From NCBI RefSeq assembly GCF_028713515.1, contig NZ_JAQTOD010000001.1, forward strand, positions 186,001-250,000: a stretch of 64,000 nucleotides of DNA, given 5' to 3'. The translations under genes were made by a program, and so were the position numbers. Below, piece by piece: positions 1-64,000 of this stretch (positions within the stretch are counted from its first letter, which is position 1; every line of letters begins with the position of its first letter). The stretch comes from Sulfurimonas sp. (GTDB lineage: Bacteria; Campylobacterota; Campylobacteria; Campylobacterales; Sulfurimonadaceae). The notes beneath the pieces were generated by a model, which worked only from the letters and a program-made list of their open reading frames with translations, was not told where the DNA came from and searched no databases.

Positions 1-1012
1 ACTCGCCTTTTTCAAATTTATATAAAGACCAGCCAAGACCAGCAAAGATGATACCGACAAGACCCATAGATATAGTAGGGAGTCCAGGAACTAGTGCGAA
101 CAAAATCATAATGAAACCAACAATCATCATGGTTTTTGCGTTACCCATTATCTGGTTGATTGCACCCTCAGCGAAGTTGTCGCCCTCACCAGATGAGCGA
201 GTAATCATAATACCAGTTGCAGTAGAGATGATTAGCGCAGGGATTTGTGCAACCAAACCATCACCGATAGTTAGAAGTGTAAATGTGGATGCGCTATCAG
301 CCATGCTCATATTGTGTTGAAAGACACCAACTAAAAATCCACCAATAATATTGATAAGAGTAATGATAATGCCAGCAACTGCATCACCTTTTACAAACTT
401 ACTAGATCCATCCATTGCTCCGTAGAAGTTGGCATCTTGAAGGATTTCAGCTCTTCTTTTTTTTGCTGTTGCGTCATCAATAAGTCCAGCATTTAAATCG
501 GCATCAACAGCCATTTGTTTACCAGGCATCGAGTCAAGTGTAAAACGAGCAGCAACTTCCGCAACCCTTGTTGAGCCCTTTGTGATAACCATAAAATTAA
601 TAAGGACTAATATGGAGAAGATAATAATACCAATTACAAAATTTCCACCAACAACAAAGTTACCAAAACTGCTAATAATATCACTAACGGCTTCAGGTCC
701 TTCACTTCCTTTGCTTAATATCAATCTTGTTGTAGCAACATTTAACGAGAGCCTAAAGAGCGTTATGATAAGGATGAGAGTTGGAAATGTTGTTAAGTCA
801 GTTGGTTTTGGAATATATAGTGAAATAAGAAGAACTAAAACAGCTACGGCGATAGAAATAGTAAGAAGAAAATCTAGCATCCAAGATGGTAGAGGGACAA
901 TAATAATGGCTAAAATAGCCATTACGAAAGCAACTACACTTAAATCTTTTTGCCCAAGTAGAAAGTTTAAGGCTGTTCCGACTTGCTGTTTGGTTGTGAG
1001 TTTTTTTGCCAA
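1..1012 (-). CDS. flhA: Flagellar export apparatus protein FlhA (5' part, runs off left edge)
   Basis: Translating the minus strand from position 1012 gives an open frame of about 337 residues that continues past base 1. It contains the N-terminal membrane half of FlhA: hydrophobic segments from about residue 20, then the conserved cytoplasmic loop with [31 protein letters not shown] and [19 protein letters not shown]. FlhA is the inner-membrane export gate of the flagellar type III system. The start is a TTG (complement of 1010-1012). A TAG lies four codons upstream in the same frame and no ATG or GTG lies between, so TTG is the only usable start. It begins 4 bases after the stop of the Rrf2 gene, so translation is probably coupled. 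The C-terminal cytoplasmic half is outside the window. Confidence 0.93.
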
Positions 1013-1016
1013 TTTA

Positions 1017-1418
1017 TTACTCTAATATATCTGCCAAAGTTAGTTTTTCAAGGAAATGATCTATTCTGCCTTGAAGTTTATTAAAAAATGGCCAGATAGA
1101 GCATAGCTCGGCTTTGCTTGATGGACAATCATGTATAGATGCGGCACAATCAAAAACAGCGGGCGCTTTTCCTTCAACAGAGAGCATAATCTGCAGCATA
1201 TTTATGCTTTTTGGATCAAGCAAAAGAGCAAAGCCACCGTTGACGCCTTTGTATGACTTTAGTATCCCTTGTTTTGCTAAAGATTGCAAAATTTTTGCTA
1301 AAAAACTCTTAGGAATAGAGAGCTGGTTTGATAGTGTTTCGCTGTCCATTGGCGAGTTTGTTTTAGACAGAACTATGAGTGAGAGTATGGCATATTCACT
1401 TGCACGAGTTATTAACAT
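1017..1418 (-). CDS. Rrf2-family transcriptional regulator, probably Fe-S binding
   Basis: This 133-residue protein starts with the Rrf2 winged-helix pattern ([18 protein letters not shown], then [21 protein letters not shown] and GGFALL). In the C-terminal half, three cysteines lie as C-x6-C-x7-C (FDC..HDC..ELC), close to the three-Cys cluster of IscR/NsrR/RirA, so an Fe-S sensor is likely. The spacing is not identical to IscR (C-x5-C-x5-C), so the signal (nitric oxide, iron or redox) cannot be assigned. It lies directly upstream of flhA on the same strand and divergent from rpsO. As I recall, the same order occurs in Campylobacter jejuni. Confidence 0.88.
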
Positions 1419-1555
1419 TTTGCTACTTTTATATTATTATTTTTTTAGATTATATCCAATGAAGTTGAATTAAAAGAAAAATTAGGTATCGTTTCACTTC
1501 AACTTTTATGGCATATGCAATAAAATGTTAGATTACATACCATTTGGAGGCTATT

Positions 1556-1831
1556 ATGGCTTTAGATTCGGCTAAAATACAAGAAATTGTTGCAAAATAT
1601 GGTCGTAAAGAGAATGACACTGGTTCAAGTGAAGTTCAAATTGCGCTTTTAACACAAAGAATTAGTGACTTAACTGAACACTTAAAAACATTCTCAAAAG
1701 ATCACGCTTCAAGATTAGGACTGCTTAAACTAGTAGGACAACGCCGTCGTTTGATGAAATACCTAAAAAGAACAAATAGAGCTGGTTACATGACTCTTAT
1801 TCAAGATTTAAGTATCCGTGATAACATCTAA
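1556..1831 (+). CDS. rpsO: 30S ribosomal protein S15
   Basis: The product is 91 residues from the ATG at 1556 ([16 protein letters not shown]) and has the S15 signature blocks [44 protein letters not shown]15 binds 16S rRNA helices 20-22 and helps assemble the 30S platform. A strong ribosome binding site (TTTGGAGG, 1543-1550) sits just before the ATG. A TTG four codons upstream (1544) lies inside that Shine-Dalgarno sequence and is rejected as a start. The gene stands alone and is followed by a strong hairpin. Confidence 0.98.
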
Positions 1832-1849
1832 GTTCTAGTTTTTTTACTT

Positions 1850-1874
1850 AGCTCTTTGGATTATCCAAAGAGCT
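1850..1874. terminator. Intrinsic-terminator-like hairpin between rpsO and the cyclophilin gene
   Basis: A perfect 11-bp inverted repeat (AGCTCTTTGGA / TCCAAAGAGCT) with a 3-base TTA loop lies between two convergent genes. There is no clean T tract on either side, so it is either a bidirectional terminator or a transcript-stabilising stem. Confidence 0.65.
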
Positions 1875-1882
1875 TTGAAAAT

Positions 1883-2386
1883 TTATCTATTTTCCAACAC
1901 TTCAATAGAGTTAATTGTGTCTCTGCCCTTAATACTATCAAGAACATCAAAACTATCATTATCATCTTTCTCAATAGCACCAAAAACAGTATGAACGCCA
2001 TCTAAATGTGGAGTAGCAACAAAAGTGATGAAAAATTGACTTCCGCCTGTGTCTTTTCCTGCGTGAGCCATAGATAGAGCTCCTCTTGTGTGAATTAAGT
2101 TATTATTTTTAGTTTCACAAGCAATAGCCCAATCAGGTCCGCCAGTTCCAGTTCCACTAGGACAACCGCCTTGAGCCATAAATCCAGGTATTACGCGGTG
2201 GAAATCAAGACCATTGTAAAAACCACTGTTTGCTAGATGTGCAAAGTTTGATACTGCCTGTGGTGCCTCATCTGGAAATAGTTTTATCCAAATAATGCCT
2301 TTTTCTGTTGAGATTTTTGCCCATTGAAGTTTGCTTAACTCCTCCGCACTTAAATCATAAGTTTTTAATTTAGTTCTACCAAACAT
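1883..2386 (-). CDS. Cyclophilin-type peptidyl-prolyl cis-trans isomerase
   Basis: This is a cytoplasmic-type cyclophilin with the catalytic and substrate pocket motifs [22 protein letters not shown] and HTVFGAI. Cyclophilins catalyse cis-trans isomerisation of X-Pro bonds. I start it at the ATG at 2384-2386 ([13 protein letters not shown]), which has AAAGGAAT just upstream. A start nine codons further upstream adds MWKLFKRNS, unlike the family. No signal peptide is visible. The region of about 30 residues before the domain is short and polar. It faces rpsO and is followed by ppsA in the same orientation, about 90 bases upstream. Confidence 0.94.
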
Positions 2387-2477
2387 ACTATTCCTTTTAA
2401 ATAATTTCCACAATTATAGTGTAAAAACTAAAATTCTTTTTTGTAGTGGATAATCAGATGCAATATATTCACACTTT

Positions 2478-4856
2478 TTATCTGTTTTCCAAATCAGTTA
2501 CGACTTTATGCATTTTATATAAAGAGTCTGGATTAAGAGATATTGAGTCAATCTCATTTTCAACTAAAAACTCAGTAATTTCTGGATAATCAGATGGCGC
2601 TTGCCCACAAATACCTATATATTTGCCTCTCTCTTTGCATGATATTATTGCCATTTTTATCATCCGTTTTACCGCCTCATTTCTCTCATCAAAAATATGT
2701 GCTATTTTTGCACTCTCTCTATCTACTCCAAGAGTTAATTGTGTTAAATCGTTTGAGCCAATGCTGTATCCATCAAAGATTTCAAGAAATTTATCAGCCA
2801 AAATAACATTAGCTGGTATTTCACACATCGCATAAATTTCAAGGGAGTTTTCACCTTGGATAAGTCCTTGTGAGTTCATAATCTCTATAACTTTCCCTCC
2901 TTCATCTGGTGTACGAACAAAAGGAAGCATTATTTTTATATTCGTCAGCCCCATATCATCTCTCACTCTTTTTAGCGCCTCGCACTCCCACTCAAACGCT
3001 TTTTTATAACTCTCATTATAGTATCTGCTCGCTCCTCTAAAACCAATCATTGGATTCTCTTCCACTGCTTCATAACTAGCACCGCCGAGCATATTTCTGT
3101 ACTCATTACTCTTGAAGTCGCTCGTTCTTATGATTACAGGTTTTGGGTAAAAAGCAGCCGCTATCATGCCAATGCCCTCACTTAGTTTTTGTAAAAAAAA
3201 CTCTTTTGCATCGGTGTGTGGGACCATAAAAGAGCGAATTTCATCCTCGTCTTTGACTCTGTTTCCAGAATGTATATCAACAAGAGCCATAGGGTGAGCG
3301 TTGATTAGGTTGTTTATTATAAACTCCATTCTAGCTAGTCCAACCCCATCGTTTGGCATTTTTGCAAATTTAAAGGCTTCTGCTGGATTACCAATATTCA
3401 TGTAGAGTTTTGTTTTAGTAGGTTTTAGTTTGCTTATGTCGGTTGTGATTATTTCAAAAGGTATTTTACCCTCATAAACATATCCCTCATCCCCCTCGGC
3501 ACAACTAACAGTAACATTAACACCATTTCTTAGCACATCAGTTGCATTTGTACATCCAACAACAGCAGGTACTCCTATTTCACGAGCAACAATTGCTGCA
3601 TGACAAGTTCTGCTTCCGCGGTTAGTTACAACGGCTGATGCCTTTTTCATGATGGGTTCCCAATCGGGATTGGTTACATCTGCAACTAAAATATCTCCAT
3701 CTTCAAAGTGCGCAAACTCTGATATATTTTTTATAATATTTACTTTTCCAATACCAACTTTCTCACCAACTGCTCGTCCAGATGTCAATATTTTTGCGCC
3801 ATCTGGTAGAGTAAGTGAATATTTTTCAATGCTTATGTTTTTGTTAATGTTATTTTGAACTGTCTCTGGACGAGCTTGAACGATGTAGAGTTTTTCATCA
3901 TGTCCATCTTTTGCCCACTCTATGTCCATTGGACGCTTGTAGTGATCTTCTATTATGAGCGCCTGTCTTGCGAGTTCTATGACTTCATTGTCATTTATAG
4001 AAAATGTTTGTTGCTCTTTTTTTAATGTTTGCACATTGATAGTGCTTGTCTCTTTGTCGCTGTAGAGCATCTTCTCTTTTTTGCTACCAAGAGAGCGCCT
4101 CAAGATGGCATTCGCCCCAGTTTTTAATGTAGGTTTAAAGATAAAAAACTCATCAGCATTTACTCTGCCGCTAACTACATTCTCGCCTAAACCCCAGATT
4201 GAGTTTATGAGCACTAGATTCTGCGAACCGCTCTCTGTATCTATGGTAAACATGATTCCGCTTGAGGAGATATCGCTTCGCACCATTTTTTGTACTCCAA
4301 CAGAGAGAGCAACTTTAAAATGATCATATCCACGACTTGTACGATAGCTTATGGCACGATCTGTAAAAAGAGAAGCAAAACAAAGTACAACACTTTTTAA
4401 CAACGCTTCTGTAGAGCTTATGTTTAAAAAAGTCTCCTGTTGTCCAGCAAAACTAGCATCTGGCAGATCCTCTGCTGTTCCTGAAGAGCGTACTGCGACA
4501 TCAACACTCTGGGTTTTATATTCACTTGAGAGGATTTTATATGCCTCAAGCAGTTCAGTTTCAAGAATTTTTGGAAGTTTTGAGTTTAGAAGAAGTTTAC
4601 GAAGGGCAGCTCCCCGCTTTTGTAGATTATCAGTATCTGAAATATTTAGGTCTTGAAGTATCTCCTGCATCTTCTCTTTTATGTCATTTTCTTTTAAAAA
4701 CAACCAATACGCACTGCTCGTTGTTGCGAAGCCGTTAGGTATATTTACGCCCTTTGGAGTAAGGGCTTGATACATCTCACCAAGCGAGGCATTTTTACCG
4801 CCTACAGTTGGAACATCATGGATGTTTAGTTCTTTAAAAAAACGAATATATTTCAT
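2478..4856 (-). CDS. ppsA: Phosphoenolpyruvate synthase (pyruvate, water dikinase)
   Basis: The product is 792 residues from the ATG at 4854-4856, which follows AGGAG at a good distance. The N-terminal ATP-grasp part is recognisable by VGGKNASLGEM and DVAVRSSGTAEDLPDASFAGQQET. The swivelling phosphohistidine domain has GSRTCHAAIVAREIGVPAVVG with the catalytic His. The C-terminal PEP/pyruvate barrel ends with GICGQAPSDYPE and SLNPDS, including the catalytic Cys. It converts pyruvate + ATP to PEP, the gluconeogenic entry point needed when carbon arrives as acetyl-CoA/pyruvate, for example via the reductive TCA cycle or acetate uptake. It is divergent from the MFS transporter gene. Confidence 0.97.
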   Translation of the reverse strand: MKYIRFFKELNIHDVPTVGGKNASLGEMYQALTPKGVNIPNGFATTSSAYWLFLKENDIKEKMQEILQDLNISDTDNLQKRGAALRKLLLNSKLPKILETELLEAYKILSSEYKTQSVDVAVRSSGTAEDLPDASFAGQQETFLNISSTEALLKSVVLCFASLFTDRAISYRTSRGYDHFKVALSVGVQKMVRSDISSSGIMFTIDTESGSQNLVLINSIWGLGENVVSGRVNADEFFIFKPTLKTGANAILRRSLGSKKEKMLYSDKETSTINVQTLKKEQQTFSINDNEVIELARQALIIEDHYKRPMDIEWAKDGHDEKLYIVQARPETVQNNINKNISIEKYSLTLPDGAKILTSGRAVGEKVGIGKVNIIKNISEFAHFEDGDILVADVTNPDWEPIMKKASAVVTNRGSRTCHAAIVAREIGVPAVVGCTNATDVLRNGVNVTVSCAEGDEGYVYEGKIPFEIITTDISKLKPTKTKLYMNIGNPAEAFKFAKMPNDGVGLARMEFIINNLINAHPMALVDIHSGNRVKDEDEIRSFMVPHTDAKEFFLQKLSEGIGMIAAAFYPKPVIIRTSDFKSNEYRNMLGGASYEAVEENPMIGFRGASRYYNESYKKAFEWECEALKRVRDDMGLTNIKIMLPFVRTPDEGGKVIEIMNSQGLIQGENSLEIYAMCEIPANVILADKFLEIFDGYSIGSNDLTQLTLGVDRESAKIAHIFDERNEAVKRMIKMAIISCKERGKYIGICGQAPSDYPEITEFLVENEIDSISLNPDSLYKMHKVVTDLENR

Positions 4857-4945
4857 AAAGTAATCTCCTAAAAAGTAGTTAATGTTACATATTATCATAA
4901 AGCTGATAAGTTTTTATTTTAGCTAAAATAAAAGAGCTTTTTTGA

Positions 4946-4951
4946 TATAAT
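4946..4951 (+). promoter_or_regulatory. Putative sigma70 -10 element for the MFS-transporter gene
   Basis: TATAAT preceded by a T-rich stretch (TTTTTTGA) lies in the ppsA/MFS divergent spacer, about 77 bases before the MFS ATG. Campylobacterota promoters usually have a clear -10 with a T-rich upstream region and no strong -35, which fits. No experimental support. Confidence 0.5.
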
Positions 4952-5027
4952 CAACCCAAAAAGGCGCCAAATTGTATATATTTCAAAAATTAATTTTAAA
5001 TAACGCCAAACAAAACGAGGTATTTTA

Positions 5028-6260
5028 ATGAATGACCCTCGCTTGTCTGTTATGCGTCAGGTTCTTGTGCTTCCTGTTATTGTCATCGCAATGGGCTATT
5101 TTGTGGATATTTATGATCTGATTTTGTTCGGTGTTGTTCGAGTTGCAAGCCTTTCTGAGCTTGGTCTCAGTGGTGAAGCAATCACCTCTTGGGGCTCGAT
5201 TATTCTTAATATGCAGATGGGTGGAATGCTGATAGGCGGAATTTTGTGGGGTATGCTCGGAGATAAAAAAGGGCGATTGTCAGTGCTATTTGCTTCAATT
5301 ACTCTCTATTCTGTAGCAAATCTACTTAACGCATTTGTTATAAATGTTGAGCAGTACGCAGCACTTCGCTTTATCGCTGGTATCGGTTTAGCTGGAGAGC
5401 TTGGAGCTGGGGTAACGCTGGTTGCTGAGATTCTTCCTAAACATCTTAGAGGGTATGGAATCATGACAATTGCTAGTTTTGGCGTTTTAGGTGTTGTCGC
5501 AGCAAACCTTGTGACAGAGCATTTTGCATGGAGAAATGCTTATATTTTTGGTGGAGTTTTAGGCTTTTTGCTTCTTTTGTTGCGATTTAAAGTAGCTGAA
5601 TCTGGGATGTTTAAACATAACCTGAGTGATGATGTAAAAAGAGGAGATTTTCTCTCACTCTTTCGTAATAAAAAACTCTTTACAAAGTATATTAAAGCCA
5701 TTGCGATTGGTATTCCGTTGTGGTATGTAGTGGGAGTCTTGGTAATGTTCTCTCCAGAGTTTGCAAAAGCTCTCTTTATTGTGGGGAATGTGAGTGCTGG
5801 TACAGCGCTTATGTACTGCTATATTGGTTTAGCAATTGGCGACTTTGCTAGCGGATACCTCTCTCAAATGATGAAAAGCCGTAAAAAAGCATTTGCTATT
5901 TTTCTACTCTTTTCAGTTGCTAGTGTTTTATACTATTACACACTAAATGGTGCAACAGCTCAGCAGTTTTATGTTGCAGCGTTTATAATGGGTGTTTTTT
6001 GTGGATACTGGGCGTTATTTATCACGATGGCAGCAGAGCAGTTTGGAACAAATATTCGTGCCACAGTTGCAACAACGGCTCCAAATTTTGTCCGTGGTGC
6101 CGTTGTTCCCATTACCTCCTCTTTTATTTTACTAAAAGAGAGTGTGGGAGTGCTAAGTGCTGGAGCTATTGTGGGTGTTGTCTCATTTTTTTTGGGAATA
6201 GTTGCTCTGGTCTTAACGCAGGACACTTTCCATAAAGATTTGGACTATATTGAGACATAA
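5028..6260 (+). CDS. Major facilitator superfamily transporter
   Basis: The 410-residue protein has about twelve hydrophobic segments. The MFS motif A (GDKKGRLSVL) lies in the loop after transmembrane helix 2, and RFIAGIGLAGELGAG is in helix 4. The layout resembles the sugar/organic-acid branch of the MFS. The substrate is not readable from sequence. The position upstream of acetyl-CoA synthetase suggests, but does not show, a small carboxylate. The gene is followed 57 bases later by a small ParB-like gene, with which it probably forms an operon. Confidence 0.88.
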   Translation: MNDPRLSVMRQVLVLPVIVIAMGYFVDIYDLILFGVVRVASLSELGLSGEAITSWGSIILNMQMGGMLIGGILWGMLGDKKGRLSVLFASITLYSVANLLNAFVINVEQYAALRFIAGIGLAGELGAGVTLVAEILPKHLRGYGIMTIASFGVLGVVAANLVTEHFAWRNAYIFGGVLGFLLLLLRFKVAESGMFKHNLSDDVKRGDFLSLFRNKKLFTKYIKAIAIGIPLWYVVGVLVMFSPEFAKALFIVGNVSAGTALMYCYIGLAIGDFASGYLSQMMKSRKKAFAIFLLFSVASVLYYYTLNGATAQQFYVAAFIMGVFCGYWALFITMAAEQFGTNIRATVATTAPNFVRGAVVPITSSFILLKESVGVLSAGAIVGVVSFFLGIVALVLTQDTFHKDLDYIET

Positions 6261-6317
6261 AAGATAAAGCAAAAAGTAATACAGATTTTAAAAAATAAAA
6301 CAAACAAGGAGATAGAT

Positions 6318-6689
6318 ATGAGTAAAGAAACAATAGCTAAATGGTTAGATACTCCACAAGAGAGTGATTATGCTGCCGCAGAATCCTATCTGAGTTTAAT
6401 CTATGATAACGAGTCGGTAATCGAATTGGTTACCAATCTTAAACAAGCACAAATTTCTCATTTTAATTCTAAAGATATCTTTCGAGCATCAGGTCTCTCA
6501 CTGCTTGGAGTTAGTAATCATCATGTAAATAAAGATCGTCAAAAGATTTACGCAAGAATTGTGCTTTCACCACTTCTGTTGATTAGAGACAAAACTAATG
6601 GCAAGGTTATAATTGCTGATGGATACCACCGCCTATGCGCTATCTATGCAGCCGATGAGGATGCCGTAATCCCTTGCAAGATTGCTTAG
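6318..6689 (+). CDS. Small ParB/sulfiredoxin-fold domain protein
   Basis: This 123-residue protein has a C-terminal half (LSPLLLIRDKTNGKVIIADGYHRLCA) matching the ParB N-domain pattern 'hh-DG-HR--A'. That fold binds nucleotides in ParB (CTPase), sulfiredoxin and related kinases. There is no HTH DNA-binding domain, so it is not a partition protein. A strong ribosome binding site (AAGGAGATAGAT) precedes the ATG. Function is unknown. Its pairing with the MFS gene suggests a role linked to transport or metabolism of that substrate. Confidence 0.75.
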   Translation: MSKETIAKWLDTPQESDYAAAESYLSLIYDNESVIELVTNLKQAQISHFNSKDIFRASGLSLLGVSNHHVNKDRQKIYARIVLSPLLLIRDKTNGKVIIADGYHRLCAIYAADEDAVIPCKIA

Positions 6690-6850
6690 AGGCAAGATTG
6701 AACTTATGTTTAAATGCTATTTCTGATTATGAGATAAAGATATTATTTCTTTAAATATAATTTAAAGATTATAATTATTTCTCAAGGAAATATTGATTTC
6801 TGCTTCGATACAATTTAAGAAATTATCCAATAAAATAGAGGAAAATGTAG

Positions 6851-8797
6851 ATGAATAGAGAGATTTTCAGACCAAATAAAGAATTTAGTAAAAATGCAAG
6901 AATTAAAAACATGTGTGAATATCATGAACTTCAAGATTGGGCAACAACTGATTATGAGGGTTTTTGGGGAAGTTATGCAAAAGAGAAGATTGATTGGATA
7001 AAACCGTTTGATAATGTTTTGGACGAGAGTAATTTCCCATTTGTAAAATGGTTTATTGGTGGAAAATTAAATGTTTCCGCACAGTGTATTGACCGTCATC
7101 TAGGCAGTCGTAAAAATAAAGCAGCTATTATCTTCGAGGGCGACAGAGGAGACAAACAGATTATTACATATCTGGAGCTCTCCTACAATGTAAACAGGTT
7201 CGCAAATCTGCTTAAAAATGAGTTTGATGTTAAAAAGGGTGATAGAGTTGTTATCTATATGCCAATGATTCCAGAGGCGGCTTATGCGATGCTTGCTTGT
7301 GCTAGAATAGGGGCAATTCACTCAATAGTGTTTGGTGGATTTTCAGCAGAAGCGCTTAAAGATAGGATAATTGATGCTGATGCAAAAGTGGTAATCACTG
7401 CTGATGGTGCCTTTAGAAAAGGTATTCCATATATGTTAAAACCGGTTGTAGATGAGGCTCTCGCTGGGGAGACTCCTGTGAGAAAAGTTTTGGTTGTTGA
7501 GAGAAACTTTGAAGATATAACTTGGGTAGCAGGAAGAGACTACTCATACAATGAGATAATAAAGCACCAGAGCGTGAAGTGTGAATCAGAAGTTATGGAT
7601 GCGGAAGACCCACTCTTTTTACTCTACACCTCAGGAAGCACAGGCAAACCAAAGGGTGTTCAACATAATCAAGCAGGTTATATTTTGTGGGCGCAGATGA
7701 CTATGGAGTGGGTGTTTGATGTTAAAGAGAATGACACTTATTGGTGTACAGCAGATGTTGGCTGGATTACAGGACATACCTACATAGTTTATGGACCACT
7801 GGCGATGGGCGCCACAACTGTAATGTTTGAGGGAGTGCCAACATACCCAGACGCTGGACGACCTTGGAAGATGGTTGAAGAGTATAAAATTAACCAGTTC
7901 TACACCGCTCCAACAGCTATCAGGGTATTACATAAGTCTGGTGAGGACGAGCCTACTAAGTACGATCTCTCATCTTTAAAAGTTCTTGGAACAGTTGGCG
8001 AGCCGATTGACCCTCCGGCGTGGAAATGGTACTATGAAGCGGTCGGTGGAAGCAGATGCCCAATTGTTGATACTTATTGGCAAACTGAAACAGGAGGACA
8101 TATAATATCTCCACTTCCAGGAGCAACGCCAATCAAACCCGCATGTGCAACATTCGCTCTTCCTGGAATAATTGCCGAAATTTTAGATGAAAATGGAGTT
8201 AGAGCTGAGGTTGGCGAGAAGGGATTAATGTGCGTAACCCGTCCTTGGCCATCCATGATAAGAGGTATTTGGGGAGATGAAGAGAGATTTGTTAAATCTT
8301 ACTTTAGTGATATAAAAAAAGATGGCAAATCAGTCTACTTCACAGGTGATGGTGCTGTCTATGATGAGGATGGATATATAACAATTACAGGTAGAACAGA
8401 TGATGTTATAAATGTCTCAGGTCACAGAATGGGCACTGCAGAGGTTGAAGCGGCTATTAAAAAACATCCAAATGTAGCAGAGGTTGCAGTTGTAGGAAAG
8501 CCTCATGAGATAAAAGGGGAGGGTATTTTTGCCTATGTTGTTTTAAAATCAGATAACGGCATAGCTGACGAACTTGAAGAGATGAGAGCCATTAATGATG
8601 TTATAAAAAAAGAGATAGGAAATATTGCTATCTGCGATGACATTTTATTTACTTTAGGATTGCCAAAAACTCGTTCAGGAAAAATCATGAGAAGAATCCT
8701 TCGCTCAATTGCAAAAGGCGAAGAGATTACACAAGATATCTCAACTCTTGAGGACCCTTCTATTGTGGCTATAATCGCATCAGCAGTTCAAATTTAG
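6851..8797 (+). CDS. acs: Acetyl-CoA synthetase (AMP-forming)
   Basis: The 648-residue protein has the full ANL-superfamily set: [14 protein letters not shown] (P-loop), [11 protein letters not shown] (adenylate binding), [31 protein letters not shown] (hinge) and [14 protein letters not shown], which carries the acetylatable catalytic Lys. It makes acetyl-CoA from acetate, ATP and CoA through acetyl-AMP. The length is typical for Acs. It is the third plus-strand gene after the MFS carrier and ParB-like gene, but a 160-base AT-rich spacer allows for its own promoter. A strong terminator follows at once. Confidence 0.97.
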
Positions 8798-8802
8798 ATC
8801 TC

Positions 8803-8831
8803 TACCTCTTTTATAGAGGTAAGTTTTTTTT
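8803..8831 (+). terminator. Rho-independent terminator of acs
   Basis: A 7-bp stem (TACCTCT / AGAGGTA, 8803-8809 with 8815-8821) and 5-base loop are followed by AG and then eight T. It begins 6 bases after the acs stop. Confidence 0.85.
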
Positions 8832-8892
8832 CAAAAAGAGTATTAGTTTCCCTTTTTAGTATCAGATTGAAAATTTAAGCTAGGATGAGAAA

Positions 8893-9486
8893 ATGCTACA
8901 TGATAACTTCAAAGACAAAGCAAAAAATTGGGATAAAAATAGCAATACCAACACAAAAACAATCGGCGAAGCAATTTTAGAGAAGATTGCTCTAAAGAGT
9001 GAAATGGAGCTTCTAGACTTTGGCACCGGAACAGGACTTTTGGGGTTTGAGATAGCACAGCATGTTAAAAAAGTTTTTGGAGTTGATACTTCACACAGCA
9101 TGCTAGAAGAATTACGCGCTAAAAATACCCCTGAACTAAGCATCGAACCACTCCATCAAGATATAATTGCTTCACCTTTGAAGAGAAGCTTTGATGGACT
9201 CATAAGCTCTATGACTCTGCATCATATAGAGGATTTAGAGCGCTTTTTCTCTACAATATACACAAACATACAAGATGGTGGGTTTATAGCGATAGCAGAT
9301 CTTGAGCTTGAAGATGGAAGTTTTCACTCGGATAACAGCGGAGTATTTCACTATGGTTTTAATACGGATGAACTTTGTGATATAGCAAGGAGTTGCGGTT
9401 TTAAAGATGTAGAGTGCATACAAGTAAATACTATTAAAAAACCAGAGAAAGAGTATGGAGTCTTTTTACTTACTGCAACAAAATAA
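8893..9486 (+). CDS. Class I SAM-dependent methyltransferase
   Basis: The 197-residue product has motif I LLDFGTGTGLLG, the acidic end of strand 2 (VFGVDTS) and the MTLHHIED block typical of UbiE/BioC-like small-molecule methyltransferases. AGGATGAGAAA precedes the ATG. The substrate cannot be deduced. It is followed 40 bases later by pyrF, but a TATAAT in the gap suggests pyrF may have its own promoter. Confidence 0.87.
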   Translation: MLHDNFKDKAKNWDKNSNTNTKTIGEAILEKIALKSEMELLDFGTGTGLLGFEIAQHVKKVFGVDTSHSMLEELRAKNTPELSIEPLHQDIIASPLKRSFDGLISSMTLHHIEDLERFFSTIYTNIQDGGFIAIADLELEDGSFHSDNSGVFHYGFNTDELCDIARSCGFKDVECIQVNTIKKPEKEYGVFLLTATK

Positions 9487-9526
9487 TGTTACAATTTCAG
9501 CCAAAATATAATAAAAAAGAGAAGTA

Positions 9527-10210
9527 ATGCAACTTTGCGTAGCCCTTGATTTGCCAACAAAAGAAGAAAATTTAGAACTGATTCATAAAATAAAAGATTA
9601 TGATCTCTGGTTAAAAGTAGGACTTCGTTCCTATATAAGAGATGGGGAAGAGTTTTTAAAAGATATAAAAAAGATAAACCCTGATTTTAAAATATTTCTA
9701 GATTTGAAACTTTACGATATTCCAAACACTATGGCAGATGCCGCTGAGTCTATCATGGGACTTAATGTTGATATGTTTAATGTTCATGCAAGCGCTGGAA
9801 AACGAGCGATGAGTGAAGTTATGAGCAGGCTTGAAAAATATGACAACCGCCCAATTGTTTTGGCTGTAACTGCCCTTACATCGTTTAATGAAGATGAGTT
9901 TAGCGATGTTTATGGAAGTAAAATTGCTACAAAAGCAGATCAGTTTGCAAGAGATGCCTATGAGAGCGGGCTTGATGGTGTTGTCTGTTCCGCGTATGAG
10001 AGCGAGTCTATAAAAAATATAACAGATAAAAATTTTATGACACTAACTCCAGGAATCCGTCCATTTGGCGAAGATGCAGGAGATCAGCAGAGGGTCGCAG
10101 ATGTTGCTTTTGCAAAAAATGCACGAGTAGATTTTATAGTTGTCGGTCGTCCAATCTATAAAGCTGAGAATCCTGTAGAGGTTATAAAAAAAATATTGGA
10201 GATAATTTAG
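9527..10210 (+). CDS. pyrF: Orotidine 5'-phosphate decarboxylase
   Basis: The 227-residue TIM-barrel enzyme catalyses the last step of UMP synthesis (OMP to UMP + CO2). The catalytic D-x-K-x-x-D motif appears as FLDLKLYDIPNT, and the phosphate-binding end has TPGIRPFG..DQQRVA and DFIVVGRPIY. The length and start (MQLCVALDLPTKEEN) are normal. A TATAAT at 9507-9512 is very close to the ATG and could give a short-leader transcript. A hairpin follows the stop. Confidence 0.97.
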   Translation: MQLCVALDLPTKEENLELIHKIKDYDLWLKVGLRSYIRDGEEFLKDIKKINPDFKIFLDLKLYDIPNTMADAAESIMGLNVDMFNVHASAGKRAMSEVMSRLEKYDNRPIVLAVTALTSFNEDEFSDVYGSKIATKADQFARDAYESGLDGVVCSAYESESIKNITDKNFMTLTPGIRPFGEDAGDQQRVADVAFAKNARVDFIVVGRPIYKAENPVEVIKKILEII

Positions 10211-10215
10211 AAACT

Positions 10216-10235
10216 AAAGTGCTAAAGGCACTTTT
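10216..10235 (+). terminator. Hairpin after pyrF
   Basis: AAAGTGC / GCACTTT forms a 7-bp stem with a TAAAG loop, followed by only two T before other bases. It is a plausible weak terminator separating pyrF from the tRNA gene. Confidence 0.55.
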
Positions 10236-10260
10236 AAGCTATATGTTATATATAAAAAAG

Positions 10261-10266
10261 TATAAT
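10261..10266 (+). promoter_or_regulatory. Putative -10 element of the tRNA-Ser gene
   Basis: TATAAT ends 14 bases before the first base of the mature tRNA and is preceded by an A/T-rich stretch, a normal distance for a short 5' leader. Confidence 0.6.
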
Positions 10267-10280
10267 TTCCATCTTCAAAA

Positions 10281-10370
10281 GGACGAGTGGGTGAGCGGTT
10301 GAAACCACATCCCTGCTAAGGATGCGTATGGGTAACTGTACCGAGGGTTCAAATCCCTCCTCGTCCACCA
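10281..10370 (+). tRNA. tRNA-Ser (anticodon GCT)
   Basis: The 90-base class II tRNA has acceptor arms GGACGAG and CTCGTCC that pair perfectly, followed by discriminator A and an encoded CCA. The anticodon loop CTGCTAA gives GCT, reading AGC/AGU serine codons. A long variable arm (about TGCGTATGGGTAACTGTACC) and the T loop GGTTCAAATCC are visible. It lies between pyrF and ogt. Confidence 0.97.
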
Positions 10371-10439
10371 TAGAGCCCACTTAGGGACTTTATAAAACTT
10401 CAAATCAAGCCAAACAATCACTTTTTTAACACACTAGCT

Positions 10440-10916
10440 CTACTCGTTTTCTTTTTCCAAAGCCAACAAAAACTCTTTTTTATAAATTCCCCCACTGTAT
10501 CCGCCAATCTTACCGCTTGAGCTAATTACGCGATGACATGGGATTAAAATCGATATAGGATTTTTACCATTTGCATTTGCTACTGCTCGGACTGCTTTCG
10601 GACTGCCAAATCTTTGTGCTTCTGCGGCATATGAGAGTGTTTGACCATAAGGAATGGTTTTTAGCGTTTCCCAAACTCCTTGCTGAAATTGGGTGCCTTT
10701 TGGGTTTAGCGGAAGTGTAAAGATTTTTCGTTTTTTCTCAAAATACTCAAACAGCTCTTTTTCTAGTTGGAGTAGAAGTGGATTATCTGAGCTGATATAC
10801 GCCTCTGTATCATCAATAAAATCTAAATTTGTAATGCTGTCATGCTCGGCAGTAGCAATTATTTTACCTATTGGAGAGTTGATTATACGGATGAAGTAGT
10901 CCGTTTTATCTTTCAT
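10440..10916 (-). CDS. ogt: Methylated-DNA--protein-cysteine methyltransferase
   Basis: The 158-residue suicide repair protein moves the alkyl group from O6-alkylguanine to its own cysteine. The active-site motif ISILIPCHRVI and the helix-turn-helix with the arginine finger (GSPKAVRAVANANGKNP) are present, as is the GGYSGG loop. The length fits Ogt/MGMT without an Ada regulatory domain. The upstream ribosome binding site is weak. It lies 45 bases downstream of the Sat-like gene on the same strand. Confidence 0.95.
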   Translation of the reverse strand: MKDKTDYFIRIINSPIGKIIATAEHDSITNLDFIDDTEAYISSDNPLLLQLEKELFEYFEKKRKIFTLPLNPKGTQFQQGVWETLKTIPYGQTLSYAAEAQRFGSPKAVRAVANANGKNPISILIPCHRVISSSGKIGGYSGGIYKKEFLLALEKENE

Positions 10917-10961
10917 AAACAGACCAAGCCAGTTGTTAGATTTGTAAATTTTTGCATAATT

Positions 10962-12152
10962 TTAAGTAAGTGAAGTTGTCTGATATAGTTTAACTAACTC
11001 TAGATAAAAATCTTTTTCTGTATGCTCTTGCAAAAGCCCCTCTACTGGGAATATGTCATAGTAAATTTTTCCTAAGTTTTTAAATCTGTTTGGAAAGAGT
11101 TTTGATAAAATCGCGGCTGAAATCTCTTTTCTTAGTAAAATACTTGGCGGTAAAATCCCAAGTTCTAAAAGCTCTAGAATTGAATCTGCTTTATACGAAA
11201 TATGATGGTGTTGCCCATGTGGACATCTGCCTTTACTAACTAGTGTTGTGCATTTGTTACAGTAAACATACTCACTCGCTACTGTTATCTCTATATCTAT
11301 TCCGATTACTTTATCAATTATGGATTTGTTTGAATTACAATCATAAAACATCCCAAGACCAGCGTGATTTGTGCCTATTGTTAGTCTGTCACAACCATAA
11401 TTTTTAGCAACAATGGCATCAATTATTATCTCATTGTATCCAGCAAAAATGTAACTGTTTTCAAGAGGAACCACAACAACATGATTTTTGGTTAAAAAGT
11501 TGTTTATGAAATAATCAAGGGAGTCTCTTCTTATCTCATATGAAAGATTTGATTCTGTATATGGTTTTAGCAAAAAGATGACAAGTAAGTCTGTTGTGTC
11601 AAGAACTTGACGGATTAGCCTCTCGTGGGCTCTATGTAGTGGATTTGCTGCCATAACAATTGCTGTTGTGTGCTTGGCGTCAATTAGCTTTTTTGCTTCT
11701 TGAATTTTCTGTTTATTTTTGTTTTTAGACTCGTTTATAAGTTTGTATTCTCCACAGACAGCCAAAGAACCAATTCTGTTTATTGTAGCTGATACGCCGG
11801 GGTGACTTAGGTCGTCGGTGCCATATATTTGCTTGATTCTATCCTTTGGATTTATCTTAAAAACTTCCTCTACAACCAAAGTAGCAAACGGCTCATCCCC
11901 AAGAAGGATAGTAACCTCTTCCCCAGCTACAAGAGAACTCAAAACTTCTTCGTTTAGTCTTCCTGATGGAGCCAAAATAAAAGGAAAAGGAAAAGATTTC
12001 CCATCAAAAAGAGCTGTTGTTAAAACCTCTTTACTCTCTTTTGAGTTCATTAATTTTGTGATAGGAGATAGCAAGCCATCACTTAAGAGTTCAAGTGCAG
12101 AAGCTGCTTCTGAGTCTATTAGAAGAGTTTTATTTTTTCTTGATGATTTCAT
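10962..12152 (-). CDS. ATP-sulfurylase-like protein with altered sulfate-binding motifs
   Basis: The 396-residue protein has the ATP sulfurylase layout: a PUA-like N-terminal domain to about residue 150, a nucleotidyltransferase domain with NPLHRAHE (170-177), and a zinc-knuckle region Cys298, Cys301, Cys310 followed by a His-rich stretch. The sulfate-contacting parts are not standard. The family motif Q-T/x-R-N is M-A-A-N (167-170), GRDHAG is GTNHAG (260-265), and the SGTK-x-R stretch near 320-330 is KADSIL. The HxxH nucleotide-binding element remains, so it may be a nucleotidyltransferase with another acceptor. It overlaps the upstream regulator gene by 23 bases, in an operon with ispDF. 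Confidence 0.72.
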   Translation of the reverse strand: MKSSRKNKTLLIDSEAASALELLSDGLLSPITKLMNSKESKEVLTTALFDGKSFPFPFILAPSGRLNEEVLSSLVAGEEVTILLGDEPFATLVVEEVFKINPKDRIKQIYGTDDLSHPGVSATINRIGSLAVCGEYKLINESKNKNKQKIQEAKKLIDAKHTTAIVMAANPLHRAHERLIRQVLDTTDLLVIFLLKPYTESNLSYEIRRDSLDYFINNFLTKNHVVVVPLENSYIFAGYNEIIIDAIVAKNYGCDRLTIGTNHAGLGMFYDCNSNKSIIDKVIGIDIEITVASEYVYCNKCTTLVSKGRCPHGQHHHISYKADSILELLELGILPPSILLRKEISAAILSKLFPNRFKNLGKIYYDIFPVEGLLQEHTEKDFYLELVKLYQTTSLT

Positions 12153-13017
12153 ATTTCTTTCTTTTTTCCCATAAGCTTTTGCGACTAATTCCTAGTTTTT
12201 TTGAAAGTTCTGTGTCTGGGAGTTTGTGTTGGTAGTTTAAAATCATAAATTTAACATACTCTTCTATTGGGAGAATTTCGCCCTGTGCAAAGATATTCTC
12301 TTCACACTTTATTTCCATAACTTTAAACTCAGAATCGTCTATTATGTCAGTGCTTGAGACAATCGCTCTTCTGTCTTGAATAAGTGTATAAAAGTTTTTT
12401 CGATCAACTTTTTTAAGTGTTTGAAAATCAACGATGTAGATTAAAGAGCTAAGAGGTGCAGCTTCAATCTCCATCATAGCTTTTGGGTTACTAAGAGATA
12501 CAAAACACATTGAAAAATTTTTCTTTTTTACATACTCAAAGGCAAAAGAGTCTGCGTTTTTTTGAAAAGATGAAGATATCATAAATGGAAGCTCTAAGTT
12601 GCTTAGGTTGTGTGTTTGTGTTACTGAAGAGAAGATATGGGCGAGATAGTTGTCGTATGTTTCATTGTTCTTTTTTAGTCTATCATAATCTTGATAGTGA
12701 TTTATTTTTCTAATAAGCTCTTCTATCATAAAAGGTTTAAGTATATAATCTTTTGCACCGATAGAGAGCGGTTTTGAAACCGTATCATTGCTGATATATG
12801 AAACCATCAGGATAATAATAGACTTTTGAAATGTCTCGATAATTGGACTAAAATCTTGTCCATTAATATTTGTTGAGAGTAAAACAACATCATATGTGCT
12901 ACTTTTTATCGCATCTCTTGTTGATGTACACATTTCACAAATGTGACCGAGTTCACTAAGCTTAGCGGCAATACTCTGCGCTAAATAAATTTCATTTTCT
13001 ATAATTAATATCTTCAA
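12130..13017 (-). CDS. HP1021/CemR-type atypical orphan response regulator
   Basis: About 295 residues: an N-terminal receiver-like domain and a C-terminal Fis-like helix-turn-helix (LPDTELSKKLGISRKSLWEKRKKY). The acidic pocket is ENE, and the expected phospho-acceptor Asp after VVLL is Ser (YDVVLLSTNING), while LKPF with the conserved Lys remains. Signalling by phosphorylation is therefore unlikely. This matches Helicobacter HP1021 / Campylobacter Cj1608, redox-responsive regulators reported to act on metabolism genes and oriC. The start is probably the TTG at 13015-13017, with GGA 7 bases upstream, overlapping the ispDF stop as TTGA. A TTG at 13029 is the alternative. No sensor kinase lies nearby. 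Confidence 0.85.
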   Translation of the reverse strand: MKILIIENEIYLAQSIAAKLSELGHICEMCTSTRDAIKSSTYDVVLLSTNINGQDFSPIIETFQKSIIILMVSYISNDTVSKPLSIGAKDYILKPFMIEELIRKINHYQDYDRLKKNNETYDNYLAHIFSSVTQTHNLSNLELPFMISSSFQKNADSFAFEYVKKKNFSMCFVSLSNPKAMMEIEAAPLSSLIYIVDFQTLKKVDRKNFYTLIQDRRAIVSSTDIIDDSEFKVMEIKCEENIFAQGEILPIEEYVKFMILNYQHKLPDTELSKKLGISRKSLWEKRKKYEIIKKK

Positions 13018-14135
13018 ATTTTTGTCCAATCAAAATATTTTAAATTTGCATTTGCAATAACTCCAACGCCTTCGCCTCTGCCTATAAAGCCGAGCTTCTC
13101 GGTTGTTGTAGCTTTTATGTTTACTCTGCTTGTATCTATGTTTAGAATTGCGCTAAGTGCTTTTCTCATTGGTAGTTTATAGTCTGCAATCCTAGGTCTC
13201 TCGGCAGCTATTGTTATGTCTACATTTACTATAACAAATCCTAGATTGTTTATTTTTGTAACAACCATTTTTAGTAGCTCTTTTGAGTCTATTTTTTTAA
13301 ATGAGTCATCATTATCTGGAAACATCATCCCAATATCACCCATTCCACCAGCACCCAAAAGTGCGTCTATGAGTGCGTGAATCGCCACATCACCATCGCT
13401 ATGGGCAATAAAACCATAATCCGACTCTATTTTTACTCCACCAAGATACATATCACCTTTATTATCAAAAGCATGAACATCAAATCCTGTGCCGCTAAGC
13501 GTGTCGTTTGATGGTGATTTTAAACATGAGAGATGGTTTAAGTCTGAAATATGTGTAATCTTATGCGCACTATCTTCCCCAAGTATAAACTCTCGTGTGC
13601 CACCATTTGAAACAATTGCACTGCTCTCATCGGTGAATTCTACTTTTGTCTCAAGTGCACTTCTTAGTGCAGAAGTTCTTGAGAGTTGCGGTGTTTGAAC
13701 TCTCTTCACCTTGTCTCTGTCAATGGTTTTATTTTCGTAAACGATGGTATCATTTGCCTTAAGATATGGGACTATGCAGTCTGCATCGCCTTTTTTAGAG
13801 ATTATCGACTCTAAAAACTCCTCACTTATACAAGAGCGAGCAATGTCGCTAACTAAAACAAATTCACTCTCAACTTCCAAAAGTGCATTTTTTAGCGACT
13901 CCTGTCTGGTTGCGCCACCCTGCACAAAAGTGTAAGAAGCGTAATTTTTCATAAAGGAGATATCATCTTTTGAAGAAGTTATAATTATTTTTTGAAATTG
14001 GACTGTTTCGTTTAGTCTATCTGCTACAAATTGCCACAGTGGTTTATGTCCAATCCTGAGCCACTGTTTTTTTACATCTAGCTCAAAACGGCTAGAACTA
14101 CCAGCTGCAAGCAGTATAATAGTTATATCAGGCAA
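13014..14135 (-). CDS. ispDF: Bifunctional IspD/IspF of the MEP isoprenoid pathway
   Basis: The 373-residue fusion has an N-terminal 2-C-methyl-D-erythritol 4-phosphate cytidylyltransferase (IILLAAGSSSRF, VKKQWL) of about 210 residues. The C-terminal half is 2-C-methyl-D-erythritol 2,4-cyclodiphosphate synthase (GTGFDVHAF, metal ligands D-x-H; IAHSDGDVAIHALIDALLGA; GDIGMMFPD; TTEKLGFIGRGEG). Fusion of these non-consecutive steps is usual in Campylobacterota. The start is TTG (14133-14135) with AAGGAAT upstream. It heads the overlap operon with the HP1021-like and Sat-like genes and is divergent from thiC. Confidence 0.96.
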   Translation of the reverse strand: MPDITIILLAAGSSSRFELDVKKQWLRIGHKPLWQFVADRLNETVQFQKIIITSSKDDISFMKNYASYTFVQGGATRQESLKNALLEVESEFVLVSDIARSCISEEFLESIISKKGDADCIVPYLKANDTIVYENKTIDRDKVKRVQTPQLSRTSALRSALETKVEFTDESSAIVSNGGTREFILGEDSAHKITHISDLNHLSCLKSPSNDTLSGTGFDVHAFDNKGDMYLGGVKIESDYGFIAHSDGDVAIHALIDALLGAGGMGDIGMMFPDNDDSFKKIDSKELLKMVVTKINNLGFVIVNVDITIAAERPRIADYKLPMRKALSAILNIDTSRVNIKATTTEKLGFIGRGEGVGVIANANLKYFDWTKI

Positions 14136-14299
14136 ATTGATTCCTTATATACAGAAGTGTTACGAAATTATACACATAAAAACTTTTTTTTTCTTAATTT
14201 TTTGTATATTAAGGCAGTATATTAGCAACAAGAGAATCATTGATTAATATAACTTTAATAATTTTTGACTATATTTTCACGACTTAATATTTTTAATAA

Positions 14300-15742
<1,443 letters not shown>

Positions 15743-15831
15743 AAAGAGCAATTAATTGATATAGGATAATTTTTGTCTTATTTAATTATGGTAGAGTTTT
15801 AAAAATTAAAAATATAAGGAAAATATGAGAT

Positions 15832-16941
15832 ATGACTAAAGATATTGTAAATTCAGCACTCTCAAAAGTTCTATATCCTGGTTTTACCAAAGATATCGTA
15901 ACTTTTGGTTTTGTAAATAGTATAGAGATAGATGGAAATGATGTTAGTTTCAATGTAGAGATTACATCAAGCGCTCCAGAAGTAGCACAACAGATTACAG
16001 ATGATGCAATAAAAGAGCTAAAAGCTGTTGGAGCAGGAGCGGTTAGTGTAAATGTAAAAGCACCAAAAATGCCAGAGGCGTCAAAGCCAAAGAGTAAAAA
16101 TATAGCTCCACATATTAAAAACTTTTTGATGGTAAGTTCAGGTAAGGGCGGGGTCGGTAAATCAACTACATCAGTAAATATCGCTATCGCACTTGCAGCG
16201 CAAGGTAAAAAAGTAGGTCTTTTGGATGCTGATATCTATGGTCCAAATATTCCTCGTATGTTAGGTGTTGCAAACATCAAGCCCGAAGTAATCGGAAACA
16301 AAGTTCTTCCAATCAAGGCTTACGGATTAGAGATGATGTCAATGGGTTCACTTATGGAAGATGGTCAGTCACTTATGTGGCGTGGAGCTATGATTATGAA
16401 AGCAATCGAGCAATTTTTAAGAGATATTATGTGGAGCGATTTAGATGTTTTAGTTATCGATATGCCTCCGGGAACTGGTGATGCTCAACTTACTTTAGCT
16501 CAAAGCGTTCCAGTGACAGCAGGTTTAACTGTTACAACTCCTCAGAGTGTTTCTCTTGATGACTCTCGTCGCTCATTGGATATGTTTAAAAAATTAAACA
16601 TCCCAATAGCGGGAATAGTTGAAAATATGAGCGGTTTTATTGCTCCAGATACTGGTGTTGAGTATGATATTTTTGGTAAAGGAACTTCTGGGCCGATGGC
16701 AAAAGAGTTTGATACAAGAATAATTGCAGAAATACCGATAGAACAATCAATAAGAACGGGTGGAGATGAAGGAAAACCAATAACTTTTGTAAATCCAACT
16801 AGCGAGAGTGCAAAACGATACATGGTTGCTGCTGAGTCTATTTGGGCTACAATTGAAGCTGTAAATGCGAGCGGTGGGGCTAGTAACGAGAGCGTTCAGC
16901 CAACTACACCTCCAGGCGTAAGCGCTTGTTCATCTAAATAG
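15832..16941 (+). CDS. mrp: Mrp/ApbC-type P-loop ATPase, Fe-S cluster carrier
   Basis: The 369-residue protein has an N-terminal MIP18/DUF59-like domain (about 1-90) and a Mrp/NBP35 ATPase. The deviant Walker A is SSGKGGVGKSTTSVN, followed by LLDADIYGPNIPRMLG, DMPPGTGDAQLTLAQS and the usual CxxC replaced by ENMSGF. The family carries and delivers Fe-S clusters; a nearby need is ThiC, just upstream. A short tail ends in CSSK. The ATG at 15832 lies 11 bases from AAGGA, and a five-codon mini-frame starting at 15825 sits between them. Confidence 0.93.
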   Translation: MTKDIVNSALSKVLYPGFTKDIVTFGFVNSIEIDGNDVSFNVEITSSAPEVAQQITDDAIKELKAVGAGAVSVNVKAPKMPEASKPKSKNIAPHIKNFLMVSSGKGGVGKSTTSVNIAIALAAQGKKVGLLDADIYGPNIPRMLGVANIKPEVIGNKVLPIKAYGLEMMSMGSLMEDGQSLMWRGAMIMKAIEQFLRDIMWSDLDVLVIDMPPGTGDAQLTLAQSVPVTAGLTVTTPQSVSLDDSRRSLDMFKKLNIPIAGIVENMSGFIAPDTGVEYDIFGKGTSGPMAKEFDTRIIAEIPIEQSIRTGGDEGKPITFVNPTSESAKRYMVAAESIWATIEAVNASGGASNESVQPTTPPGVSACSSK

Positions 16942-16972
16942 CTGTCGCTACACTCTAAAGTGAACAAGTTCT

Positions 16973-17015
16973 CTTTAGGGGGAGGGGACTACTTGTCCCT
17001 TCCAACTCCCTAAAG
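16973..17015. terminator. Large hairpin between convergent mrp and trpC
   Basis: CTTTAGGG pairs with CCCTAAAG across a GC-richer interior containing AGGGGAC/GTCCCTT. It stands out from the AT-rich surroundings and is likely a terminator acting on the plus strand. Confidence 0.6.
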
Positions 17016-17017
17016 CT

Positions 17018-17035
17018 TTTCGCATTAATGCGAAA
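17018..17035. terminator. Second palindrome between mrp and trpC
   Basis: TTTCGCATTAATGCGAAA is an 18-base perfect palindrome directly after the previous hairpin. It is probably the terminator for the trpC side, or a tandem terminator. Confidence 0.5.
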
Positions 17036-17052
17036 GATTTATCAGAATTTAC

Positions 17053-17838
17053 TCACCCAAATTTTAACTTTTTAAGTGCCTCTTCTTCATTTTCTTGACG
17101 CATCAGAGATTCTCCAACTAAAAATGCATCCACACCGGCTTTAGATAGATCTTCAAGTTGTCCATGCTCATAAATTCCACTCTCTGCTACTATAACTTTA
17201 CCATTAGGTATCATTGGAATCAACTCGTAAGATAGGTTCATATTCATCTCGAAAGTTTGTAAGTTTCTATGATTTATCCCTATGATGTCGCTTCCTGCAT
17301 AGATGGCTTTTACTAAGTCTGTTTTATCATGAACTTCAACCAAAGCTTCCATGCCTAGATGTCTGGTGTATCCCAAAAGCTCCTTTAGTTCGCTCTTGCT
17401 AAGTGCAGCGGCAATGAGAAGTATAAAATCAGCGCCATGAACCATAGCCTCTAAAATCTGGTACTTTGTAACTATAAAATCTTTTCTCAAAAGTGGAATT
17501 CCAACATATCTTCTGATTTGCCCTAGATAATCTAAACTACCTTGAAAAAAGTGAGGTTCCGTGAGGATTGAAATTGCACTAGCACCGCCTCTTTCGTAAC
17601 TCTGAGCAATCGCAATCGGGTCAAAATTTTCTCTGATAACACCTTTTGATGGAGAAGCTTTTTTTACCTCTGCAATAATTCTAAAAGGGTCATTTTCTGT
17701 TGCAGTTAAGTATGGAAACACATCTCGCGGCGCTCTTGCATTGAAGGCTAATGAGCGACCAAGCCAATCTAGTGAAAACTCTTTTTCTCTTTTAATAACA
17801 TCTTCTCTTGTTTTTTTAATTATTTCGTCTAAAATCAT
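17053..17838 (-). CDS. trpC: Indole-3-glycerol phosphate synthase
   Basis: The 261-residue TIM-barrel enzyme catalyses ring closure of CdRP to indole-3-glycerol phosphate in tryptophan synthesis. Signatures are [50 protein letters not shown] and VAESGI with VGESLM. It is a stand-alone TrpC, not fused to TrpF. Its ATG overlaps the stop of the upstream TPR lipoprotein gene by four bases (ATGA). No other trp gene is in the window, so this is a dispersed trp pathway. Confidence 0.97.
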
Positions 17839-19115
17839 TTTTTACCTTTTTTACATTTGTTTATTGCATCTAGATGAATTTTAATCTCTTCATTGTTAGT
17901 GTTGTCGTCTTTTATTACTCTATCCATAAGCTCACCAGCTTTTTTGCAATCATTAAGTTTATAATAACCCCACGCCAAAGAATCCAGATAGTAGATAGAA
18001 TCTGGCTCCATTTTTAGCGCTTCCTCTATATATTGTATTCCTTTTTTTATGTCCAGTTCATAATCAATTAAAACATATCCAAGATAGTTGAGGTACAATC
18101 CATCTTTTTTTATGGCCACAACAGATTCTAGTTTTTCAATTATGCTTTTTACCATAACTTTATCTTTTTTGTCATCACTACTCTCGTACTCAAAAATAGC
18201 ACTTTGTCCAAGAAAGTTAATGTCGCCGATTTTTTTATAGAGTTCATTTGCTAGTAGCGATGCTTTTTTATAATTTTTTTGTTGGATGTAGAGTTGCAGT
18301 AGGGCTTCATCATTTATCTTACTCTCCTCCAAAAACATCATCATCTTCAAGAAATCTTTTTTATATCCATATATTTGAAGAATTTTTTCGCCTATTTCTT
18401 TATGTTGTTCGATCTTGTAGAGTCTAAGATAAACCGAGAGCAGCCCGTCTATATTGTTATCATTACTATAAAAACTAGCAAGTCTCATACATATTATTTT
18501 TGAACAACCAAGAACTCTTGAGTGTGTTTCAAGTTGAGCAATGGCATCTGTCTTTCTTTGAAGGTTCACATATAGGATTACTGAAATTTTATCTAGTAGT
18601 TTTTCATCATGCTCTTTTAAGTAAGCACTCTCTAAATATTTAACACAAGTATCAAACTCTTTTAGTTTTATATATATATCAGCGCTCAAGAGATAATCAT
18701 CAACTGTGCCAGAATTAGCAACAAGTTTTAACACCAGTTCTTTTGCCTCATCTAGCCTATCTAGGTTCATTAGAGCAACAATCTTAAATCGTACAAGTTC
18801 AAAATCATTAATCTTTTTGCCAATAATTTCATCTATTCGCCAAATAGCTCTTTCATTCTCGCTGGCTTCAATATCATTTTTTATAGAGCGAATAAAATAC
18901 TCTCTTCTGCCAGTTTTTTCATATAATGAGTTAAATATCACAGATGATGCATTGTTCTCTTTTGCCTGCTCTGAGTTAAGTCCAGCAAATATATAAATAT
19001 CCTCTTCGTTAAACATTTTTTGATTTGCTTTTACATCTTTGCCGTATTTCCCTACGCAGCCACTGAATGCGACCGATAAGATAAGTAGCATAAATAAAAC
19101 TATTTTATTTGACAT
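17835..19115 (-). CDS. TPR-containing lipoprotein
   Basis: The protein is about 426 residues. The start is ATG at 19113-19115 ([10 protein letters not shown]) with GGAG upstream; two TTG codons before it are not needed. The N-terminus is a lipoprotein signal ([11 protein letters not shown], Cys near residue 20). The rest is helical repeat with TPR-like units, clearest near the C-terminus ([31 protein letters not shown] and [26 protein letters not shown]). It probably acts as a membrane-anchored periplasmic scaffold. It overlaps both neighbours. Confidence 0.82.
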
Positions 19116-19488
19116 CAACAACTCCTGGACACTCTAATTTTAACTCATCAACTCTATTTTTAAAATAGTCCCAAAAAGGGAATGTTATACATTGCAAAGG
19201 TCTGGCTTCGTAGATACTGCAGCCATTTGACTCACTATTGTAAAAAGCGCACTCATAGCTCTCGCCTACTTTTCTCTCTTTTATCGAGTGTTTAAATCCC
19301 TCTTTAAAAAGATATTTTTTTATAAAATCATCTTTTTTCATATCAAGGAGTTTTGAGATATTTTTAATCTCCTCTTTTGTAACAAAGATGTAGCCACTCT
19401 CTCCGGTGCAGCATCTAGCCTGACAAGTAGAGCAAGCTGAGGCATCAAAGGTGTAACTATATCCATCTTTTTTGATTAAATTTGACAT
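19105..19488 (-). CDS. YkgJ-type cysteine-cluster protein (UPF0153/CxxCxxCC family)
   Basis: The 127-residue protein has the family's cysteine pattern: C-x2-C-x3-CC near the N-terminus (ACSTCQARCCTG), then CAFY, GCSIYEARPLQCITFPF and ECPG. The family is thought to bind a metal or Fe-S cluster, but its biochemical role is not firmly known. It overlaps the TrmN6-like gene by 13 bases and the lipoprotein gene by 11 bases, so the four-gene minus-strand operon is tightly coupled. Confidence 0.88.
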   Translation of the reverse strand: MSNLIKKDGYSYTFDASACSTCQARCCTGESGYIFVTKEEIKNISKLLDMKKDDFIKKYLFKEGFKHSIKERKVGESYECAFYNSESNGCSIYEARPLQCITFPFWDYFKNRVDELKLECPGVVDVK

Positions 19489-20171
19489 TTTATACTCTGT
19501 GTTTTTGCTTTTTTATATATCTCTTTTGCTTTATCGGAAATATCACTATCTTCAAAGTTAAAAAATGGCTCCCAGATTTTCATAAGCGATTTTGAACCAT
19601 TTTTTGCATGTATCATAACTAATGATGCTACTTTATCTTTTTTTGGATGAATAAACTGCACATCAACTGCTCTCATTTTCACTTTCTCAAGCTCAGCACA
19701 AATCAGCCCAAACTGCGAAGCATCATAGCAAAATATAAAATGCGAGTTTGGCTTTAAGATTCTTGAGACCTTCTTAAAAAACTTATCTAAGGGCAAGTTT
19801 ATACTGTATCTCGCAGCAAAAAGCATCTTATTCTCGCTTTTAGTTACACCATTATGATAAAAAGGCGGATTTGAGATAATATAGTCATATTTTAGCCCTT
19901 CATCTAGCTCTAAAAAATCACTGTTATGAATTTTATACTTTATACTGTTTACTCTTGCGTTTACTCTTGCGTATTCTACAAAAATATCCTGTTTTTCAAC
20001 CGCTTCTAGCTCAACTTTTTCATTATCTCTTGCTACTAAAAGTCCTATCACACCACACCCTGCGCCAACATCTAAAACTCTACCTTTTGGCTTAAAGAAG
20101 CTTATAAAATCATAAAGAAAAATAGAGTCGCTATTATAGCAGTAACCAGAATCTGGTTGGTAAAGAAGCAT
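19476..20171 (-). CDS. TrmN6-like tRNA1(Val) adenine-N6 methyltransferase
   Basis: The 231-residue methyltransferase has a SAM motif (VLDVGAGCGVIGLLVAR) and the N6-adenine signature NPPF (DYIISNPPFYHNG), which fits the YfiC/TrmN6 group that methylates A37 of tRNA1Val. The N-terminal YQPDSGYCYNSDSIFLYDF also matches that group (typically '..Q...GY..S.D...L'). The exact tRNA target is inferred. It is divergent from kdsB with only 52 bases between, which must hold both promoters. Confidence 0.85.
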   Translation of the reverse strand: MLLYQPDSGYCYNSDSIFLYDFISFFKPKGRVLDVGAGCGVIGLLVARDNEKVELEAVEKQDIFVEYARVNARVNSIKYKIHNSDFLELDEGLKYDYIISNPPFYHNGVTKSENKMLFAARYSINLPLDKFFKKVSRILKPNSHFIFCYDASQFGLICAELEKVKMRAVDVQFIHPKKDKVASLVMIHAKNGSKSLMKIWEPFFNFEDSDISDKAKEIYKKAKTQSIKCQI

Positions 20172-20223
20172 CTACACCCTTTTTTAGTATAATTTCGTAA
20201 TTATACTGATAAAAAGGGACTAA

Positions 20224-20940
20224 ATGATAATTATTCCGGCAAGATTGGCATCAACAAGATTTCCGCAAAAGGTATTGGCAGATATTGGCGGGTTGCCAAT
20301 GGTTGTAAGAACTGCAAAAAGAGTAGCACACCTAGGTAGAGTTGTGGTTGCCGCAGATAATGAGTTGATAATCTCAATATGCAAAGAACACGGTGTGGAA
20401 GCTATGCTGACTTCAACAACTCACAAAAGTGGAACTGATCGCATCAATGAGTGTGCAAATATTTTAAATCTTCATGATGATGAGCTTATCATAAATGTTC
20501 AAGCAGACGAGCCATTTATTGAGCCTGAGGTTGTAAACTCACTACTTTTAAAACTTACAGAGCTTCAAAAAAGTGGCGAGGAGTTTATCATGGGAAGTTG
20601 CTACAACTCCATAAATGAAGAGTCTGCAAAAGATCCAAATCTTGTAAAAGTAGTACTTGACGATAGAGATAACGCAATATACTTCTCTCGTTCGCCAATC
20701 CCATATAACAGAAGTGGAGATGCTAGCTATTTTGGGCATATTGGTATTTATGGGTTTAGTAAAAAAAGCCTAAGCGAATTTTGTAATCTTAAAGATGCTC
20801 CGTTAGAAGATATTGAAAAGTTAGAGCAACTCCGTGCAATCTATCATCAAAAAAAAATTCAAATGGTAAAAGTCGCAAGCACTGGCTTTGGGATAGATAC
20901 AGAAGAAGATTTAAAACGAGCAATAGAGATTTTTTTGTAG
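20224..20940 (+). CDS. kdsB: 3-deoxy-manno-octulosonate cytidylyltransferase (CMP-Kdo synthetase)
   Basis: The 238-residue nucleotidyltransferase activates Kdo for the LPS inner core. Motifs are IIPARLASTRFPQKVLADIGG, VVAADNELI, SGTDRINECA, IINVQADEPFIEPEVV and YFSRSPIPYNR. The ATG follows AAAAGGGACTAA. It is directly abutted by queH (stop TAG 20938-20940, next ATG 20941). Confidence 0.97.
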   Translation: MIIIPARLASTRFPQKVLADIGGLPMVVRTAKRVAHLGRVVVAADNELIISICKEHGVEAMLTSTTHKSGTDRINECANILNLHDDELIINVQADEPFIEPEVVNSLLLKLTELQKSGEEFIMGSCYNSINEESAKDPNLVKVVLDDRDNAIYFSRSPIPYNRSGDASYFGHIGIYGFSKKSLSEFCNLKDAPLEDIEKLEQLRAIYHQKKIQMVKVASTGFGIDTEEDLKRAIEIFL

Positions 20941-22023
20941 ATGCTCGTACATATCTGCTGTAGTGTTGACTCACACTTTTTCTTAGAAAAACTCCAACGC
21001 GATTTTCCTCATGAGAAGCTAATTGGCTTCTTTTATGACCCAAATATCCATCCATACTCCGAATATCAACTGCGCCTTTTAGATGTAGAGCGTTCATGTA
21101 AAAAACTAGGTATCGAACTACTTGAAGGAGAGTACGATTTTGAAGCATGGATGGAGGCAGTTAAAGGATTAGAGAACGAACCTGAAAAAGGAAAAAGGTG
21201 CGAAGTCTGTTTTGATAGGCGTTTTGAAATAAGTGTCAAAAAAGCGCTTGAGCTTGGAGAGACAAAGATAACTACGACGCTTTTAGTAAGCCCATTAAAA
21301 TCACAAGAGCAATTAAAAAAAAGCGGTGATATTTTTTATAAAAAGTATGGGGTTGAGTTTATTGCTTTTGACTATCGTACAAATGGTGGGACGCAAGAGC
21401 AGAGTCGCATCACAAAAGAGGAGCAGCTCTACAGACAAGATTATTGCGGATGTATCTATGGGTTAACCATGCAAAGAGAGCAGCAAAATAGGCTTATGGA
21501 TGAGATGTTTTCACCAATCTCAAATCAAACTCTCCCCTCTTCAATTGAGGAGAGAATTCAGATGTATAAAAAAAGAGTAGAGCTTGAAGATAGTGGAGTT
21601 GAGTATAAAATAGTGAAATATAAGTTTTTAAATTACCGTCAATTTAGTTTTAGGGTGGTTGAAAACAGAAATGATGTGATTCCCGCTTATGCTCTATCTT
21701 ACTCAACTCTGCCGAGAAAAACGGCATCTGGTCGTGTAGATTTTGAAGCTAAAAATATCCACTATTTTAATCGAGATGAGATAAAATTTATAACTTTGGA
21801 TTTTTTTAACGAGCTTTGTGGTGGCTGTTATGAGAGTATAAATGAGCTTATTTTTAATCCTCCAAATTTCCATGAAGAGACAAAAATTAGAGATATTTTG
21901 CTTGATTCTGGTTATGATTTAACACCTATAATTGTTGTTAAAAATATTTTAAACTCTAAGTTATTGGTAGAGCTAGATTCAAAAATATATGAAGATAGTG
22001 GAGAAAAACTAATCATTTTATAA
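20941..22023 (+). CDS. queH: Epoxyqueuosine reductase QueH
   Basis: The 360-residue protein reduces epoxyqueuosine to queuosine in tRNA wobble modification. The QueH (formerly DUF208) features are the N-terminal [32 protein letters not shown] and YRQDYCGC, whose cysteines hold an Fe-S cluster. The domain ends near residue 190. The remaining ~170 residues form an extension without a motif I recognise. It has no gap after kdsB, so the two are probably co-transcribed. Confidence 0.92.
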
Positions 22024-22069
22024 TCTTTTTTTAGCTAAAATCATCAAAAATTTATACTTAAGGCTACCC

Positions 22070-22519
22070 ATGACTATGGATGTTGTTGAAATTCAAAAAA
22101 TTATTCCTCACCGTTACCCTTTTTTACTTTTAGATAGAGTTACTCATATTGAGCCAAAAGAGTCTTTGATAGGATTTAAAAATGTAACAATCGGTGATAA
22201 TGTATTTCAAGGTCACTTTCCAGGTCATCCAATCTATCCAGGAGTTATGATACTTGAAGGTATGGCACAAGCTGGTGGTATCTTAGCATTTAAAAGTATG
22301 GGTGATATGACAGAAGAAGAGGCGGCAACAAAAGTTGTTTACTTTATGAGCATAGACAACGCAAAATTCCGTGTTCCCGTTAAGCCAGGTGATAGACTAG
22401 AGTACAGAATCAGCGTAATTAAAAACAAAGGCACTATTTGGATACTTGATGGAAAAGCCTTTGTTGATGATGTTTTGGTTTCACAAGCTGAGCTAAAAGC
22501 TATGATTGTTGATAAATAA
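22070..22519 (+). CDS. fabZ: (3R)-hydroxymyristoyl-ACP dehydratase FabZ
   Basis: The 149-residue hot-dog-fold dehydratase of fatty-acid synthesis has [13 protein letters not shown] and [23 protein letters not shown], carrying the catalytic His and Glu. AAGG lies 6 bases before the ATG at 22070; a second ATG two codons on is possible. It starts the fabZ-lpxA-clpX-mreB-mreC run. Confidence 0.97.
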
Positions 22520-22521
22520 AT

Positions 22522-23307
22522 ATGAATAAAATTTCCCCTCTAGCTATCATAGAAAACGGCGCAACTATCGGGCAAGATGTTGAGATTGGAGCTTATTGTT
22601 TTATCTCAGCAAATACAACCATTGGTAATGGAACAAAAATAGACCAAAACTCACTTATCTATGGAAAAACAACTATAGGTAAAAATAATCATATATTTTC
22701 ACATGCTGTAATTGGTTCGGCTCCACAAGATTTGAAGTTTGACGGGGAAGATGTAGAGCTAATTATTGGTGACAATAACAAAATCAGAGAGTTTACTCTT
22801 TTTAACCCTGGAACAAAAGGTGGTGGTGGAAAAACTATCATCGGTTCTCATAATCTTTTTATGGGTTATGTTCATATAGGTCATGATGTAATTATTGGAA
22901 ATCATTGTGTTCTTGCAAATGGTGCAACTCTTGCAGGGCATGTTGAGATGGGGGATTATGCCGTTATTGGAGGTATGACTCCTATTCATCAGTTTGTTCA
23001 TATTGGCGATTATGCGATGATAGCTGGAGCTTCCGCACTCGCACAAGATATACCACCATTTTGTATGGCGGAGGGAAATCGTGCATATATAAGAGGGCTA
23101 AATCTAACTGGGCTAAGAAGACATATGGAGAGAGAAGAAATTGATGAGCTTAAATCTGCTTACAGAGATCTCTTTGAGTCAGGAAAAGCGTTAAAAGATG
23201 TTGCTAACGAACTCTTAGAAAGTAGTAACAGCTACAATATTCATAATCTTTGTAATTTTATATTAAAAACAAAACGAGGAATTCCATTTGAGAGAAAAAA
23301 TATATGA
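22522..23307 (+). CDS. lpxA: UDP-N-acetylglucosamine acyltransferase LpxA
   Basis: The 261-residue left-handed beta-helix enzyme catalyses the first step of lipid A synthesis. Hexapeptide repeats run through the N-terminal two thirds ([20 protein letters not shown] and so on). The catalytic His region [25 protein letters not shown] and the C-terminal [11 protein letters not shown] helices are present. It begins 2 bases after the fabZ stop and overlaps clpX by 4 bases. Confidence 0.97.
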
Positions 23308-24548
23308 TTAGTAGATCTTGTAGTTTTTGTGATGCGCTAGAGAGTGACGCAAATCCTCTAATTGCTGGTAATGGCGTTTATATATGCAGAAATTGTGTTA
23401 CATCTGCTTATAAAATAATGTTTGGCGATGAAGTTGAGCAGCTAGGTTCAAAAAAAAATAAACTTGTTGATGCAGTGACAAAACTTATGACTCCAAAAGA
23501 GCTGAATGAGTTTTTAAGTGACTATGTAATTGGACAAGAGAGAGCTAGAAAACTCGTAAGTGTTGCTGTTTATAACCACTATAAAAGAATATTTAGAGCA
23601 GATAATTTAAGTGATAATGAGACAGAGATTGCAAAGTCAAATGTGCTCCTTATAGGACCTACTGGAAGCGGAAAAACTCTTATGGCTCAAACTATTGCTA
23701 GAGTTTTAAATGTACCAATAGCAATTGCAGATGCCACAAGTCTTACCGAAGCTGGTTATGTTGGAGAAGATGTTGAAAATATTTTAACCAAGCTTCTTCA
23801 AGCGGCTGATGGGGATGTAGATAAAGCTCAAAAAGGGATAGTGTTTATTGATGAGATTGATAAAATTTCTCGTATGAGCGAAAATCGTTCTATTACTCGC
23901 GATGTATCAGGAGAGGGTGTTCAGCAGGCACTTCTTAAGATTATAGAGGGTTCAATCGTAAATATTCCGCCAAAAGGTGGGAGAAAACACCCAAATCAAG
24001 ATTTTATTGCGATAGATACTACAGGAATTCTTTTTATCTGTGGCGGTGCATTTGATGGGCTTGATGAGATTTTAAAAAAGAAACAGGGTGAAAATGTTTT
24101 AGGTTTTAACCAAGAAAAGAAAACTAAAAATGAGCAAAAAACAACTTATGCTATGGTTGAGCCTGATGATTTAGTTAGTTATGGACTTATTCCTGAGCTA
24201 GTTGGAAGACTTCCTATTATTGCTTCGCTGAATGAGATTACAGAAGAGGATATGGTTCGCATTCTGACTGAGCCAAAAAATTCTGTAATAAAACAGTATA
24301 AGAAACTTTTCTCAATAGACGGAGTAGAGCTAAATTTTGAAGATGATGCTCTAAAAGCTATAGCAAAAAAATCTATCAAACGAAAAACTGGTGCTCGTGG
24401 GCTTCGCGCAATTCTAGAGGAAAATATGATAGATATTATGTATGAACTTCCGGAATATAGCGGTTATGAAGTCTTGATCACAAAGGCCGTGATTGATGAT
24501 GGCGAGGCACCTGTGTATATAAAAAAACAACTTAAAAAAATAGTATAA
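23304..24548 (+). CDS. clpX: ATP-dependent Clp protease ATP-binding subunit ClpX
   Basis: The 414-residue AAA+ unfoldase has an N-terminal zinc-binding domain ([14 protein letters not shown]-x2-C pairs), Walker [13 protein letters not shown], pore loop GYVGEDVE, Walker [11 protein letters not shown], sensor GRLPIIASL and the ClpP-binding loop region ([11 protein letters not shown] upstream of [11 protein letters not shown]). It overlaps lpxA by four bases. clpP is not in the window. Confidence 0.98.
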
Positions 24549-24557
24549 GGCAAAATA

Positions 24558-25595
24558 ATGATATTTAGTAAATTAATAGGACTTTTTTCAAATGATCTAT
24601 CCATAGATTTAGGAACAGCAAACACCATAGTAATAGCAAAAGGCAGAGGTATTATAATAAATGAGCCATCTGTTGTAGCAGTGAAGACTGAGAGATATGG
24701 GCAACAAAGAGTTTTGGCAGTTGGGCATGAAGCTAAAGAGATGGTTGGCAAAACTCCTGGAAATATCAAAGCTATCCGCCCGATGCGCGATGGCGTTATT
24801 GCTGACTTTGATATGACTGAGAAGATGATAAGAAAATTTATAGAAAAAGCTCACGGAAGAACAAGTCTTATTAGTCCTAGAATCATCATTTGTGTTCCTT
24901 ATGGACTAACTCAGGTTGAAAGAAAAGCTGTTCGCGAATCAGCTCTTAGCGCTGGTGCTAGACAAGTTTTTCTAATCGAAGAGCCGATGGCTGCGGCTAT
25001 TGGAGCTGGAATTGAAATAAGAGAGCCAAAAGGAAATTTGGTTGTAGATATTGGTGGTGGTACAACTGAAATCGGTGTTGTCTCTCTCGGTGGACTCGTA
25101 CTTTCAAAATCAATTCGTACTGCCGGTGATAAAATAGATCAATCAATAGTGAACTATGTTAGAAAAAAATACAATCTTCTTATAGGCGAGAGAGTTGCTG
25201 AGGAGATAAAGATTGACATAGGAACTGCTACAACACTTGAAACTGAGCTAAAGATGATTATTACAGGAAGAGATCAAGTTGAGGGACTACTTAGCTCAGT
25301 TGAACTTACAAGTGAAGATGCAAAAGAGGCTATGAGAGATCCTCTCAAAGAGATTGCAGAAGCCCTTAGAGATGTGTTGGAACAGATGCCTCCTGACTTG
25401 GCTGGCGATATTGTAAATCACGGTATTATTTTAACAGGTGGTGGAGCTTTGATTCGCCAGCTTGATAAATATCTTTCTGATATTGTAAAAATTCCAGTTT
25501 ATGTGGCAGATGAGCCTTTATTGGCGGTTGCAAGAGGAACAGGCAGGGCTTTAGAGGAGATAGATTTACTACAAGAACTTTTCGATAATGACTAA
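24558..25595 (+). CDS. mreB: Rod-shape-determining actin homologue MreB
   Basis: The 345-residue protein has actin-fold phosphate loops LSIDLGTANTIV and VVDIGGGTTEIGVVSLGG, plus EEPMAAAIGAG and the C-terminal ILTGGGALIRQLDKYLS. It polymerises under the inner membrane and directs lateral wall synthesis. It overlaps mreC by 8 bases. mreD is not adjacent; the next gene is carB. Confidence 0.98.
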   Translation: MIFSKLIGLFSNDLSIDLGTANTIVIAKGRGIIINEPSVVAVKTERYGQQRVLAVGHEAKEMVGKTPGNIKAIRPMRDGVIADFDMTEKMIRKFIEKAHGRTSLISPRIIICVPYGLTQVERKAVRESALSAGARQVFLIEEPMAAAIGAGIEIREPKGNLVVDIGGGTTEIGVVSLGGLVLSKSIRTAGDKIDQSIVNYVRKKYNLLIGERVAEEIKIDIGTATTLETELKMIITGRDQVEGLLSSVELTSEDAKEAMRDPLKEIAEALRDVLEQMPPDLAGDIVNHGIILTGGGALIRQLDKYLSDIVKIPVYVADEPLLAVARGTGRALEEIDLLQELFDND

Positions 25596-26349
25596 GAAGC
25601 TAATAGGCTCCTTATCTCTGTTTATTGCACTTCTAGTAGGTGCACTTTACTTCACGGGCGTTATTCAATCGCCAATCATATCACTCCTAAATAGTATAAA
25701 AATAGACTATCACAACTCCGTAGAATTTATTGACAGTAAAATAGATAGCCACTTTTTTCAAGCACAGCAGATACTGCAACTCAAAAAACAATTAAGCAAA
25801 TATGAAGAAAATCATCTTTTAATGCAACAATTAGCTTCTGAAGTAAATGGACTACTTTCACAAAATAGCTCACGCTTAAAAAGTGAGCCAGAAGTACAGC
25901 TAGTAAGAGCAATCTCTTATCAAAGATTTGGAGATTTTAATAGAGTTTGGTTGGAGATTAAGGATTATAACTCTTCAAAAATATATGGATTAATCAACAA
26001 AGAAGTTGTTGCTGGTATAGTTGTCTCAGACGGCGGAAGGGCTCTTGGTATCTTAAATAGTGATATAAAAAGCTCATATTCTGTTTATGTGGGTGATGAA
26101 AGTGCACCTGGAATTGCTCATGGAAATAACTCTAAAAATTTAGTTGTAACATTTATCCCAGCTTGGTATCCAGTTAAAAAAGGAGACTTAGTTACGACCT
26201 CTGGACTTGATGGAATATTTTTTAGTGGACTTAAGGTTGGAACAATACTCTCAATCACAAAAGCTCAGGGTTTTCAAACGGCCGAAGTTGTACCATACTA
26301 CAAATCAAACAATCCAAACTACTTTCATATAATCAAAAAAGTTAGGTAA
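25588..26349 (+). CDS. mreC: Rod-shape-determining protein MreC
   Basis: The 253-residue membrane protein has one N-terminal transmembrane segment (LIGSLSLFIALLVGALYFTGVI), a coiled-coil stretch (about 45-85) and a periplasmic beta domain (IYGLINKEVVAGIVVSDGG, GDLVTTSGLDGIFFSGLKVGTI). It links MreB filaments to the periplasmic wall-synthesis machinery. It is shorter than E. coli MreC (367) but normal for Campylobacterota. Confidence 0.93.
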   Translation: MTKKLIGSLSLFIALLVGALYFTGVIQSPIISLLNSIKIDYHNSVEFIDSKIDSHFFQAQQILQLKKQLSKYEENHLLMQQLASEVNGLLSQNSSRLKSEPEVQLVRAISYQRFGDFNRVWLEIKDYNSSKIYGLINKEVVAGIVVSDGGRALGILNSDIKSSYSVYVGDESAPGIAHGNNSKNLVVTFIPAWYPVKKGDLVTTSGLDGIFFSGLKVGTILSITKAQGFQTAEVVPYYKSNNPNYFHIIKKVR

Positions 26350-26376
26350 CTCATCAAATATTAAGTGCTTTTTGCC

Positions 26377-26382
26377 TATAAT
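26377..26382 (+). promoter_or_regulatory. Putative -10 element for carB
   Basis: TATAAT preceded by a T-rich stretch (GCTTTTTGCC) lies 36 bases before the carB ATG in the only gap of the mreC-carB run. Confidence 0.55.
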
Positions 26383-26418
26383 TAACAGATTTTTTTATGA
26401 ATAAATTAAAGGTGAAAA

Positions 26419-29400
26419 ATGCCAAAACGCACTGATATTAAAACTATTTTATTGATTGGATCTGGTCCAATCATCATTGGTCAAGCTTGTGAATTTGACT
26501 ACTCTGGAACGCAAGCTGTTAAAACTTTAAAAGAGTTAGGTTACCGCGTTGTTCTCATTAACTCAAATCCTGCAACAATTATGACAGACCCAGAATTCGC
26601 TGACAGAACTTATATTGAACCAATCAAAGAAGAGATAATTGCTAAGATTATAAAAGATGAGAGTGTCGATGCTATTCTTCCTACAATGGGTGGACAAACA
26701 GCGTTAAATGTTGCTACAAGTATGTATGAAAAAGGAATGTTAAAAGGAATTGAATTTTTAGGCGCATCCCCTGAAGCTATCCATAAGGGTGAAGATCGTT
26801 CTGCATTTAAAGAAGCTATGATCAAAATCGGAATGGATTTGCCATTTTCTATGTACGCATACAACATGGAAGATGCGTTAAAAGCTGCGGATGCGATAGG
26901 TTTTCCTATAATAATCCGTGCCTCTTTCACCCTAGCTGGCGGTGGTAGTGGTGTTGCATACAATATGGATGAGTTTAAAGAACTAGCAGCTCGCGGTCTT
27001 GATGAGTCTCCTGTTACAGAAATATTGGTCGAAGAGTCTCTTTTAGGCTGGAAAGAGTACGAGATGGAAGTTATCCGCGATAAAGCTGACAACTGTATTA
27101 TCGTATGTTCTATCGAGAATTTTGACCCAATGGGTGTTCATACCGGAGATAGTATTACGGTAGCACCTGCACTTACTTTAACAGACAAAGAGTATCAAAG
27201 AATGCGTAATGCTTCTTTTGATATTTTACGAGAGATTGGTGTTGATACTGGTGGAAGTAATGTTCAGTTCTCAATTGACCCTAAAACCGGAAGGATGATT
27301 GTAATCGAGATGAATCCTCGTGTTAGTCGCTCGTCTGCGCTTGCAAGTAAAGCGACAGGTTATCCGATAGCAAAGGTTGCAACGCTTTTAGCTGTTGGCT
27401 TTACTCTTGATGAGATTACAAATGATATTACAGGAACTCCTGCATCTTTTGAGCCAGTAATTGATTATGTTGTTACAAAAATCCCACGATTTACATTTGA
27501 AAAATTCCCAGAAGCACAAAATACGCTAAGTACGAGTATGAAAAGTGTTGGCGAAGTTATGGCAATTGGTAGAACTTTTAAAGAGTCTATCCAAAAAGCT
27601 CTGTGCTCGCTTGAAACTGGTCTTTGTGGATTTGACCCAATTGATGCTGATTTTGATTTTATCAAGCATGAGATTCGTCGTCCAAATGCGGACAGAGTTT
27701 TATATGTTGCAGAGGGTTTTCGTCGTGGTATGAGCATTGAAGATATGTTTAACACTTGCCAGATTGACCCATGGTTTTTGTATCAATTAGAAGAAATTTT
27801 AAAAACAGAGAGCGAGATTAACGACTCTATTTTAAGTGATGCAGAGTTTATGAGAAATGCCAAAGTTGATGGTTTTTCAGACAAAAGAATCTCACAACTA
27901 ATCACTAAAAATAGCGGTAAAAAAGTAAACGAAGAAGATGTTTATAGTGCAAGAAAAGCTCTTGGTGTAAATTCTGAATATAATGAAGTTGATACTTGTG
28001 GAGCGGAGTTTGAAGCGCTTACCCCATATCTTTATTCAACAACAAATATCACAAAATTACCAAATGTTCAAAAAAGAGAGAGCGATAGGAAAAAAGTTCT
28101 TATTTTGGGTGGTGGTCCAAACAGAATCGGGCAGGGTATCGAGTTTGATTACTGCTGTGTACATGCAGCATTTGCTCTTAAAGAGATGGGCATCGAGACT
28201 ATCATGTATAACTGTAATCCCGAAACGGTTTCAACTGACTATGACACTTCTGATGTTTTATATTTTGAACCAATTGATTTTGAACATGTAAGAGCTGTAA
28301 TTGAAACAGAAAATCCAGATGGTGTAATAGTTCACTTTGGCGGTCAAACTCCACTTAAACTAGCAGACGGTCTAACAAAAATTGGGGCTAAGATTTCAGG
28401 AACTCCATCTGCTGTTATTGATCTAGCTGAAGACAGAGAGCAATTCTCAAATTTTGTTACTAAGCATGGTCTAAAACAACCGGCAAATGGACTCGCTCGC
28501 TCGAAAGAGGAATCCTATCCAATAGCAGAAAAATTGGGCTATCCTGTTCTTGTCCGTCCATCATTCGTACTTGGCGGTCGTGGGATGAGAATTGTTTACA
28601 GCGAAGATGAGTTAAGACAATATATGGATTTAGCTGTTTCAGTTTCAAATAACGCTCCAGTTCTAATAGACAAATTTTTAGATCAAGCAATAGAGCTTGA
28701 TGTAGATGCTATTTGCGATGGTACAGATGTTTACATTGGCTCAGTTATGCAACATATTGAAGAAGCTGGAATCCACTCTGGAGATAGCGCTTGCTCTCTT
28801 CCTCCTGTAAATCTCTCAGCTGAGATGATTGAAAAAGTTGAGCAACAGACAAAAGTAATCGCTCTTGGACTTGGCGTGGTTGGTCTCATGAATGTTCAAT
28901 ACGCAATTTATAAGGATGAAATTTACCTAATTGAGGTAAATCCTAGAGCATCAAGAACTGTTCCTTTTGTAAGCAAGGCAACAGGTATGCCACTTGCTAA
29001 AGTTGCGACTCGTGTTATGGTAGGTGAGACTCTTAGAAGCTCGTTAGAGTACTATGACAAATACAGTGTTGTTCAAGAAGTTAATGGTTTATTGAAGCCT
29101 CGCTTAAAAGATTACATATCTGTTAAGGAAGCTGTTTTCCCTTTCAATAAACTCTATGGTGCAGATTTGGTTCTTGGACCTGAAATGAAATCAACTGGTG
29201 AAGTTATGGGAATTAGCTCTAACTTTGGTATCAGTTTTGCAAAAGCTCAACTCGCAGCTGGAAACAAAATAGCAACTGAGGGAACCTGCTTTTTGTCTTT
29301 TGTAGATGTCGATAAAGAGCACGCTCCTGAGATTGCAAGAGGACTTCACAAGCATGGCTTTAAGCTAGTTGCAACAAGAGGAACTCAAACTATCATCGAA

Positions 29401-29676
29401 AAAGCTGGAATCCCTTGCGAGATAGTTCTAAAAATTTCTGAAGGTCGTCCAAATATTGAAGATAGTATGAAAAATGACGCTATCTCAATGGCGATAAATA
29501 CATCTGATAACAATACATCTAAAAAAGATGCAATTGTTATTAGACAAGAAGTCCTAAAAAGAAAAATCCCATACTTTACAACGCTTAGCGCAGCAAGAGC
29601 GTTAATTTTAGCGCTTGAAGAGATGAAAGATGACTCTTGGTCGGACGCTAAAGCACTACAAGATTTTCTAGCTTAA
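26419..29676 (+). CDS. carB: Carbamoyl-phosphate synthase large subunit
   Basis: The 1085-residue protein has the internally duplicated ATP-grasp halves. The first half has [17 protein letters not shown] and [14 protein letters not shown]. The second has [18 protein letters not shown] and [14 protein letters not shown]-terminal MGS-like allosteric domain follows from about residue 940 ([19 protein letters not shown]). It makes carbamoyl phosphate for pyrimidines and arginine from bicarbonate, glutamine-derived ammonia and two ATP. The small subunit carA is not in the window. Confidence 0.98.
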
Positions 29677-29678
29677 AA

Positions 29679-30110
29679 ATGCCCACCATACTCATTCAAA
29701 CCGATACTACTGTCGGTTTTTTATCTCAAAGTTCACAAAAACTTTATGAGATAAAATCTCGCTCAAACACAAAACCATTTATAAAAGTTTATAGTAGTTT
29801 TAAAAGTTTTGTTGAAACTGGAAACAGAGTTCCAGTAAGCAAAAGACGAGCTATCCGTTATGCTAAAAAAACAACATTTATTGTAAAAAATAGAGCATTT
29901 AGGATTTCGGCACTTAAGCAGAGTTCACAGATTGTAAGAAAGCTATCATGGTGCTATTCAACTTCTGCAAACAAAAGTAGCGAGAGCTTTAGTAGAGATT
30001 TTTGTGAAACTAAATCCGATATAATTATAGAAGATATAAACGGTTTATGTGAGAGAGAATCTTCTAAATTGATTAAAATAAATAACATTAAAGCGAGGAA
30101 AACAAGATGA
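29679..30110 (+). CDS. Short TsaC/Sua5-like (YrdC-fold) protein
   Basis: The 143-residue protein keeps the two ends of the YrdC pocket: ILIQTDTTVGFLSQ with IKSRSNTKPF at the N-terminus, and WCYSTSANKSSESF near the C-terminus (compare TDT..GL, K-x-R-x2-KP and STSAN in TsaC). TsaC makes the threonylcarbamoyl-AMP used for t6A in tRNA. At 143 residues it is about 45 shorter than E. coli TsaC (~190), and the middle of the domain is compacted. It could be the organism's real TsaC or a non-catalytic relative. It starts 2 bases after carB and overlaps the next gene by 4. Confidence 0.75.
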   Translation: MPTILIQTDTTVGFLSQSSQKLYEIKSRSNTKPFIKVYSSFKSFVETGNRVPVSKRRAIRYAKKTTFIVKNRAFRISALKQSSQIVRKLSWCYSTSANKSSESFSRDFCETKSDIIIEDINGLCERESSKLIKINNIKARKTR

Positions 30111-30688
30111 AACATATCTCTTCAATAGCGAGTGGTGTAGCATTAGGAAGTGCTGGTTTGATAATGATGAGCGTATTGAGCGGTTGTCAATCAGAGCAGA
30201 AGGAAGAAAAACAACAACAAAATAAATTTTTAGTTATTGAACAGCTTACAAACGGAAAGTATATTGTAGTTGAAGAAACTCCAACAAGTGGTCCAAGCAG
30301 GGCAATAATTCGTGAAAAAGGCAGTGATGGTAATATCACTGAGAGAATTATGAGCGAAGGTGAGATGAAAAAACTAGCAGAAGAGGAGTATCAAAAAGTT
30401 CAAAGTGGCTCTTCTGAAACACTTAAAAGTGGTGAAGGAAATGCTGGGATGGGTCTAGCTGGAACTATTTTAGCGGTTGCAGCTGGCTCACTTATGGGAA
30501 ATATGATTGGCAATGCTCTTATGAAAAACAAAAGTTTTGCGAGTAACTCCACGGCCTCAAATAGAAGCGCATACAGCAGAAGCGCATCTGGTGCTTCATC
30601 ATCAAGTAGTAGCGGTGCGAAAAAAAGCTTTTTTGGTGGTTCTAGCGGAGCTTCATCGTCTGGTGGCTCTAGCAGCTATGGAGGGTGA
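30107..30688 (+). CDS. UPF0323 family lipoprotein
   Basis: The 193-residue lipoprotein has lipobox VLSGC (Cys about 27). A charged segment FLVIEQLTNGKYIVVEE is followed by a glycine-zipper-like hydrophobic stretch (GLAGTILAVAAGSLMGNMIGNALM) and a Ser/Gly-rich tail of about 50 residues ending SYGG. It matches the family I know from H. pylori HP0232, of unknown function. It sits between the TsaC-like and GspS-like genes in an apparent operon (overlap 4; gap 3). Confidence 0.85.
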   Translation: MKHISSIASGVALGSAGLIMMSVLSGCQSEQKEEKQQQNKFLVIEQLTNGKYIVVEETPTSGPSRAIIREKGSDGNITERIMSEGEMKKLAEEEYQKVQSGSSETLKSGEGNAGMGLAGTILAVAAGSLMGNMIGNALMKNKSFASNSTASNRSAYSRSASGASSSSSSGAKKSFFGGSSGASSSGGSSSYGG

Positions 30689-30691
30689 TAT

Positions 30692-31867
30692 ATGAACTTG
30701 CAAAAGATAAAATCACTTACTCCAGAGATACTTGAAGAGCTAGGATTTGCGTGGCATACAGATGAAGATGGTAGTAGATATGTTAGTGATGAGATTATAA
30801 AGATATCCCAAAATGAAGCAGAAGCTTACTATGAGGCTATAAATGAGATTTATGATATGTATGCCGAGGCGGCTCAACATGTTATAGATAATAATCTTTT
30901 TTTTGAGCTTGGAATACCTTTTAATCTTATAGATGCAATTAAAAAAAGTTGGGAAAATGATGTTCATTGGCATATTTATGGTAGATTTGATGTGGCTGGC
31001 GGCATGGATGGTAAACCTATAAAACTAATAGAGTTCAACGCAGACACTCCAACTGCTCTTTTTGAGACAGCACTGCTTCAGTGGGCGCTTTTAAAGTATA
31101 ATAGCATGGATGAAGATAAGCAGTTTAACAATGTTTACGATGCTATTGGCGAAAATTTTAAAAGATTAATCACACTTTTTGATGATATCGAACTCTTTAA
31201 TGAGAGATATGATGGATGGAAGATACTTTTCTCGTCTGTTAGAGGAAATGAAGAGGAAGAGACTACAACAAGACTACTTCAGCAAATAGCAACAGATGCA
31301 GGTTTTAATACAGGTTTTGAGTATCTGCAAGATGTTAAATTTGATGAAAATGGAATTTTTGATAGAGACAACAATCAGTACGAGTACTGGTTTAAACTAT
31401 ATCCTTGGGAAGATATAGCTATTGATGAGCCAGAGTTGGCGACTATGCTAACAAATATCATGAACAACCAACAAGCAATAATTTTAAACCCAGCATACAC
31501 GCTGTTGTTTCAATCAAAAGGAATGTTAAAGATCCTTTGTGACTTGTTTCCTGACTCACCATATCTCTTAAAGACATCATTTGAGCCACTTAAAGGTATT
31601 AAGTATGTTGAAAAGAGTGTTTTTGGTAGAGAAGGTGCGAATGTAAAGATAGTCGACAGAGATGGAGCCGTGTTGGAAGAAAATGATGGACCTTATGGAA
31701 ACTACAAAAAAGTTTATCAAGAGTATGTTGAGTTCAACAGAGATGAAAAAGGTGCTAAGTATCAAGCGGGAGTATTTTTTGCCTATGAAGCTTGTGGGGT
31801 TAGTTTTAGAAAAGGCTCAGAAATTATGAATAATATGAGTAAGTTTGTCGGTCACGCTATAGTATAA
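30692..31867 (+). CDS. Glutathionylspermidine synthase-like ATP-grasp protein
   Basis: The 391-residue protein has the ATP-grasp C-C/C-N ligase features of the GspS synthetase domain (YGRFDVAGG, IKLIEFNADTPTALFETALLQW, YVEKSVFGREGANVKI near the C-terminus). It lacks the amidase domain of E. coli Gss. The true amide product is unknown; homologues are common in Campylobacterota beside UPF0323 lipoproteins, so the pair may act together at the envelope. The ribosome binding site is GGAGGGTGA. Confidence 0.85.
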   Translation: MNLQKIKSLTPEILEELGFAWHTDEDGSRYVSDEIIKISQNEAEAYYEAINEIYDMYAEAAQHVIDNNLFFELGIPFNLIDAIKKSWENDVHWHIYGRFDVAGGMDGKPIKLIEFNADTPTALFETALLQWALLKYNSMDEDKQFNNVYDAIGENFKRLITLFDDIELFNERYDGWKILFSSVRGNEEEETTTRLLQQIATDAGFNTGFEYLQDVKFDENGIFDRDNNQYEYWFKLYPWEDIAIDEPELATMLTNIMNNQQAIILNPAYTLLFQSKGMLKILCDLFPDSPYLLKTSFEPLKGIKYVEKSVFGREGANVKIVDRDGAVLEENDGPYGNYKKVYQEYVEFNRDEKGAKYQAGVFFAYEACGVSFRKGSEIMNNMSKFVGHAIV

Positions 31868-31920
31868 AATATGACCACAAGATTAAATTAGATGTATTTG
31901 AGAATGTTTATATCTTTATC

Positions 31921-31967
31921 ACAGTGAAAATTTTCAAAGATTAAAAACCATAAGAAAAATTCACTGT
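31921..31967 (+). terminator. Hairpin downstream of the GspS-like gene
   Basis: ACAGTGAA (31921-31928) pairs with TTCACTGT (31960-31967), with a further TTTTC/GAAAA inner pairing. No T tract follows, so this is a weak call. Confidence 0.35.
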
Positions 31968-32070
31968 AGTCAAGAGTAGAAAATTTTTTTAAGATGGATT
32001 GAATTTATCTATTGGAATAAAATACCAATTTAAATTTTATAACAATCTATCTTTTTTTAGTTAAAATTTA

Positions 32071-32571
32071 TTAGTTTGAAAAAGTTGCTTCTTCAACGAT
32101 TACTGAGTAGAAATAGCCATAACCAAAATCTTTATCAATAGCCACTTTTCCTTTAGCGGTAATATGATCACCCACTTTTGCCGATTGAGTATCTGATGTA
32201 AAAACTATATCACTAGTCTCTTTTGTACCACTGCCATCTTGGATATGAATCCAATTTTTGCCCATAATTGCTTCTGAAACTTTAACAACATTTCCATGAA
32301 TAGAGATAACTTTTCCGCTTAACTCACTTTTTTTTGCATAAAGATCAGCAATAGTAAGTCCTCCGCTAGCCTGTGCTTTTTCGTGTTGATGACCCTCGTG
32401 TCCTTGCTCAGGCTGATTTGCAGGCTGATTTAATTGTAATTGTTGTAGAGGTGCTTGAGCTTCTGTAGCTGGTTTTTGAGATGTCTTATTTGCCTCTTCA
32501 ATTTTATCGTTACATCCGCTGAGAGCAAAACACGCAACTAAACTTAGTGCAATAATACGACTTTGAATCAT
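32071..32571 (-). CDS. NrfJ-like lipoprotein with His-rich linker and OB-like domain
   Basis: The 166-residue lipoprotein has lipobox FALSGC (Cys 20). A Gln/Pro/His-rich linker (QGHEGHQHEKAQ) at about 55-70 is followed by a ~95-residue beta domain (LSGKVISIHGNVVKVSEAIMGKNWIHIQDGSG, KVGDHITAKGKVAIDKDFGYGYFYSVIVEEA). This resembles the OB-fold exported proteins annotated NrfJ, found near nitrite-reductase and other cytochrome c operons. It lies divergently next to the cytochrome locus, so a role in haem or metal supply or cytochrome maturation is plausible but unproven. Confidence 0.72.
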   Translation of the reverse strand: MIQSRIIALSLVACFALSGCNDKIEEANKTSQKPATEAQAPLQQLQLNQPANQPEQGHEGHQHEKAQASGGLTIADLYAKKSELSGKVISIHGNVVKVSEAIMGKNWIHIQDGSGTKETSDIVFTSDTQSAKVGDHITAKGKVAIDKDFGYGYFYSVIVEEATFSN

Positions 32572-32665
32572 TTTTTTTCCTTTTAATTTTATTGCAACAT
32601 ATTAACATTTATGACTTAAACTTTTCATAGAAACCTTGCTGAAATGGTATATTTGTTAAGATTTG

Positions 32666-32695
32666 TTGACATTATTTATTTAATTGTGATAAGAT
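32666..32695 (+). promoter_or_regulatory. Putative promoter of the cytochrome locus
   Basis: TTGACA (32666-32671), an 18-base spacer and TAAGAT (32690-32695) lie 67 bases before the ATG of the first cytochrome gene. A perfect -35 is unusual in this AT-rich genome. A second TATAAT (32735-32740) is closer to the gene. Confidence 0.55.
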
Positions 32696-32708
32696 ATTAT
32701 TATTAAAG

Positions 32709-32728
32709 AATAATCGTGCTGGATTATT
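32709..32728. promoter_or_regulatory. Inverted repeat in the leader of the cytochrome locus
   Basis: AATAATC / GATTATT arms (7 bp) around GTGCTG, just downstream of the predicted start of transcription and followed by a T run. It could be a regulator operator or an attenuator-like stem. Confidence 0.4.
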
Positions 32729-32761
32729 ATTTTTTATAATTCATCAATTTGGAGTTTAAGT

Positions 32762-33109
32762 ATGATTAACAAATTTATTGTATTAGTTGTTTTTGTATAT
32801 GGAACTGCACTTTTTGCAGGAGTGAACAGTGAGTCTGGTTCCGCTATTTTTAGTGAGCGTGGTTGCGCTATGTGTCATGCAAAAGATAATGATACTGTTG
32901 GACCATCTATTCGAATGATTGGGATTCGTTATAGCGGTAATGAAAATAAACTTGTTGCATACCTAAAAGGTCAAAGTCAGCCGATTGTTTATCCAGAGAG
33001 AGATGGGATGATGCGCCCTCAGCTTATGAAGATAGGAAATCTTTATGAGGATGAGTATCGTTCATTGGCACGATATATGATCCAAGCATTTATGCGTACA
33101 GATTTTTAG
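32762..33109 (+). CDS. Small monoheme cytochrome c
   Basis: The 115-residue protein has a Sec signal peptide (to about ..ALFAG) and one haem site CAMCH with VGPSIRMIG after it. A Met-rich stretch (RDGMMRPQLMKIG) supplies a likely distal Met ligand. It is a class I periplasmic cytochrome c and probably shuttles electrons between the inner membrane and the multiheme proteins downstream. The next gene starts 38 bases later. Confidence 0.9.
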   Translation: MINKFIVLVVFVYGTALFAGVNSESGSAIFSERGCAMCHAKDNDTVGPSIRMIGIRYSGNENKLVAYLKGQSQPIVYPERDGMMRPQLMKIGNLYEDEYRSLARYMIQAFMRTDF

Positions 33110-33147
33110 TAGATTAGATAGAATTTAGATTAAGGAAAACATGAGAT

Positions 33148-34368
33148 ATGTATAAAAAAATTACAAAATTGGCAGTAGTTCTTATGATAGCAAGTGGGTT
33201 TGTGTTTACGGAACTTGCAGTAGCTGGAAGTGAACCAGTTAAGGTTGTTGCTGCTCCAATAGAGCGCCCAGATTTTGAGCCAAATCTTAAAAGTGCCAAA
33301 AAGGTAGTTCATCCACCATATGAGATGGCAAAAGCAGATAAAGATTGCTCATTTTGTCATACAGAAAAAGATGGTAAAAGCGGTGCCTTAAAGATGGATA
33401 TGCCTGACCTTTGTAGTCAGTGCCATGAAGCAAAAGATAGCAAAAAATTTATACATGGTCCAGTTGGTGCAGGTGCTTGTACTGCTTGTCATGATCCACA
33501 CGAATCTAACAATATGAAGCTACTTCGCTTCTCAAATATAAATCAACTCTGCACATCTTGTCATGCAGACAAAGGTGTATTTTTGAAAACAACAAAGCAT
33601 ATTCATCCTCCAGTGCAAGATCAGTGCACAAACTGTCATGATCCTCATACAGAGAATTTTAAATTTCAACTTAAAGCGGATGGCAATAAGGATTTGTGTC
33701 TTATGTGCCATGTAGAGAAGAAAGAGCATTTGGCAAAAGTAACGCATAAACATGGTGCATTAGACCGACCTAAGAAATGTCTAGAGTGTCACAACCCTCA
33801 TGGAACAAACACTCCTAAAATGTTGGTTAAAGATACAGGCAAAGACCTATGTTTATCATGCCACAACAGCAAAATGACAACTGATGGTAGTAAGCTGACA
33901 AATATGGATCAGCATTTAAAAGACAATCCTGATCATCATGGACCTATTTTGTGGGGAGATTGTGCTGTGTGTCACAATCCTCATGGTTCAGATAATCTTA
34001 GAATGTTAAAAAAACCGTTTCCAGAAACATTCTATGCTAAGTTTGATGAAAAAAACTATATCTGTTTTGAGTGTCATGAGCCTGCAAAGATTCAAGATGA
34101 GATGACAACAACGGCAACAAATTTCCGTAATGGAGATAAAAATATGCACTTTATTCATGTTAATAAAGATAAAGGTCGTACTTGTAGAGCGTGTCATGAT
34201 TTTCATGGAACAAAAGAGTATCCACACCACTTGCGAACAAAAACAAGTTTTGGTGCGATTAATTTTCCAATTCGTTACATTGAAACTCCTACTGGAGGAT
34301 CGTGTGCTCCAGCGTGTCATGCACGACGCCATTACGATCGTAAAAAACCTATAGAAAATCTCAAGTAG
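33148..34368 (+). CDS. Multiheme cytochrome c, 11 CXXCH plus one CX3CH
   Basis: The 406-residue exported protein has a signal peptide (residues about 1-27, ..AVAGS) and eleven CXXCH sites: CSFCH, CSQCH, CTACH, CTSCH, CTNCH, CLMCH, CLECH, CLSCH, CAVCH, CFECH and CRACH. Several are followed by DPH/NPH, the 'doubled CXXCH' pattern. A twelfth candidate near the C-terminus has an extra residue (CAPACH). Extra His residues (THKHG, DHHGP) can give bis-His ligation. It is probably a periplasmic or outer-membrane electron conduit. The ATG at 33148 lies inside a second ATG context (see findings). It abuts the 8-heme gene with no gap. Confidence 0.93.
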   Translation: MYKKITKLAVVLMIASGFVFTELAVAGSEPVKVVAAPIERPDFEPNLKSAKKVVHPPYEMAKADKDCSFCHTEKDGKSGALKMDMPDLCSQCHEAKDSKKFIHGPVGAGACTACHDPHESNNMKLLRFSNINQLCTSCHADKGVFLKTTKHIHPPVQDQCTNCHDPHTENFKFQLKADGNKDLCLMCHVEKKEHLAKVTHKHGALDRPKKCLECHNPHGTNTPKMLVKDTGKDLCLSCHNSKMTTDGSKLTNMDQHLKDNPDHHGPILWGDCAVCHNPHGSDNLRMLKKPFPETFYAKFDEKNYICFECHEPAKIQDEMTTTATNFRNGDKNMHFIHVNKDKGRTCRACHDFHGTKEYPHHLRTKTSFGAINFPIRYIETPTGGSCAPACHARRHYDRKKPIENLK

Positions 34369-35400
34369 ATGAAACTCTTATCTACCCGTAAGAGGCTTGT
34401 GCCTCTTACATTTTTTTCACTTTTTTATTTAACCTCACTTACGCTTTCTGCTACTACACTTGAAATTATCCGTCCTCTTGCTAAAACTGTTATAGATGAG
34501 AGCGAAATAACTATTGTAGTTAAAGTTACAGATCCTCAGATTAGCAGAGTTGTCTTCACTGATGCGCAGGGAAATCAGTTTGAACGCGAGATAAAAGCAA
34601 ACAAACAGGTCTATTGTCAATCACTAAAAGCAAATCTTGGTGATAATCCTCTTAGCGTTGTTTCATACAAAGAGAAGGAAGTTAAAGAGAGTAAAACAAT
34701 TTCTGTCTATTTTCGCTCTGAGATTTCTCCTGGATTTCAAGATGAACCTTCGGGATTTAAAAAAAATCTTCTTCATAATGATAAAAATGAACAACTTTGT
34801 AAAACTTGCCATGTTATGAGCGACAAGCCGCGTAAAAAAGGTGAAATTGTTGAGAATCCAGAAGACTCCTCTTGCTATCAGTGCCATAAAAATTTAGTAT
34901 CACAAACTAAAGGACATGCTCCTGCTCTAAACTGGATGTGTACAGAGTGCCATACGGGAGAAAAGGGAGAGTATAGTAATGCAAAAGAAGATAAATCAAA
35001 ATATACAACTCCAGATCCAATTATGGATCGCTGTTTTGGCTGCCATGAAAATATCAAAAATGTTTGGTTTGCAAAAAAATCAGAACATGGACCTGTTCGT
35101 GATGGTAGATGTAATAGATGCCATAATCCCCATGGCTCAAATCAAGAGTTCTTTTTGCGCAAGTCGATTTGGGATCTGTGCACCACTTGTCACTCTGAAA
35201 AAGCAACTGGAGCTCATGTTATAAGTAGTTTTGTTAGAGGAAGCACTCATCCAACAAAAGGCGTGCAAGATCCTGCTCGTCCTGGAAGAGAGTTAGTTTG
35301 CTCAGGTTGTCATGATCCTCATGGGTCGGAGGGGATATTTTTGCTACGCTCAAAAGGTAAAACTGCTTTTAGTGTATGCGTTCGTTGTCACAAAAAATAA
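34369..35400 (+). CDS. Octaheme cytochrome c with N-terminal Ig-like domain
   Basis: The 343-residue protein begins with a signal (LTFFSLFYLTSLTLSA). A ~100-residue beta region (LEIIRPLAKTVIDESEITIVVKVTDPQISRVVF..) without haem sites looks like an Ig/cadherin-type fold. Eight CXXCH sites follow: CKTCH, CYQCH, CTECH, CFGCH, CNRCH, CTTCH, CSGCH and CVRCH, with NPHGS/DPHGS repeats. The beta domain could dock it to the outer membrane barrel or another cytochrome. It starts directly after the stop of the 11(+1)-heme gene, so the two are translationally linked. Confidence 0.92.
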   Translation: MKLLSTRKRLVPLTFFSLFYLTSLTLSATTLEIIRPLAKTVIDESEITIVVKVTDPQISRVVFTDAQGNQFEREIKANKQVYCQSLKANLGDNPLSVVSYKEKEVKESKTISVYFRSEISPGFQDEPSGFKKNLLHNDKNEQLCKTCHVMSDKPRKKGEIVENPEDSSCYQCHKNLVSQTKGHAPALNWMCTECHTGEKGEYSNAKEDKSKYTTPDPIMDRCFGCHENIKNVWFAKKSEHGPVRDGRCNRCHNPHGSNQEFFLRKSIWDLCTTCHSEKATGAHVISSFVRGSTHPTKGVQDPARPGRELVCSGCHDPHGSEGIFLLRSKGKTAFSVCVRCHKK

Positions 35401-35460
35401 ATAATTGTAATAATTGTAATAATATAAAGAAAATATTTTCTAATAAAACATTATTTTTTT

Positions 35461-35466
35461 TATAAT
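35461..35466 (+). promoter_or_regulatory. Candidate -10 element (distal) of the tetraheme gene
   Basis: TATAAT following an eight-T run, about 195 bases before the tetraheme ATG. If used, it gives a long leader containing the 35502-35519 hairpin. Confidence 0.35.
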
Positions 35467-35501
35467 TAATTTATCACATTGATTTACATTCATAAATAGA
35501 A

Positions 35502-35519
35502 CTCCCTTTCCCACGGGAG
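35502..35519. promoter_or_regulatory. Isolated GC-rich hairpin upstream of the tetraheme gene
   Basis: CTCCC / GGGAG with an 8-base loop is the only GC-rich element in the 260-base spacer 35401-35660. It could be part of a leader structure, or the terminator of the upstream cytochrome genes, although no T tract follows. Confidence 0.35.
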
Positions 35520-35591
35520 CGTGCTAAAACAACACTATATATTTTTATATTTTATTATAAAAACTAATATCTCCTATAACAAAAAAAGTTG

Positions 35592-35597
35592 TATACT
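35592..35597 (+). promoter_or_regulatory. Candidate -10 element (proximal) of the tetraheme gene
   Basis: GTATACT in an AT-rich context 64 bases before the ATG. The same GTATACT occurs in the promoter of the next unit (36468-36473). Confidence 0.45.
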
Positions 35598-35660
35598 TAA
35601 TAAAACATTAAGCATATCACTACTACAATTTAAGTACACAAAGTTTAAGGGAGGTGTACT

Positions 35661-36362
35661 ATGGTAACCTTTAAAAGGGTGGTGCAATCTATCGCAGTGA
35701 TAGTAGCATTGGGTTCGAGTGCTTTTGCAACATCAAATATTACGGCAACAAAACATAATCTTTCAGGTACTAGTACGGGAACAATTAAGTCTGATGCTGG
35801 GGATAATAATGACGAGATTTGTGTTTATTGTCATACTCCTCACGCCGCAAACACGGCTTTTGTTGGCGCACCATTATGGAATAAAGCAACTCCATCTGGT
35901 GTATTTACAATGTATGGTACTACTATTGGTGGAACAGCAACTGATGCAACGCCAAACAGCCCGTCTATGGCATGTTTAAGTTGTCACGATGGTGTTAGTG
36001 CAATTAACTCTATGGTTAATGCACCAGGCTCAGGTGGGTATGTTGCTCTTGGAGCTAATGTTAAGTTTGGTGCTACGGCTGCTGGGAGTGCGTTTGTAAT
36101 GCCTGCTGGAGTAACAGCAATCGGTACAGATTTGAGAAATGATCATCCAGTATCAATTACTTATGATCCAAGTAAAGCAGGGCTAAAAGCTACTGCAACA
36201 GCATTAACTGGTTGGGCTGGAGCAACGACTATCGCCAATCTTCTTAGAAACAGCAAAGTGGAGTGCGGTAGTTGTCATGATCCCCATGAAGCAACAAATG
36301 GAACATTCCTTCGTGTTGCAAATACAGGAAGTGCTTTATGTATAGGCTGTCACGCAAAATAA
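35661..36362 (+). CDS. OmcE-like tetraheme cytochrome c (candidate filament subunit)
   Basis: The 233-residue precursor has a signal peptide cleaved about after residue 23 (SSAFA). The mature part is rich in Gly, Ala, Ser and Thr and has four CXXCH sites (54-58, 105-109, 202-206, 227-231). Histidines are exactly eight: four in the motifs plus His32 (TKHN), His61 (TPH), His162 (NDHP) and His209 (DPH). All haems can thus be bis-His ligated with none spare. Size, haem number and the N-terminal His resemble OmcE of Geobacter, which polymerises into cytochrome filaments. A strong ribosome binding site (AAGGGAGG) and flanking promoter/terminator make it a separate, probably highly expressed unit. 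Confidence 0.88.
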   Translation: MVTFKRVVQSIAVIVALGSSAFATSNITATKHNLSGTSTGTIKSDAGDNNDEICVYCHTPHAANTAFVGAPLWNKATPSGVFTMYGTTIGGTATDATPNSPSMACLSCHDGVSAINSMVNAPGSGGYVALGANVKFGATAAGSAFVMPAGVTAIGTDLRNDHPVSITYDPSKAGLKATATALTGWAGATTIANLLRNSKVECGSCHDPHEATNGTFLRVANTGSALCIGCHAK

Positions 36363-36373
36363 TCTTCTTCATC

Positions 36374-36409
36374 TAGCAAATATCCACCTCTTCCGAGGTG
36401 GGTTTGCTA
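36374..36409 (+). terminator. Terminator of the tetraheme gene
   Basis: A strong nested hairpin: outer TAGCAAA / TTTGCTA and inner CCACCTC-TTCC-GAGGTGG. It begins 11 bases after the stop. Confidence 0.75.
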
Positions 36410-36443
36410 AAATTATCCATAATACTTATATTGTAAAACATCA

Positions 36444-36473
36444 TTGGCATTATCTTATGAAATTGTGTATACT
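36444..36473 (+). promoter_or_regulatory. Putative promoter of the NHL/PPIase/barrel unit
   Basis: TTGGCA (36444-36449), an 18-base spacer and TATACT (36468-36473) preceded by TGTG. The downstream ATG is at 36509. Confidence 0.55.
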
Positions 36474-36508
36474 CTATTTATTATGAAAATTAATGTAAGG
36501 AGATAAAG

Positions 36509-37576
36509 ATGATTAAGTTGGTGGTTTATAATTCAATGCTTTTTTTGGCATTGATTTTAGCAACTGGATGTGTTGCCCAAAAAGAGAAAATTACAGAGGG
36601 CTTTGTTGTTCCGGTGCTTCCGGAAGAACCAAGACTTTTTTATATTGCTACTTATACTGGAGAGCGTGATTTTGAGCAAGAGAGCACGCTTGATACTTTT
36701 ATAGGTGTTGAGGACGCTAAAGTGGCCAAGAGCATGGTGAAACCTTACGGCGTAGCTGCATATAAGGAAAAAATCTTTACAACTGATACCGCGCAAGGTG
36801 TTGTTTTTGTTATTGATCGAGCTACTAAAAAAGTATCTTTTTTGGGAGATAAGCCATCAGGTAAACTAGGGCTACCAGTAAGTATCGCTTTTGATGGTAA
36901 GGGACTTACTTATGTATCCGATGCGAAGTTAAAAAAAGTTTACGCATACGATGATAATGGTTCTGTTCAGAAAATTTTTGGTGTAAAGGATGAATTTACT
37001 CGGCCAACTGGAATTGCTATAAATAGAGATCTTGGATTACTTTATATAACTGATACACTCCAACATAATATTAAAGTTTATACTTTAGATGGAGTGATGG
37101 TTCAGACTATTGGAAAACGGGGAATAGAAGATGGTGAGTTCAACTATCCCACAAACCTTAGCATTGACCGCCGAAATGGGAATCTTATAGTTGGGGATAC
37201 ACAGAATTTTAGAATTCAGATTTTTGATAAAAATGGTAAATTTTTATCAAAGTTCGGAAAAGTTGGAGATAAGCCTGGCATGTTTGCTCGTCCAAAAGGC
37301 GTTGCAGTAGATAGTGAGGGTCATATTTATGCAGCAGATGCTGCTTTTAATAATGTTCAAATTTTTAATGATAAAGGAGAGCTTCTCCTCTATTTTGGCG
37401 GTGCCGGTACTACCCCTGGAACATTCCATCTACCGTCATCTCTTTATTGTGATGAAGAGGATAGGCTCTATACGACAGAAGGATTTAACTCAAAAGTTCA
37501 AGTCTTTCAATATATAAGTGAAGTTTGGAAGAAAAATCATCCAAATGAATATAAAAAACTTTTGGAGCCAAGATGA
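36509..37576 (+). CDS. NHL-repeat beta-propeller lipoprotein
   Basis: The 355-residue protein has a lipoprotein-type signal (ALILATGC, Cys 21; the lipobox has Ala at -3, so it is weak). About six NHL repeats follow, for example RPTGIAINRDLGLLYITDT, YPTNLSIDRRNGNLIVGDT and RPKGVAVDSEGHIYAADA, predicted to form a beta-propeller. It is 'protein-binding' rather than catalytic by appearance. The ribosome binding site is AAGGAGATAAAG. It overlaps the isomerase gene by 4 bases and has a paralogue at 40317-41345. Confidence 0.9.
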   Translation: MIKLVVYNSMLFLALILATGCVAQKEKITEGFVVPVLPEEPRLFYIATYTGERDFEQESTLDTFIGVEDAKVAKSMVKPYGVAAYKEKIFTTDTAQGVVFVIDRATKKVSFLGDKPSGKLGLPVSIAFDGKGLTYVSDAKLKKVYAYDDNGSVQKIFGVKDEFTRPTGIAINRDLGLLYITDTLQHNIKVYTLDGVMVQTIGKRGIEDGEFNYPTNLSIDRRNGNLIVGDTQNFRIQIFDKNGKFLSKFGKVGDKPGMFARPKGVAVDSEGHIYAADAAFNNVQIFNDKGELLLYFGGAGTTPGTFHLPSSLYCDEEDRLYTTEGFNSKVQVFQYISEVWKKNHPNEYKKLLEPR

Positions 37577-38517
37577 ATAGATTAGCTAAAAAAATTGTTG
37601 TTACTTTGTTGTTTGTGCTTACTTCTTCAGAGTTGTTTGCAGTAGTTGATAATGTAGTTGCAACAGTAAATGGTGTACCAATTTTAAAAAAACGAGTTGA
37701 TCGTGAAGTTACCGCTTTGATTCCTCAGGCGAGTTATCATGCTAATGTTGATGATGAAAAAATCAAAGAGCTAGAAAAAAAAGCAGTTGATAGTCTTATA
37801 AACAAAGAACTACTTTTTCAGTACGCTAAAAAACAGCAAATCTTAGTGTCTGATAAAGAACTTTCAGAGGCAGAAGAGGCGGTTGTTCGTGGATTTTCAG
37901 GGCGTAAAAATTTTCAACAAGCTCTAGCTCAGGCTAAAATACCACTAAGTGAGTTTCAAAATGAGTTAAAGACAGAGGAGTCTATCCGAAAGCTTTATGA
38001 GCAAAAAATTAAACTAACTTTTTCAGATGATGATCTTAAAGCCTATTATGAAAAAAATAAATATAAGTTTAAAGAGCCTGAAAAGATTGATGTTCAGATG
38101 ATTTATACTCGTAATAATCCAGAGGTAAAAAATGGAGGTCAGATTGCCAAAAAGCGAATAGATGAGGCAATGGCAAGTATTAAAAAAGGTGAAAATTTTG
38201 CAACTGTTGCATCTAAATACTCCAATGATATGACCCGTATTAAGGGCGGAAATTTGGGAATGATACATAAGGGCAGAATAGAAAATGCTATGGCAGAAAA
38301 AGTTGCTTTTGCTCTTAAAAAAGGAGAAACGAGCACTGTTGTTGAAACTGATGTGGGATGTTTTATTTTTCATCTTAACGGACGACAAGAAGCTGCTCAG
38401 CTTTCATTTGAAAAAGTCAAAGAGAGTCTTAGAGGTGAGCTAACTGCAAGTCGTGAGAAAGAGAAGATGGACTCTCTTTTGGAGTCTCTAAAAAAACAGG
38501 CAAAGATTAAAAGATAG
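37573..38517 (+). CDS. Periplasmic SurA/parvulin-type peptidyl-prolyl isomerase
   Basis: The 314-residue exported protein has a signal peptide (..SSELFA), a SurA-like helical chaperone region (VVATVNGVPILKKRVDREV..SLINKELLFQYAKKQ), then one parvulin domain (about 170-265: DVQMIYTR, AKKRIDEAMASIKKGENFATVASKYSND, GGNLGMIHKGR, FALKKGETSTVVETDVGCFIFHL) and a C-terminal helix. It probably folds or escorts an exported client, most likely the beta-barrel or cytochromes beside it. A PPIase (MccB) also accompanies the multiheme mcc operon of Wolinella. Confidence 0.92.
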   Translation: MNRLAKKIVVTLLFVLTSSELFAVVDNVVATVNGVPILKKRVDREVTALIPQASYHANVDDEKIKELEKKAVDSLINKELLFQYAKKQQILVSDKELSEAEEAVVRGFSGRKNFQQALAQAKIPLSEFQNELKTEESIRKLYEQKIKLTFSDDDLKAYYEKNKYKFKEPEKIDVQMIYTRNNPEVKNGGQIAKKRIDEAMASIKKGENFATVASKYSNDMTRIKGGNLGMIHKGRIENAMAEKVAFALKKGETSTVVETDVGCFIFHLNGRQEAAQLSFEKVKESLRGELTASREKEKMDSLLESLKKQAKIKR

Positions 38518-38536
38518 TTGATGTGAGCAACAATTT

Positions 38537-40294
38537 ATGAAAAAACATATGGTTGCTCGGGCTATTATCGCTTTAATCTCCTCTTTTACTATACTTCAAG
38601 CGGAGTCAAATGGATTTTATGGAAATTTAGAGTATGGATATACAGAAAATAGAGCTAGTGATGTAAACAATAAGTCATCACAAGAGGCTATGATTCAAAA
38701 CTATACTCTTGGAAAAACAGGATATGTTTATAATCCTAATTTGATGAGCTATTTGGTGCAAGGATCACTAATGGTGACAGATACCACAAATAAAACAAAT
38801 GATCAATCTTATGATTCTAAAAATAAGAGTATGAATTATCGTGTTAGTACTGATTTTATCCGCTCGACAAAATATCCTTTTTCACTTTATGGTGAAAAAA
38901 CATCAAATCCATATTCTAGCATTCAAGCTGGTTCATCTATGAGCTATAACCAAACAGATGATAGATATGGTGTTAATGGTTCAGTTGAACTTCCATATTT
39001 CAATCTTAGGTATAGTGGCGAGTCGTCTGATATGCAACGAGATGAGACTAATGCAGATGAGACTCGTAAAAACAAAAATTATACACTTTCTGTTGATAAA
39101 AGATTTAATGATGGCACATTCTCTGCTGTTTATAGTAATCGAACTCGTGACTATTTACGAGATGATCGCTATTTTCAATCCAAACAAGAGTGGAGTGATC
39201 AAGCACAAGATATAAGAATAAATGGTTCTTGGAATGTAGATAAAACACTCCGCATTGACTCATATCTTACCTATATGGATAGTAGTTATAGTGACATGAA
39301 AAATATGATGGGAAGTGTAAATATAAACTGGAATCCAACTGCCAAGTATATGGCAAGTGTTGGTGCAACAGCTAGTACAATATCTTCTGGCGGTAAGAGC
39401 AGTGATACCGTTATGCTTTTTGGAAACTCTTCATATATGGTAACTCCGGAGTTTACAACAACTCAAAATGTATCGCTTTATCGTGTTGCTGGTGATTATT
39501 CTGATATGACTATGGGAACGGCGATGTTGGGTGGGCATTATACTAAGGCCCTAGAGGATAATCTTGTGTTGACTGCTGGTCTTGATGTTATAGGTAAAGT
39601 TGAGAAAAACAAAGCTGTCTCTGATATAAATATAACAGCCCCAGATAGAAATAGTTACTCCTATACTGCCAGTTTTGGTGCCTCAAAAAGAGTTGAGGCA
39701 ATCAGCTCAAGCCTCTCTGGGAATTTATCATATTATAATTCTGAATCAACTCTCAATGATAGCACGAAGCGTATTTCGGCCAATATGATGCTCTCTACCA
39801 TGATAAGTAATAATTTTTATAATACACTATCGGGATATTATACCAGTGAAACTGGTAGGTACTATACAGATCCAACAACTGGCGCTATCCAGATGGATTT
39901 AGAGTCAGTTACTGTTGATAATAACTTAAGATATTGGTATGATGTTGGATATGATGGAAAGATATCTCTTGGTGGTGGAGTAACTTATAGTGAGTCACAG
40001 TATAACCAGCAGGAGAAACTAGTTCGTATTTTCCCTCATGCTGAGGGCAGTTTTACATATAAATTTTTTAGGACACTACTTTTTAACTCTAACCTTAGTG
40101 CATCACAAGACTCTGTAAGTGACTTAACAAATTACTCAGCTTATATAGGTTTAAATTATACATTAAGAAAAATTATAATGTCTTTTGGAACAAGATATTT
40201 TTATCAAACTAGTGGAGCCTCATCGGGCGCAAGTGGAGTCAATCAAGAAAGTACTCAAAGTTCAGTTTTTTTCAAGATATCTAGATCATTTTGA
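38537..40294 (+). CDS. Large outer-membrane beta-barrel (porin-like) protein
   Basis: The 585-residue protein has a signal peptide (to about LQAES) followed by many alternating polar/hydrophobic, Tyr-rich strands and ends in a terminal Phe (FFKISRSF), as outer-membrane barrels do. It contains no cysteine, so it is not itself a cytochrome and lacks the N-terminal CXXC of MtrB. The size would allow about 22-28 strands. In context it is the likely outer-membrane channel or sheath through which a cytochrome is exported or electrons cross. The ribosome binding site is weak. Confidence 0.85.
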   Translation: MKKHMVARAIIALISSFTILQAESNGFYGNLEYGYTENRASDVNNKSSQEAMIQNYTLGKTGYVYNPNLMSYLVQGSLMVTDTTNKTNDQSYDSKNKSMNYRVSTDFIRSTKYPFSLYGEKTSNPYSSIQAGSSMSYNQTDDRYGVNGSVELPYFNLRYSGESSDMQRDETNADETRKNKNYTLSVDKRFNDGTFSAVYSNRTRDYLRDDRYFQSKQEWSDQAQDIRINGSWNVDKTLRIDSYLTYMDSSYSDMKNMMGSVNINWNPTAKYMASVGATASTISSGGKSSDTVMLFGNSSYMVTPEFTTTQNVSLYRVAGDYSDMTMGTAMLGGHYTKALEDNLVLTAGLDVIGKVEKNKAVSDINITAPDRNSYSYTASFGASKRVEAISSSLSGNLSYYNSESTLNDSTKRISANMMLSTMISNNFYNTLSGYYTSETGRYYTDPTTGAIQMDLESVTVDNNLRYWYDVGYDGKISLGGGVTYSESQYNQQEKLVRIFPHAEGSFTYKFFRTLLFNSNLSASQDSVSDLTNYSAYIGLNYTLRKIIMSFGTRYFYQTSGASSGASGVNQESTQSSVFFKISRSF

Positions 40295-40316
40295 AACATC
40301 AAGCAAAGGAGCGTCA

Positions 40317-41345
40317 ATGACAAAAAAACTTTTTATACAGACGGTATTGGTTGGTCTCACAATTTCTTCGTTGTATGCAGTTGAGCAGGAGAGAATTGTC
40401 TGGCCATCCGCACCTGATCCAGCTAGATTTGAGTATGTAGGTAGCATAACAAAGAGTGAAGATTTAAATATAAAACGAGGATTTTGGGGAAAAATATGGG
40501 ATTTTTTAGCTGGTAATGAGCAAAAAATTTTAGCTGCCCCGTTTGGGATTCATGTTGATGAGAGTGGCAAGCTGTATGTTGCTGATGGGGGGAATCAAGC
40601 TCTATTTATATTTGACCCAATTGAAAATGAAATGAAGGTGATTGAGGGGTTTAATGATACAAGACTTGTCTCCCCTGTGGATGTTATTACTGACAACAAA
40701 GGAAATATTTATCTCTCTGATTCGGTGTTGGAGAGAGTTATTGTTTTTGATAAAAAAGGTAAGTTTTTATACACAATTGGAGGAGATAAGGTAAAAATTA
40801 CTCGTCCAACAGGTATGGCAATAAATAACAACTTAAACAGAATCTATATATCAGACACCGTTGCTGGGACTATTTTAGTCTTTTCACTTGAGGGAAAATT
40901 TATAACATCGATTGGTACAGAAGGCTCTGGAGATGGAGAGTTTAATCGCCCAACATATTTGGCTTTAGATAAAAATTACAATCTGTATGTTTCCGATTCG
41001 ATGAATCATCGTGTTGTGATTTTAGATAAAGATGGAAAGTTTATCCGTACATTTGGCAAGCTTGGCGATAATATCGGAAATTTTGGAAGTCCACGAGGTA
41101 TCGCTCTTGATGATGACCTCAATATTTATGTAGCTGATTCTCTTTTTCATGCTGTTCAAATCTTTAATCAAAAAGGAGAACTGTTGTTATCCTTAGGAAG
41201 TTTTGGAGCAGAAAAAGGCGAGTTTTCCTCGCCTAAAGATATCGCATTTGACACCAATGGTAGCCTATATGTAGCTGATTTTTATAATATGCGAGTTCAG
41301 AAGTTGAAAAAACTTCCAAATCCTGAAAATGTGGAGTTACCATGA
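40317..41345 (+). CDS. Second NHL-repeat beta-propeller protein, exported
   Basis: The protein is 342 residues from the ATG at 40317 (MTKKLFIQTVLVGLTISSLYAVEQ), which has AAAGGAGCGTCA before it. A longer frame upstream only overlaps the barrel gene. The signal peptide ends near SLYA with no lipobox Cys. NHL repeats include RPTGMAINNNLNRIYISDT, RPTYLALDKNYNLYVSDS, SPRGIALDDDLNIYVADS and SPKDIAFDTNGSLYVADF. It is paralogous to the 36509 protein but soluble. It overlaps the next gene by 4 bases (ATGA). Confidence 0.9.
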   Translation: MTKKLFIQTVLVGLTISSLYAVEQERIVWPSAPDPARFEYVGSITKSEDLNIKRGFWGKIWDFLAGNEQKILAAPFGIHVDESGKLYVADGGNQALFIFDPIENEMKVIEGFNDTRLVSPVDVITDNKGNIYLSDSVLERVIVFDKKGKFLYTIGGDKVKITRPTGMAINNNLNRIYISDTVAGTILVFSLEGKFITSIGTEGSGDGEFNRPTYLALDKNYNLYVSDSMNHRVVILDKDGKFIRTFGKLGDNIGNFGSPRGIALDDDLNIYVADSLFHAVQIFNQKGELLLSLGSFGAEKGEFSSPKDIAFDTNGSLYVADFYNMRVQKLKKLPNPENVELP

Positions 41346-43429
41346 AGAATATATTTAATATCACTCTACTTACTATTGCCATCATCTTACTATCTTTAGA
41401 CAATGCTAATGGAGGAGTTGTCAACACTAAGCACAATATGTCAACTGCGGGTCCTGGAACAATCAAAGCAACAAGCGAGCCGGAAGTTTGTGTTTTTTGC
41501 CATATTCCACATAGTGCTCAGACTGGAACACCACTTTGGAATCGTAGTATGCCAGCATCTTCATACACTATGTATAACAGTGACTACATGAGACGGATGA
41601 ACTATCCAACTCCTGCATCACTTGGAAATACAGTTGGAACACCAGGAACACTTTCTCGTCAATGCTTGAGCTGTCACGATGGCACTGTTGCGGCTGGATC
41701 TGTCTATTTGGTTCGTGGTACGCTACTCGGAGGTACTCAAATAGCTATGAGTGGTGTTAACCCTGATGGAACAATGCTCTCATCGGCAGCTGGCTATGTT
41801 GGGACTGATTTAAGAGGTCACCATCCGGTTGGAATTGAATATAACCACACCGTGACTAAAAACTTTGGCAGTGGAACTAGAGGAATAGAGCTTTTAGTAA
41901 CGCCAGGAGCCGCGATTAAACTATACACTTATAGTGGTAAGCAGTATGTAGAGTGTTCCTCTTGCCATGATCCTCATACAGAAACTAAAAAGTTTCTTCG
42001 TTACTCAGCTGGAGGAAGTCATGGGGCTAATGTATATGGTACTTGTACTTCATGTCATGATAAAGCAAACTGGGCAACTGGGGCTCATGCTACCGTAACA
42101 AATAGTTATACTGATGCAACCGTTAATGCAGCGTATGAGACAAGCACTGTTTCTTCACTTGGGTGTGTAAACTGTCATAAACCACACAATGGAGAAGGGA
42201 AGCCATATCTGTTGCGCAAAGTTGAAGAAAATACCTGTTTTCAAGGAGCAGGTAGTGGCACAACTTCAACTGTCCCGTGTCATGGAACTGGTGGAGCAAA
42301 AGATATTCAGACATCACTTCAAAGAATGTACTCGCACCCTACAGATTTGATTTCTGGACAACACAGTAATCTTGATGTTTTATATGGCACTGGCGTGGTG
42401 AGTGATGGTGGAGGAGCTATAACTTGGAATACAAATAAACATGCTGAGTGTACAGATTGCCATAACCCACATCAGGCAAAAGCTGGAAGTCATATTGATC
42501 CTCCGGATGGGGTAAACACTATGTACCCATCAGCACCAACAAATCTTATATCCAAATCAGGTCCACTAAGAGGGGCGATTGGAGTTGAACCTACATGGCC
42601 AGCTACCGGATGGACTCAACCAACTTCGTTTACTACGCTAGAGAGTGCAACCTATGAGTATCAGGTCTGCTTAAAATGCCACTCTCAATGGGCGCTTGGA
42701 AGTTCTGCTACGCCAGTATCTTCTCAGACCATAACAAAAACAGGAGAGCCAGCAACTGATCAGGCATGGGAGTTTAATCCGAAGAATAAATCGGCTCATC
42801 CGATAGTTATGTCTCATAATGCGATGAAAACTTATGGCGGAAATGCAGCAAAAAATCCTGCAGCTGAGGGACGGTATGCAGACTCTTTGACAAGTGCATA
42901 TTTAAAAACTCCATGGTCAAATAATCCTGGAAACAACACAATGTACTGCTCCGACTGTCATGGAGCTGATGAGCAGACATCCGACCCACGAGGCCCACAC
43001 GGTTCGAGTTACAAGTATATGCTCAAGGGACGCGGTAACTATTGGCCATATAAACCAAACGGTCAATTATGGGGTATTGATGATACAACAGTGGATAATC
43101 CTGATCTTTTCTGCCAAAATTGTCATAGAACTGAAGCAGTTGGAGTTCATGTATTTAAATCTGATCGTGGTAGATTTAATAATATGCTTTGTGTTAACTG
43201 TCATTCAGGCATTCCACATGGTTCAAAAATATCTCGTCTGATGGCATATGCTGCTATGCCACATCCCTATAATTTTAATGGCAATGCAAAAATGAAAGGA
43301 TTTCGTGCTTTAGGGGCAGCTAATTATGTAACAGCAAATAGAGGAAAAGGAAACCATTGGACCAATGATACGGGCACATGTGGTTGTCATGGATCAGCAG
43401 TAGGAGGAGCTTATGATGTCTATCCATAA
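41342..43429 (+). CDS. Large multiheme cytochrome c with tetraheme module and atypical haem motifs
   Basis: The 695-residue exported cytochrome has ten CXXCH sites (CVFCH, CLSCH, CSSCH, CTSCH, CVNCH, CTDCH, CLKCH, CSDCH, CQNCH, CVNCH) plus a long-spaced CX13CH (CFQG...VPCH) and a C-terminal CXCH (CGCH). The first ~235 residues repeat the motif order of the tetraheme protein at 35661: TKHN, C-x2-CH-x-PH, PLWN, YTMY, CLSCHDG, GTDLR-x-HHPV, VECSSCHDPH, FLR, CTSCH. It is likely surface or outer-membrane located, and may anchor or cap a tetraheme filament. The last bases overlap the next gene. Confidence 0.92.
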   Translation: MKNIFNITLLTIAIILLSLDNANGGVVNTKHNMSTAGPGTIKATSEPEVCVFCHIPHSAQTGTPLWNRSMPASSYTMYNSDYMRRMNYPTPASLGNTVGTPGTLSRQCLSCHDGTVAAGSVYLVRGTLLGGTQIAMSGVNPDGTMLSSAAGYVGTDLRGHHPVGIEYNHTVTKNFGSGTRGIELLVTPGAAIKLYTYSGKQYVECSSCHDPHTETKKFLRYSAGGSHGANVYGTCTSCHDKANWATGAHATVTNSYTDATVNAAYETSTVSSLGCVNCHKPHNGEGKPYLLRKVEENTCFQGAGSGTTSTVPCHGTGGAKDIQTSLQRMYSHPTDLISGQHSNLDVLYGTGVVSDGGGAITWNTNKHAECTDCHNPHQAKAGSHIDPPDGVNTMYPSAPTNLISKSGPLRGAIGVEPTWPATGWTQPTSFTTLESATYEYQVCLKCHSQWALGSSATPVSSQTITKTGEPATDQAWEFNPKNKSAHPIVMSHNAMKTYGGNAAKNPAAEGRYADSLTSAYLKTPWSNNPGNNTMYCSDCHGADEQTSDPRGPHGSSYKYMLKGRGNYWPYKPNGQLWGIDDTTVDNPDLFCQNCHRTEAVGVHVFKSDRGRFNNMLCVNCHSGIPHGSKISRLMAYAAMPHPYNFNGNAKMKGFRALGAANYVTANRGKGNHWTNDTGTCGCHGSAVGGAYDVYP

Positions 43430-43907
43430 TCGCATGAAGTGTTATTTAGTAGTAGTTGCTCTTGTGTTCTTCTCTCCAGCAGTTATGCTTGGGGCAGAAA
43501 AAGAGGATGGAATAAAAGAGACGGTTGTTCGGTATAACCAAGCGCTAATAGAATCAGCAAGAACAGGAAAAACTGCAACACTGGAACCCTTAGCAACTAA
43601 AAAAATTGTTACTAAAACATATGCGTGGATTCACTCATGGCAAGATAGTAATCTCTATATGCGCGCCAAACTAAATAAACTTAAATTTGAAGAGATTCGA
43701 GTTGATAATAATGCAAGTATGGTTAGAACATATGAGGAGTGGAGCTATGATTATTATGATGCAGAAAATAAAAAAGATGCAATGCCGACAACACAGGTTG
43801 TATATCAGATGAAATACACATTGTACCCTCATCAAAAGCGATGGATTATTAATGATGTTAAAGTTATTAACGAAAAAAGTACACCTCTGGAAAAAGCCAA
43901 AAAATAA
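43413..43907 (+). CDS. Exported NTF2-like (IMS-domain-like) protein
   Basis: The 164-residue protein has a signal peptide (LVVVALVFFSPAVMLGAE), then an alpha+beta domain: an N-terminal helix with VRYNQALIESARTGKTATLEPLAT and strands ending KYTLYPHQKRWIINDVKV. This resembles NTF2/ARC6-IMS-like folds. It contains no haem motif. Two adjacent ATGs (43413, 43416) follow GGAGGAGC, and the gene overlaps the large cytochrome by 17 bases. It is an accessory protein of the locus with unknown role. Confidence 0.75.
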   Translation: MMSIHNRMKCYLVVVALVFFSPAVMLGAEKEDGIKETVVRYNQALIESARTGKTATLEPLATKKIVTKTYAWIHSWQDSNLYMRAKLNKLKFEEIRVDNNASMVRTYEEWSYDYYDAENKKDAMPTTQVVYQMKYTLYPHQKRWIINDVKVINEKSTPLEKAKK

Positions 43908-43926
43908 CTCAGGGCGTCACTTTTTG

Positions 43927-43960
43927 AGACAAGAATTATAATTTTTTTCTATTCTTGTCT
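43927..43960. terminator. Hairpin between the cytochrome operon and ccsBA
   Basis: AGACAAGAAT / ATTCTTGTCT is a perfect 10-bp stem with a 14-base loop that itself contains TATAAT. There is no strong T tract after it, so it may terminate the operon or act as an operator for ccsBA. Confidence 0.5.
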
Positions 43961-44026
43961 GTTTGTATAACGCGTTTACTTCATTCGTGGTATAAATCTT
44001 TTACTAAAATTTACAAAAGGGAATTC

Positions 44027-47000
44027 ATGGCGAATCAACTTAAAAAAATAGGATCATTTTTGGCATCAATGCCGTTTATGGTGGCACTGCTACTAATATT
44101 TGGTATTGCAAGCGGTGTTGCAACATTTATAGAGAATGACCATGGAACAGAGACTTCATGGGCTCTCGTTTATGGTGCCAAATGGTTTGAACTTCTTCAA
44201 ATTATGCTTGGAGTTGGAATCTTTGCAAATATCATCCGCTTTCGTATGTTTACACTTAAAAAACTACCAACTTTTATTTTTCATGTGGCATTTTTAATAA
44301 TCTTAATTGGCTCTGGTATAACTCGCTATTTTGGATACGAAGGAGTTATGCATATTCGTGAAGGAGACACAGAAAACCGTATGCTCTCAAGCGAGGCTTT
44401 TTTGCAGATTGATGCAACTCACGGCACACAAAAATATCATGCTGAAAAAGCAGTTTATGCAGCAGGGCTAAAAGATGGCGATTTGAATGAACATCTGGAT
44501 GTTGGTGGCAAGGCGTTAACAGTTAAGTTTAAGCAGTTTATCAAAAAAGCAGCTAAAACAGCAGTTGAAGATCCTGCTGGAAAAGCAGTTGTAATGTTTG
44601 TTATTCCGGCTCCAAGTGGACCTGAGAAGTTCTTTTTATCTAAAGGCGAGTTTGTTGATGTTGGACCAATAGCTATCTATTTTGACAAAGCTCCAGATGT
44701 TGAGCGTTTCTACATCAGCATATCTGAAAAAGATGGTAAGTTCTCATTTGTCTCTAACAGCAATGTTGAGTGGCTAAGAATGGAAGATAAACTCTCTGGA
44801 AGTGTGATTGCTGGAAATGAAGGAGAATTTGAAGCGCGCCGTTTATATACTGTGAATGGTATCCAAATAGCAACCAAATCAGTTCTCTCTCATGGTGCAG
44901 TCAAGGTTATACCTGAAGATGAGTATCGCGCTTCGCTCAAGATGGATATGAATACAAACGGTGAAAATCTCTCTGCTCTTATTGTTGAGGCTGAACTAGA
45001 TGGACAAAAGCGTGAAGTTGCTCTAATGGGGCAAGGAAAACGCTTTAAAGGATTTACAGAGAATTTTCGTTTAGGAGATGTTGATGTCTCTCTTGAGTGG
45101 GGAGCTAAGCAGATAGAGTTACCATTTTCTGTTAAGCTTGATGATTTTGTAATGGACAAATATCCAGGATCAATGAGCCCATCATCATACGAGAGTCATG
45201 TTCACTTGATTGATGAAAAAGCTAAAATAAACGATAGTTTTAGGATTTTTATGAATAACCCTATGGAGCATGGTGGTTTTAAATTTTTTCAATCATCTTT
45301 TGATCAAGATGAGATGGGAACGGTTCTCTCTGTAAACCGCGATCCAGGAAAAATACCAACTTATATTGGATATATATTGTTAGCGCTAGGACTGTTCCTT
45401 AATTTTTTCAATCCTAATGGTAGATTTGGTAAATTGGCTCGTACTCGTTATGATAGGTCAGCACCATCTGTGATGATTGGGTTAGTGTTTTTGGCGGGGC
45501 TATTTATGGCTCAACCAGCATTTGCATACGCTGAGTATCAAAAAGAACAAACAGCAGATCTCTCTACTGCCTTAGAGACAGTAAAAAAAGTAGATTATGC
45601 GTCCGCCGAAGAGTTTGGTACGATTTTAATGCAAGATATGGGTGGACGGATTAAGCCGATAGACTCTATTGCTATTGACATAGTAAATAAACTCTCTGGT
45701 CAAACAACTATTATGGGATTGTCTGCAAATCAGATAATCCTTGGTATGGCATCTAAACCAGTACTTTGGCAAAAAATTGCAATGATTAAAGTTAAACACT
45801 CAAAAATCAAAGCAATGCTTGGAATTGAAGATGAGAAAAAATATATTGCATTTAATGATGTTTTAGATCCAGCTGGTGTGTATAAGCTTGGAGATGCTGT
45901 TCAGGCATCCATTACAAAACGACCTGCTGAGCGAGATGAGTTTGATAAAGAGCTGATTAAACTAGATGAGAAGTTAAATATTGCATATAGTGTATATGCT
46001 GGTGATTTTATGCGAATTTTCCCTCTTGTCGGAGATAAGGCAAATGCGTGGCTTAGTCCAAGTGATGCACTTAAAGCACTTTCTCCAGAGGATTCTCAAA
46101 AAATTAGACAAATTCTCCAACTAAACTATACTGGAATTAATGAAGGGATAGAGAAGGGGAATTGGAAAACTTTTAGTGATGCAACTAAGATGATAATCGG
46201 CTTTCAGAAATTAAATGGAGCTACAATTTATCCTTCTGAATTACGAGTTAATGCAGAGTTACTCTACAATAAAGCATCTATTTTTGAGAGATTGATTCCT
46301 CTATATCTTTTTGCAGGTCTAACTCTTTTAATACTTATTTTTGTTCGTCTTTTCAAACCTGCTCTAAATTTAGAGAAAGTGCAAAAGGTTGTTCTTGGAG
46401 TTTTAATAATTGGGTTTATTGCTCACACAGCAAATCTAGGTTTACGGTGGTATGTTTCAGGGCATGCGCCGTGGAGTGATGGATATGAGTCAATGATTTA
46501 TATTGCGTGGACAATTATTTTAGCGGGAATTATGTTTGCAAGACAATCAGAATTTGCAATTGCATCAACAGGAATTCTATCTGGAGTTGCTCTTTTTGTT
46601 GCTCATTTAACATGGTTAGACCCACAAATAACAAATCTTGTTCCGGTACTTAAATCATACTGGCTATCAATCCATGTGTCTGTTATTACTGCTAGTTACG
46701 GCTTTTTGGGACTAAGCGCACTGCTTGGGCTTATATCGCTTGTGCTTTTCATTATGATTGACCGCGTTAAAAATGAAAATACAAAACGACAAACCATTAT
46801 CAGTATCCGAGAGGCAACAAGAATCAGTGAAATGGCAATGATTATTGGGCTCTCGCTTGTTACTCTTGGGAATTTCATTGGTGGAGTATGGGCAAATGAG
46901 TCATGGGGTCGTTATTGGGGATGGGATCCAAAAGAGACATGGGCATTGGTTACGATTCTTGTTTATGCTACTGTAGTTCACTTGCGTTTTATACCGAAGT

Positions 47001-47242
47001 TGAATTCAGTCTTTAACTTTACGGTGGCATCTGTTGTTGCTTATAGTTCGGTAATTATGACTTATTTTGGGGTTAATTATTATCTATCTGGATTACACTC
47101 TTATGCGGCTGGTGATCCAGTGCCTATGCCGACTTGGGTTTATTATGCGGTGGCTACAGTGCTGTTGTTGATTCTTTTAGCCTCTAGAAATCGTAAAGCA
47201 GTTTCGGGAAGTCTGAAAAATCCAAACACAGCAGAAGGGTAG
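44027..47242 (+). CDS. ccsBA: Fused cytochrome c haem ligase CcsBA (ResB-ResC)
   Basis: The protein is 1071 residues from the ATG at 44027 (MANQLKKIGSFLASM), which follows AAAAGGGAATTC. The N-terminal ResB/CcsB half has transmembrane segments near the start, a large periplasmic domain (about 130-440) and a helix at PTYIGYILLALGLFLNFF. A central signal-like helix (MIGLVFLAGLFMAQPAFA) follows. The C-terminal CcsA half carries HTANLGLRW, the WWD haem-handling loop (ESWGRYWGWDPKETWALV) and conserved His. CcsBA exports haem and ligates it to CXXCH cysteines. Its position directly after the cytochromes suggests it serves them. Confidence 0.95.
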   Translation: MANQLKKIGSFLASMPFMVALLLIFGIASGVATFIENDHGTETSWALVYGAKWFELLQIMLGVGIFANIIRFRMFTLKKLPTFIFHVAFLIILIGSGITRYFGYEGVMHIREGDTENRMLSSEAFLQIDATHGTQKYHAEKAVYAAGLKDGDLNEHLDVGGKALTVKFKQFIKKAAKTAVEDPAGKAVVMFVIPAPSGPEKFFLSKGEFVDVGPIAIYFDKAPDVERFYISISEKDGKFSFVSNSNVEWLRMEDKLSGSVIAGNEGEFEARRLYTVNGIQIATKSVLSHGAVKVIPEDEYRASLKMDMNTNGENLSALIVEAELDGQKREVALMGQGKRFKGFTENFRLGDVDVSLEWGAKQIELPFSVKLDDFVMDKYPGSMSPSSYESHVHLIDEKAKINDSFRIFMNNPMEHGGFKFFQSSFDQDEMGTVLSVNRDPGKIPTYIGYILLALGLFLNFFNPNGRFGKLARTRYDRSAPSVMIGLVFLAGLFMAQPAFAYAEYQKEQTADLSTALETVKKVDYASAEEFGTILMQDMGGRIKPIDSIAIDIVNKLSGQTTIMGLSANQIILGMASKPVLWQKIAMIKVKHSKIKAMLGIEDEKKYIAFNDVLDPAGVYKLGDAVQASITKRPAERDEFDKELIKLDEKLNIAYSVYAGDFMRIFPLVGDKANAWLSPSDALKALSPEDSQKIRQILQLNYTGINEGIEKGNWKTFSDATKMIIGFQKLNGATIYPSELRVNAELLYNKASIFERLIPLYLFAGLTLLILIFVRLFKPALNLEKVQKVVLGVLIIGFIAHTANLGLRWYVSGHAPWSDGYESMIYIAWTIILAGIMFARQSEFAIASTGILSGVALFVAHLTWLDPQITNLVPVLKSYWLSIHVSVITASYGFLGLSALLGLISLVLFIMIDRVKNENTKRQTIISIREATRISEMAMIIGLSLVTLGNFIGGVWANESWGRYWGWDPKETWALVTILVYATVVHLRFIPKLNSVFNFTVASVVAYSSVIMTYFGVNYYLSGLHSYAAGDPVPMPTWVYYAVATVLLLILLASRNRKAVSGSLKNPNTAEG

Positions 47243-47259
47243 AAATTCTCTTCGTTTTC

Positions 47260-47278
47260 GGCAGTTTTTATAACTGTC
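47260..47278. terminator. Hairpin between convergent ccsBA and cytochrome gene
   Basis: GGCAGTT / AACTGTC (7 bp with one G-T pair) with a TTTAT loop, 17 bases after the ccsBA stop. Confidence 0.45.
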
Positions 47279-47322
47279 TTAAATATATAGTAAAAAAACT
47301 ATAAGTAGCTTTTTTTGTTTAT

Positions 47323-47784
47323 CTATTTTTTAAGTTTCTTCTCTTCCCACAGTTTTGTTGCTTCTATGATTGTTCCATACTGTGGATTGGCAATAAAATA
47401 GTCACGCATAAAGTTTTTATACTCAATTTGTTCAGGTGTTAAAACTTCGTCACTATACGCATTTTCATCTACGGGTGGTTGAGGTGGTGTTAGTGTTGAG
47501 ATATAGCTTGCAACATCTTTTATATCAGCATCACTTAGCTTTACTGCTTGACCACTCATCATGCTACTGAAGCCATATTGATTTAGTTTGTTGGCTTTAT
47601 ATGCTTTTAGTTTTTCAATAATTTTTTCCTCTTTCCATCCAGCAATAATCTCGCTTACACCAAGAGATTTTTTCTCTCCATGTTCTCCGTGACACACCAT
47701 ACAACGCTTAAATACAGATGCTCCATCTGCCATTGATAATGTTGCTGTACTAGTAAATATAACTAATAATATTTTAAGTTTCAT
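47323..47784 (-). CDS. Monoheme cytochrome c with C-terminal extension
   Basis: The 153-residue exported protein has a signal peptide (to about LSMA), haem site CMVCH followed by GEHGEKKSLG, and a class I cytochrome c core with likely Met ligand (FSSMMSGQAVKLSDADIKDVASYISTL). After residue ~95 a Pro-rich linker leads to a ~50-residue charged helical extension of unknown role. It faces ccsBA and diverges from the c553-type gene at 48047. Confidence 0.9.
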   Translation of the reverse strand: MKLKILLVIFTSTATLSMADGASVFKRCMVCHGEHGEKKSLGVSEIIAGWKEEKIIEKLKAYKANKLNQYGFSSMMSGQAVKLSDADIKDVASYISTLTPPQPPVDENAYSDEVLTPEQIEYKNFMRDYFIANPQYGTIIEATKLWEEKKLKK

Positions 47785-47917
47785 ATTTAATCACTCCAAT
47801 CATAATAAGGCACTAAACCTTGATTTTTTAAAACCATACTATATCATAATGCACAATATTTAAGGTATTTTCGCATATAAATGGTAACTTTCTAATAGTT
47901 TTAATAAGCTTATATTA

Positions 47918-47936
47918 TAACTATTTCAAATAGTTA
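47918..47936. promoter_or_regulatory. Perfect 19-base palindrome between divergent cytochrome genes
   Basis: TAACTATTTCAAATAGTTA has 9-bp arms around a central C. It sits near the middle of the 262-base divergent spacer (134 bases from the minus gene, 111 from the plus gene). A good candidate operator controlling one or both cytochromes. The regulator is unknown. Confidence 0.5.
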
Positions 47937-48046
47937 CATATAGTAACAGAACGAAAATATTGCATAAGATAGTATAGATTCTTTGAAATAAATTAGTTTT
48001 CATCTGATACAATTATTTTTAACAAAACACAAAGGAGATAGAAAAT

Positions 48047-48334
48047 ATGAAAAAAATAATACTTGGGGTTGCTGTAGCTGCAGCTACACTATTTGCTGCT
48101 GATGGCGCAGCTATCTATGCAAAATGTGGTAGTTGTCATGGTAAAGATGGTAAAAATACAGCGATATCAGGTGTTGCTCTTTCAGGAGATGCGGCTTCAA
48201 TTGAGAAAAAATTGAATGGTTACAAAGATGGAAGTTTTGGTGGAGCTAAGAAAGGTATGATGGCACCACAGGTAGCATCTCTTTCAGCTGATGATGTTAA
48301 AGCAGTTTCTGAGTATATTGCAGGTTTAAAATAG
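48047..48334 (+). CDS. Cytochrome c553-type monoheme protein
   Basis: The 95-residue precursor has a signal peptide (MKKIILGVAVAAATLFAADG). The haem site is CGSCHGKDG and the likely axial Met lies in KKGMMAPQVASLSADDVKAVSEYIAGL, a compact class I cytochrome c like the c553 of Campylobacterota. It is a soluble periplasmic electron carrier, probably between the bc1 complex and terminal enzymes. The ribosome binding site AAAGGAGAT is excellent, and a TACAAT (48008-48013) may be its -10. Confidence 0.93.
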   Translation: MKKIILGVAVAAATLFAADGAAIYAKCGSCHGKDGKNTAISGVALSGDAASIEKKLNGYKDGSFGGAKKGMMAPQVASLSADDVKAVSEYIAGLK

Positions 48335-48343
48335 TCTTATCTC

Positions 48344-48372
48344 TATAAAAGAGGCTTTTAGCCTCTTTTATA
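48344..48372. terminator. Bidirectional terminator between c553 and SEL1 genes
   Basis: A perfect 12-bp stem (TATAAAAGAGGC / GCCTCTTTTATA) with a TTTTA loop between two convergent genes. The A/T flanks give T runs in both directions. Confidence 0.8.
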
Positions 48373-48393
48373 ACTTCCCTCTCATTTATAACT

Positions 48394-49146
48394 TCACTGT
48401 GGCAACTGTTTAATTTCGTATGTCGGAAGTGTCTCTTGTTTGTTCTCATCTAAAATTATTTTAGCATCTTTGTTTCCATTTAGATAAGCGTTTTGCATAA
48501 GTACTTTTGCTTCCTCAGCATTTTTTTCTACTCCATCACCAACTAGATACATTTTACCGAGGTCATACTGTGCATCACCGCAATTTTGTTTAGACGCTTT
48601 GTTTAAATACTCTTTTGCCTTAGCCATATCTTTGTTTGTTCCTAGTCCAGCACGGTACATTTTTGCAACTTCATGCTGTGCTTTTGGATAACCACTATCT
48701 GCTGTTTTTTTATACCAATAAAATGATTTTTGATAATCTTGTTTTGTGCCATTCCCGTTGTAATACATGTCTGCCATATAGAGTTGAGCTTTAGCATCGC
48801 CTTGTTCCGCTGATTTTTTAAATAAATCAAAAGCCTTTACAAAATCTTTTGGTGTTCCTTTTCCATCATAATACATACAGCCCAGATTAAACTCCGCTTT
48901 ATCGTGACCCTGCTTGGCTGCTTTGTCGAACCAAAATATGGCTTTAGAGTAGTCCTGTTTTGTTACTATTCCATGATAGTAAAAACCACCCAAGGCAAAC
49001 TGACTACTAGCATCTCCTCCTTCAGCTTTTTCTATTGCAGCTTTAACAGCTTTTTCTTTCATATCTCCCATTGATGATTCTGCCGATATTGCCGTTGAAG
49101 TCAATATAGCAGTATTGATGATAGCAACAAAAATAATCTTTTTCAT
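48394..49146 (-). CDS. Exported SEL1-like repeat protein
   Basis: The 250-residue protein has a signal peptide (to about STAISA) and about five SEL1/TPR-like repeats of ~36 residues, each with the pattern A-x-(F/Y)-x-LG-x-x-YY-x-G-x-G (for example ASSQFALGGFYYHGIVTKQDYSKAIFWF, KAEFNLGCMYYDGKGT). Such proteins are periplasmic adaptors, resembling the Hcp cysteine-rich family of Helicobacter but without its regular Cys pairs. Only two Cys are present. The ribosome binding site is AAGGAGATATT. Confidence 0.88.
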   Translation of the reverse strand: MKKIIFVAIINTAILTSTAISAESSMGDMKEKAVKAAIEKAEGGDASSQFALGGFYYHGIVTKQDYSKAIFWFDKAAKQGHDKAEFNLGCMYYDGKGTPKDFVKAFDLFKKSAEQGDAKAQLYMADMYYNGNGTKQDYQKSFYWYKKTADSGYPKAQHEVAKMYRAGLGTNKDMAKAKEYLNKASKQNCGDAQYDLGKMYLVGDGVEKNAEEAKVLMQNAYLNGNKDAKIILDENKQETLPTYEIKQLPQ

Positions 49147-49477
49147 AATATCTCCTTAAGATAATCTGTCCTTTATTTTATATAAAAAATTATTAATATA
49201 TCTTTATAGTTATATTAAAATATGTTATTTGTTATATTAAAATATATTATTAGTTAAAAAATAGATTTAAAAGTTGCTTGATTTATTAGCAAGGTTTTTA
49301 TGCTCACAAAATAGGATGTATTGTTGACTTTAAATATACATTGGATATGAAAATCATGAATGATAGTATCTGTTTTTTTGACAATAAAAATTTATAAACC
49401 AGTTCACTAGTGCTATGTACTAAAGAAAAAAGTAGATACAATAACCAAAAGTGATAAACTTACACAAGGTTGATTAA
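49147..49477. other. 331-base AT-rich divergent intergenic region
   Basis: I see no open frame or RNA gene here. It holds the promoters of the SEL1 gene and the dehydrogenase gene. The one notable element is a direct repeat, described separately. Confidence 0.6.
49209..49245. repeat. Direct repeat of a 15-base AT-only unit
   Basis: GTTATATTAAAATAT occurs at 49209-49223 and again at 49231-49245, a 22-base period (two helical turns). It could be a tandem binding site or simply low-complexity AT-rich sequence. Confidence 0.4.
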
Positions 49478-50488
49478 ATGATTATTTTTACGGAGACATT
49501 ACCACAGGAGCAAGAGACACTACTTGGTTTAATTGATAAAAAGTATCACGCTAATCTCTGTTTTTTTGAAGAGAGTATAACAGCTCTTAATGCTGGACTT
49601 TTCTCTGAGGCAACACTGCTTTGTGTGTTTATACATTCGCGTGTCGATAGTGCTACTCTTGCCCAACTTCCTCACCTTAAAGCCGTAGTTACTCGTTCAA
49701 CTGGAACCGATCATATCGATATAGAAACTTGCAAAAAACATAAAATTGCTGTTGGAAATGTTCCTAGTTACGGACAAAATACAGTTGCTGAATATGCTTT
49801 TACTCTTATCTTAACTCTTGCTCGCCAAGTAAAACCTATGATAGAGCGACTCTCAAGAGGAGAATTTTGTCGTGATGGACTAAAGGGATTTGATCTCTTT
49901 GGTAAAACGATTGGCGTTATTGGTACTGGTAAAATTGGCTCTCATGTCGTCTCTATTGCTAGAGGTTTTGGTATGGAAGTTTTATGTCATGCTCATCATG
50001 AAGACGCAGACCTAGTTAAACTCTCTCATGTCAATTATGTACCACTAGAGACTCTCTTATTGCAAAGCGATATCGTCACGCTGCATATTCCAGCCAATCC
50101 ATCAACACTTCATCTTATAAACAAAGAGAATATTTTACTTATGAAACCCTCTGCAATGCTCATCAACACGGCACGCGGAAATGTGGTTGAGATTGAGGCG
50201 ATTGTGGAGCAACTACATCTAGGTAATCTTCAAGGTGGAGTTGGACTAGATACTTTTGAGTCAGAAGATATTTGGATAGAGGAAAAATATCTAAAAAATG
50301 ATACACTCTCAGCACAAGAGCTTCAAAAAGCAATGCTCGCCTTTTCAATTCTGCGCTCATCCAATGTTGTTCTCTCGCCACATAATGCCTATAATACAAC
50401 TGAAGCGTTAGAGCGAATACTTGCTATGAGCGTAGAAAATATCCATGCGTTTCTTGAGAACGGAACTCTCATTACTCCAGTTATTTAA
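49478..50488 (+). CDS. D-isomer-specific 2-hydroxyacid dehydrogenase
   Basis: The 336-residue NAD-dependent enzyme has a Rossmann motif (IGVIGTGKIGSHV), STGTDHIDIETC, and catalytic residues in the family positions: Arg (NTARGNVV), Glu (LDTFESED) and His (LSPHNAYNT). It resembles D-lactate dehydrogenase/phosphoglycerate dehydrogenase-type enzymes. The substrate is not certain; D-lactate/pyruvate is the likeliest. It is convergent with lsrK. Confidence 0.88.
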   Translation: MIIFTETLPQEQETLLGLIDKKYHANLCFFEESITALNAGLFSEATLLCVFIHSRVDSATLAQLPHLKAVVTRSTGTDHIDIETCKKHKIAVGNVPSYGQNTVAEYAFTLILTLARQVKPMIERLSRGEFCRDGLKGFDLFGKTIGVIGTGKIGSHVVSIARGFGMEVLCHAHHEDADLVKLSHVNYVPLETLLLQSDIVTLHIPANPSTLHLINKENILLMKPSAMLINTARGNVVEIEAIVEQLHLGNLQGGVGLDTFESEDIWIEEKYLKNDTLSAQELQKAMLAFSILRSSNVVLSPHNAYNTTEALERILAMSVENIHAFLENGTLITPVI

Positions 50489-50568
50489 CATTTAGTATCT
50501 TCTTTATCATGTTGTTTTTTTTGCTCAAAATTCTAGCTTGTTTACCAATGATAGAGTATTTGAAGTTT

Positions 50569-52131
50569 TTACAACCCAGGGGCGCTCCACATAGAAGTCG
50601 TAACACCACCATCAACTAGTCCCAACTGCACTTCATAAGCCCTTTGAAATTTCACTCTTATCTCATTGTAAATCTTTTTATTTTCTAAATTCGGTTCATA
50701 CATTTTATCCCAAACAACTAATTTTTTTGAAGCAAGAGCTAAACTCTCATACACTCCAGCACCAACACCAGCCGCCATCATAGCACCAAGAGCTGTAGCT
50801 TCTGTAACTTTTGGAATCTTTACTCTGTATCCAGTCACATCCGCAACTATTTGCGACCAAAGTTCGCCCTTGCTTGCCCCTCCTGCAAAGACAATCTCAT
50901 CAATCCTAACGCCCGTAAAATCTCTTATTTTATCTAAATTTATGCTTGAGACAATCGCAGCATTCTCCTGCAGACTTCTAAACATTGAGGCACGATTACA
51001 AATATCTGAATTTATGGAGAGATTTAAAAAACTAGGAGCCGCATGGTACCATTTGCCATATTTCATACTATCTGAAAATATAGGAATAATCCCGTAAGAG
51101 CCAACAGGAACGGCTTTTGCCTTCCCTTCTAAGATGCTATAAACATCTAAATTTCTCTCTTTCGCCTCCAGCTTTTCCATGTCACAAAAAGCATCTCTAA
51201 ACCATCTCATAACAAGACCGCTGAAAAATGTTATTCCCTCTGCTTGTGATTGATTTGAGATTACATGCGGATTTACTCTTATGCTTATATCTTTTGGCGG
51301 CGGCGTGTTTTTGTCTATATTTACAACTTGTTGCCAAAATGAACCGCCAAGAATTGCCACTTGCCCAACATCAACAACACCCAAGCCAGCGCATCCAAGC
51401 TGAACATCTCCGCCACCCATAACTACTTTTGTATTGGTCGATAAAAGTGTAGATTGAGAAGCTTTTTCTGTAAGTGTTCCCATCAAAGTTCCAGTCTCTA
51501 GCACTTTTGGAAATATATCGCTTTTTAAACCAACTTGATTTGCCATTTCACTAACCCAGCCACGATTTTTTAGCGAAAATATCCCTGTGGTTCCGCCGTT
51601 ACTTGGGTCTGTTGCGATTACTCCACAAAGCTTATACAAAATCCAATCCCCAATCATAGAGATTTTTGCAACTCTCTCATAAAGTTCAGGTGCATTGTTT
51701 TTAAGCCACAAAATACGCGGAATTGCTCCAAGCGCAAAAGTCTGACCAGATTCCGCATAAAACTCCTCTTCAATTCCAGCGAAATTTTCCTTTAGATATC
51801 TAACTTCATCGCCAGCTCTTGCATCTACATTTGCAACCGCCCAAAGCTCTTTTCCATCTTTATCATAAAGCACAATTCCTTCACGCATACTCGTAGCACT
51901 AAGCGCTAAAATATCCTCGCCATTTAAGTTTGCGACTTCAAGCGCCTCTCTTATACACTCACAAACCAAAACCCAATTTGCATTAAAATCAAAGCTCATG
52001 GAGTTAGCAACTCCATCCTCCTCCAGATGCGTCCACTCTTTTTGAGCAACGCTGATTTGGTTGCCCAAAGTATCAAAAATTACAGCCCGAATGCTTCCAG
52101 TTCCTGCGTCTATTGCCATTAAATATTGCAT
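50569..52131 (-). CDS. lsrK: Autoinducer-2 kinase LsrK-type FGGY kinase
   Basis: The 520-residue FGGY kinase resembles E. coli LsrK along its length as I recall it: MAIDAGTGSIRAVIFD, ALSATSMREGIVLYD, ANVDARAGDEV, MGGGDVQLGC, LGGSFWQQVVN, MRWFRDAFC, YHAAPSFLNLSI, FAGGASKGELWSQI and the ending TTSMWSAPGL. LsrK phosphorylates AI-2 (DPD) after import. No lsr transporter, lsrR, lsrF/G or luxS is in the window. It lies 9 bases after vapC with its own AAAGGAAAAAC, so it can be read from the toxin-antitoxin promoter. Probably acquired with the surrounding accessory genes. Confidence 0.85.
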   Translation of the reverse strand: MQYLMAIDAGTGSIRAVIFDTLGNQISVAQKEWTHLEEDGVANSMSFDFNANWVLVCECIREALEVANLNGEDILALSATSMREGIVLYDKDGKELWAVANVDARAGDEVRYLKENFAGIEEEFYAESGQTFALGAIPRILWLKNNAPELYERVAKISMIGDWILYKLCGVIATDPSNGGTTGIFSLKNRGWVSEMANQVGLKSDIFPKVLETGTLMGTLTEKASQSTLLSTNTKVVMGGGDVQLGCAGLGVVDVGQVAILGGSFWQQVVNIDKNTPPPKDISIRVNPHVISNQSQAEGITFFSGLVMRWFRDAFCDMEKLEAKERNLDVYSILEGKAKAVPVGSYGIIPIFSDSMKYGKWYHAAPSFLNLSINSDICNRASMFRSLQENAAIVSSINLDKIRDFTGVRIDEIVFAGGASKGELWSQIVADVTGYRVKIPKVTEATALGAMMAAGVGAGVYESLALASKKLVVWDKMYEPNLENKKIYNEIRVKFQRAYEVQLGLVDGGVTTSMWSAPGL

Positions 52132-52140
52132 GTTTTTCCT

Positions 52141-52533
52141 TTATGCTTCAATACTCAAGTTTTGTATTCGCTCAAAATGCTTTAAATTATTAGTTACTAA
52201 AGTGCAACTATTTTTTATGGCGATACTTGCAATCATCAAGTCCATGTCCGCGATAATATTTCCATTTTTTTTAAGTCTGGCTTTCTCTTTTGCAAATATA
52301 ACGCTTGATTGCTCATCAAACTCTAGCATTTCAAAGTTCTCTAAAAAAGGTACTATTATTTTTAAATTTTCTTCAACTCTCGCTGAGTTATAAGCTCCAT
52401 AAAGAAGCTCTGTATAGTTTATCCTAGAGATATAAAGCTCGTCCATAGGCAATTTGGCAAGTTTTTGCACTACCTCTTGTTTACCTTTGAGAAAATATAT
52501 CAATATGTCGCTATCTATTAAATATTTTTTCAT
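52141..52533 (-). CDS. VapC-like PIN-domain ribonuclease toxin
   Basis: The 130-residue PIN domain has the acidic metal-binding residues of the VapC family: Asp in YLIDSDILIYFLKG, Glu in INYTELLYG and Asp in NIIADMDLMIASIA, with the closing LVTNNLKHFERI. VapC toxins cleave tRNA or rRNA. It starts 2 bases after the antitoxin stop, the usual antitoxin-toxin order. Confidence 0.92.
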   Translation of the reverse strand: MKKYLIDSDILIYFLKGKQEVVQKLAKLPMDELYISRINYTELLYGAYNSARVEENLKIIVPFLENFEMLEFDEQSSVIFAKEKARLKKNGNIIADMDLMIASIAIKNSCTLVTNNLKHFERIQNLSIEA

Positions 52534-52535
52534 CT

Positions 52536-52784
52536 CTATAGCTCTAACTCAAAATCTTTACTATTTTTATCACTTGAAATAGCCTCTAGCATAGCGTCAG
52601 CATCACTGTTTTTTATCTTGCCTGCAAAAGATAGTAATTTGTTTTGCTTTAAAGAATTTTGTTGAGAGAAAAATTCAATGGCTTTTTCTATTACATCTGT
52701 CTTTGTAGTGTGTAACTCACCACTTAATTGATTTAGAGTAATAATAACCCTCTCATCCAACCTTATATTAACAGCTCTTCTCAT
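52536..52784 (-). CDS. Ribbon-helix-helix antitoxin (VapB-like)
   Basis: The 82-residue protein has an N-terminal ribbon-helix-helix domain (RRAVNIRLDERVIITLNQLSGELHTTKTDVIEKAIEFF) and a C-terminal charged tail that should wrap the toxin (FAGKIKNSDADAMLEAISSDKNS). It should both neutralise the PIN toxin and repress the operon. Confidence 0.85.
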   Translation of the reverse strand: MRRAVNIRLDERVIITLNQLSGELHTTKTDVIEKAIEFFSQQNSLKQNKLLSFAGKIKNSDADAMLEAISSDKNSKDFELEL

Positions 52785-52808
52785 TTTAAACCCCTTTATC
52801 TTTACGAT

Positions 52809-52837
52809 AGTATATAATTTTACGCTATTTTTGTAAA
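52809..52837 (-). promoter_or_regulatory. Promoter of the vapBC(-lsrK) operon
   Basis: On the minus strand TTTACA, a 17-base spacer and TATACT lie about 25 bases before the antitoxin ATG. The region also has partly symmetric TTTACG/CGTAAA elements suited to autorepression by the antitoxin. Confidence 0.6.
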
Positions 52838-52932
52838 GAAAATATTAGAGATTTAGTTAAATTTAATATCTAATATTTCTATTGTCTTTTTGTGGTTTTC
52901 TCTATTAATGTTTTTTTGGATGATTATTTTTA

Positions 52933-53823
52933 TCATATTTTTTTTATTATTTTAAACTGTTTTAAAATGTCTTGTGTTAACTTCGTATGATTTCTTTTAT
53001 GAATATCTTTTTTGTCTAAATAACTGCAAAAAGCAAAGTTTTTTACATCCTCTTTTAAATACCCTAACTCTTTATAAAAACTCTTATAAAGTTCGTCTAT
53101 TCTTGATTCATTGTAAAGTTGTGCTTTGTTCCATATCTCTTTTGCAATGTCGTTGTGCTCTTTATATATCTTATCTAGCTGAAATCGCTCTATGCTTTTT
53201 TTGCATCTTTCATCGGTAGATTTTATATTTACTTCTAGTTCTATATCTTTTTCGATACCAAGCGTGTTTACACTTACGCTAAATTTCGCTTTTTCATCAA
53301 AACATTCATAATAAGGATGAAGTATATTTCCCTCCTGAGTTTCGTTTCCTTTAAACTTACTGTTACATGTAGCGCAAGAGGGTATGAGATTATAAAAAGA
53401 TAACGATAAGTGAGGATATTTTACTTTTGGGTAATAGTGTTCTAATGTGGCTAATGTATTAAACTTTTTTGCACCTACTTTATAAAAATAAACATAGTTG
53501 TTATTGCAAAAAGGGCAACTTTTTAGATTTAGTTTTTTGAAGTGTTCCATAAAATTTTCTTTTTGTCTATTAGCTGAGTAATTAAATATATTTTCGATTT
53601 TCTTTTTTTCTTTTGGAGAACAGTGGTTTAGTAAAGTTAAATATTTTGTTTGAATATTACTTATGTCTGCTTTTATCAAATTTTCTAGGTTGTCAATAAG
53701 GTTTTTAAATTTTGATTGAGGTTTTAATTTTTTTAAAGAGATTTTGATTTTATCTATATCAACAGACTCTAAATAACTTTGAAAAAATGCTTCATTAACT
53801 ATTGATAAATCAATTTGTTTCAT
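52933..53823 (-). CDS. HNH endonuclease, PtuB-like (Septu-type defence)
   Basis: The 296-residue protein has an HNH/zinc-finger nuclease core at about residues 100-160. The first Cys pair is CPFCNNNYVYFY, the active-site His lies in LEHYYPKVKYP, then LIPSCATCNSKFKGN carries the second Cys pair and Asn. N- and C-terminal helical regions flank it. Together with the ATPase gene upstream (overlap of 14 bases) it forms the PtuA/PtuB arrangement of Septu anti-phage systems. Other ATPase-HNH pairs (retron accessory genes) look similar, but no reverse transcriptase is present. Confidence 0.8.
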   Translation of the reverse strand: MKQIDLSIVNEAFFQSYLESVDIDKIKISLKKLKPQSKFKNLIDNLENLIKADISNIQTKYLTLLNHCSPKEKKKIENIFNYSANRQKENFMEHFKKLNLKSCPFCNNNYVYFYKVGAKKFNTLATLEHYYPKVKYPHLSLSFYNLIPSCATCNSKFKGNETQEGNILHPYYECFDEKAKFSVSVNTLGIEKDIELEVNIKSTDERCKKSIERFQLDKIYKEHNDIAKEIWNKAQLYNESRIDELYKSFYKELGYLKEDVKNFAFCSYLDKKDIHKRNHTKLTQDILKQFKIIKKI

Positions 53824-55519
53824 TATTCGATTTACCTGTGAGTTTTTTTATTTTTTTTTCAATTTCTTCTTTTTCTCTTTCGAGTCTTTCAAGTTCACTC
53901 TCATTAGAGTTTAGCTTTTCATTAAGCTTATGCTCTAGTGTCTTTTTTAATATAGGCTCACCTATAATAGAGATAATATTTTTACATGTATTTATTTCAT
54001 CTTTTGATAAAGTATCTTTTTTAATAGTAGAGATAACATCATTTATCTTCTCTTTCGCAAACTCCCCCATAAGCCCACCATTCATAAAAAAACCGTGAGA
54101 GAGAAGAGTATGGATATTTGCTCCGAAAGTGTCTATGTTTGTTTCTTTAGTTACATTTTTGCAATTTCCATTTTCATCTTTTTTTAAAAATATTACATTT
54201 TCTTTTGGTAAATCTGAAAGGATAAATGGAGAATGACTAGTTAATACGAGATTAAAATCTTTTTCAATTTCTTTCAAAAATCCAATTATGTAATTCATTA
54301 CATTTTTTTGCCAAAATGGATGCAATCCTAATTCAAATTCATCAATAAAAAGAAGAACTTTTTTTATGTCATGTTTTGTATAATATTCTTCTCGTATACT
54401 TCCATCCTCATATCTCTGTTCAGGGTGATAAGTTTTATAGTCTAGTTTACTAATGCTATTTAATATAAGATGCAATTGCGTTAATAATTGTCTTTCTCCG
54501 TAACTTAATTGTGAAAAAAAAGTATTATTTACATCTACTAACTCTATTGTGAACACATCTTCCGGTAGAAGTTTTAAGAATTTAAATAACTTAGTATCTA
54601 ATTCATCTATATTGAATTCAAACCGAGGTAATTTAGTGTCAGAATCTTGTATTTTATTAGGTATTAACTCTAAAAAATTATCATCTAATTTGTATTTTCT
54701 AAAATAGCTTGCACTTTTTTTTGAACTTAAATCCATTAAAGTGTTAATTGCTAGATGATTCTTTATTTTAAAGTCAAAAAGAGAATGCAATTCTTTTAGC
54801 TTTTCAAAAAAAGTATAATCTCTAAACTTAGAAGAAATATCCTTTATATGTTTTTCACCTTCTTCATCATAATATTCAATGTCATTTGTTAACGACTTGT
54901 ACGGTATATAATCATGCCCATTAAAACTTATTATTATTTTATTTAAAATAAAAAAGTTTTCTTTATATTTTAGAAAATCATATTTACCTCGCATATGATT
55001 TTCTAGCACAAATAAGCTTCTTTCTCTAGTTGTTAAAAATGGAATATGATGTTTAGATAGCTGTTCATTAGAATGAGATTCTTTATCTGTAAATATATTT
55101 TGAACTTCATTATTTAAATAAACAGCTACTACATCATCGTGGTAATTTGATAAACCTTCATCATAAATATTAAAATCTCTATAGCCTTTAATTAAGTTAT
55201 TAATATCATTAAACTTTATGTTTTTAGAACATGACAAACTACCATTATCATCATATACTAATATATAATCAAAGGGTGGTTTGTCATAGCCTTCAGCAAA
55301 TATATTAAGTAACATTTTTAAAAGTGTACTTTTTCCGCTCCCATTCTCCCCCACAATAGCCGTGACATTGATATTGTCAGGAAAAATACTTACATGTGCT
55401 TTATTCTCATCAATAGTTAATTTGCCATCTTCATACTTACATTTAAACCTCGGCGAAAAATTAAACCCCTGATTCTTGATATTTTTATACTCTTCTACCC
55501 AAAGATAAACCAGTTCCAT
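53810..55519 (-). CDS. SMC/ABC-like AAA ATPase, PtuA-like (Septu-type defence)
   Basis: The 569-residue ATPase has Walker A VGENGSGKSTLLKML near residue 55, a signature-like LSYGERQLLTQLHLIL (about 350), Walker B KVLLFIDEFELGLHP (about 390) and a switch His in VLTSHSPFILSD. A C-terminal charged coiled coil (ELERLEREKEEIEKKIKKL) follows. No TOPRIM nuclease domain is visible, which argues against OLD/Gabija. The ATG follows AGAGGTGTAAA. It and the HNH gene are translationally coupled. Confidence 0.8.
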   Translation of the reverse strand: MELVYLWVEEYKNIKNQGFNFSPRFKCKYEDGKLTIDENKAHVSIFPDNINVTAIVGENGSGKSTLLKMLLNIFAEGYDKPPFDYILVYDDNGSLSCSKNIKFNDINNLIKGYRDFNIYDEGLSNYHDDVVAVYLNNEVQNIFTDKESHSNEQLSKHHIPFLTTRERSLFVLENHMRGKYDFLKYKENFFILNKIIISFNGHDYIPYKSLTNDIEYYDEEGEKHIKDISSKFRDYTFFEKLKELHSLFDFKIKNHLAINTLMDLSSKKSASYFRKYKLDDNFLELIPNKIQDSDTKLPRFEFNIDELDTKLFKFLKLLPEDVFTIELVDVNNTFFSQLSYGERQLLTQLHLILNSISKLDYKTYHPEQRYEDGSIREEYYTKHDIKKVLLFIDEFELGLHPFWQKNVMNYIIGFLKEIEKDFNLVLTSHSPFILSDLPKENVIFLKKDENGNCKNVTKETNIDTFGANIHTLLSHGFFMNGGLMGEFAKEKINDVISTIKKDTLSKDEINTCKNIISIIGEPILKKTLEHKLNEKLNSNESELERLEREKEEIEKKIKKLTGKSNNETN

Positions 55520-55562
55520 TTTACACCTCTAACAAATATTTATAAATCGTTGTATTTAATAC

Positions 55563-55850
55563 TTACCCCAAAACCTCTAATTCGTCACTATATTTATCCA
55601 AACAATACTCTTCATAGCTCGATTTATAGACCTTATAATGCTCTGACGCTTTGTGTCCGTCTAGTGCCGTTTCATCTCTCCAAGTCTCTACTGCAAAAAA
55701 TTTTTCTGGTCTCTCTTTGCATTGGAAAATATCGTAAAATATACACCCATCTTCTGCTTTAGAGGGTTTAACCATTGCACTTAGCAACTTTTTCATCATC
55801 TCTATGCCGTCATCTTTTGCTATAAATGTTACTTTTTTTGTTATTGTCAT
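55563..55850 (-). CDS. Antibiotic-biosynthesis-monooxygenase (YgiN-like) domain protein
   Basis: The 95-residue ABM-fold protein contains KVTFIAKDDGIEMMKKLLSAMVKPSKAEDGCIFYDIFQC and FFAVETWRDETALDGHKASEHYKVY. These are typical of small dimeric ferredoxin-like monooxygenases such as quinol monooxygenase YgiN. The substrate is unknown. It lies 43 bases upstream of the Septu-like ATPase on the same strand and diverges from glnD. Confidence 0.87.
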   Translation of the reverse strand: MTITKKVTFIAKDDGIEMMKKLLSAMVKPSKAEDGCIFYDIFQCKERPEKFFAVETWRDETALDGHKASEHYKVYKSSYEEYCLDKYSDELEVLG

Positions 55851-55943
55851 TTTTTCTCACTTGATGTTTAAATTTTAATCTGACAAATTATATCCGATTA
55901 GAGTTATTTGATTATAATAGAGTAAAAAAATTAGGACGCTCAC

Positions 55944-58466
55944 TTGGATTTAGTGCTACAAATTGAAGATATCATAGAGAAAAATGGTAGTGATTTCGAG
56001 CTCTCAAAACTTTTTAAAGCTTATATAAGAGAGTACAAAACTTCGTTGCCGGAGCTTTTTACAAAAAATCAGGGTAAAGATTTTTTGGTTCACCATACAA
56101 AACAGCTTGACTCCATTATCTCGCTGATGTATAAAACAATTCTGCGAAGAGTTTTTGGAAACTATCTGCCCATGAGGGGCTCTATTCCCATCGCTATTGT
56201 GGCGCTTGGGAGCTATGCGAGGGAGCAGTTGTCAGTTCATAGCGATGTCGATATGCTTATAGTTTATGAAAAAAACGAGGGATATAACACTGGGTTGATT
56301 ATAGAAAAGCTCTTTTATCTGATTTTGGATTCGGGACTGAAGCTTGGACATAGAGTTCATGAAGTTGGGGATCTTTTTCGTGCTAGTAATGAAGATATAA
56401 CTATAAAAACTTCACTTATTGAGTCTCGGTTTGTAACCGGTTCAAACTTCACATGGCACGCAACTGCCAAAGAGTTAAACAGGATACGACTTTATAATCA
56501 AAGAGAGTTTATCTTATCAAAGATTGAAGAGGCGCAGACTAGACGCAAAAAGTATCCAAACTCCATGCAGCCAAATATAAAAGAGAGCGTGGGAGGACTT
56601 CGTGATTCAAATCTTATCTTTTGGATAGCAAAAACTATATACGGTATCACTACACTCAAAGATTTGACAAATAAACTCTACACGGAAGAGGAGTATAAAG
56701 AGTACAGAGTCGCTTTAGAGCTACTTTTTCGGGTAAGAACAGCTCTACATCTCATCGCAAACAAACAAGAAGATAGACTTCTTTTGGAGCATATACCAGA
56801 AGTTAGCAGGATGTTAGGTTTTAGCAATCAGCAAAAGCTAGCCTCCAAAGTGCTTGAAGCTCAGTGGCGCATAAGTAATTTCACTCAAATTTTTGTTAAA
56901 AAAATGGCGAGAGCTTATATAGTTGATTTTTCGTATGTTTCAAAATTTAGACATAATCGTATAAGCAAAGGTATTTATGAGCTAGACGGAAGAGTTTTTG
57001 CATCTTATAATCTCACAATTCAACCCATAAACACACTGTTGGAAATTTTAGTAGCGCTTCCAGATAAACCGTATCACTTTGATGCTGGCTTTTTGAACCA
57101 ATTTACATATACAAAAATCTCATATCCGCTAAAATCAAAAACCTATATGTTACTAAAAGAGCTTCTTAAAAAAAGAGATATGTACTGCTTCTTAAAACTA
57201 TTTTATGATGCTGGAGTTTTAGATAAACTGTTTTTAAACTTTAAAAAAGTTCTTCATCTACCACAATTTGATGGGTATCATGTCTATCCAGTGGATATTC
57301 ACTCTATAAAATCCGTTGAGGCACTAGAGAACATAAAAGAGCCGTTTATACAAAATCTATATGAGAGTTTTACGCCAGATGAAAAACTTCTCTTAAAAGT
57401 AGTAACTCTCTTTCATGATACAGGCAAAGGCAGAAGACAAGATCACTCTGAAGTTGGAGCAAAACTGGTGGTTGCGATTGCAAGAAAACTAAAACTAAAA
57501 GAAGAGCATATTGAGAGATGTGCGCTTTTGGTTAGACAGCATGTAACCATGAGTGAAACCGCTTTTAAAGAGAATATTCACAACGAAAAAACCCTCTATA
57601 AGTTTATGTCAAGTATAGGTGATGCTAAAAATTTAGATCTTTTATATGTGTTGACTTATGCTGATATTAACGGTGTTGGCGGTGAAATTTACAACTCATT
57701 TAACTCAAAACTTCTGTATGATCTTTACATAAGTGCATTGGAAGTTACTCAAAATTTTGAGAGGATAACAGATGCTTCAAAAAGAGCAAGTATTGAAAAA
57801 AGGGTTCAGAGACTTCCAGAGTTTAATGAACTGCCAAAGTTGCTGCAAAGCAAACTTCTTCGCATAGAGTCGAATCTATTTTTCTTTAAACACACGCTCT
57901 CAGACATCATTAGCATCGCTATTAAAGCCAATAAAACCGATAAATATGATTACACTATAGAGACAAGTGGTTCTCTTAGTATTGAAATATATAGAAAAAT
58001 TCCGCTAAACATAGGTTTTTTGTTGGCAACTCTTAGCCGTCTTGATGTTGCATCTATGGAGATTTTTACACTTTTTGACGGCGTAAAATATTTTAAAATA
58101 GAATTTATAGAAAATATTGATAGTGATGAGGTTGTGGAACTTGAAGATATAATCAAAAAAGCTTTTGATATGAGTTTGCATGTTGAGATGAAGAGTGTAA
58201 ATATAAACCGTGATGAGATAGCCATCGACTGTGAACACTCTCTAACTCATGCTGAAATAAGCATAAAAACACAAAATCAAAGAGGTCTTTTGGCGTATAT
58301 AATGGAGTGTTTTGAAGAGCTAAATATCAACATCGTAACCGCTAAAATCCACAGCACCAAACATAAAGTAAGAGATAGCTTTTTAATGGAAAAACAGAAC
58401 AATATATGTGATAATGTTGACAAGATTTATGAATTACTAACAAAAAAAACCATAAAAAGAGGATAA
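55944..58466 (+). CDS. glnD: [Protein-PII] uridylyltransferase/uridylyl-removing enzyme
   Basis: The 840-residue nitrogen sensor has an N-terminal nucleotidyltransferase with ALGSYAREQLSVHSDVDMLIVYE, a GlnE-like helical part (KESVGGLRDSNLIFW), an HD domain (LFHDTGKGRRQDHSEVGAKL, about 490) and two C-terminal ACT domains (SIEIYRKIPLNIGF.. and AEISIKTQNQRGLLAYIMECF) that sense glutamine. It uridylylates PII. The start is the TTG at 55944, with AGGA 7 bases upstream and no better in-frame ATG. Confidence 0.93.
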   Translation: MDLVLQIEDIIEKNGSDFELSKLFKAYIREYKTSLPELFTKNQGKDFLVHHTKQLDSIISLMYKTILRRVFGNYLPMRGSIPIAIVALGSYAREQLSVHSDVDMLIVYEKNEGYNTGLIIEKLFYLILDSGLKLGHRVHEVGDLFRASNEDITIKTSLIESRFVTGSNFTWHATAKELNRIRLYNQREFILSKIEEAQTRRKKYPNSMQPNIKESVGGLRDSNLIFWIAKTIYGITTLKDLTNKLYTEEEYKEYRVALELLFRVRTALHLIANKQEDRLLLEHIPEVSRMLGFSNQQKLASKVLEAQWRISNFTQIFVKKMARAYIVDFSYVSKFRHNRISKGIYELDGRVFASYNLTIQPINTLLEILVALPDKPYHFDAGFLNQFTYTKISYPLKSKTYMLLKELLKKRDMYCFLKLFYDAGVLDKLFLNFKKVLHLPQFDGYHVYPVDIHSIKSVEALENIKEPFIQNLYESFTPDEKLLLKVVTLFHDTGKGRRQDHSEVGAKLVVAIARKLKLKEEHIERCALLVRQHVTMSETAFKENIHNEKTLYKFMSSIGDAKNLDLLYVLTYADINGVGGEIYNSFNSKLLYDLYISALEVTQNFERITDASKRASIEKRVQRLPEFNELPKLLQSKLLRIESNLFFFKHTLSDIISIAIKANKTDKYDYTIETSGSLSIEIYRKIPLNIGFLLATLSRLDVASMEIFTLFDGVKYFKIEFIENIDSDEVVELEDIIKKAFDMSLHVEMKSVNINRDEIAIDCEHSLTHAEISIKTQNQRGLLAYIMECFEELNINIVTAKIHSTKHKVRDSFLMEKQNNICDNVDKIYELLTKKTIKRG

Positions 58467-58474
58467 ATTAAATA

Positions 58475-60289
58475 ATGTGCGGAATTGTTGGATACTTAGG
58501 CAAAAAAAATATAAAAGAAATTTTACTCTCAGGTCTTAAAGAGTTAGAGTATCGTGGATATGATTCTGCTGGAATTGCTGTTTTAGAAGATGGTAATTTC
58601 TCGATTTATAAAGCAGTTGGAAAATTGGTAAACTTAGAGGAGAAAACTAAAGATTATGAGAGTCATGGTTTTGCGGTTGGCATAGGTCATACAAGATGGG
58701 CGACACACGGAAAACCAACGGAGTTAAACGCTCATCCGCATCTGGGTGAGTCATCTTATGTTGTTCACAATGGCATTATTGAAAACTATGCCCAACTCAA
58801 AAAAGAGCTTCAAGACAAGGGTGTTGTTTTTCTTAGTCAAACGGATACTGAGGTTATAGTTCATCAGTTTGAGAAAAATCTAAAGTTGTTAAAAAACTCA
58901 TTTGATGCTTTTTCAAAAACAGTGGGTGAGCTTCAAGGTGCTTATGCAATTTTACTTGTGACAAAATCAGAGCCTGATACAATATTTTTTGCAAAGCAAG
59001 GTTCTCCTATGTTGATTGGAGTTGATGAGCAAAATGATAGTTATTTCGCATCTTCTGATACTCCTTTGATTGGGCAGTGTAACAGTGTAAATTACTTTGA
59101 AGATGGTGATTTTGGTTATGTTACACCTAAAAAACTTATGATTTTCAGCGCAAATGGCACACAAAGAGACGCTAAGTTTGTGCCTCTTTCACAAAATAAA
59201 CTCTCCGCTCAAAAAGATGGGTTTAGATTTTTTATGGAAAAAGAGATTTATGAGCAAAGCAGTGTGATTTCGGATACTCTTATGGGCAGGCTGAGTGAAA
59301 GTGAAGTTATTTTTGAAGAGCTTAATGAAAATCTTTTTTATGGGATAAGTGAGATAAAGTTTTGTGCTTGTGGAACATCTTATCACTCAGCTATGAGCGC
59401 ATTTTATCTTTTTGAAAGATATGCAAAAGTCAAAACTTCACTAGAGGTTGCAAGTGAATTTAGATATCGTAACCCAATTATGAGCAAAGACACTCTTTTT
59501 GTTGTGATTTCCCAAAGCGGAGAAACGGCCGATACGCTAGAGACACTAAAAATGGCAAAAAAAGCAGGACTTAAAACTTTAGTTATCTGTAATGTTGATA
59601 ACTCATCTATGGTTCGTTTGGCTGATGCAGCCATTCTTACTAGAGCTGGTATAGAAAAAGGTGTTGCCTCAACAAAAGCTTTTGCCACGCAAGTTACTGT
59701 TTTTTGGATGCTCTCTCTTTATGTAGCAAAAATAAGAAATTCTCTAAGTGGCACAGATATAGCCAATCAGATTGCACTCTTAAGAGAAGTTCCAAAACAC
59801 ACAAAAGTAACAGAAGTGCTTCATGAAAAGATGAAGCGACTCTCGAAAAGATACCTTCACGGACATGGCTTTTTCTTTATAGGTAGAGATATTTTTTATC
59901 CTTTGGCGCTTGAGGGTGCTTTAAAACTTAAAGAGATTTCATATCTACATGCTGAGGGTTATCCAGCTGGAGAGATGAAACATGGTCCAATAGCTTTAGC
60001 TGACCCAGAACTTTTCACTATTGCACTACTTCCGCAACATCTTCACTATGAAAAAACAAAAAGCAATGTAGAAGAACTTAGTGCAAGGGATTCAACTATA
60101 TGTGTTATAAGCAGTGAGGAGTTTGACAAAGCAGATGACTTTGTGCAGATTTCCTCATGTAAACACTATATGCTTGAATTTTATGAGATGATGATTGTAG
60201 TTCAGCTTCTTTCTCTAGAAATATCTGTAAGACTTGGCAACGATGTTGATATGCCTAGAAATCTTGCAAAAAGTGTGACGGTAGAGTAG
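58475..60289 (+). CDS. glmS: Glutamine--fructose-6-phosphate aminotransferase (isomerizing)
   Basis: The 604-residue enzyme starts MCGIVGYLG, so Cys2 becomes the N-terminal nucleophile of the glutaminase domain (GHTRWATHGKP, NGIIENYAQL). Two SIS domains (VVISQSGETADTLETLKMAK; HGHGFFFIGRDIFYPLALEGALKLKEISY) and the C-terminal LAKSVTVE follow. It makes glucosamine-6-phosphate for peptidoglycan and LPS. It is 8 bases after glnD. I see no glmS ribozyme in that gap. Confidence 0.98.
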   Translation: MCGIVGYLGKKNIKEILLSGLKELEYRGYDSAGIAVLEDGNFSIYKAVGKLVNLEEKTKDYESHGFAVGIGHTRWATHGKPTELNAHPHLGESSYVVHNGIIENYAQLKKELQDKGVVFLSQTDTEVIVHQFEKNLKLLKNSFDAFSKTVGELQGAYAILLVTKSEPDTIFFAKQGSPMLIGVDEQNDSYFASSDTPLIGQCNSVNYFEDGDFGYVTPKKLMIFSANGTQRDAKFVPLSQNKLSAQKDGFRFFMEKEIYEQSSVISDTLMGRLSESEVIFEELNENLFYGISEIKFCACGTSYHSAMSAFYLFERYAKVKTSLEVASEFRYRNPIMSKDTLFVVISQSGETADTLETLKMAKKAGLKTLVICNVDNSSMVRLADAAILTRAGIEKGVASTKAFATQVTVFWMLSLYVAKIRNSLSGTDIANQIALLREVPKHTKVTEVLHEKMKRLSKRYLHGHGFFFIGRDIFYPLALEGALKLKEISYLHAEGYPAGEMKHGPIALADPELFTIALLPQHLHYEKTKSNVEELSARDSTICVISSEEFDKADDFVQISSCKHYMLEFYEMMIVVQLLSLEISVRLGNDVDMPRNLAKSVTVE

Positions 60290-60375
60290 TAGTTTTAGCG
60301 AAGCTCTATTTTAAAATATTTTGATTTTTCTGTCATATTTGTATTATGTAATGATTTTTTCACAAAGGTAAAGCT

Positions 60376-61047
60376 ATGATAAATTTTTTTCATAGACAAA
60401 TTCAGTTGTGGGGCGAAGAGACCCAAGCTTCACTTCAGAACAAAAAAATTGCCATTATCGGTGCTGGAGGACTTGGCAGTTCTCTCGCTTTTGCTCTTGG
60501 AGCAAGTGGGATTGGCGAAATACACATGGTTGATTTTGATGAAGTCTCTACCCATAATATTCATCGTCAAATTGCTTTTAAGATAGGTGATGAGGGTAAA
60601 AATAAAGCGCGTCTTAATGCAGAAATTATTGAGCAGAGATGCCCATTTGTAAAAGCTTTTGCTCATGAGTGCGATTTTAGTGGGTTTACAAAAAAAGATT
60701 TGAAGTTTGACTTGATCTTAGATGCAACAGACAATCTTGTTGTAAGAGAGCAGATAAGTATCTGGGCAAAGAGTAAAAATATACCGTGGATTTATGGGAG
60801 CGTGGAGGCATTTCACGGTCAGGTCTGTTTTTTTGAAAATGCAAATTTCAGTGATGCCTTTAAAATTACCTCTAGAACACCACAGGGTATTACTGCCCCG
60901 ATAGTTATGCACATAGCGTCACTTCAAGCAAATCTGGCACTAAGATATTTGGCCGGGCTTAGTGTCAAGAAAGATTGGCTTTACTATCTGTTTTTCAATA
61001 ATGATGGAGAGCTAGTAACGCAAAAATTTGCCCTCCCAAAACCATAG
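60376..61047 (+). CDS. ThiF/MoeB/HesA-family adenylyltransferase without zinc cysteines
   Basis: The 223-residue E1-like protein has the ATP-binding loop GAGGLGSSLAFALGASG, DFDEVSTHNIHRQIAF and LDATDNLVVREQI. ThiF/MoeB proteins adenylate the C-terminal Gly of a ubiquitin-like sulfur carrier. Here neither of the usual C-x2-C zinc pairs is present (only isolated Cys), and the protein is shorter than ThiF (~250). No ThiS/MoaD-like gene is adjacent. The partner is unknown. Confidence 0.83.
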   Translation: MINFFHRQIQLWGEETQASLQNKKIAIIGAGGLGSSLAFALGASGIGEIHMVDFDEVSTHNIHRQIAFKIGDEGKNKARLNAEIIEQRCPFVKAFAHECDFSGFTKKDLKFDLILDATDNLVVREQISIWAKSKNIPWIYGSVEAFHGQVCFFENANFSDAFKITSRTPQGITAPIVMHIASLQANLALRYLAGLSVKKDWLYYLFFNNDGELVTQKFALPKP

Positions 61048-61060
61048 AAAAGGATTTAAA

Positions 61061-61582
61061 ATGAGATATATAATCGCACTTCTTCTGTTTGTGGCAACAC
61101 TTCTTGGTGGACAAAATGTTTCTCTTGAAGAGAAACCAAAAGCTATGTTAGAGAAAATCTCACACAATGCCATAAACATTGGAACCGGACATATGAGTGA
61201 TGTTTATGTTTTTTTAGACCCATTGTGTAGCTCGTCTCGCACTCTTATGAAGCAGATAAACGCAAATAAACTTCTTCAACTCTCAAACACTTACCATATA
61301 TTTTTATACAGATTGCCAAGACTTGACTCTGAAAAAACTATGCAATATATTTATCAGTCAGATAATCCACAAAAAAGTCTAATTGAAATAATGGTGGATG
61401 GAGATGAAGTTGATTTAGCAGATTTTAAAGCGAATGAAAAAACACTTAAAATGTTAGTGGAAGTCTCGGAGGTTGCAAAAAAACTGGATATGAAGCTTCG
61501 TCCATATATGATTTCGTTTGATAAAGATTCAAAGTACTGCAGAGTATCAGAGGGGACTGCATCATGTCTGGAGGAGTTTTAG
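61061..61582 (+). CDS. Exported thioredoxin-fold protein with single-Cys active site
   Basis: The protein is 173 residues from the ATG at 61061 (MRYIIALLLFVATLLGGQ), which follows AAAAGGATTTAAA; a longer frame only extends into the ThiF-like gene. After the signal peptide, YVFLDPLCSSSRTLMKQ occupies the position of the DsbC/DsbG active site, but the second Cys of CxxC is Ser (CSSS). Two C-terminal Cys (KYCRVSEGTASC) may form a disulphide. The protein may be a reductase or peroxiredoxin-like partner, or a non-redox binding protein. Confidence 0.72.
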   Translation: MRYIIALLLFVATLLGGQNVSLEEKPKAMLEKISHNAINIGTGHMSDVYVFLDPLCSSSRTLMKQINANKLLQLSNTYHIFLYRLPRLDSEKTMQYIYQSDNPQKSLIEIMVDGDEVDLADFKANEKTLKMLVEVSEVAKKLDMKLRPYMISFDKDSKYCRVSEGTASCLEEF

Positions 61583-61671
61583 AAATAGCTAGTTGAAGAT
61601 AGTTGGAAATATATAGAGTTTGGTTTTTTATAGCTATCTATTTCCGTTGTGTTGTGATTTAAAAGAGCAAA

Positions 61672-64000
61672 CTAAAGGGAACTAAAGTCAGTAGTAACTT
61701 CATCTATACTCTCTAGTGGAAGCAGTTTTTTTGCATACTCAAGATATATTCCTGAGTTGTAGAAAAACTTAACTATCTCTTTGTCTAAGTCATCATCTTT
61801 TGCCATAAAGTAGAGAATTTTCATGGCACTTGAGAGTGGATTTCCTTTTTTATATGGGCGATCACTCGCAGTTAGCGCCTCAAAAACATCAGCCACCGCT
61901 AAAATTCTTGCTTCAAAACTTATCTCATCACCTCTTAGTCCTTGTGGGTAGCCTTTTCCATTTATTTTCTCGTGATGATTTCCAGAGATTTGAGGAATCT
62001 GTTTATACTTTTTAGGGAATGGTAATTTGTTTAAAATATCAAGGCTTGTTTTTGCGTGTTCGTTTATAATATTTCGCTCTTGCGTCGTTAGCGTTCCTTT
62101 TTGCACGCTTAGGTTATATGCTTCGTTTTCATTTATGATAAAGTAACTTTTACCATCTATCTCCCAATTTTGGTTCGCTATATTTTGTATAAGTTCAATC
62201 TGCTCATTGGTTATAAATTCCGTACCTTTGTTGCTTCTTTTTATCGCCTCAAAATAGCTATCCAGCAAATCCACTTTTTCTTTAAACACATGTGCTAGTT
62301 CTTCAAGTGAGTTTTTGTCATTTTGCATAATTTTTTTATTTAAAAGTTCTATCTCAAGAGCTTTTTTTATGAGCTCTATGCGACCTTTGACAACCTCGAT
62401 ACGATCAAAAATAGTTTCAAGTTTTGTAGATTTGTCAACTACTTGTTCTGGAGTTGCGAGTTTTCCTATATCGTGCATCAGTGCTGCAAAATTTATCTGT
62501 TTCATCTCTTGTGCGCTGAAGTTTTTAGTGCTAAATACTCCATTATCTTTGTTTATAGCTTCAGCTATCATAACCGTTAGCTTTACCATTCTCTCTATGT
62601 GTCCTGCTGTATATGGGGATTTTTTACCAATAGCGAAGATGATGCTTTGCAGGAATGCTTCAAGTAGTGTCTCTAACCCTTGGATGAGAGTTGCGTTTGT
62701 GATAGCAATTGCAGCTTGCGATGCTAAGGATAGGGTTAAATCTTCATCTTCTTTGTCAAAAGCGATAATCTCATTACTATTATCATGCTTATTTAGAAGT
62801 TGCAAGACTCCTATAATCTCAAACTCATGATTTTTAAGTGGAATAACTAGCATAGATTTTGAGCGATAACCTGTTCCCTTATCAAACTCTCTTGTTCCAT
62901 CAAAAGAAAATCCAACGGCTTCATAGACATCTGGAATATTTATAACTATATCATCCAGGGCACAAGTTGCTGCGACCATTTTTTTATTTGGCGAGCCATC
63001 TTCAAGATATAGTGGAAGTGGTGGCCATGTTATAACGCCACTTGTTCCACCCATTTTTATATTTAATGAGTCCGTTTGCGCCACTTTGAAATGTAGATGC
63101 TTATCTTCTAAAATATAGAGCGTTCCAGCATCAGCATTTGCTAGCGCCTTCGCCTCTGTTACTATAATCTCCAAAAGAGTATCTATATTAGTCTCAGCCG
63201 AGAGAGCGGTGCCTATCTTATTTAGTTTTTGTATTTTTTGCTCAGTTGTGTAGCGCAAAGAAGCTATTTTTATAAGGCCATTTTTAAAGTAGATTTCTTC
63301 GCCATCTTTTAGAACTCTATCTTTAGAAATCCCAATCTCATCAAGTTCGGTGATAATCTCTTTATCATAAAAAGGTTTAAGATGGTTTACATAAATCTCA
63401 ATATCTTTGCGCTTTAAAAGTTCCAACTCTTGACTTAAAAATTGTGGTGTTAAATGCTTGCTAAGTTCTGCGATTTTAGCAAGTTTGTTTGGAAAAGATA
63501 TATCTATAACAAGAGCTTTTATAGCGTCATTGTTATTTATTAAATCCCATAGCTTAGGGTTTTTAAAGGTGTCACCTGAAAAAAGAATAGCCCCATCTTT
63601 ACTCTCTATAAGATAGCCACAACACTCAACAGTATGATTTGCTTCAATTGGAGTTAGAAAAATCCCATCCTCTATCTCATACCTTTTGCTCAGTTCAAGT
63701 TCTACATAAATTATGGCAGGAGCTTGGCTATTTATGAGGTATATTTCACTAAAATCTGGCCAAACTTCATAGTTGAAAATATGCTCTTTTAGTGCTTTTA
63801 TGGTTTGTGGAAGTCCACACAGATGCAGTGGTTCAACTCTTGAAGCAAAGCTATTGTCTATCAAAAAAGCGCTATCAACTATGTGGTCTAGATGAGAATG
63901 AGAGAAGAAAATCTTATTTATATATTTTGCATTCTCGCCGAGGGCTTGCATAATATTTCCAGCATCTATTACGCTGTTTTGTGTAACCATGATTGATGTT
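61672..64000 (-). CDS. MBL-fold + GAF + HD-GYP protein (N-terminus beyond right edge)
   Basis: The minus-strand frame stays open to base 64000. The first visible Met (63990) is in mid-strand of the first domain ([14 protein letters not shown]), so the true start lies outside. In order: a metallo-beta-lactamase fold of the class II cAMP phosphodiesterase/RNase Z type ([22 protein letters not shown]), a GAF domain (about 260-430) and an HD-GYP domain ([15 protein letters not shown] and, after a ~100-residue insertion, [16 protein letters not shown]). HD-GYP domains hydrolyse cyclic di-GMP. Both metal sites look intact, so it may degrade two kinds of cyclic nucleotide. Confidence 0.9.

Follow-up and report, generated by a model that had tools for sequence, protein, structure and literature searches.

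The closest described relatives of the locus reported here are the Uet and MHCR clusters. The Uet (undecahaem electron transfer) cluster encodes the tetrahaem cytochrome UetA, the peptidyl-prolyl isomerase (PPIase) UetB, the barrel UetC, the propellers UetHI, the large UetJ and the trihaem UetDEG (PMC10734462). The MHCR cluster, described from a vent electroautotroph, includes propellers and cytochrome c biogenesis genes (PMC9751133; also PMC13293256), and the same two papers place related clusters in cathode-enriched autotrophs. SEEP-SRB operons combine a PPIase and a propeller with OmcE-type genes (PMC12246660). The OetABI/OmcS-OmcX clusters of Geobacter and syntrophic sulfate reducers (PMC10553843), which we liken to the present locus by description, also bring together a barrel, periplasmic and extracellular cytochromes and a filament cytochrome. 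Sulfurimonas is dominant in many redoxclines (PMC10066037) and one species of the genus respires MnO2 (PMC9122950). A Sulfurimonas living beside cable bacteria was reported to have dmsE/mtoA-like genes and perhaps “an undetected porin” (PMC11748539), and a review that used data mining places Campylobacterota among the candidate electroautotrophs (PMC12575090). We found no paper linking OmcE or nanowires to Campylobacterota loci. To our knowledge the phylum is not known for nanowires, and its extracellular wiring has been little described.

The window, the whole stretch of 64,000 nucleotides of Sulfurimonas sp. DNA that was analysed, carries at 32762-47242 a locus that we judge, with a probability of about 0.75, to build an outer-membrane electron conduit of the Uet/MHCR kind equipped with an OmcE-type extracellular cytochrome. 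It consists of eleven genes, A to K, all on the plus strand:

A, 32762..33109, +, exported mono-haem class I cytochrome c (Pfam Cytochrom_C 3.2e-07; 1 CXXCH)
B, 33148..34368, +, exported MtrA/DmsE-like putative wire (11 CXXCH and 1 CX3CH; best PDB match 6r2q_A, 5.3e-18)
C, 34369..35400, +, exported octahaem cytochrome with an N-terminal domain of ~110 residues (Paired_CXXCH 1.4e-29; 8 CXXCH)
D, 35661..36362, +, OmcE-type tetrahaem cytochrome, candidate filament subunit (7tfs 1.6e-27; 9yuq 1.4e-25)
E, 36509..37576, +, NHL beta-propeller lipoprotein (NHL 1.5e-21; lipobox LATGC)
F, 37573..38517, +, SurA-N/parvulin PPIase (Rotamase_3 2e-17; SurA_N_3 1.5e-14)
G, 38537..40294, +, 585-aa cysteine-free MtrB-like outer-membrane beta-barrel with 28 modelled strands (AF2 pLDDT 88.8; 6r2q_B Z 21.1)
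H, 40314..41345, +, second exported NHL beta-propeller, without lipobox (NHL 1.8e-32)
I, 41342..43429, +, 695-aa cytochrome with an N-terminal OmcE module, candidate filament base or adaptor (10 CXXCH, CX13CH and a degenerate terminal site)
J, 43413..43907, +, small exported protein, weakly NTF2-like (NTF2_YvbJ 0.0034, under cut-off; position conserved)
K, 44027..47242, +, CcsBA cytochrome c haem ligase, dedicated copy (CcsB 2.7e-53)

A first-pass annotation, made by reading the sequence, had listed these eleven genes, with five cytochromes holding 34 CXXCH sites and three atypical ones, and all were recovered where it had placed them. The CXXCH sites are divided as A 1, B 11, C 8, D 4 and I 10; the atypical ones are a CX3CH in B (C386), a CX13CH in I (C299) and the CGCH that ends I (C680). 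Domain searches agreed with it on the two NHL propellers, the SurA-N/parvulin protein, the 585-residue protein free of cysteine and the CcsB-containing haem ligase. The exported protein J is present and conserved in place, but its NTF2-like label is weak, the match (E 0.0034) falling short of the family cut-off. A lipobox is present in none of the five cytochromes of the locus. A nine-pair terminator-like hairpin with a T tract lies at 34388-34409, which is ~20 bases into gene C as listed; the true start of C may be further on, or the hairpin may be an attenuator. The locus is flanked by genes for a small lipoprotein and two small class I cytochromes (32071-32571 on the minus strand, 47323-47784 on the minus strand and 48047-48334 on the plus strand); none of the three appeared as a conserved part in the relatives inspected.

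When named genomes were scanned with an OmcE-type alignment, 79 loci came up, in Campylobacterota, Aquificota, Nitrospinota, Pseudomonadota, Nitrospirota, Bacteroidota and others. A core recurs at many of them: a propeller, the tetrahaem D, a PPIase, a barrel, varying small cytochromes, a propeller and the large cytochrome I. The annotation had pointed to NHL and PPIase genes near OmcE-type genes; the association is found here across phyla and is also in print (PMC10734462, PMC9751133, PMC12246660). Relatives of D, F, E/H and I stand in the same order in Uet-type loci (e.g. L077, L082 and L120), where UetJ corresponds to I by both homology and position. The barrels of the Uet-type and Campylobacterota-type loci are homologous (hhalign 99.5%, E 1e-22, 522 columns), and an ordinary porin family used as a control reached 0.1% against either barrel group. 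Propeller H and the propeller of a Nitrospinota locus form one clade (100/100). The mapping was built on the Uet-type loci found here and the published descriptions, not on Tenderia sequences. D, the propellers, the PPIase, the barrel and I have their counterparts in the Uet/MHCR cluster described from bacteria that grow on cathodes. With that cluster, known from Ca. Tenderia electrophaga, Ca. Thiomicrorhabdus electrophagus and Gallionella, the locus shares a tetrahaem cytochrome, a PPIase, a barrel, two propellers and a large multihaem cytochrome in last place. As there is no trihaem gene, the UetDEG counterpart, within the locus, we class it as a variant and not as a member. The Campylobacterota version has the MtrA-like B and the octahaem C instead of the three trihaem UetDEG; its protein I carries a CX12-13CH site, and the clade is a different one.

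The order A-K is kept partly or wholly in five genomes of the same genus. In G032 it is complete, with one additional gene between D and E; G002 has A through at least part of K in the same order, and in G017, G021 and G030 the genes seen are in order up to the end of the contig or of the stretch covered. Outside the family, in the same order-rank taxon, the order is also kept in G397, G191, G106, G103 and G293, with an additional tetrahaem gene between E and F in G191 and G106. Gene-order conservation among Campylobacterota, which the annotation had proposed to look for, is thus found, at protein identities to the window of 22-68%, some of the low values being cross-matches where the true gene fell outside the stretch compared. 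Recurrence of the order in other genomes argues that the locus is not a chance assembly. B is 64-68% identical in close relatives, D 44-67% and I 45-53%; barrel G, at 22-32%, is the least conserved protein. Among 397 Campylobacterota genomes, 12 have a relative of D (one a marginal case), spread over 6 of 68 genera; relatives of I occur in 18 of the 135 genomes of the genus (13 of the 79 good ones). The locus is therefore patchy in its distribution.

Comparison of gene D with OmcE, which the annotation had also proposed, revealed full-length homology to the solved filament of Geobacter sulfurreducens (7TFS; E 1.6e-27 over residues 12-233). D also matches 9yuq, another solved 16-chain multihaem cytochrome (E 1.4e-25). 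In an alignment of 82 D sequences all four CXXCH are invariant (82/82). Exactly four further histidines are conserved, H32 (80/82), H61 (81/82), H162 (82/82) and H209 (82/82), which is the number required for bis-histidine ligation of four haems; OmcE likewise has four CXXCH and four distal histidines. OmcE and OmcS each have a haem whose ligand histidine comes from the neighbouring subunit (PMC9473688), and the conserved N-terminal histidine of D is compatible with such inter-subunit ligation in a filament. D may thus polymerise into a filament. OmcE is a solved filament, whereas D is known here from its sequence, and the locus differs further in having a second OmcE module fused into protein I. 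A further, shorter OmcE-like tetrahaem gene lies outside the locus in the same genome (L136:5739-6287; C2, ~148.7 kb).

The model of barrel G, made from an 18-sequence alignment, has a mean pLDDT of 88.8 (AF2) and 28 long strands. Its best solved match is MtrB (6r2q_B; Foldseek E 3.5e-9), not a substrate-specific porin. VIA-align gave Z 21.1 over 453 residues with a high rmsd of 10.9 Å, the next entry having Z 17.8. Searches of the PDB, Pfam and NCBIfam with the G sequence returned no useful match, and none to MtrB; no family model covers the barrel. G, missed by the Pfam and NCBIfam models, is a candidate for the undetected porin of Sulfurimonas. The best PDB match of B is 6r2q_A (5.3e-18), which we take to be MtrA from the entry title and general knowledge, the molecule name printed for the chain being a different one; TIGR03508 scores 140 bits against a cut-off of 192. 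B presumably sits inside barrel G. The annotation's idea of a distinct type lacking MtrA and MtrB counterparts was therefore too strong. Domain, family and lipobox searches detected no MtrC/OmcA-type surface decahaem lipoprotein in the locus. With B as a possible MtrA counterpart and the barrel as a possible MtrB counterpart by structure, the locus resembles MtrCAB; unlike MtrCAB it has no MtrC/OmcA-type lipoprotein, and its barrel has 28 modelled strands, is cysteine-free and has no sequence match to MtrB.

A second multihaem cluster lies at C1:758127-762838 (L135:6127-10839). Besides a member of the NapC/NirT family (1.2e-29) and a trihaem protein, it encodes two proteins resembling C and a paralogue of B with 507 aa (43%). 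Of the 11 Campylobacterota genomes clearly positive for D, 8 have a full-length relative of the trihaem protein; none of the other 386 does (Fisher 1.2e-14, a test that ignores shared descent). In G021 a similar cluster lies ~6 kb downstream of K, on the contig that carries the locus. The NapC module tracks the locus, which links the outer-membrane genes to the quinol pool. The annotation's proposal of an outer-membrane or extracellular electron conduit is supported by the OmcE homology of D and the matches of B to MtrA and of the barrel to MtrB, and none of the outcomes that it had named as counter-evidence emerged. Electrons would pass between the quinol pool and the NapC-type cytochrome module, from there to the periplasmic C and A, to the MtrA-like wire B inside barrel G, to the large cytochrome I and finally to D in filament or polymer form. 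Roles in assembly or anchoring would fall to propellers E and H, the PPIase F and J, and K would attach haem. The gene set and order, the homologies, the barrel model and the co-occurrence are observed, and from them we infer the physiological role. If the conduit reading is true, a Sulfurimonas-type cell is wired from its inside to outside solids with a nanowire-type cytochrome gene.

The barrel could also be given another task. Its gene lies between chaperone-like genes and adjoins those of exported cytochromes, the neighbouring cytochromes of Uet-type and Bacteroidota loci vary while F or the propellers stay, and G is poorly conserved compared with B. These observations would suit a machinery in which G, F and the propellers serve mainly as an export or assembly gate for the extracellular D and I, with electrons crossing otherwise or via a soluble shuttle. 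We regard this as unlikely, given that the best solved match of G, MtrB, is the sheath of a cytochrome wire and that the locus itself includes a gene for an MtrA-like protein. It is very improbable that the locus specifies a periplasmic multihaem oxidoreductase or electron store unconnected to the outside. No surface anchor is seen in the multihaem B and C or in the second, likewise multihaem cluster; however, the set regularly includes a very wide barrel and an OmcE-type protein, and a separate catalytic subunit is absent from the locus.

The annotation had taken the organism for a sulfur/hydrogen oxidiser, and for hydrogen the genome gives no support: no NiFe hydrogenase large subunit was found in its 99.97% complete assembly. 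SoxB was not found there either, and to lack both is unusual for a Sulfurimonas-like chemolithotroph. The genome does have NapA and a cbb3 oxidase, as well as two FCSD-like and SQR-like flavoproteins (sulfide-dehydrogenase-like), and the conduit could serve either to take up electrons, with nitrate or oxygen accepting them, or to dispose of electrons derived from sulfide. We lean slightly towards uptake from solid donors. The same machine running in reverse, delivering electrons to extracellular Mn(IV), Fe(III) or sulfur during sulfide oxidation, is a serious contender at somewhat less than even odds. Sulfurimonas marisnigri couples sulfide oxidation to MnO2 (PMC9122950), Geobacter OmcE takes part in transfer to insoluble Fe(III)/Mn(IV) (PMC9473688), and the genome encodes the FCSD-like and SQR-like flavoproteins. 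On the other side, NapA and the cbb3 oxidase provide for soluble acceptors, and related clusters are those of cathode-enriched autotrophs (PMC9751133, PMC13293256).

Protein I is a candidate for the link between conduit and filament. Its residues 13-239 match OmcE (7tfs, E 3.3e-25), and this N-terminal module is 34% identical to D. At residues 299-314 it has a CX13CH site (CX12CH in relatives), of which C299, C313 and H314 are invariant. The CX12-13CH form arises from an insertion where other I proteins carry CXXCH; it is confined to the clade of Campylobacterota, Persephonella (Aquificota) and Nitrospinota, with CXXCH in other phyla. A predicted structure of I had a pLDDT of 35.7 and was not used. 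A second CcsBA copy, 45% identical to K, is encoded elsewhere in the genome. Wolinella has a dedicated CcsBA for a CX15CH site, and by analogy K may serve the CX12-13CH site of I. That it does so exclusively is less credible, as the Bacteroidota locus L128 has K but no such site. Tentatively, and with rather more doubt than confidence, we suggest that I is the base of a nanowire: its OmcE module would cap or seed a filament of D, and its other haems, including the K-attached one at CX12-13CH, would dock on the MtrAB-like B-G, so that the locus and the NapC module together would encode the complete wiring from the quinol dehydrogenase of the inner membrane out to the filament. The widely conserved pair of an OmcE-type cytochrome and an OmcE module fused in a large cytochrome offers a testable answer to how a filament is connected to the cell. 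In a Persephonella MAG (L065:17815-20694) I, J and A form a single 959-residue frame, which is either a fusion or an assembly frameshift.

Follow-up and report, generated by a model that had tools for sequence, protein, structure and literature searches.

Gene organization of the locus

The window, a stretch of 64,000 nucleotides of Sulfurimonas sp. DNA that was analyzed as a whole, harbors an operon encoding a large multiheme cytochrome, L (41342..43429), and an OmcE-type tetraheme protein, T (35661..36362), which is a putative nanowire subunit. All features described below are on the same, plus (+) strand. The T polypeptide of 233 aa has four CXXCH motifs and exactly eight His residues; the L polypeptide of 695 aa has ten CXXCH motifs, a CX13CH site and a CXnCH site in its tail. 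Two further c-type cytochromes are encoded upstream of T. The first is an undecaheme protein with doubled CXXCH motifs (33148..34368), which is distantly DmsE-like with a match below the NCBIfam cut-off and is probably a periplasmic electron carrier. It is followed by an octaheme protein with a non-heme domain at the N-terminus (34369..35400). T is separated from the other operon genes downstream by a strong hairpin (36374..36409, z −4.4).

The genes between this hairpin and L encode an NHL propeller (NHL1, 36509..37576, Pfam NHL 1.5e-21), a SurA-like periplasmic peptidyl-prolyl isomerase (37573..38517, Pfam Rotamase_3 2e-17 and SurA_N_3 1.5e-14) that is probably a secretion or assembly chaperone, a probable outer-membrane beta-barrel (BAR, 38537..40294), and a second NHL propeller (NHL2, 40317..41345), the 3' end of which overlaps the start of L. 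Downstream of L are genes for a small secreted NTF2-like protein (43413..43907), assigned from a weak Pfam match below the cut-off, and for a fused ResB/CcsB-type cytochrome c maturation protein (44027..47242). The position of the NTF2-like gene downstream of L is conserved in the loci of relatives. A protease gene was not found in the operon.

The barrel nature of the 38537..40294 product is suggested by its signal peptide and C-terminal Phe. The corresponding family, 26 proteins from putative nanowire operons, gave no matches in Pfam or the PDB. An MtrB/PioB Pfam match was absent in all 26 proteins at E 0.1, so the family was not classified as an MtrAB-type barrel.

Domain architecture of the large cytochrome

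L is composed of an OmcE-type tetraheme module (residues 26-241, 41417..42064), supported by BLASTP, PDB entry 7tfs, hhalign and superposition of an AF2 model, and a C-terminal part (residues 242-695, 42065..43426). An initial sequence-only reading had placed the module at 41342-42060; the location was correct, and the end is nearer 42064. The same reading had claimed about 460 additional residues with six CXXCH motifs and two atypical sites, in good agreement with the approximately 454 residues that follow residue 241 and the CXXCH motifs found there at positions 275, 370, 443, 536, 591, and 617. The first atypical heme site, C299-x13-C313-H314 (42236..42283), has C299 in 64 of 67 L sequences and C313 and H314 in all 67. 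The version of this site in relatives is CX12-13CH and nearly invariant. The second is the tail site C680-x-C682-H683 (43379..43390), which belongs to a CXnCH type with n ranging from 1 to 10 among relatives; the C and H of the tail site are kept although the spacing varies. With about 454 residues and eight heme sites past heme 4, L as a whole falls outside the definition of a tetraheme subunit and is a variant architecture built on the OmcE-type module. L has an ordinary signal peptide without a lipobox; thus no sequence feature fixes it to the outer membrane, which counts against a role of L as the end unit of a filament.

Homology between T and the L module

A BLASTP comparison of T with L gave 34% identity with an E value of 1e-30 over L residues 5-241, signal peptide included. 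After masking of all CXXCH(xPH) motifs, a match of 37% identity with an E value of 9e-12 was still obtained over 161 residues. In a second control the heme motifs were fixed and the intervening residues shuffled; the real T-L score was 10.9 sd above 1000 shuffles, and the scores of the other multiheme proteins of the operon and of the rest of L were near those of their own shuffles. The masking and the heme-fixed shuffles rule out chance similarity caused by heme motifs. Profile comparison by hhalign of 73 T sequences with 67 L sequences gave a probability of 100 and an E value of 1.2e-55 over 222 columns.

The landmarks listed in the sequence-only reading occur in the same order in both proteins: TKHN, CV(Y/F)CHxPH, PLWN, TMY, and CLSCHDG, followed by GTDLR with HPV, VECxSCHDPH, FLR, and a last CXXCH. 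The masked BLASTP, the hhalign result and the comparison of the L model with OmcE exclude that the similarity is confined to the CXXCH neighborhoods. Pairwise alignment, profile match and superposition of the model on OmcE all support that the tetraheme fold is genuinely present a second time in L.

The homology implied by the term second copy is therefore real, but a local duplication is not, as the copy is ancient. When 142 modules were placed in a tree, those labeled T and those labeled L separated almost cleanly, with 2 changes as compared to a mean of 47 for shuffled labels. Furthermore, the T of the same locus was the closest T to an L in just 1 of 41 cases. Together these observations rule out a recent local duplication and indicate that the fusion or duplication of the module is an old event and that the module has been retained ever since.

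Relationship to OmcE and other cytochromes of known structure

Full-length T matched the OmcE structure of Geobacter sulfurreducens (PDB 7tfs) with an E value of 1.6e-27 (profile 1.1e-48) and PDB entry 9yuq with 1.4e-25 (profile 3.5e-43), so by sequence the OmcE family gains a new member in T. It is by homology to 7tfs and 9yuq only that T may be able to polymerize, a condition raised in the sequence-only reading. L residues 13-239 matched 7tfs with an E value of 3.3e-25, and the L profile matched 9yuq over positions 3-238 (E 2.9e-35). OmcE has the same four CXXCH motifs, four distal His, and a TKH sequence near the mature N-terminus as T and L. OmcE is known as a nanowire from cryo-EM, whereas T is known here from its sequence. 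L is three times longer than OmcE, with about 454 extra residues and eight more heme sites. Entry 9yuq is a putative multiheme cytochrome c of 218 residues, present as 16 chains, and is without the C-terminal extension of L. T, L, OmcE and 9yuq also have conserved residues in common, namely K, L and S near the N-terminal His, PLWN, a Tyr, HP, FL, and the final Lys. In the neighborhood of omcE in Geobacter (GSU0615-0617), a GSU0616 mutant reduced acceptors at a level at least that of the wild type.

The AF2 model of L, a single chain without hemes, had a mean pLDDT of 78 and a pTM of 0.81. A Foldseek search with this model returned OmcE as the sole match (E 7.4e-6). Residues 30-240 superimposed on OmcE with a VIA Z score of 7.3 and an rmsd of 4.4 Å over 171 residues, which is a loose fit. 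The stretch from heme 4 to heme 5 had a pLDDT of about 90 and was without a linker-like gap, whereas residues ~21-60 were of low confidence. The latter is suggestive only, but could reflect a tail that needs a partner. Residues 103-635 of the model also gave a weak match with MtrA (6r2q_A, Z 7.6), a score in a range that may be generic. The AF2 model of T was poor (pLDDT 68, no Foldseek match) and was left out of the superposition.

Conservation of heme ligands

Besides the His residues of the heme motifs, T has exactly four His of the distal type (32, 61, 162, and 209), a number sufficient for bis-His ligation of all four hemes. In the T family His 162 and His 209 are present in 73 of 73 sequences, His 32 in 72 and His 61 in 66. 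In the L module, the distal His (31, 57, 161, and 212) and the heme 2 site show no variation among the 67 L sequences. In these sequences His 249, 282, 332, 341, 367, 377, 486, and 553 are likewise invariant, and His 626 is found in 66 of 66. As the 12 heme sites of the CH type in most L proteins stand against 13 further His that are invariant or nearly so, one His appears to be spare; this would fit a donated ligand but is suggestive only. Conservation of the C-terminal part was almost that of the module (mean top-residue frequency 0.57 vs 0.62).

In OmcE, heme 2 is ligated by a His of the neighboring subunit (PMC12203936), and His ligation between subunits is also described in PMC9473688. 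The equivalent heme site in L is the CLSCH motif at 41663..41677. Since all four distal His are invariant in L, it retains whichever His crosses the subunit interface in OmcE. By analogy with OmcS, the crossing ligand may be the N-terminal distal-type His of the module. In L this is H31 of TKHN (codon 41432..41434, His in 67/67), which we propose, as a guess, as a candidate inter-subunit ligand.

Distribution of L and its association with T

Relatives of L were encoded in 393 stretches among 85,000 species genomes scanned, and the best 80 matches (79 loci) were taken. One of the scan patterns was located in the module, so L homologues without the module are under-sampled. Among these best 80 of 393, L was found in Campylobacterota, Aquificota, Nitrospirota, Nitrospinota, Bacteroidota/Ignavibacteriota and Gammaproteobacteria. 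L is thus a conserved family of at least six phyla. In close relatives from this genus, L and T are arranged as in the window; two of these genomes are MAGs named Sulfurimonas, in line with a place of the window in that group of Campylobacterota.

Around L the recurrent gene order in the best 80 of 393 was T-NHL1-PPIase-barrel-NHL2-L-(NTF2-like)-(ccsBA). For 44 loci of this set the DNA extended 7 kb or more upstream; in these, T was located upstream of L in 38 and on either side in 40. In 58 of 63 relatives from the same set, the gene immediately preceding L encodes an NHL protein. In loci in which BLAST did not detect the barrel, an ORF of 520-620 aa usually occupied its place. In two loci from unclassified bacteria (L084 and L085) T and L adjoin an NHL gene and no barrel-like ORF was recognized between T and L.

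Of the 38 assemblies with L, 37 had a free-standing T; the L gene of the exception was on a contig of 3.2 kb. Five of 298 near-complete Campylobacterota genomes carried L, each with T nearby on the same contig. Another of the 298 genomes, G245, has T and no detected L, which counts against L as an end unit. So do extra L genes that are distant from T and the barrel. Solitary L genes located away from T and the barrel (L025, L030, L027, L037, L073) occur in assemblies that have a full operon or T elsewhere. Three of the solitary genes share a neighborhood, two with a 638-aa protein, and with a divergent isomerase.

A hairpin separates T from the downstream genes

In 17 of 20 relatives the gap following T folds with z < −2 (median −3.5), as compared to a median z of about −0.7 for control junctions of the operon and about 0 for coding controls. 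In several relatives this gap also has a U-run resembling an intrinsic terminator. The gap after T has a median length of 116 bp, whereas the genes from NHL1 to L abut with median gaps of 3-11 bp. The hairpin at 36374-36409 is probably an attenuator or a 3'-end stabilizer of the T message. Such a structure, present after T and atypical of the other junctions, suggests that T is produced in excess over the downstream L.

Proposed role of L in an OmcE-type nanowire

According to PMC12307469, it is still unsettled how cytochrome nanowires begin and terminate and by what means they are anchored and connected to the cell. The invariant ligands of the interface type, the co-occurrence of T and L in operons and genomes, the hairpin pointing to an excess of T, and the gene for a barrel-like protein make it plausible that L acts as a base, cap or adaptor of a T polymer, as the sequence-only reading had proposed. 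We tentatively consider L to be specialized as the terminal unit of a cytochrome nanowire of the OmcE type. The repeating subunit would be T, with one heme of each subunit ligated by a His of its neighbor as in OmcE. Because L keeps the full tetraheme module with its four distal His, it would be able to exchange a ligand with one T subunit, leaving the heme chain unbroken, and its C-terminal part would extend the chain via the eight further heme sites. This C-terminal part would also fill the position of the next T, so that L would hold T at one end only. Located at the cell-proximal end, L would join the filament to the barrel encoded between T and L, and the barrel would link L onward to the upstream-encoded multiheme cytochromes of the periplasm. 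Export and assembly may be assisted by the NHL propellers and the SurA-like isomerase, and the hairpin after T would cause T to be made in excess over L.

For the polarity of L, a base is most likely and preferred over a tip on the basis of the barrel-like protein in the operon, the periplasmic-type multiheme proteins upstream (33148, 34369, and in many relatives), and the conservation of the C-terminal part of L, which is close to that of the module. The weak resemblance of the L model to MtrA is compatible with a base but may be generic. The gene cluster resembles that of MtrCAB (6r2q) in combining a multiheme wire with an outer-membrane barrel; it differs in that the barrel found here has no Pfam or PDB match and in that L contains a nanowire module, which MtrA does not. 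A porin together with extracellular and periplasmic multiheme cytochromes is likewise encoded in the PCC3 clusters of iron oxidizers (PMC5566968). Identity with PCC3 was set aside since those clusters have very large repetitive cytochromes, along with an inner-membrane protein, and an OmcE-type subunit is not described for them.

The evidence for joining of L and T would apply equally if L were the distal tip, ending the filament outside the cell with its C-terminal part exchanging electrons with minerals, sulfur, electrodes or cells. The variable tail site and the poorly conserved tail could suit an exposed terminal heme, and PMC9473688 mentions that proteins possibly present at the tips of such filaments had been left out of consideration. 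We nevertheless regard a tip position as unlikely, since the barrel and the multiheme proteins of periplasmic type that are often present in the operon point to the cell side, and since the C-terminal part of L is nearly as conserved as the module, unlike the fast-changing outer-surface cytochromes of Geobacter (PMC12977616).

It is also doubtful that the module is just an internal electron-transfer domain, with L being the outer-surface cytochrome of a porin-cytochrome complex that never touches T filaments. The ancient split between T and L, with a module that does not track the local T (closest in 1/41), agrees with such a role, as do the extra L genes far from T and the location of the barrel and NHL genes next to L. 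It leaves to be accounted for that T shares the operon with L in 38 of 44 loci (best 80 of 393) and that 37 of 38 assemblies with L also have T, and the four invariant distal ligands would need an explanation without a partner, although internal ligation would preserve them as well.

Less probable still is a function of L in nucleation or assembly, in which it would serve as a template for the first T subunits before being released, or as a minor polymer or filament branch point itself. Such a function would suit the tight packing of L with genes of the assembly type, those for the SurA-like isomerase and NHL proteins, but a 12-heme protein would be costly as a chaperone and the conserved heme chain argues for conduction. 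Finally, there is the precedent of the long form of OmcZ, a larger precursor with a polymerizing heme module on its N-terminal side, comparable to the putative one of L, that is cut by OzpA (PMC12307469); OmcZ has another fold and no inter-subunit ligation. It is very improbable that L is a precursor from which a protease frees the module, as the operon here is without a protease gene, a free module is already supplied by the separate T gene, and the stretch between hemes 4 and 5 is confidently folded.

If L is indeed the terminal unit at the cell side, it could be the first recognized dedicated nanowire base, a heme-to-heme joint from an outer-membrane conduit to an OmcE-type filament, occurring in six or more phyla and with a subunit excess set by a hairpin. 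This fuller proposal is more tentative than the terminal-unit role itself. A description of L was not found in the openly readable literature, a scope that excluded the OmcE paper and the 2023 nanowire survey, and we claim no priority. With L the question of anchoring gains a named gene, a conserved fusion of a nanowire subunit and a heme chain that is encoded beside a barrel and the subunit in many phyla. By these findings, sulfur-cycling Campylobacterota, Aquificota, and Nitrospirota may also possess OmcE-type wires.

Other OmcE-type paralogues

In Hydrogenimonas, Persephonella, and others, a second, smaller tetraheme paralogue adjoins NHL1 and precedes the isomerase gene (L029 1623-2288, L032 5327-6013, L039 4026-4670, L059 5520-6194, L065 5562-6248, and L071 4030-4674). 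These smaller proteins form a deep separate clade, and in several of them Asn replaces the His after the first heme. They are candidates for a minor subunit. OmcE-type proteins with a fifth CXXCH motif, possibly pentaheme wires, are encoded near L operons, mostly in Nitrospirota (L035 12233, L042 1174, L045 19467 and 20321, L052 16231, L064 13244, and L097 13193).
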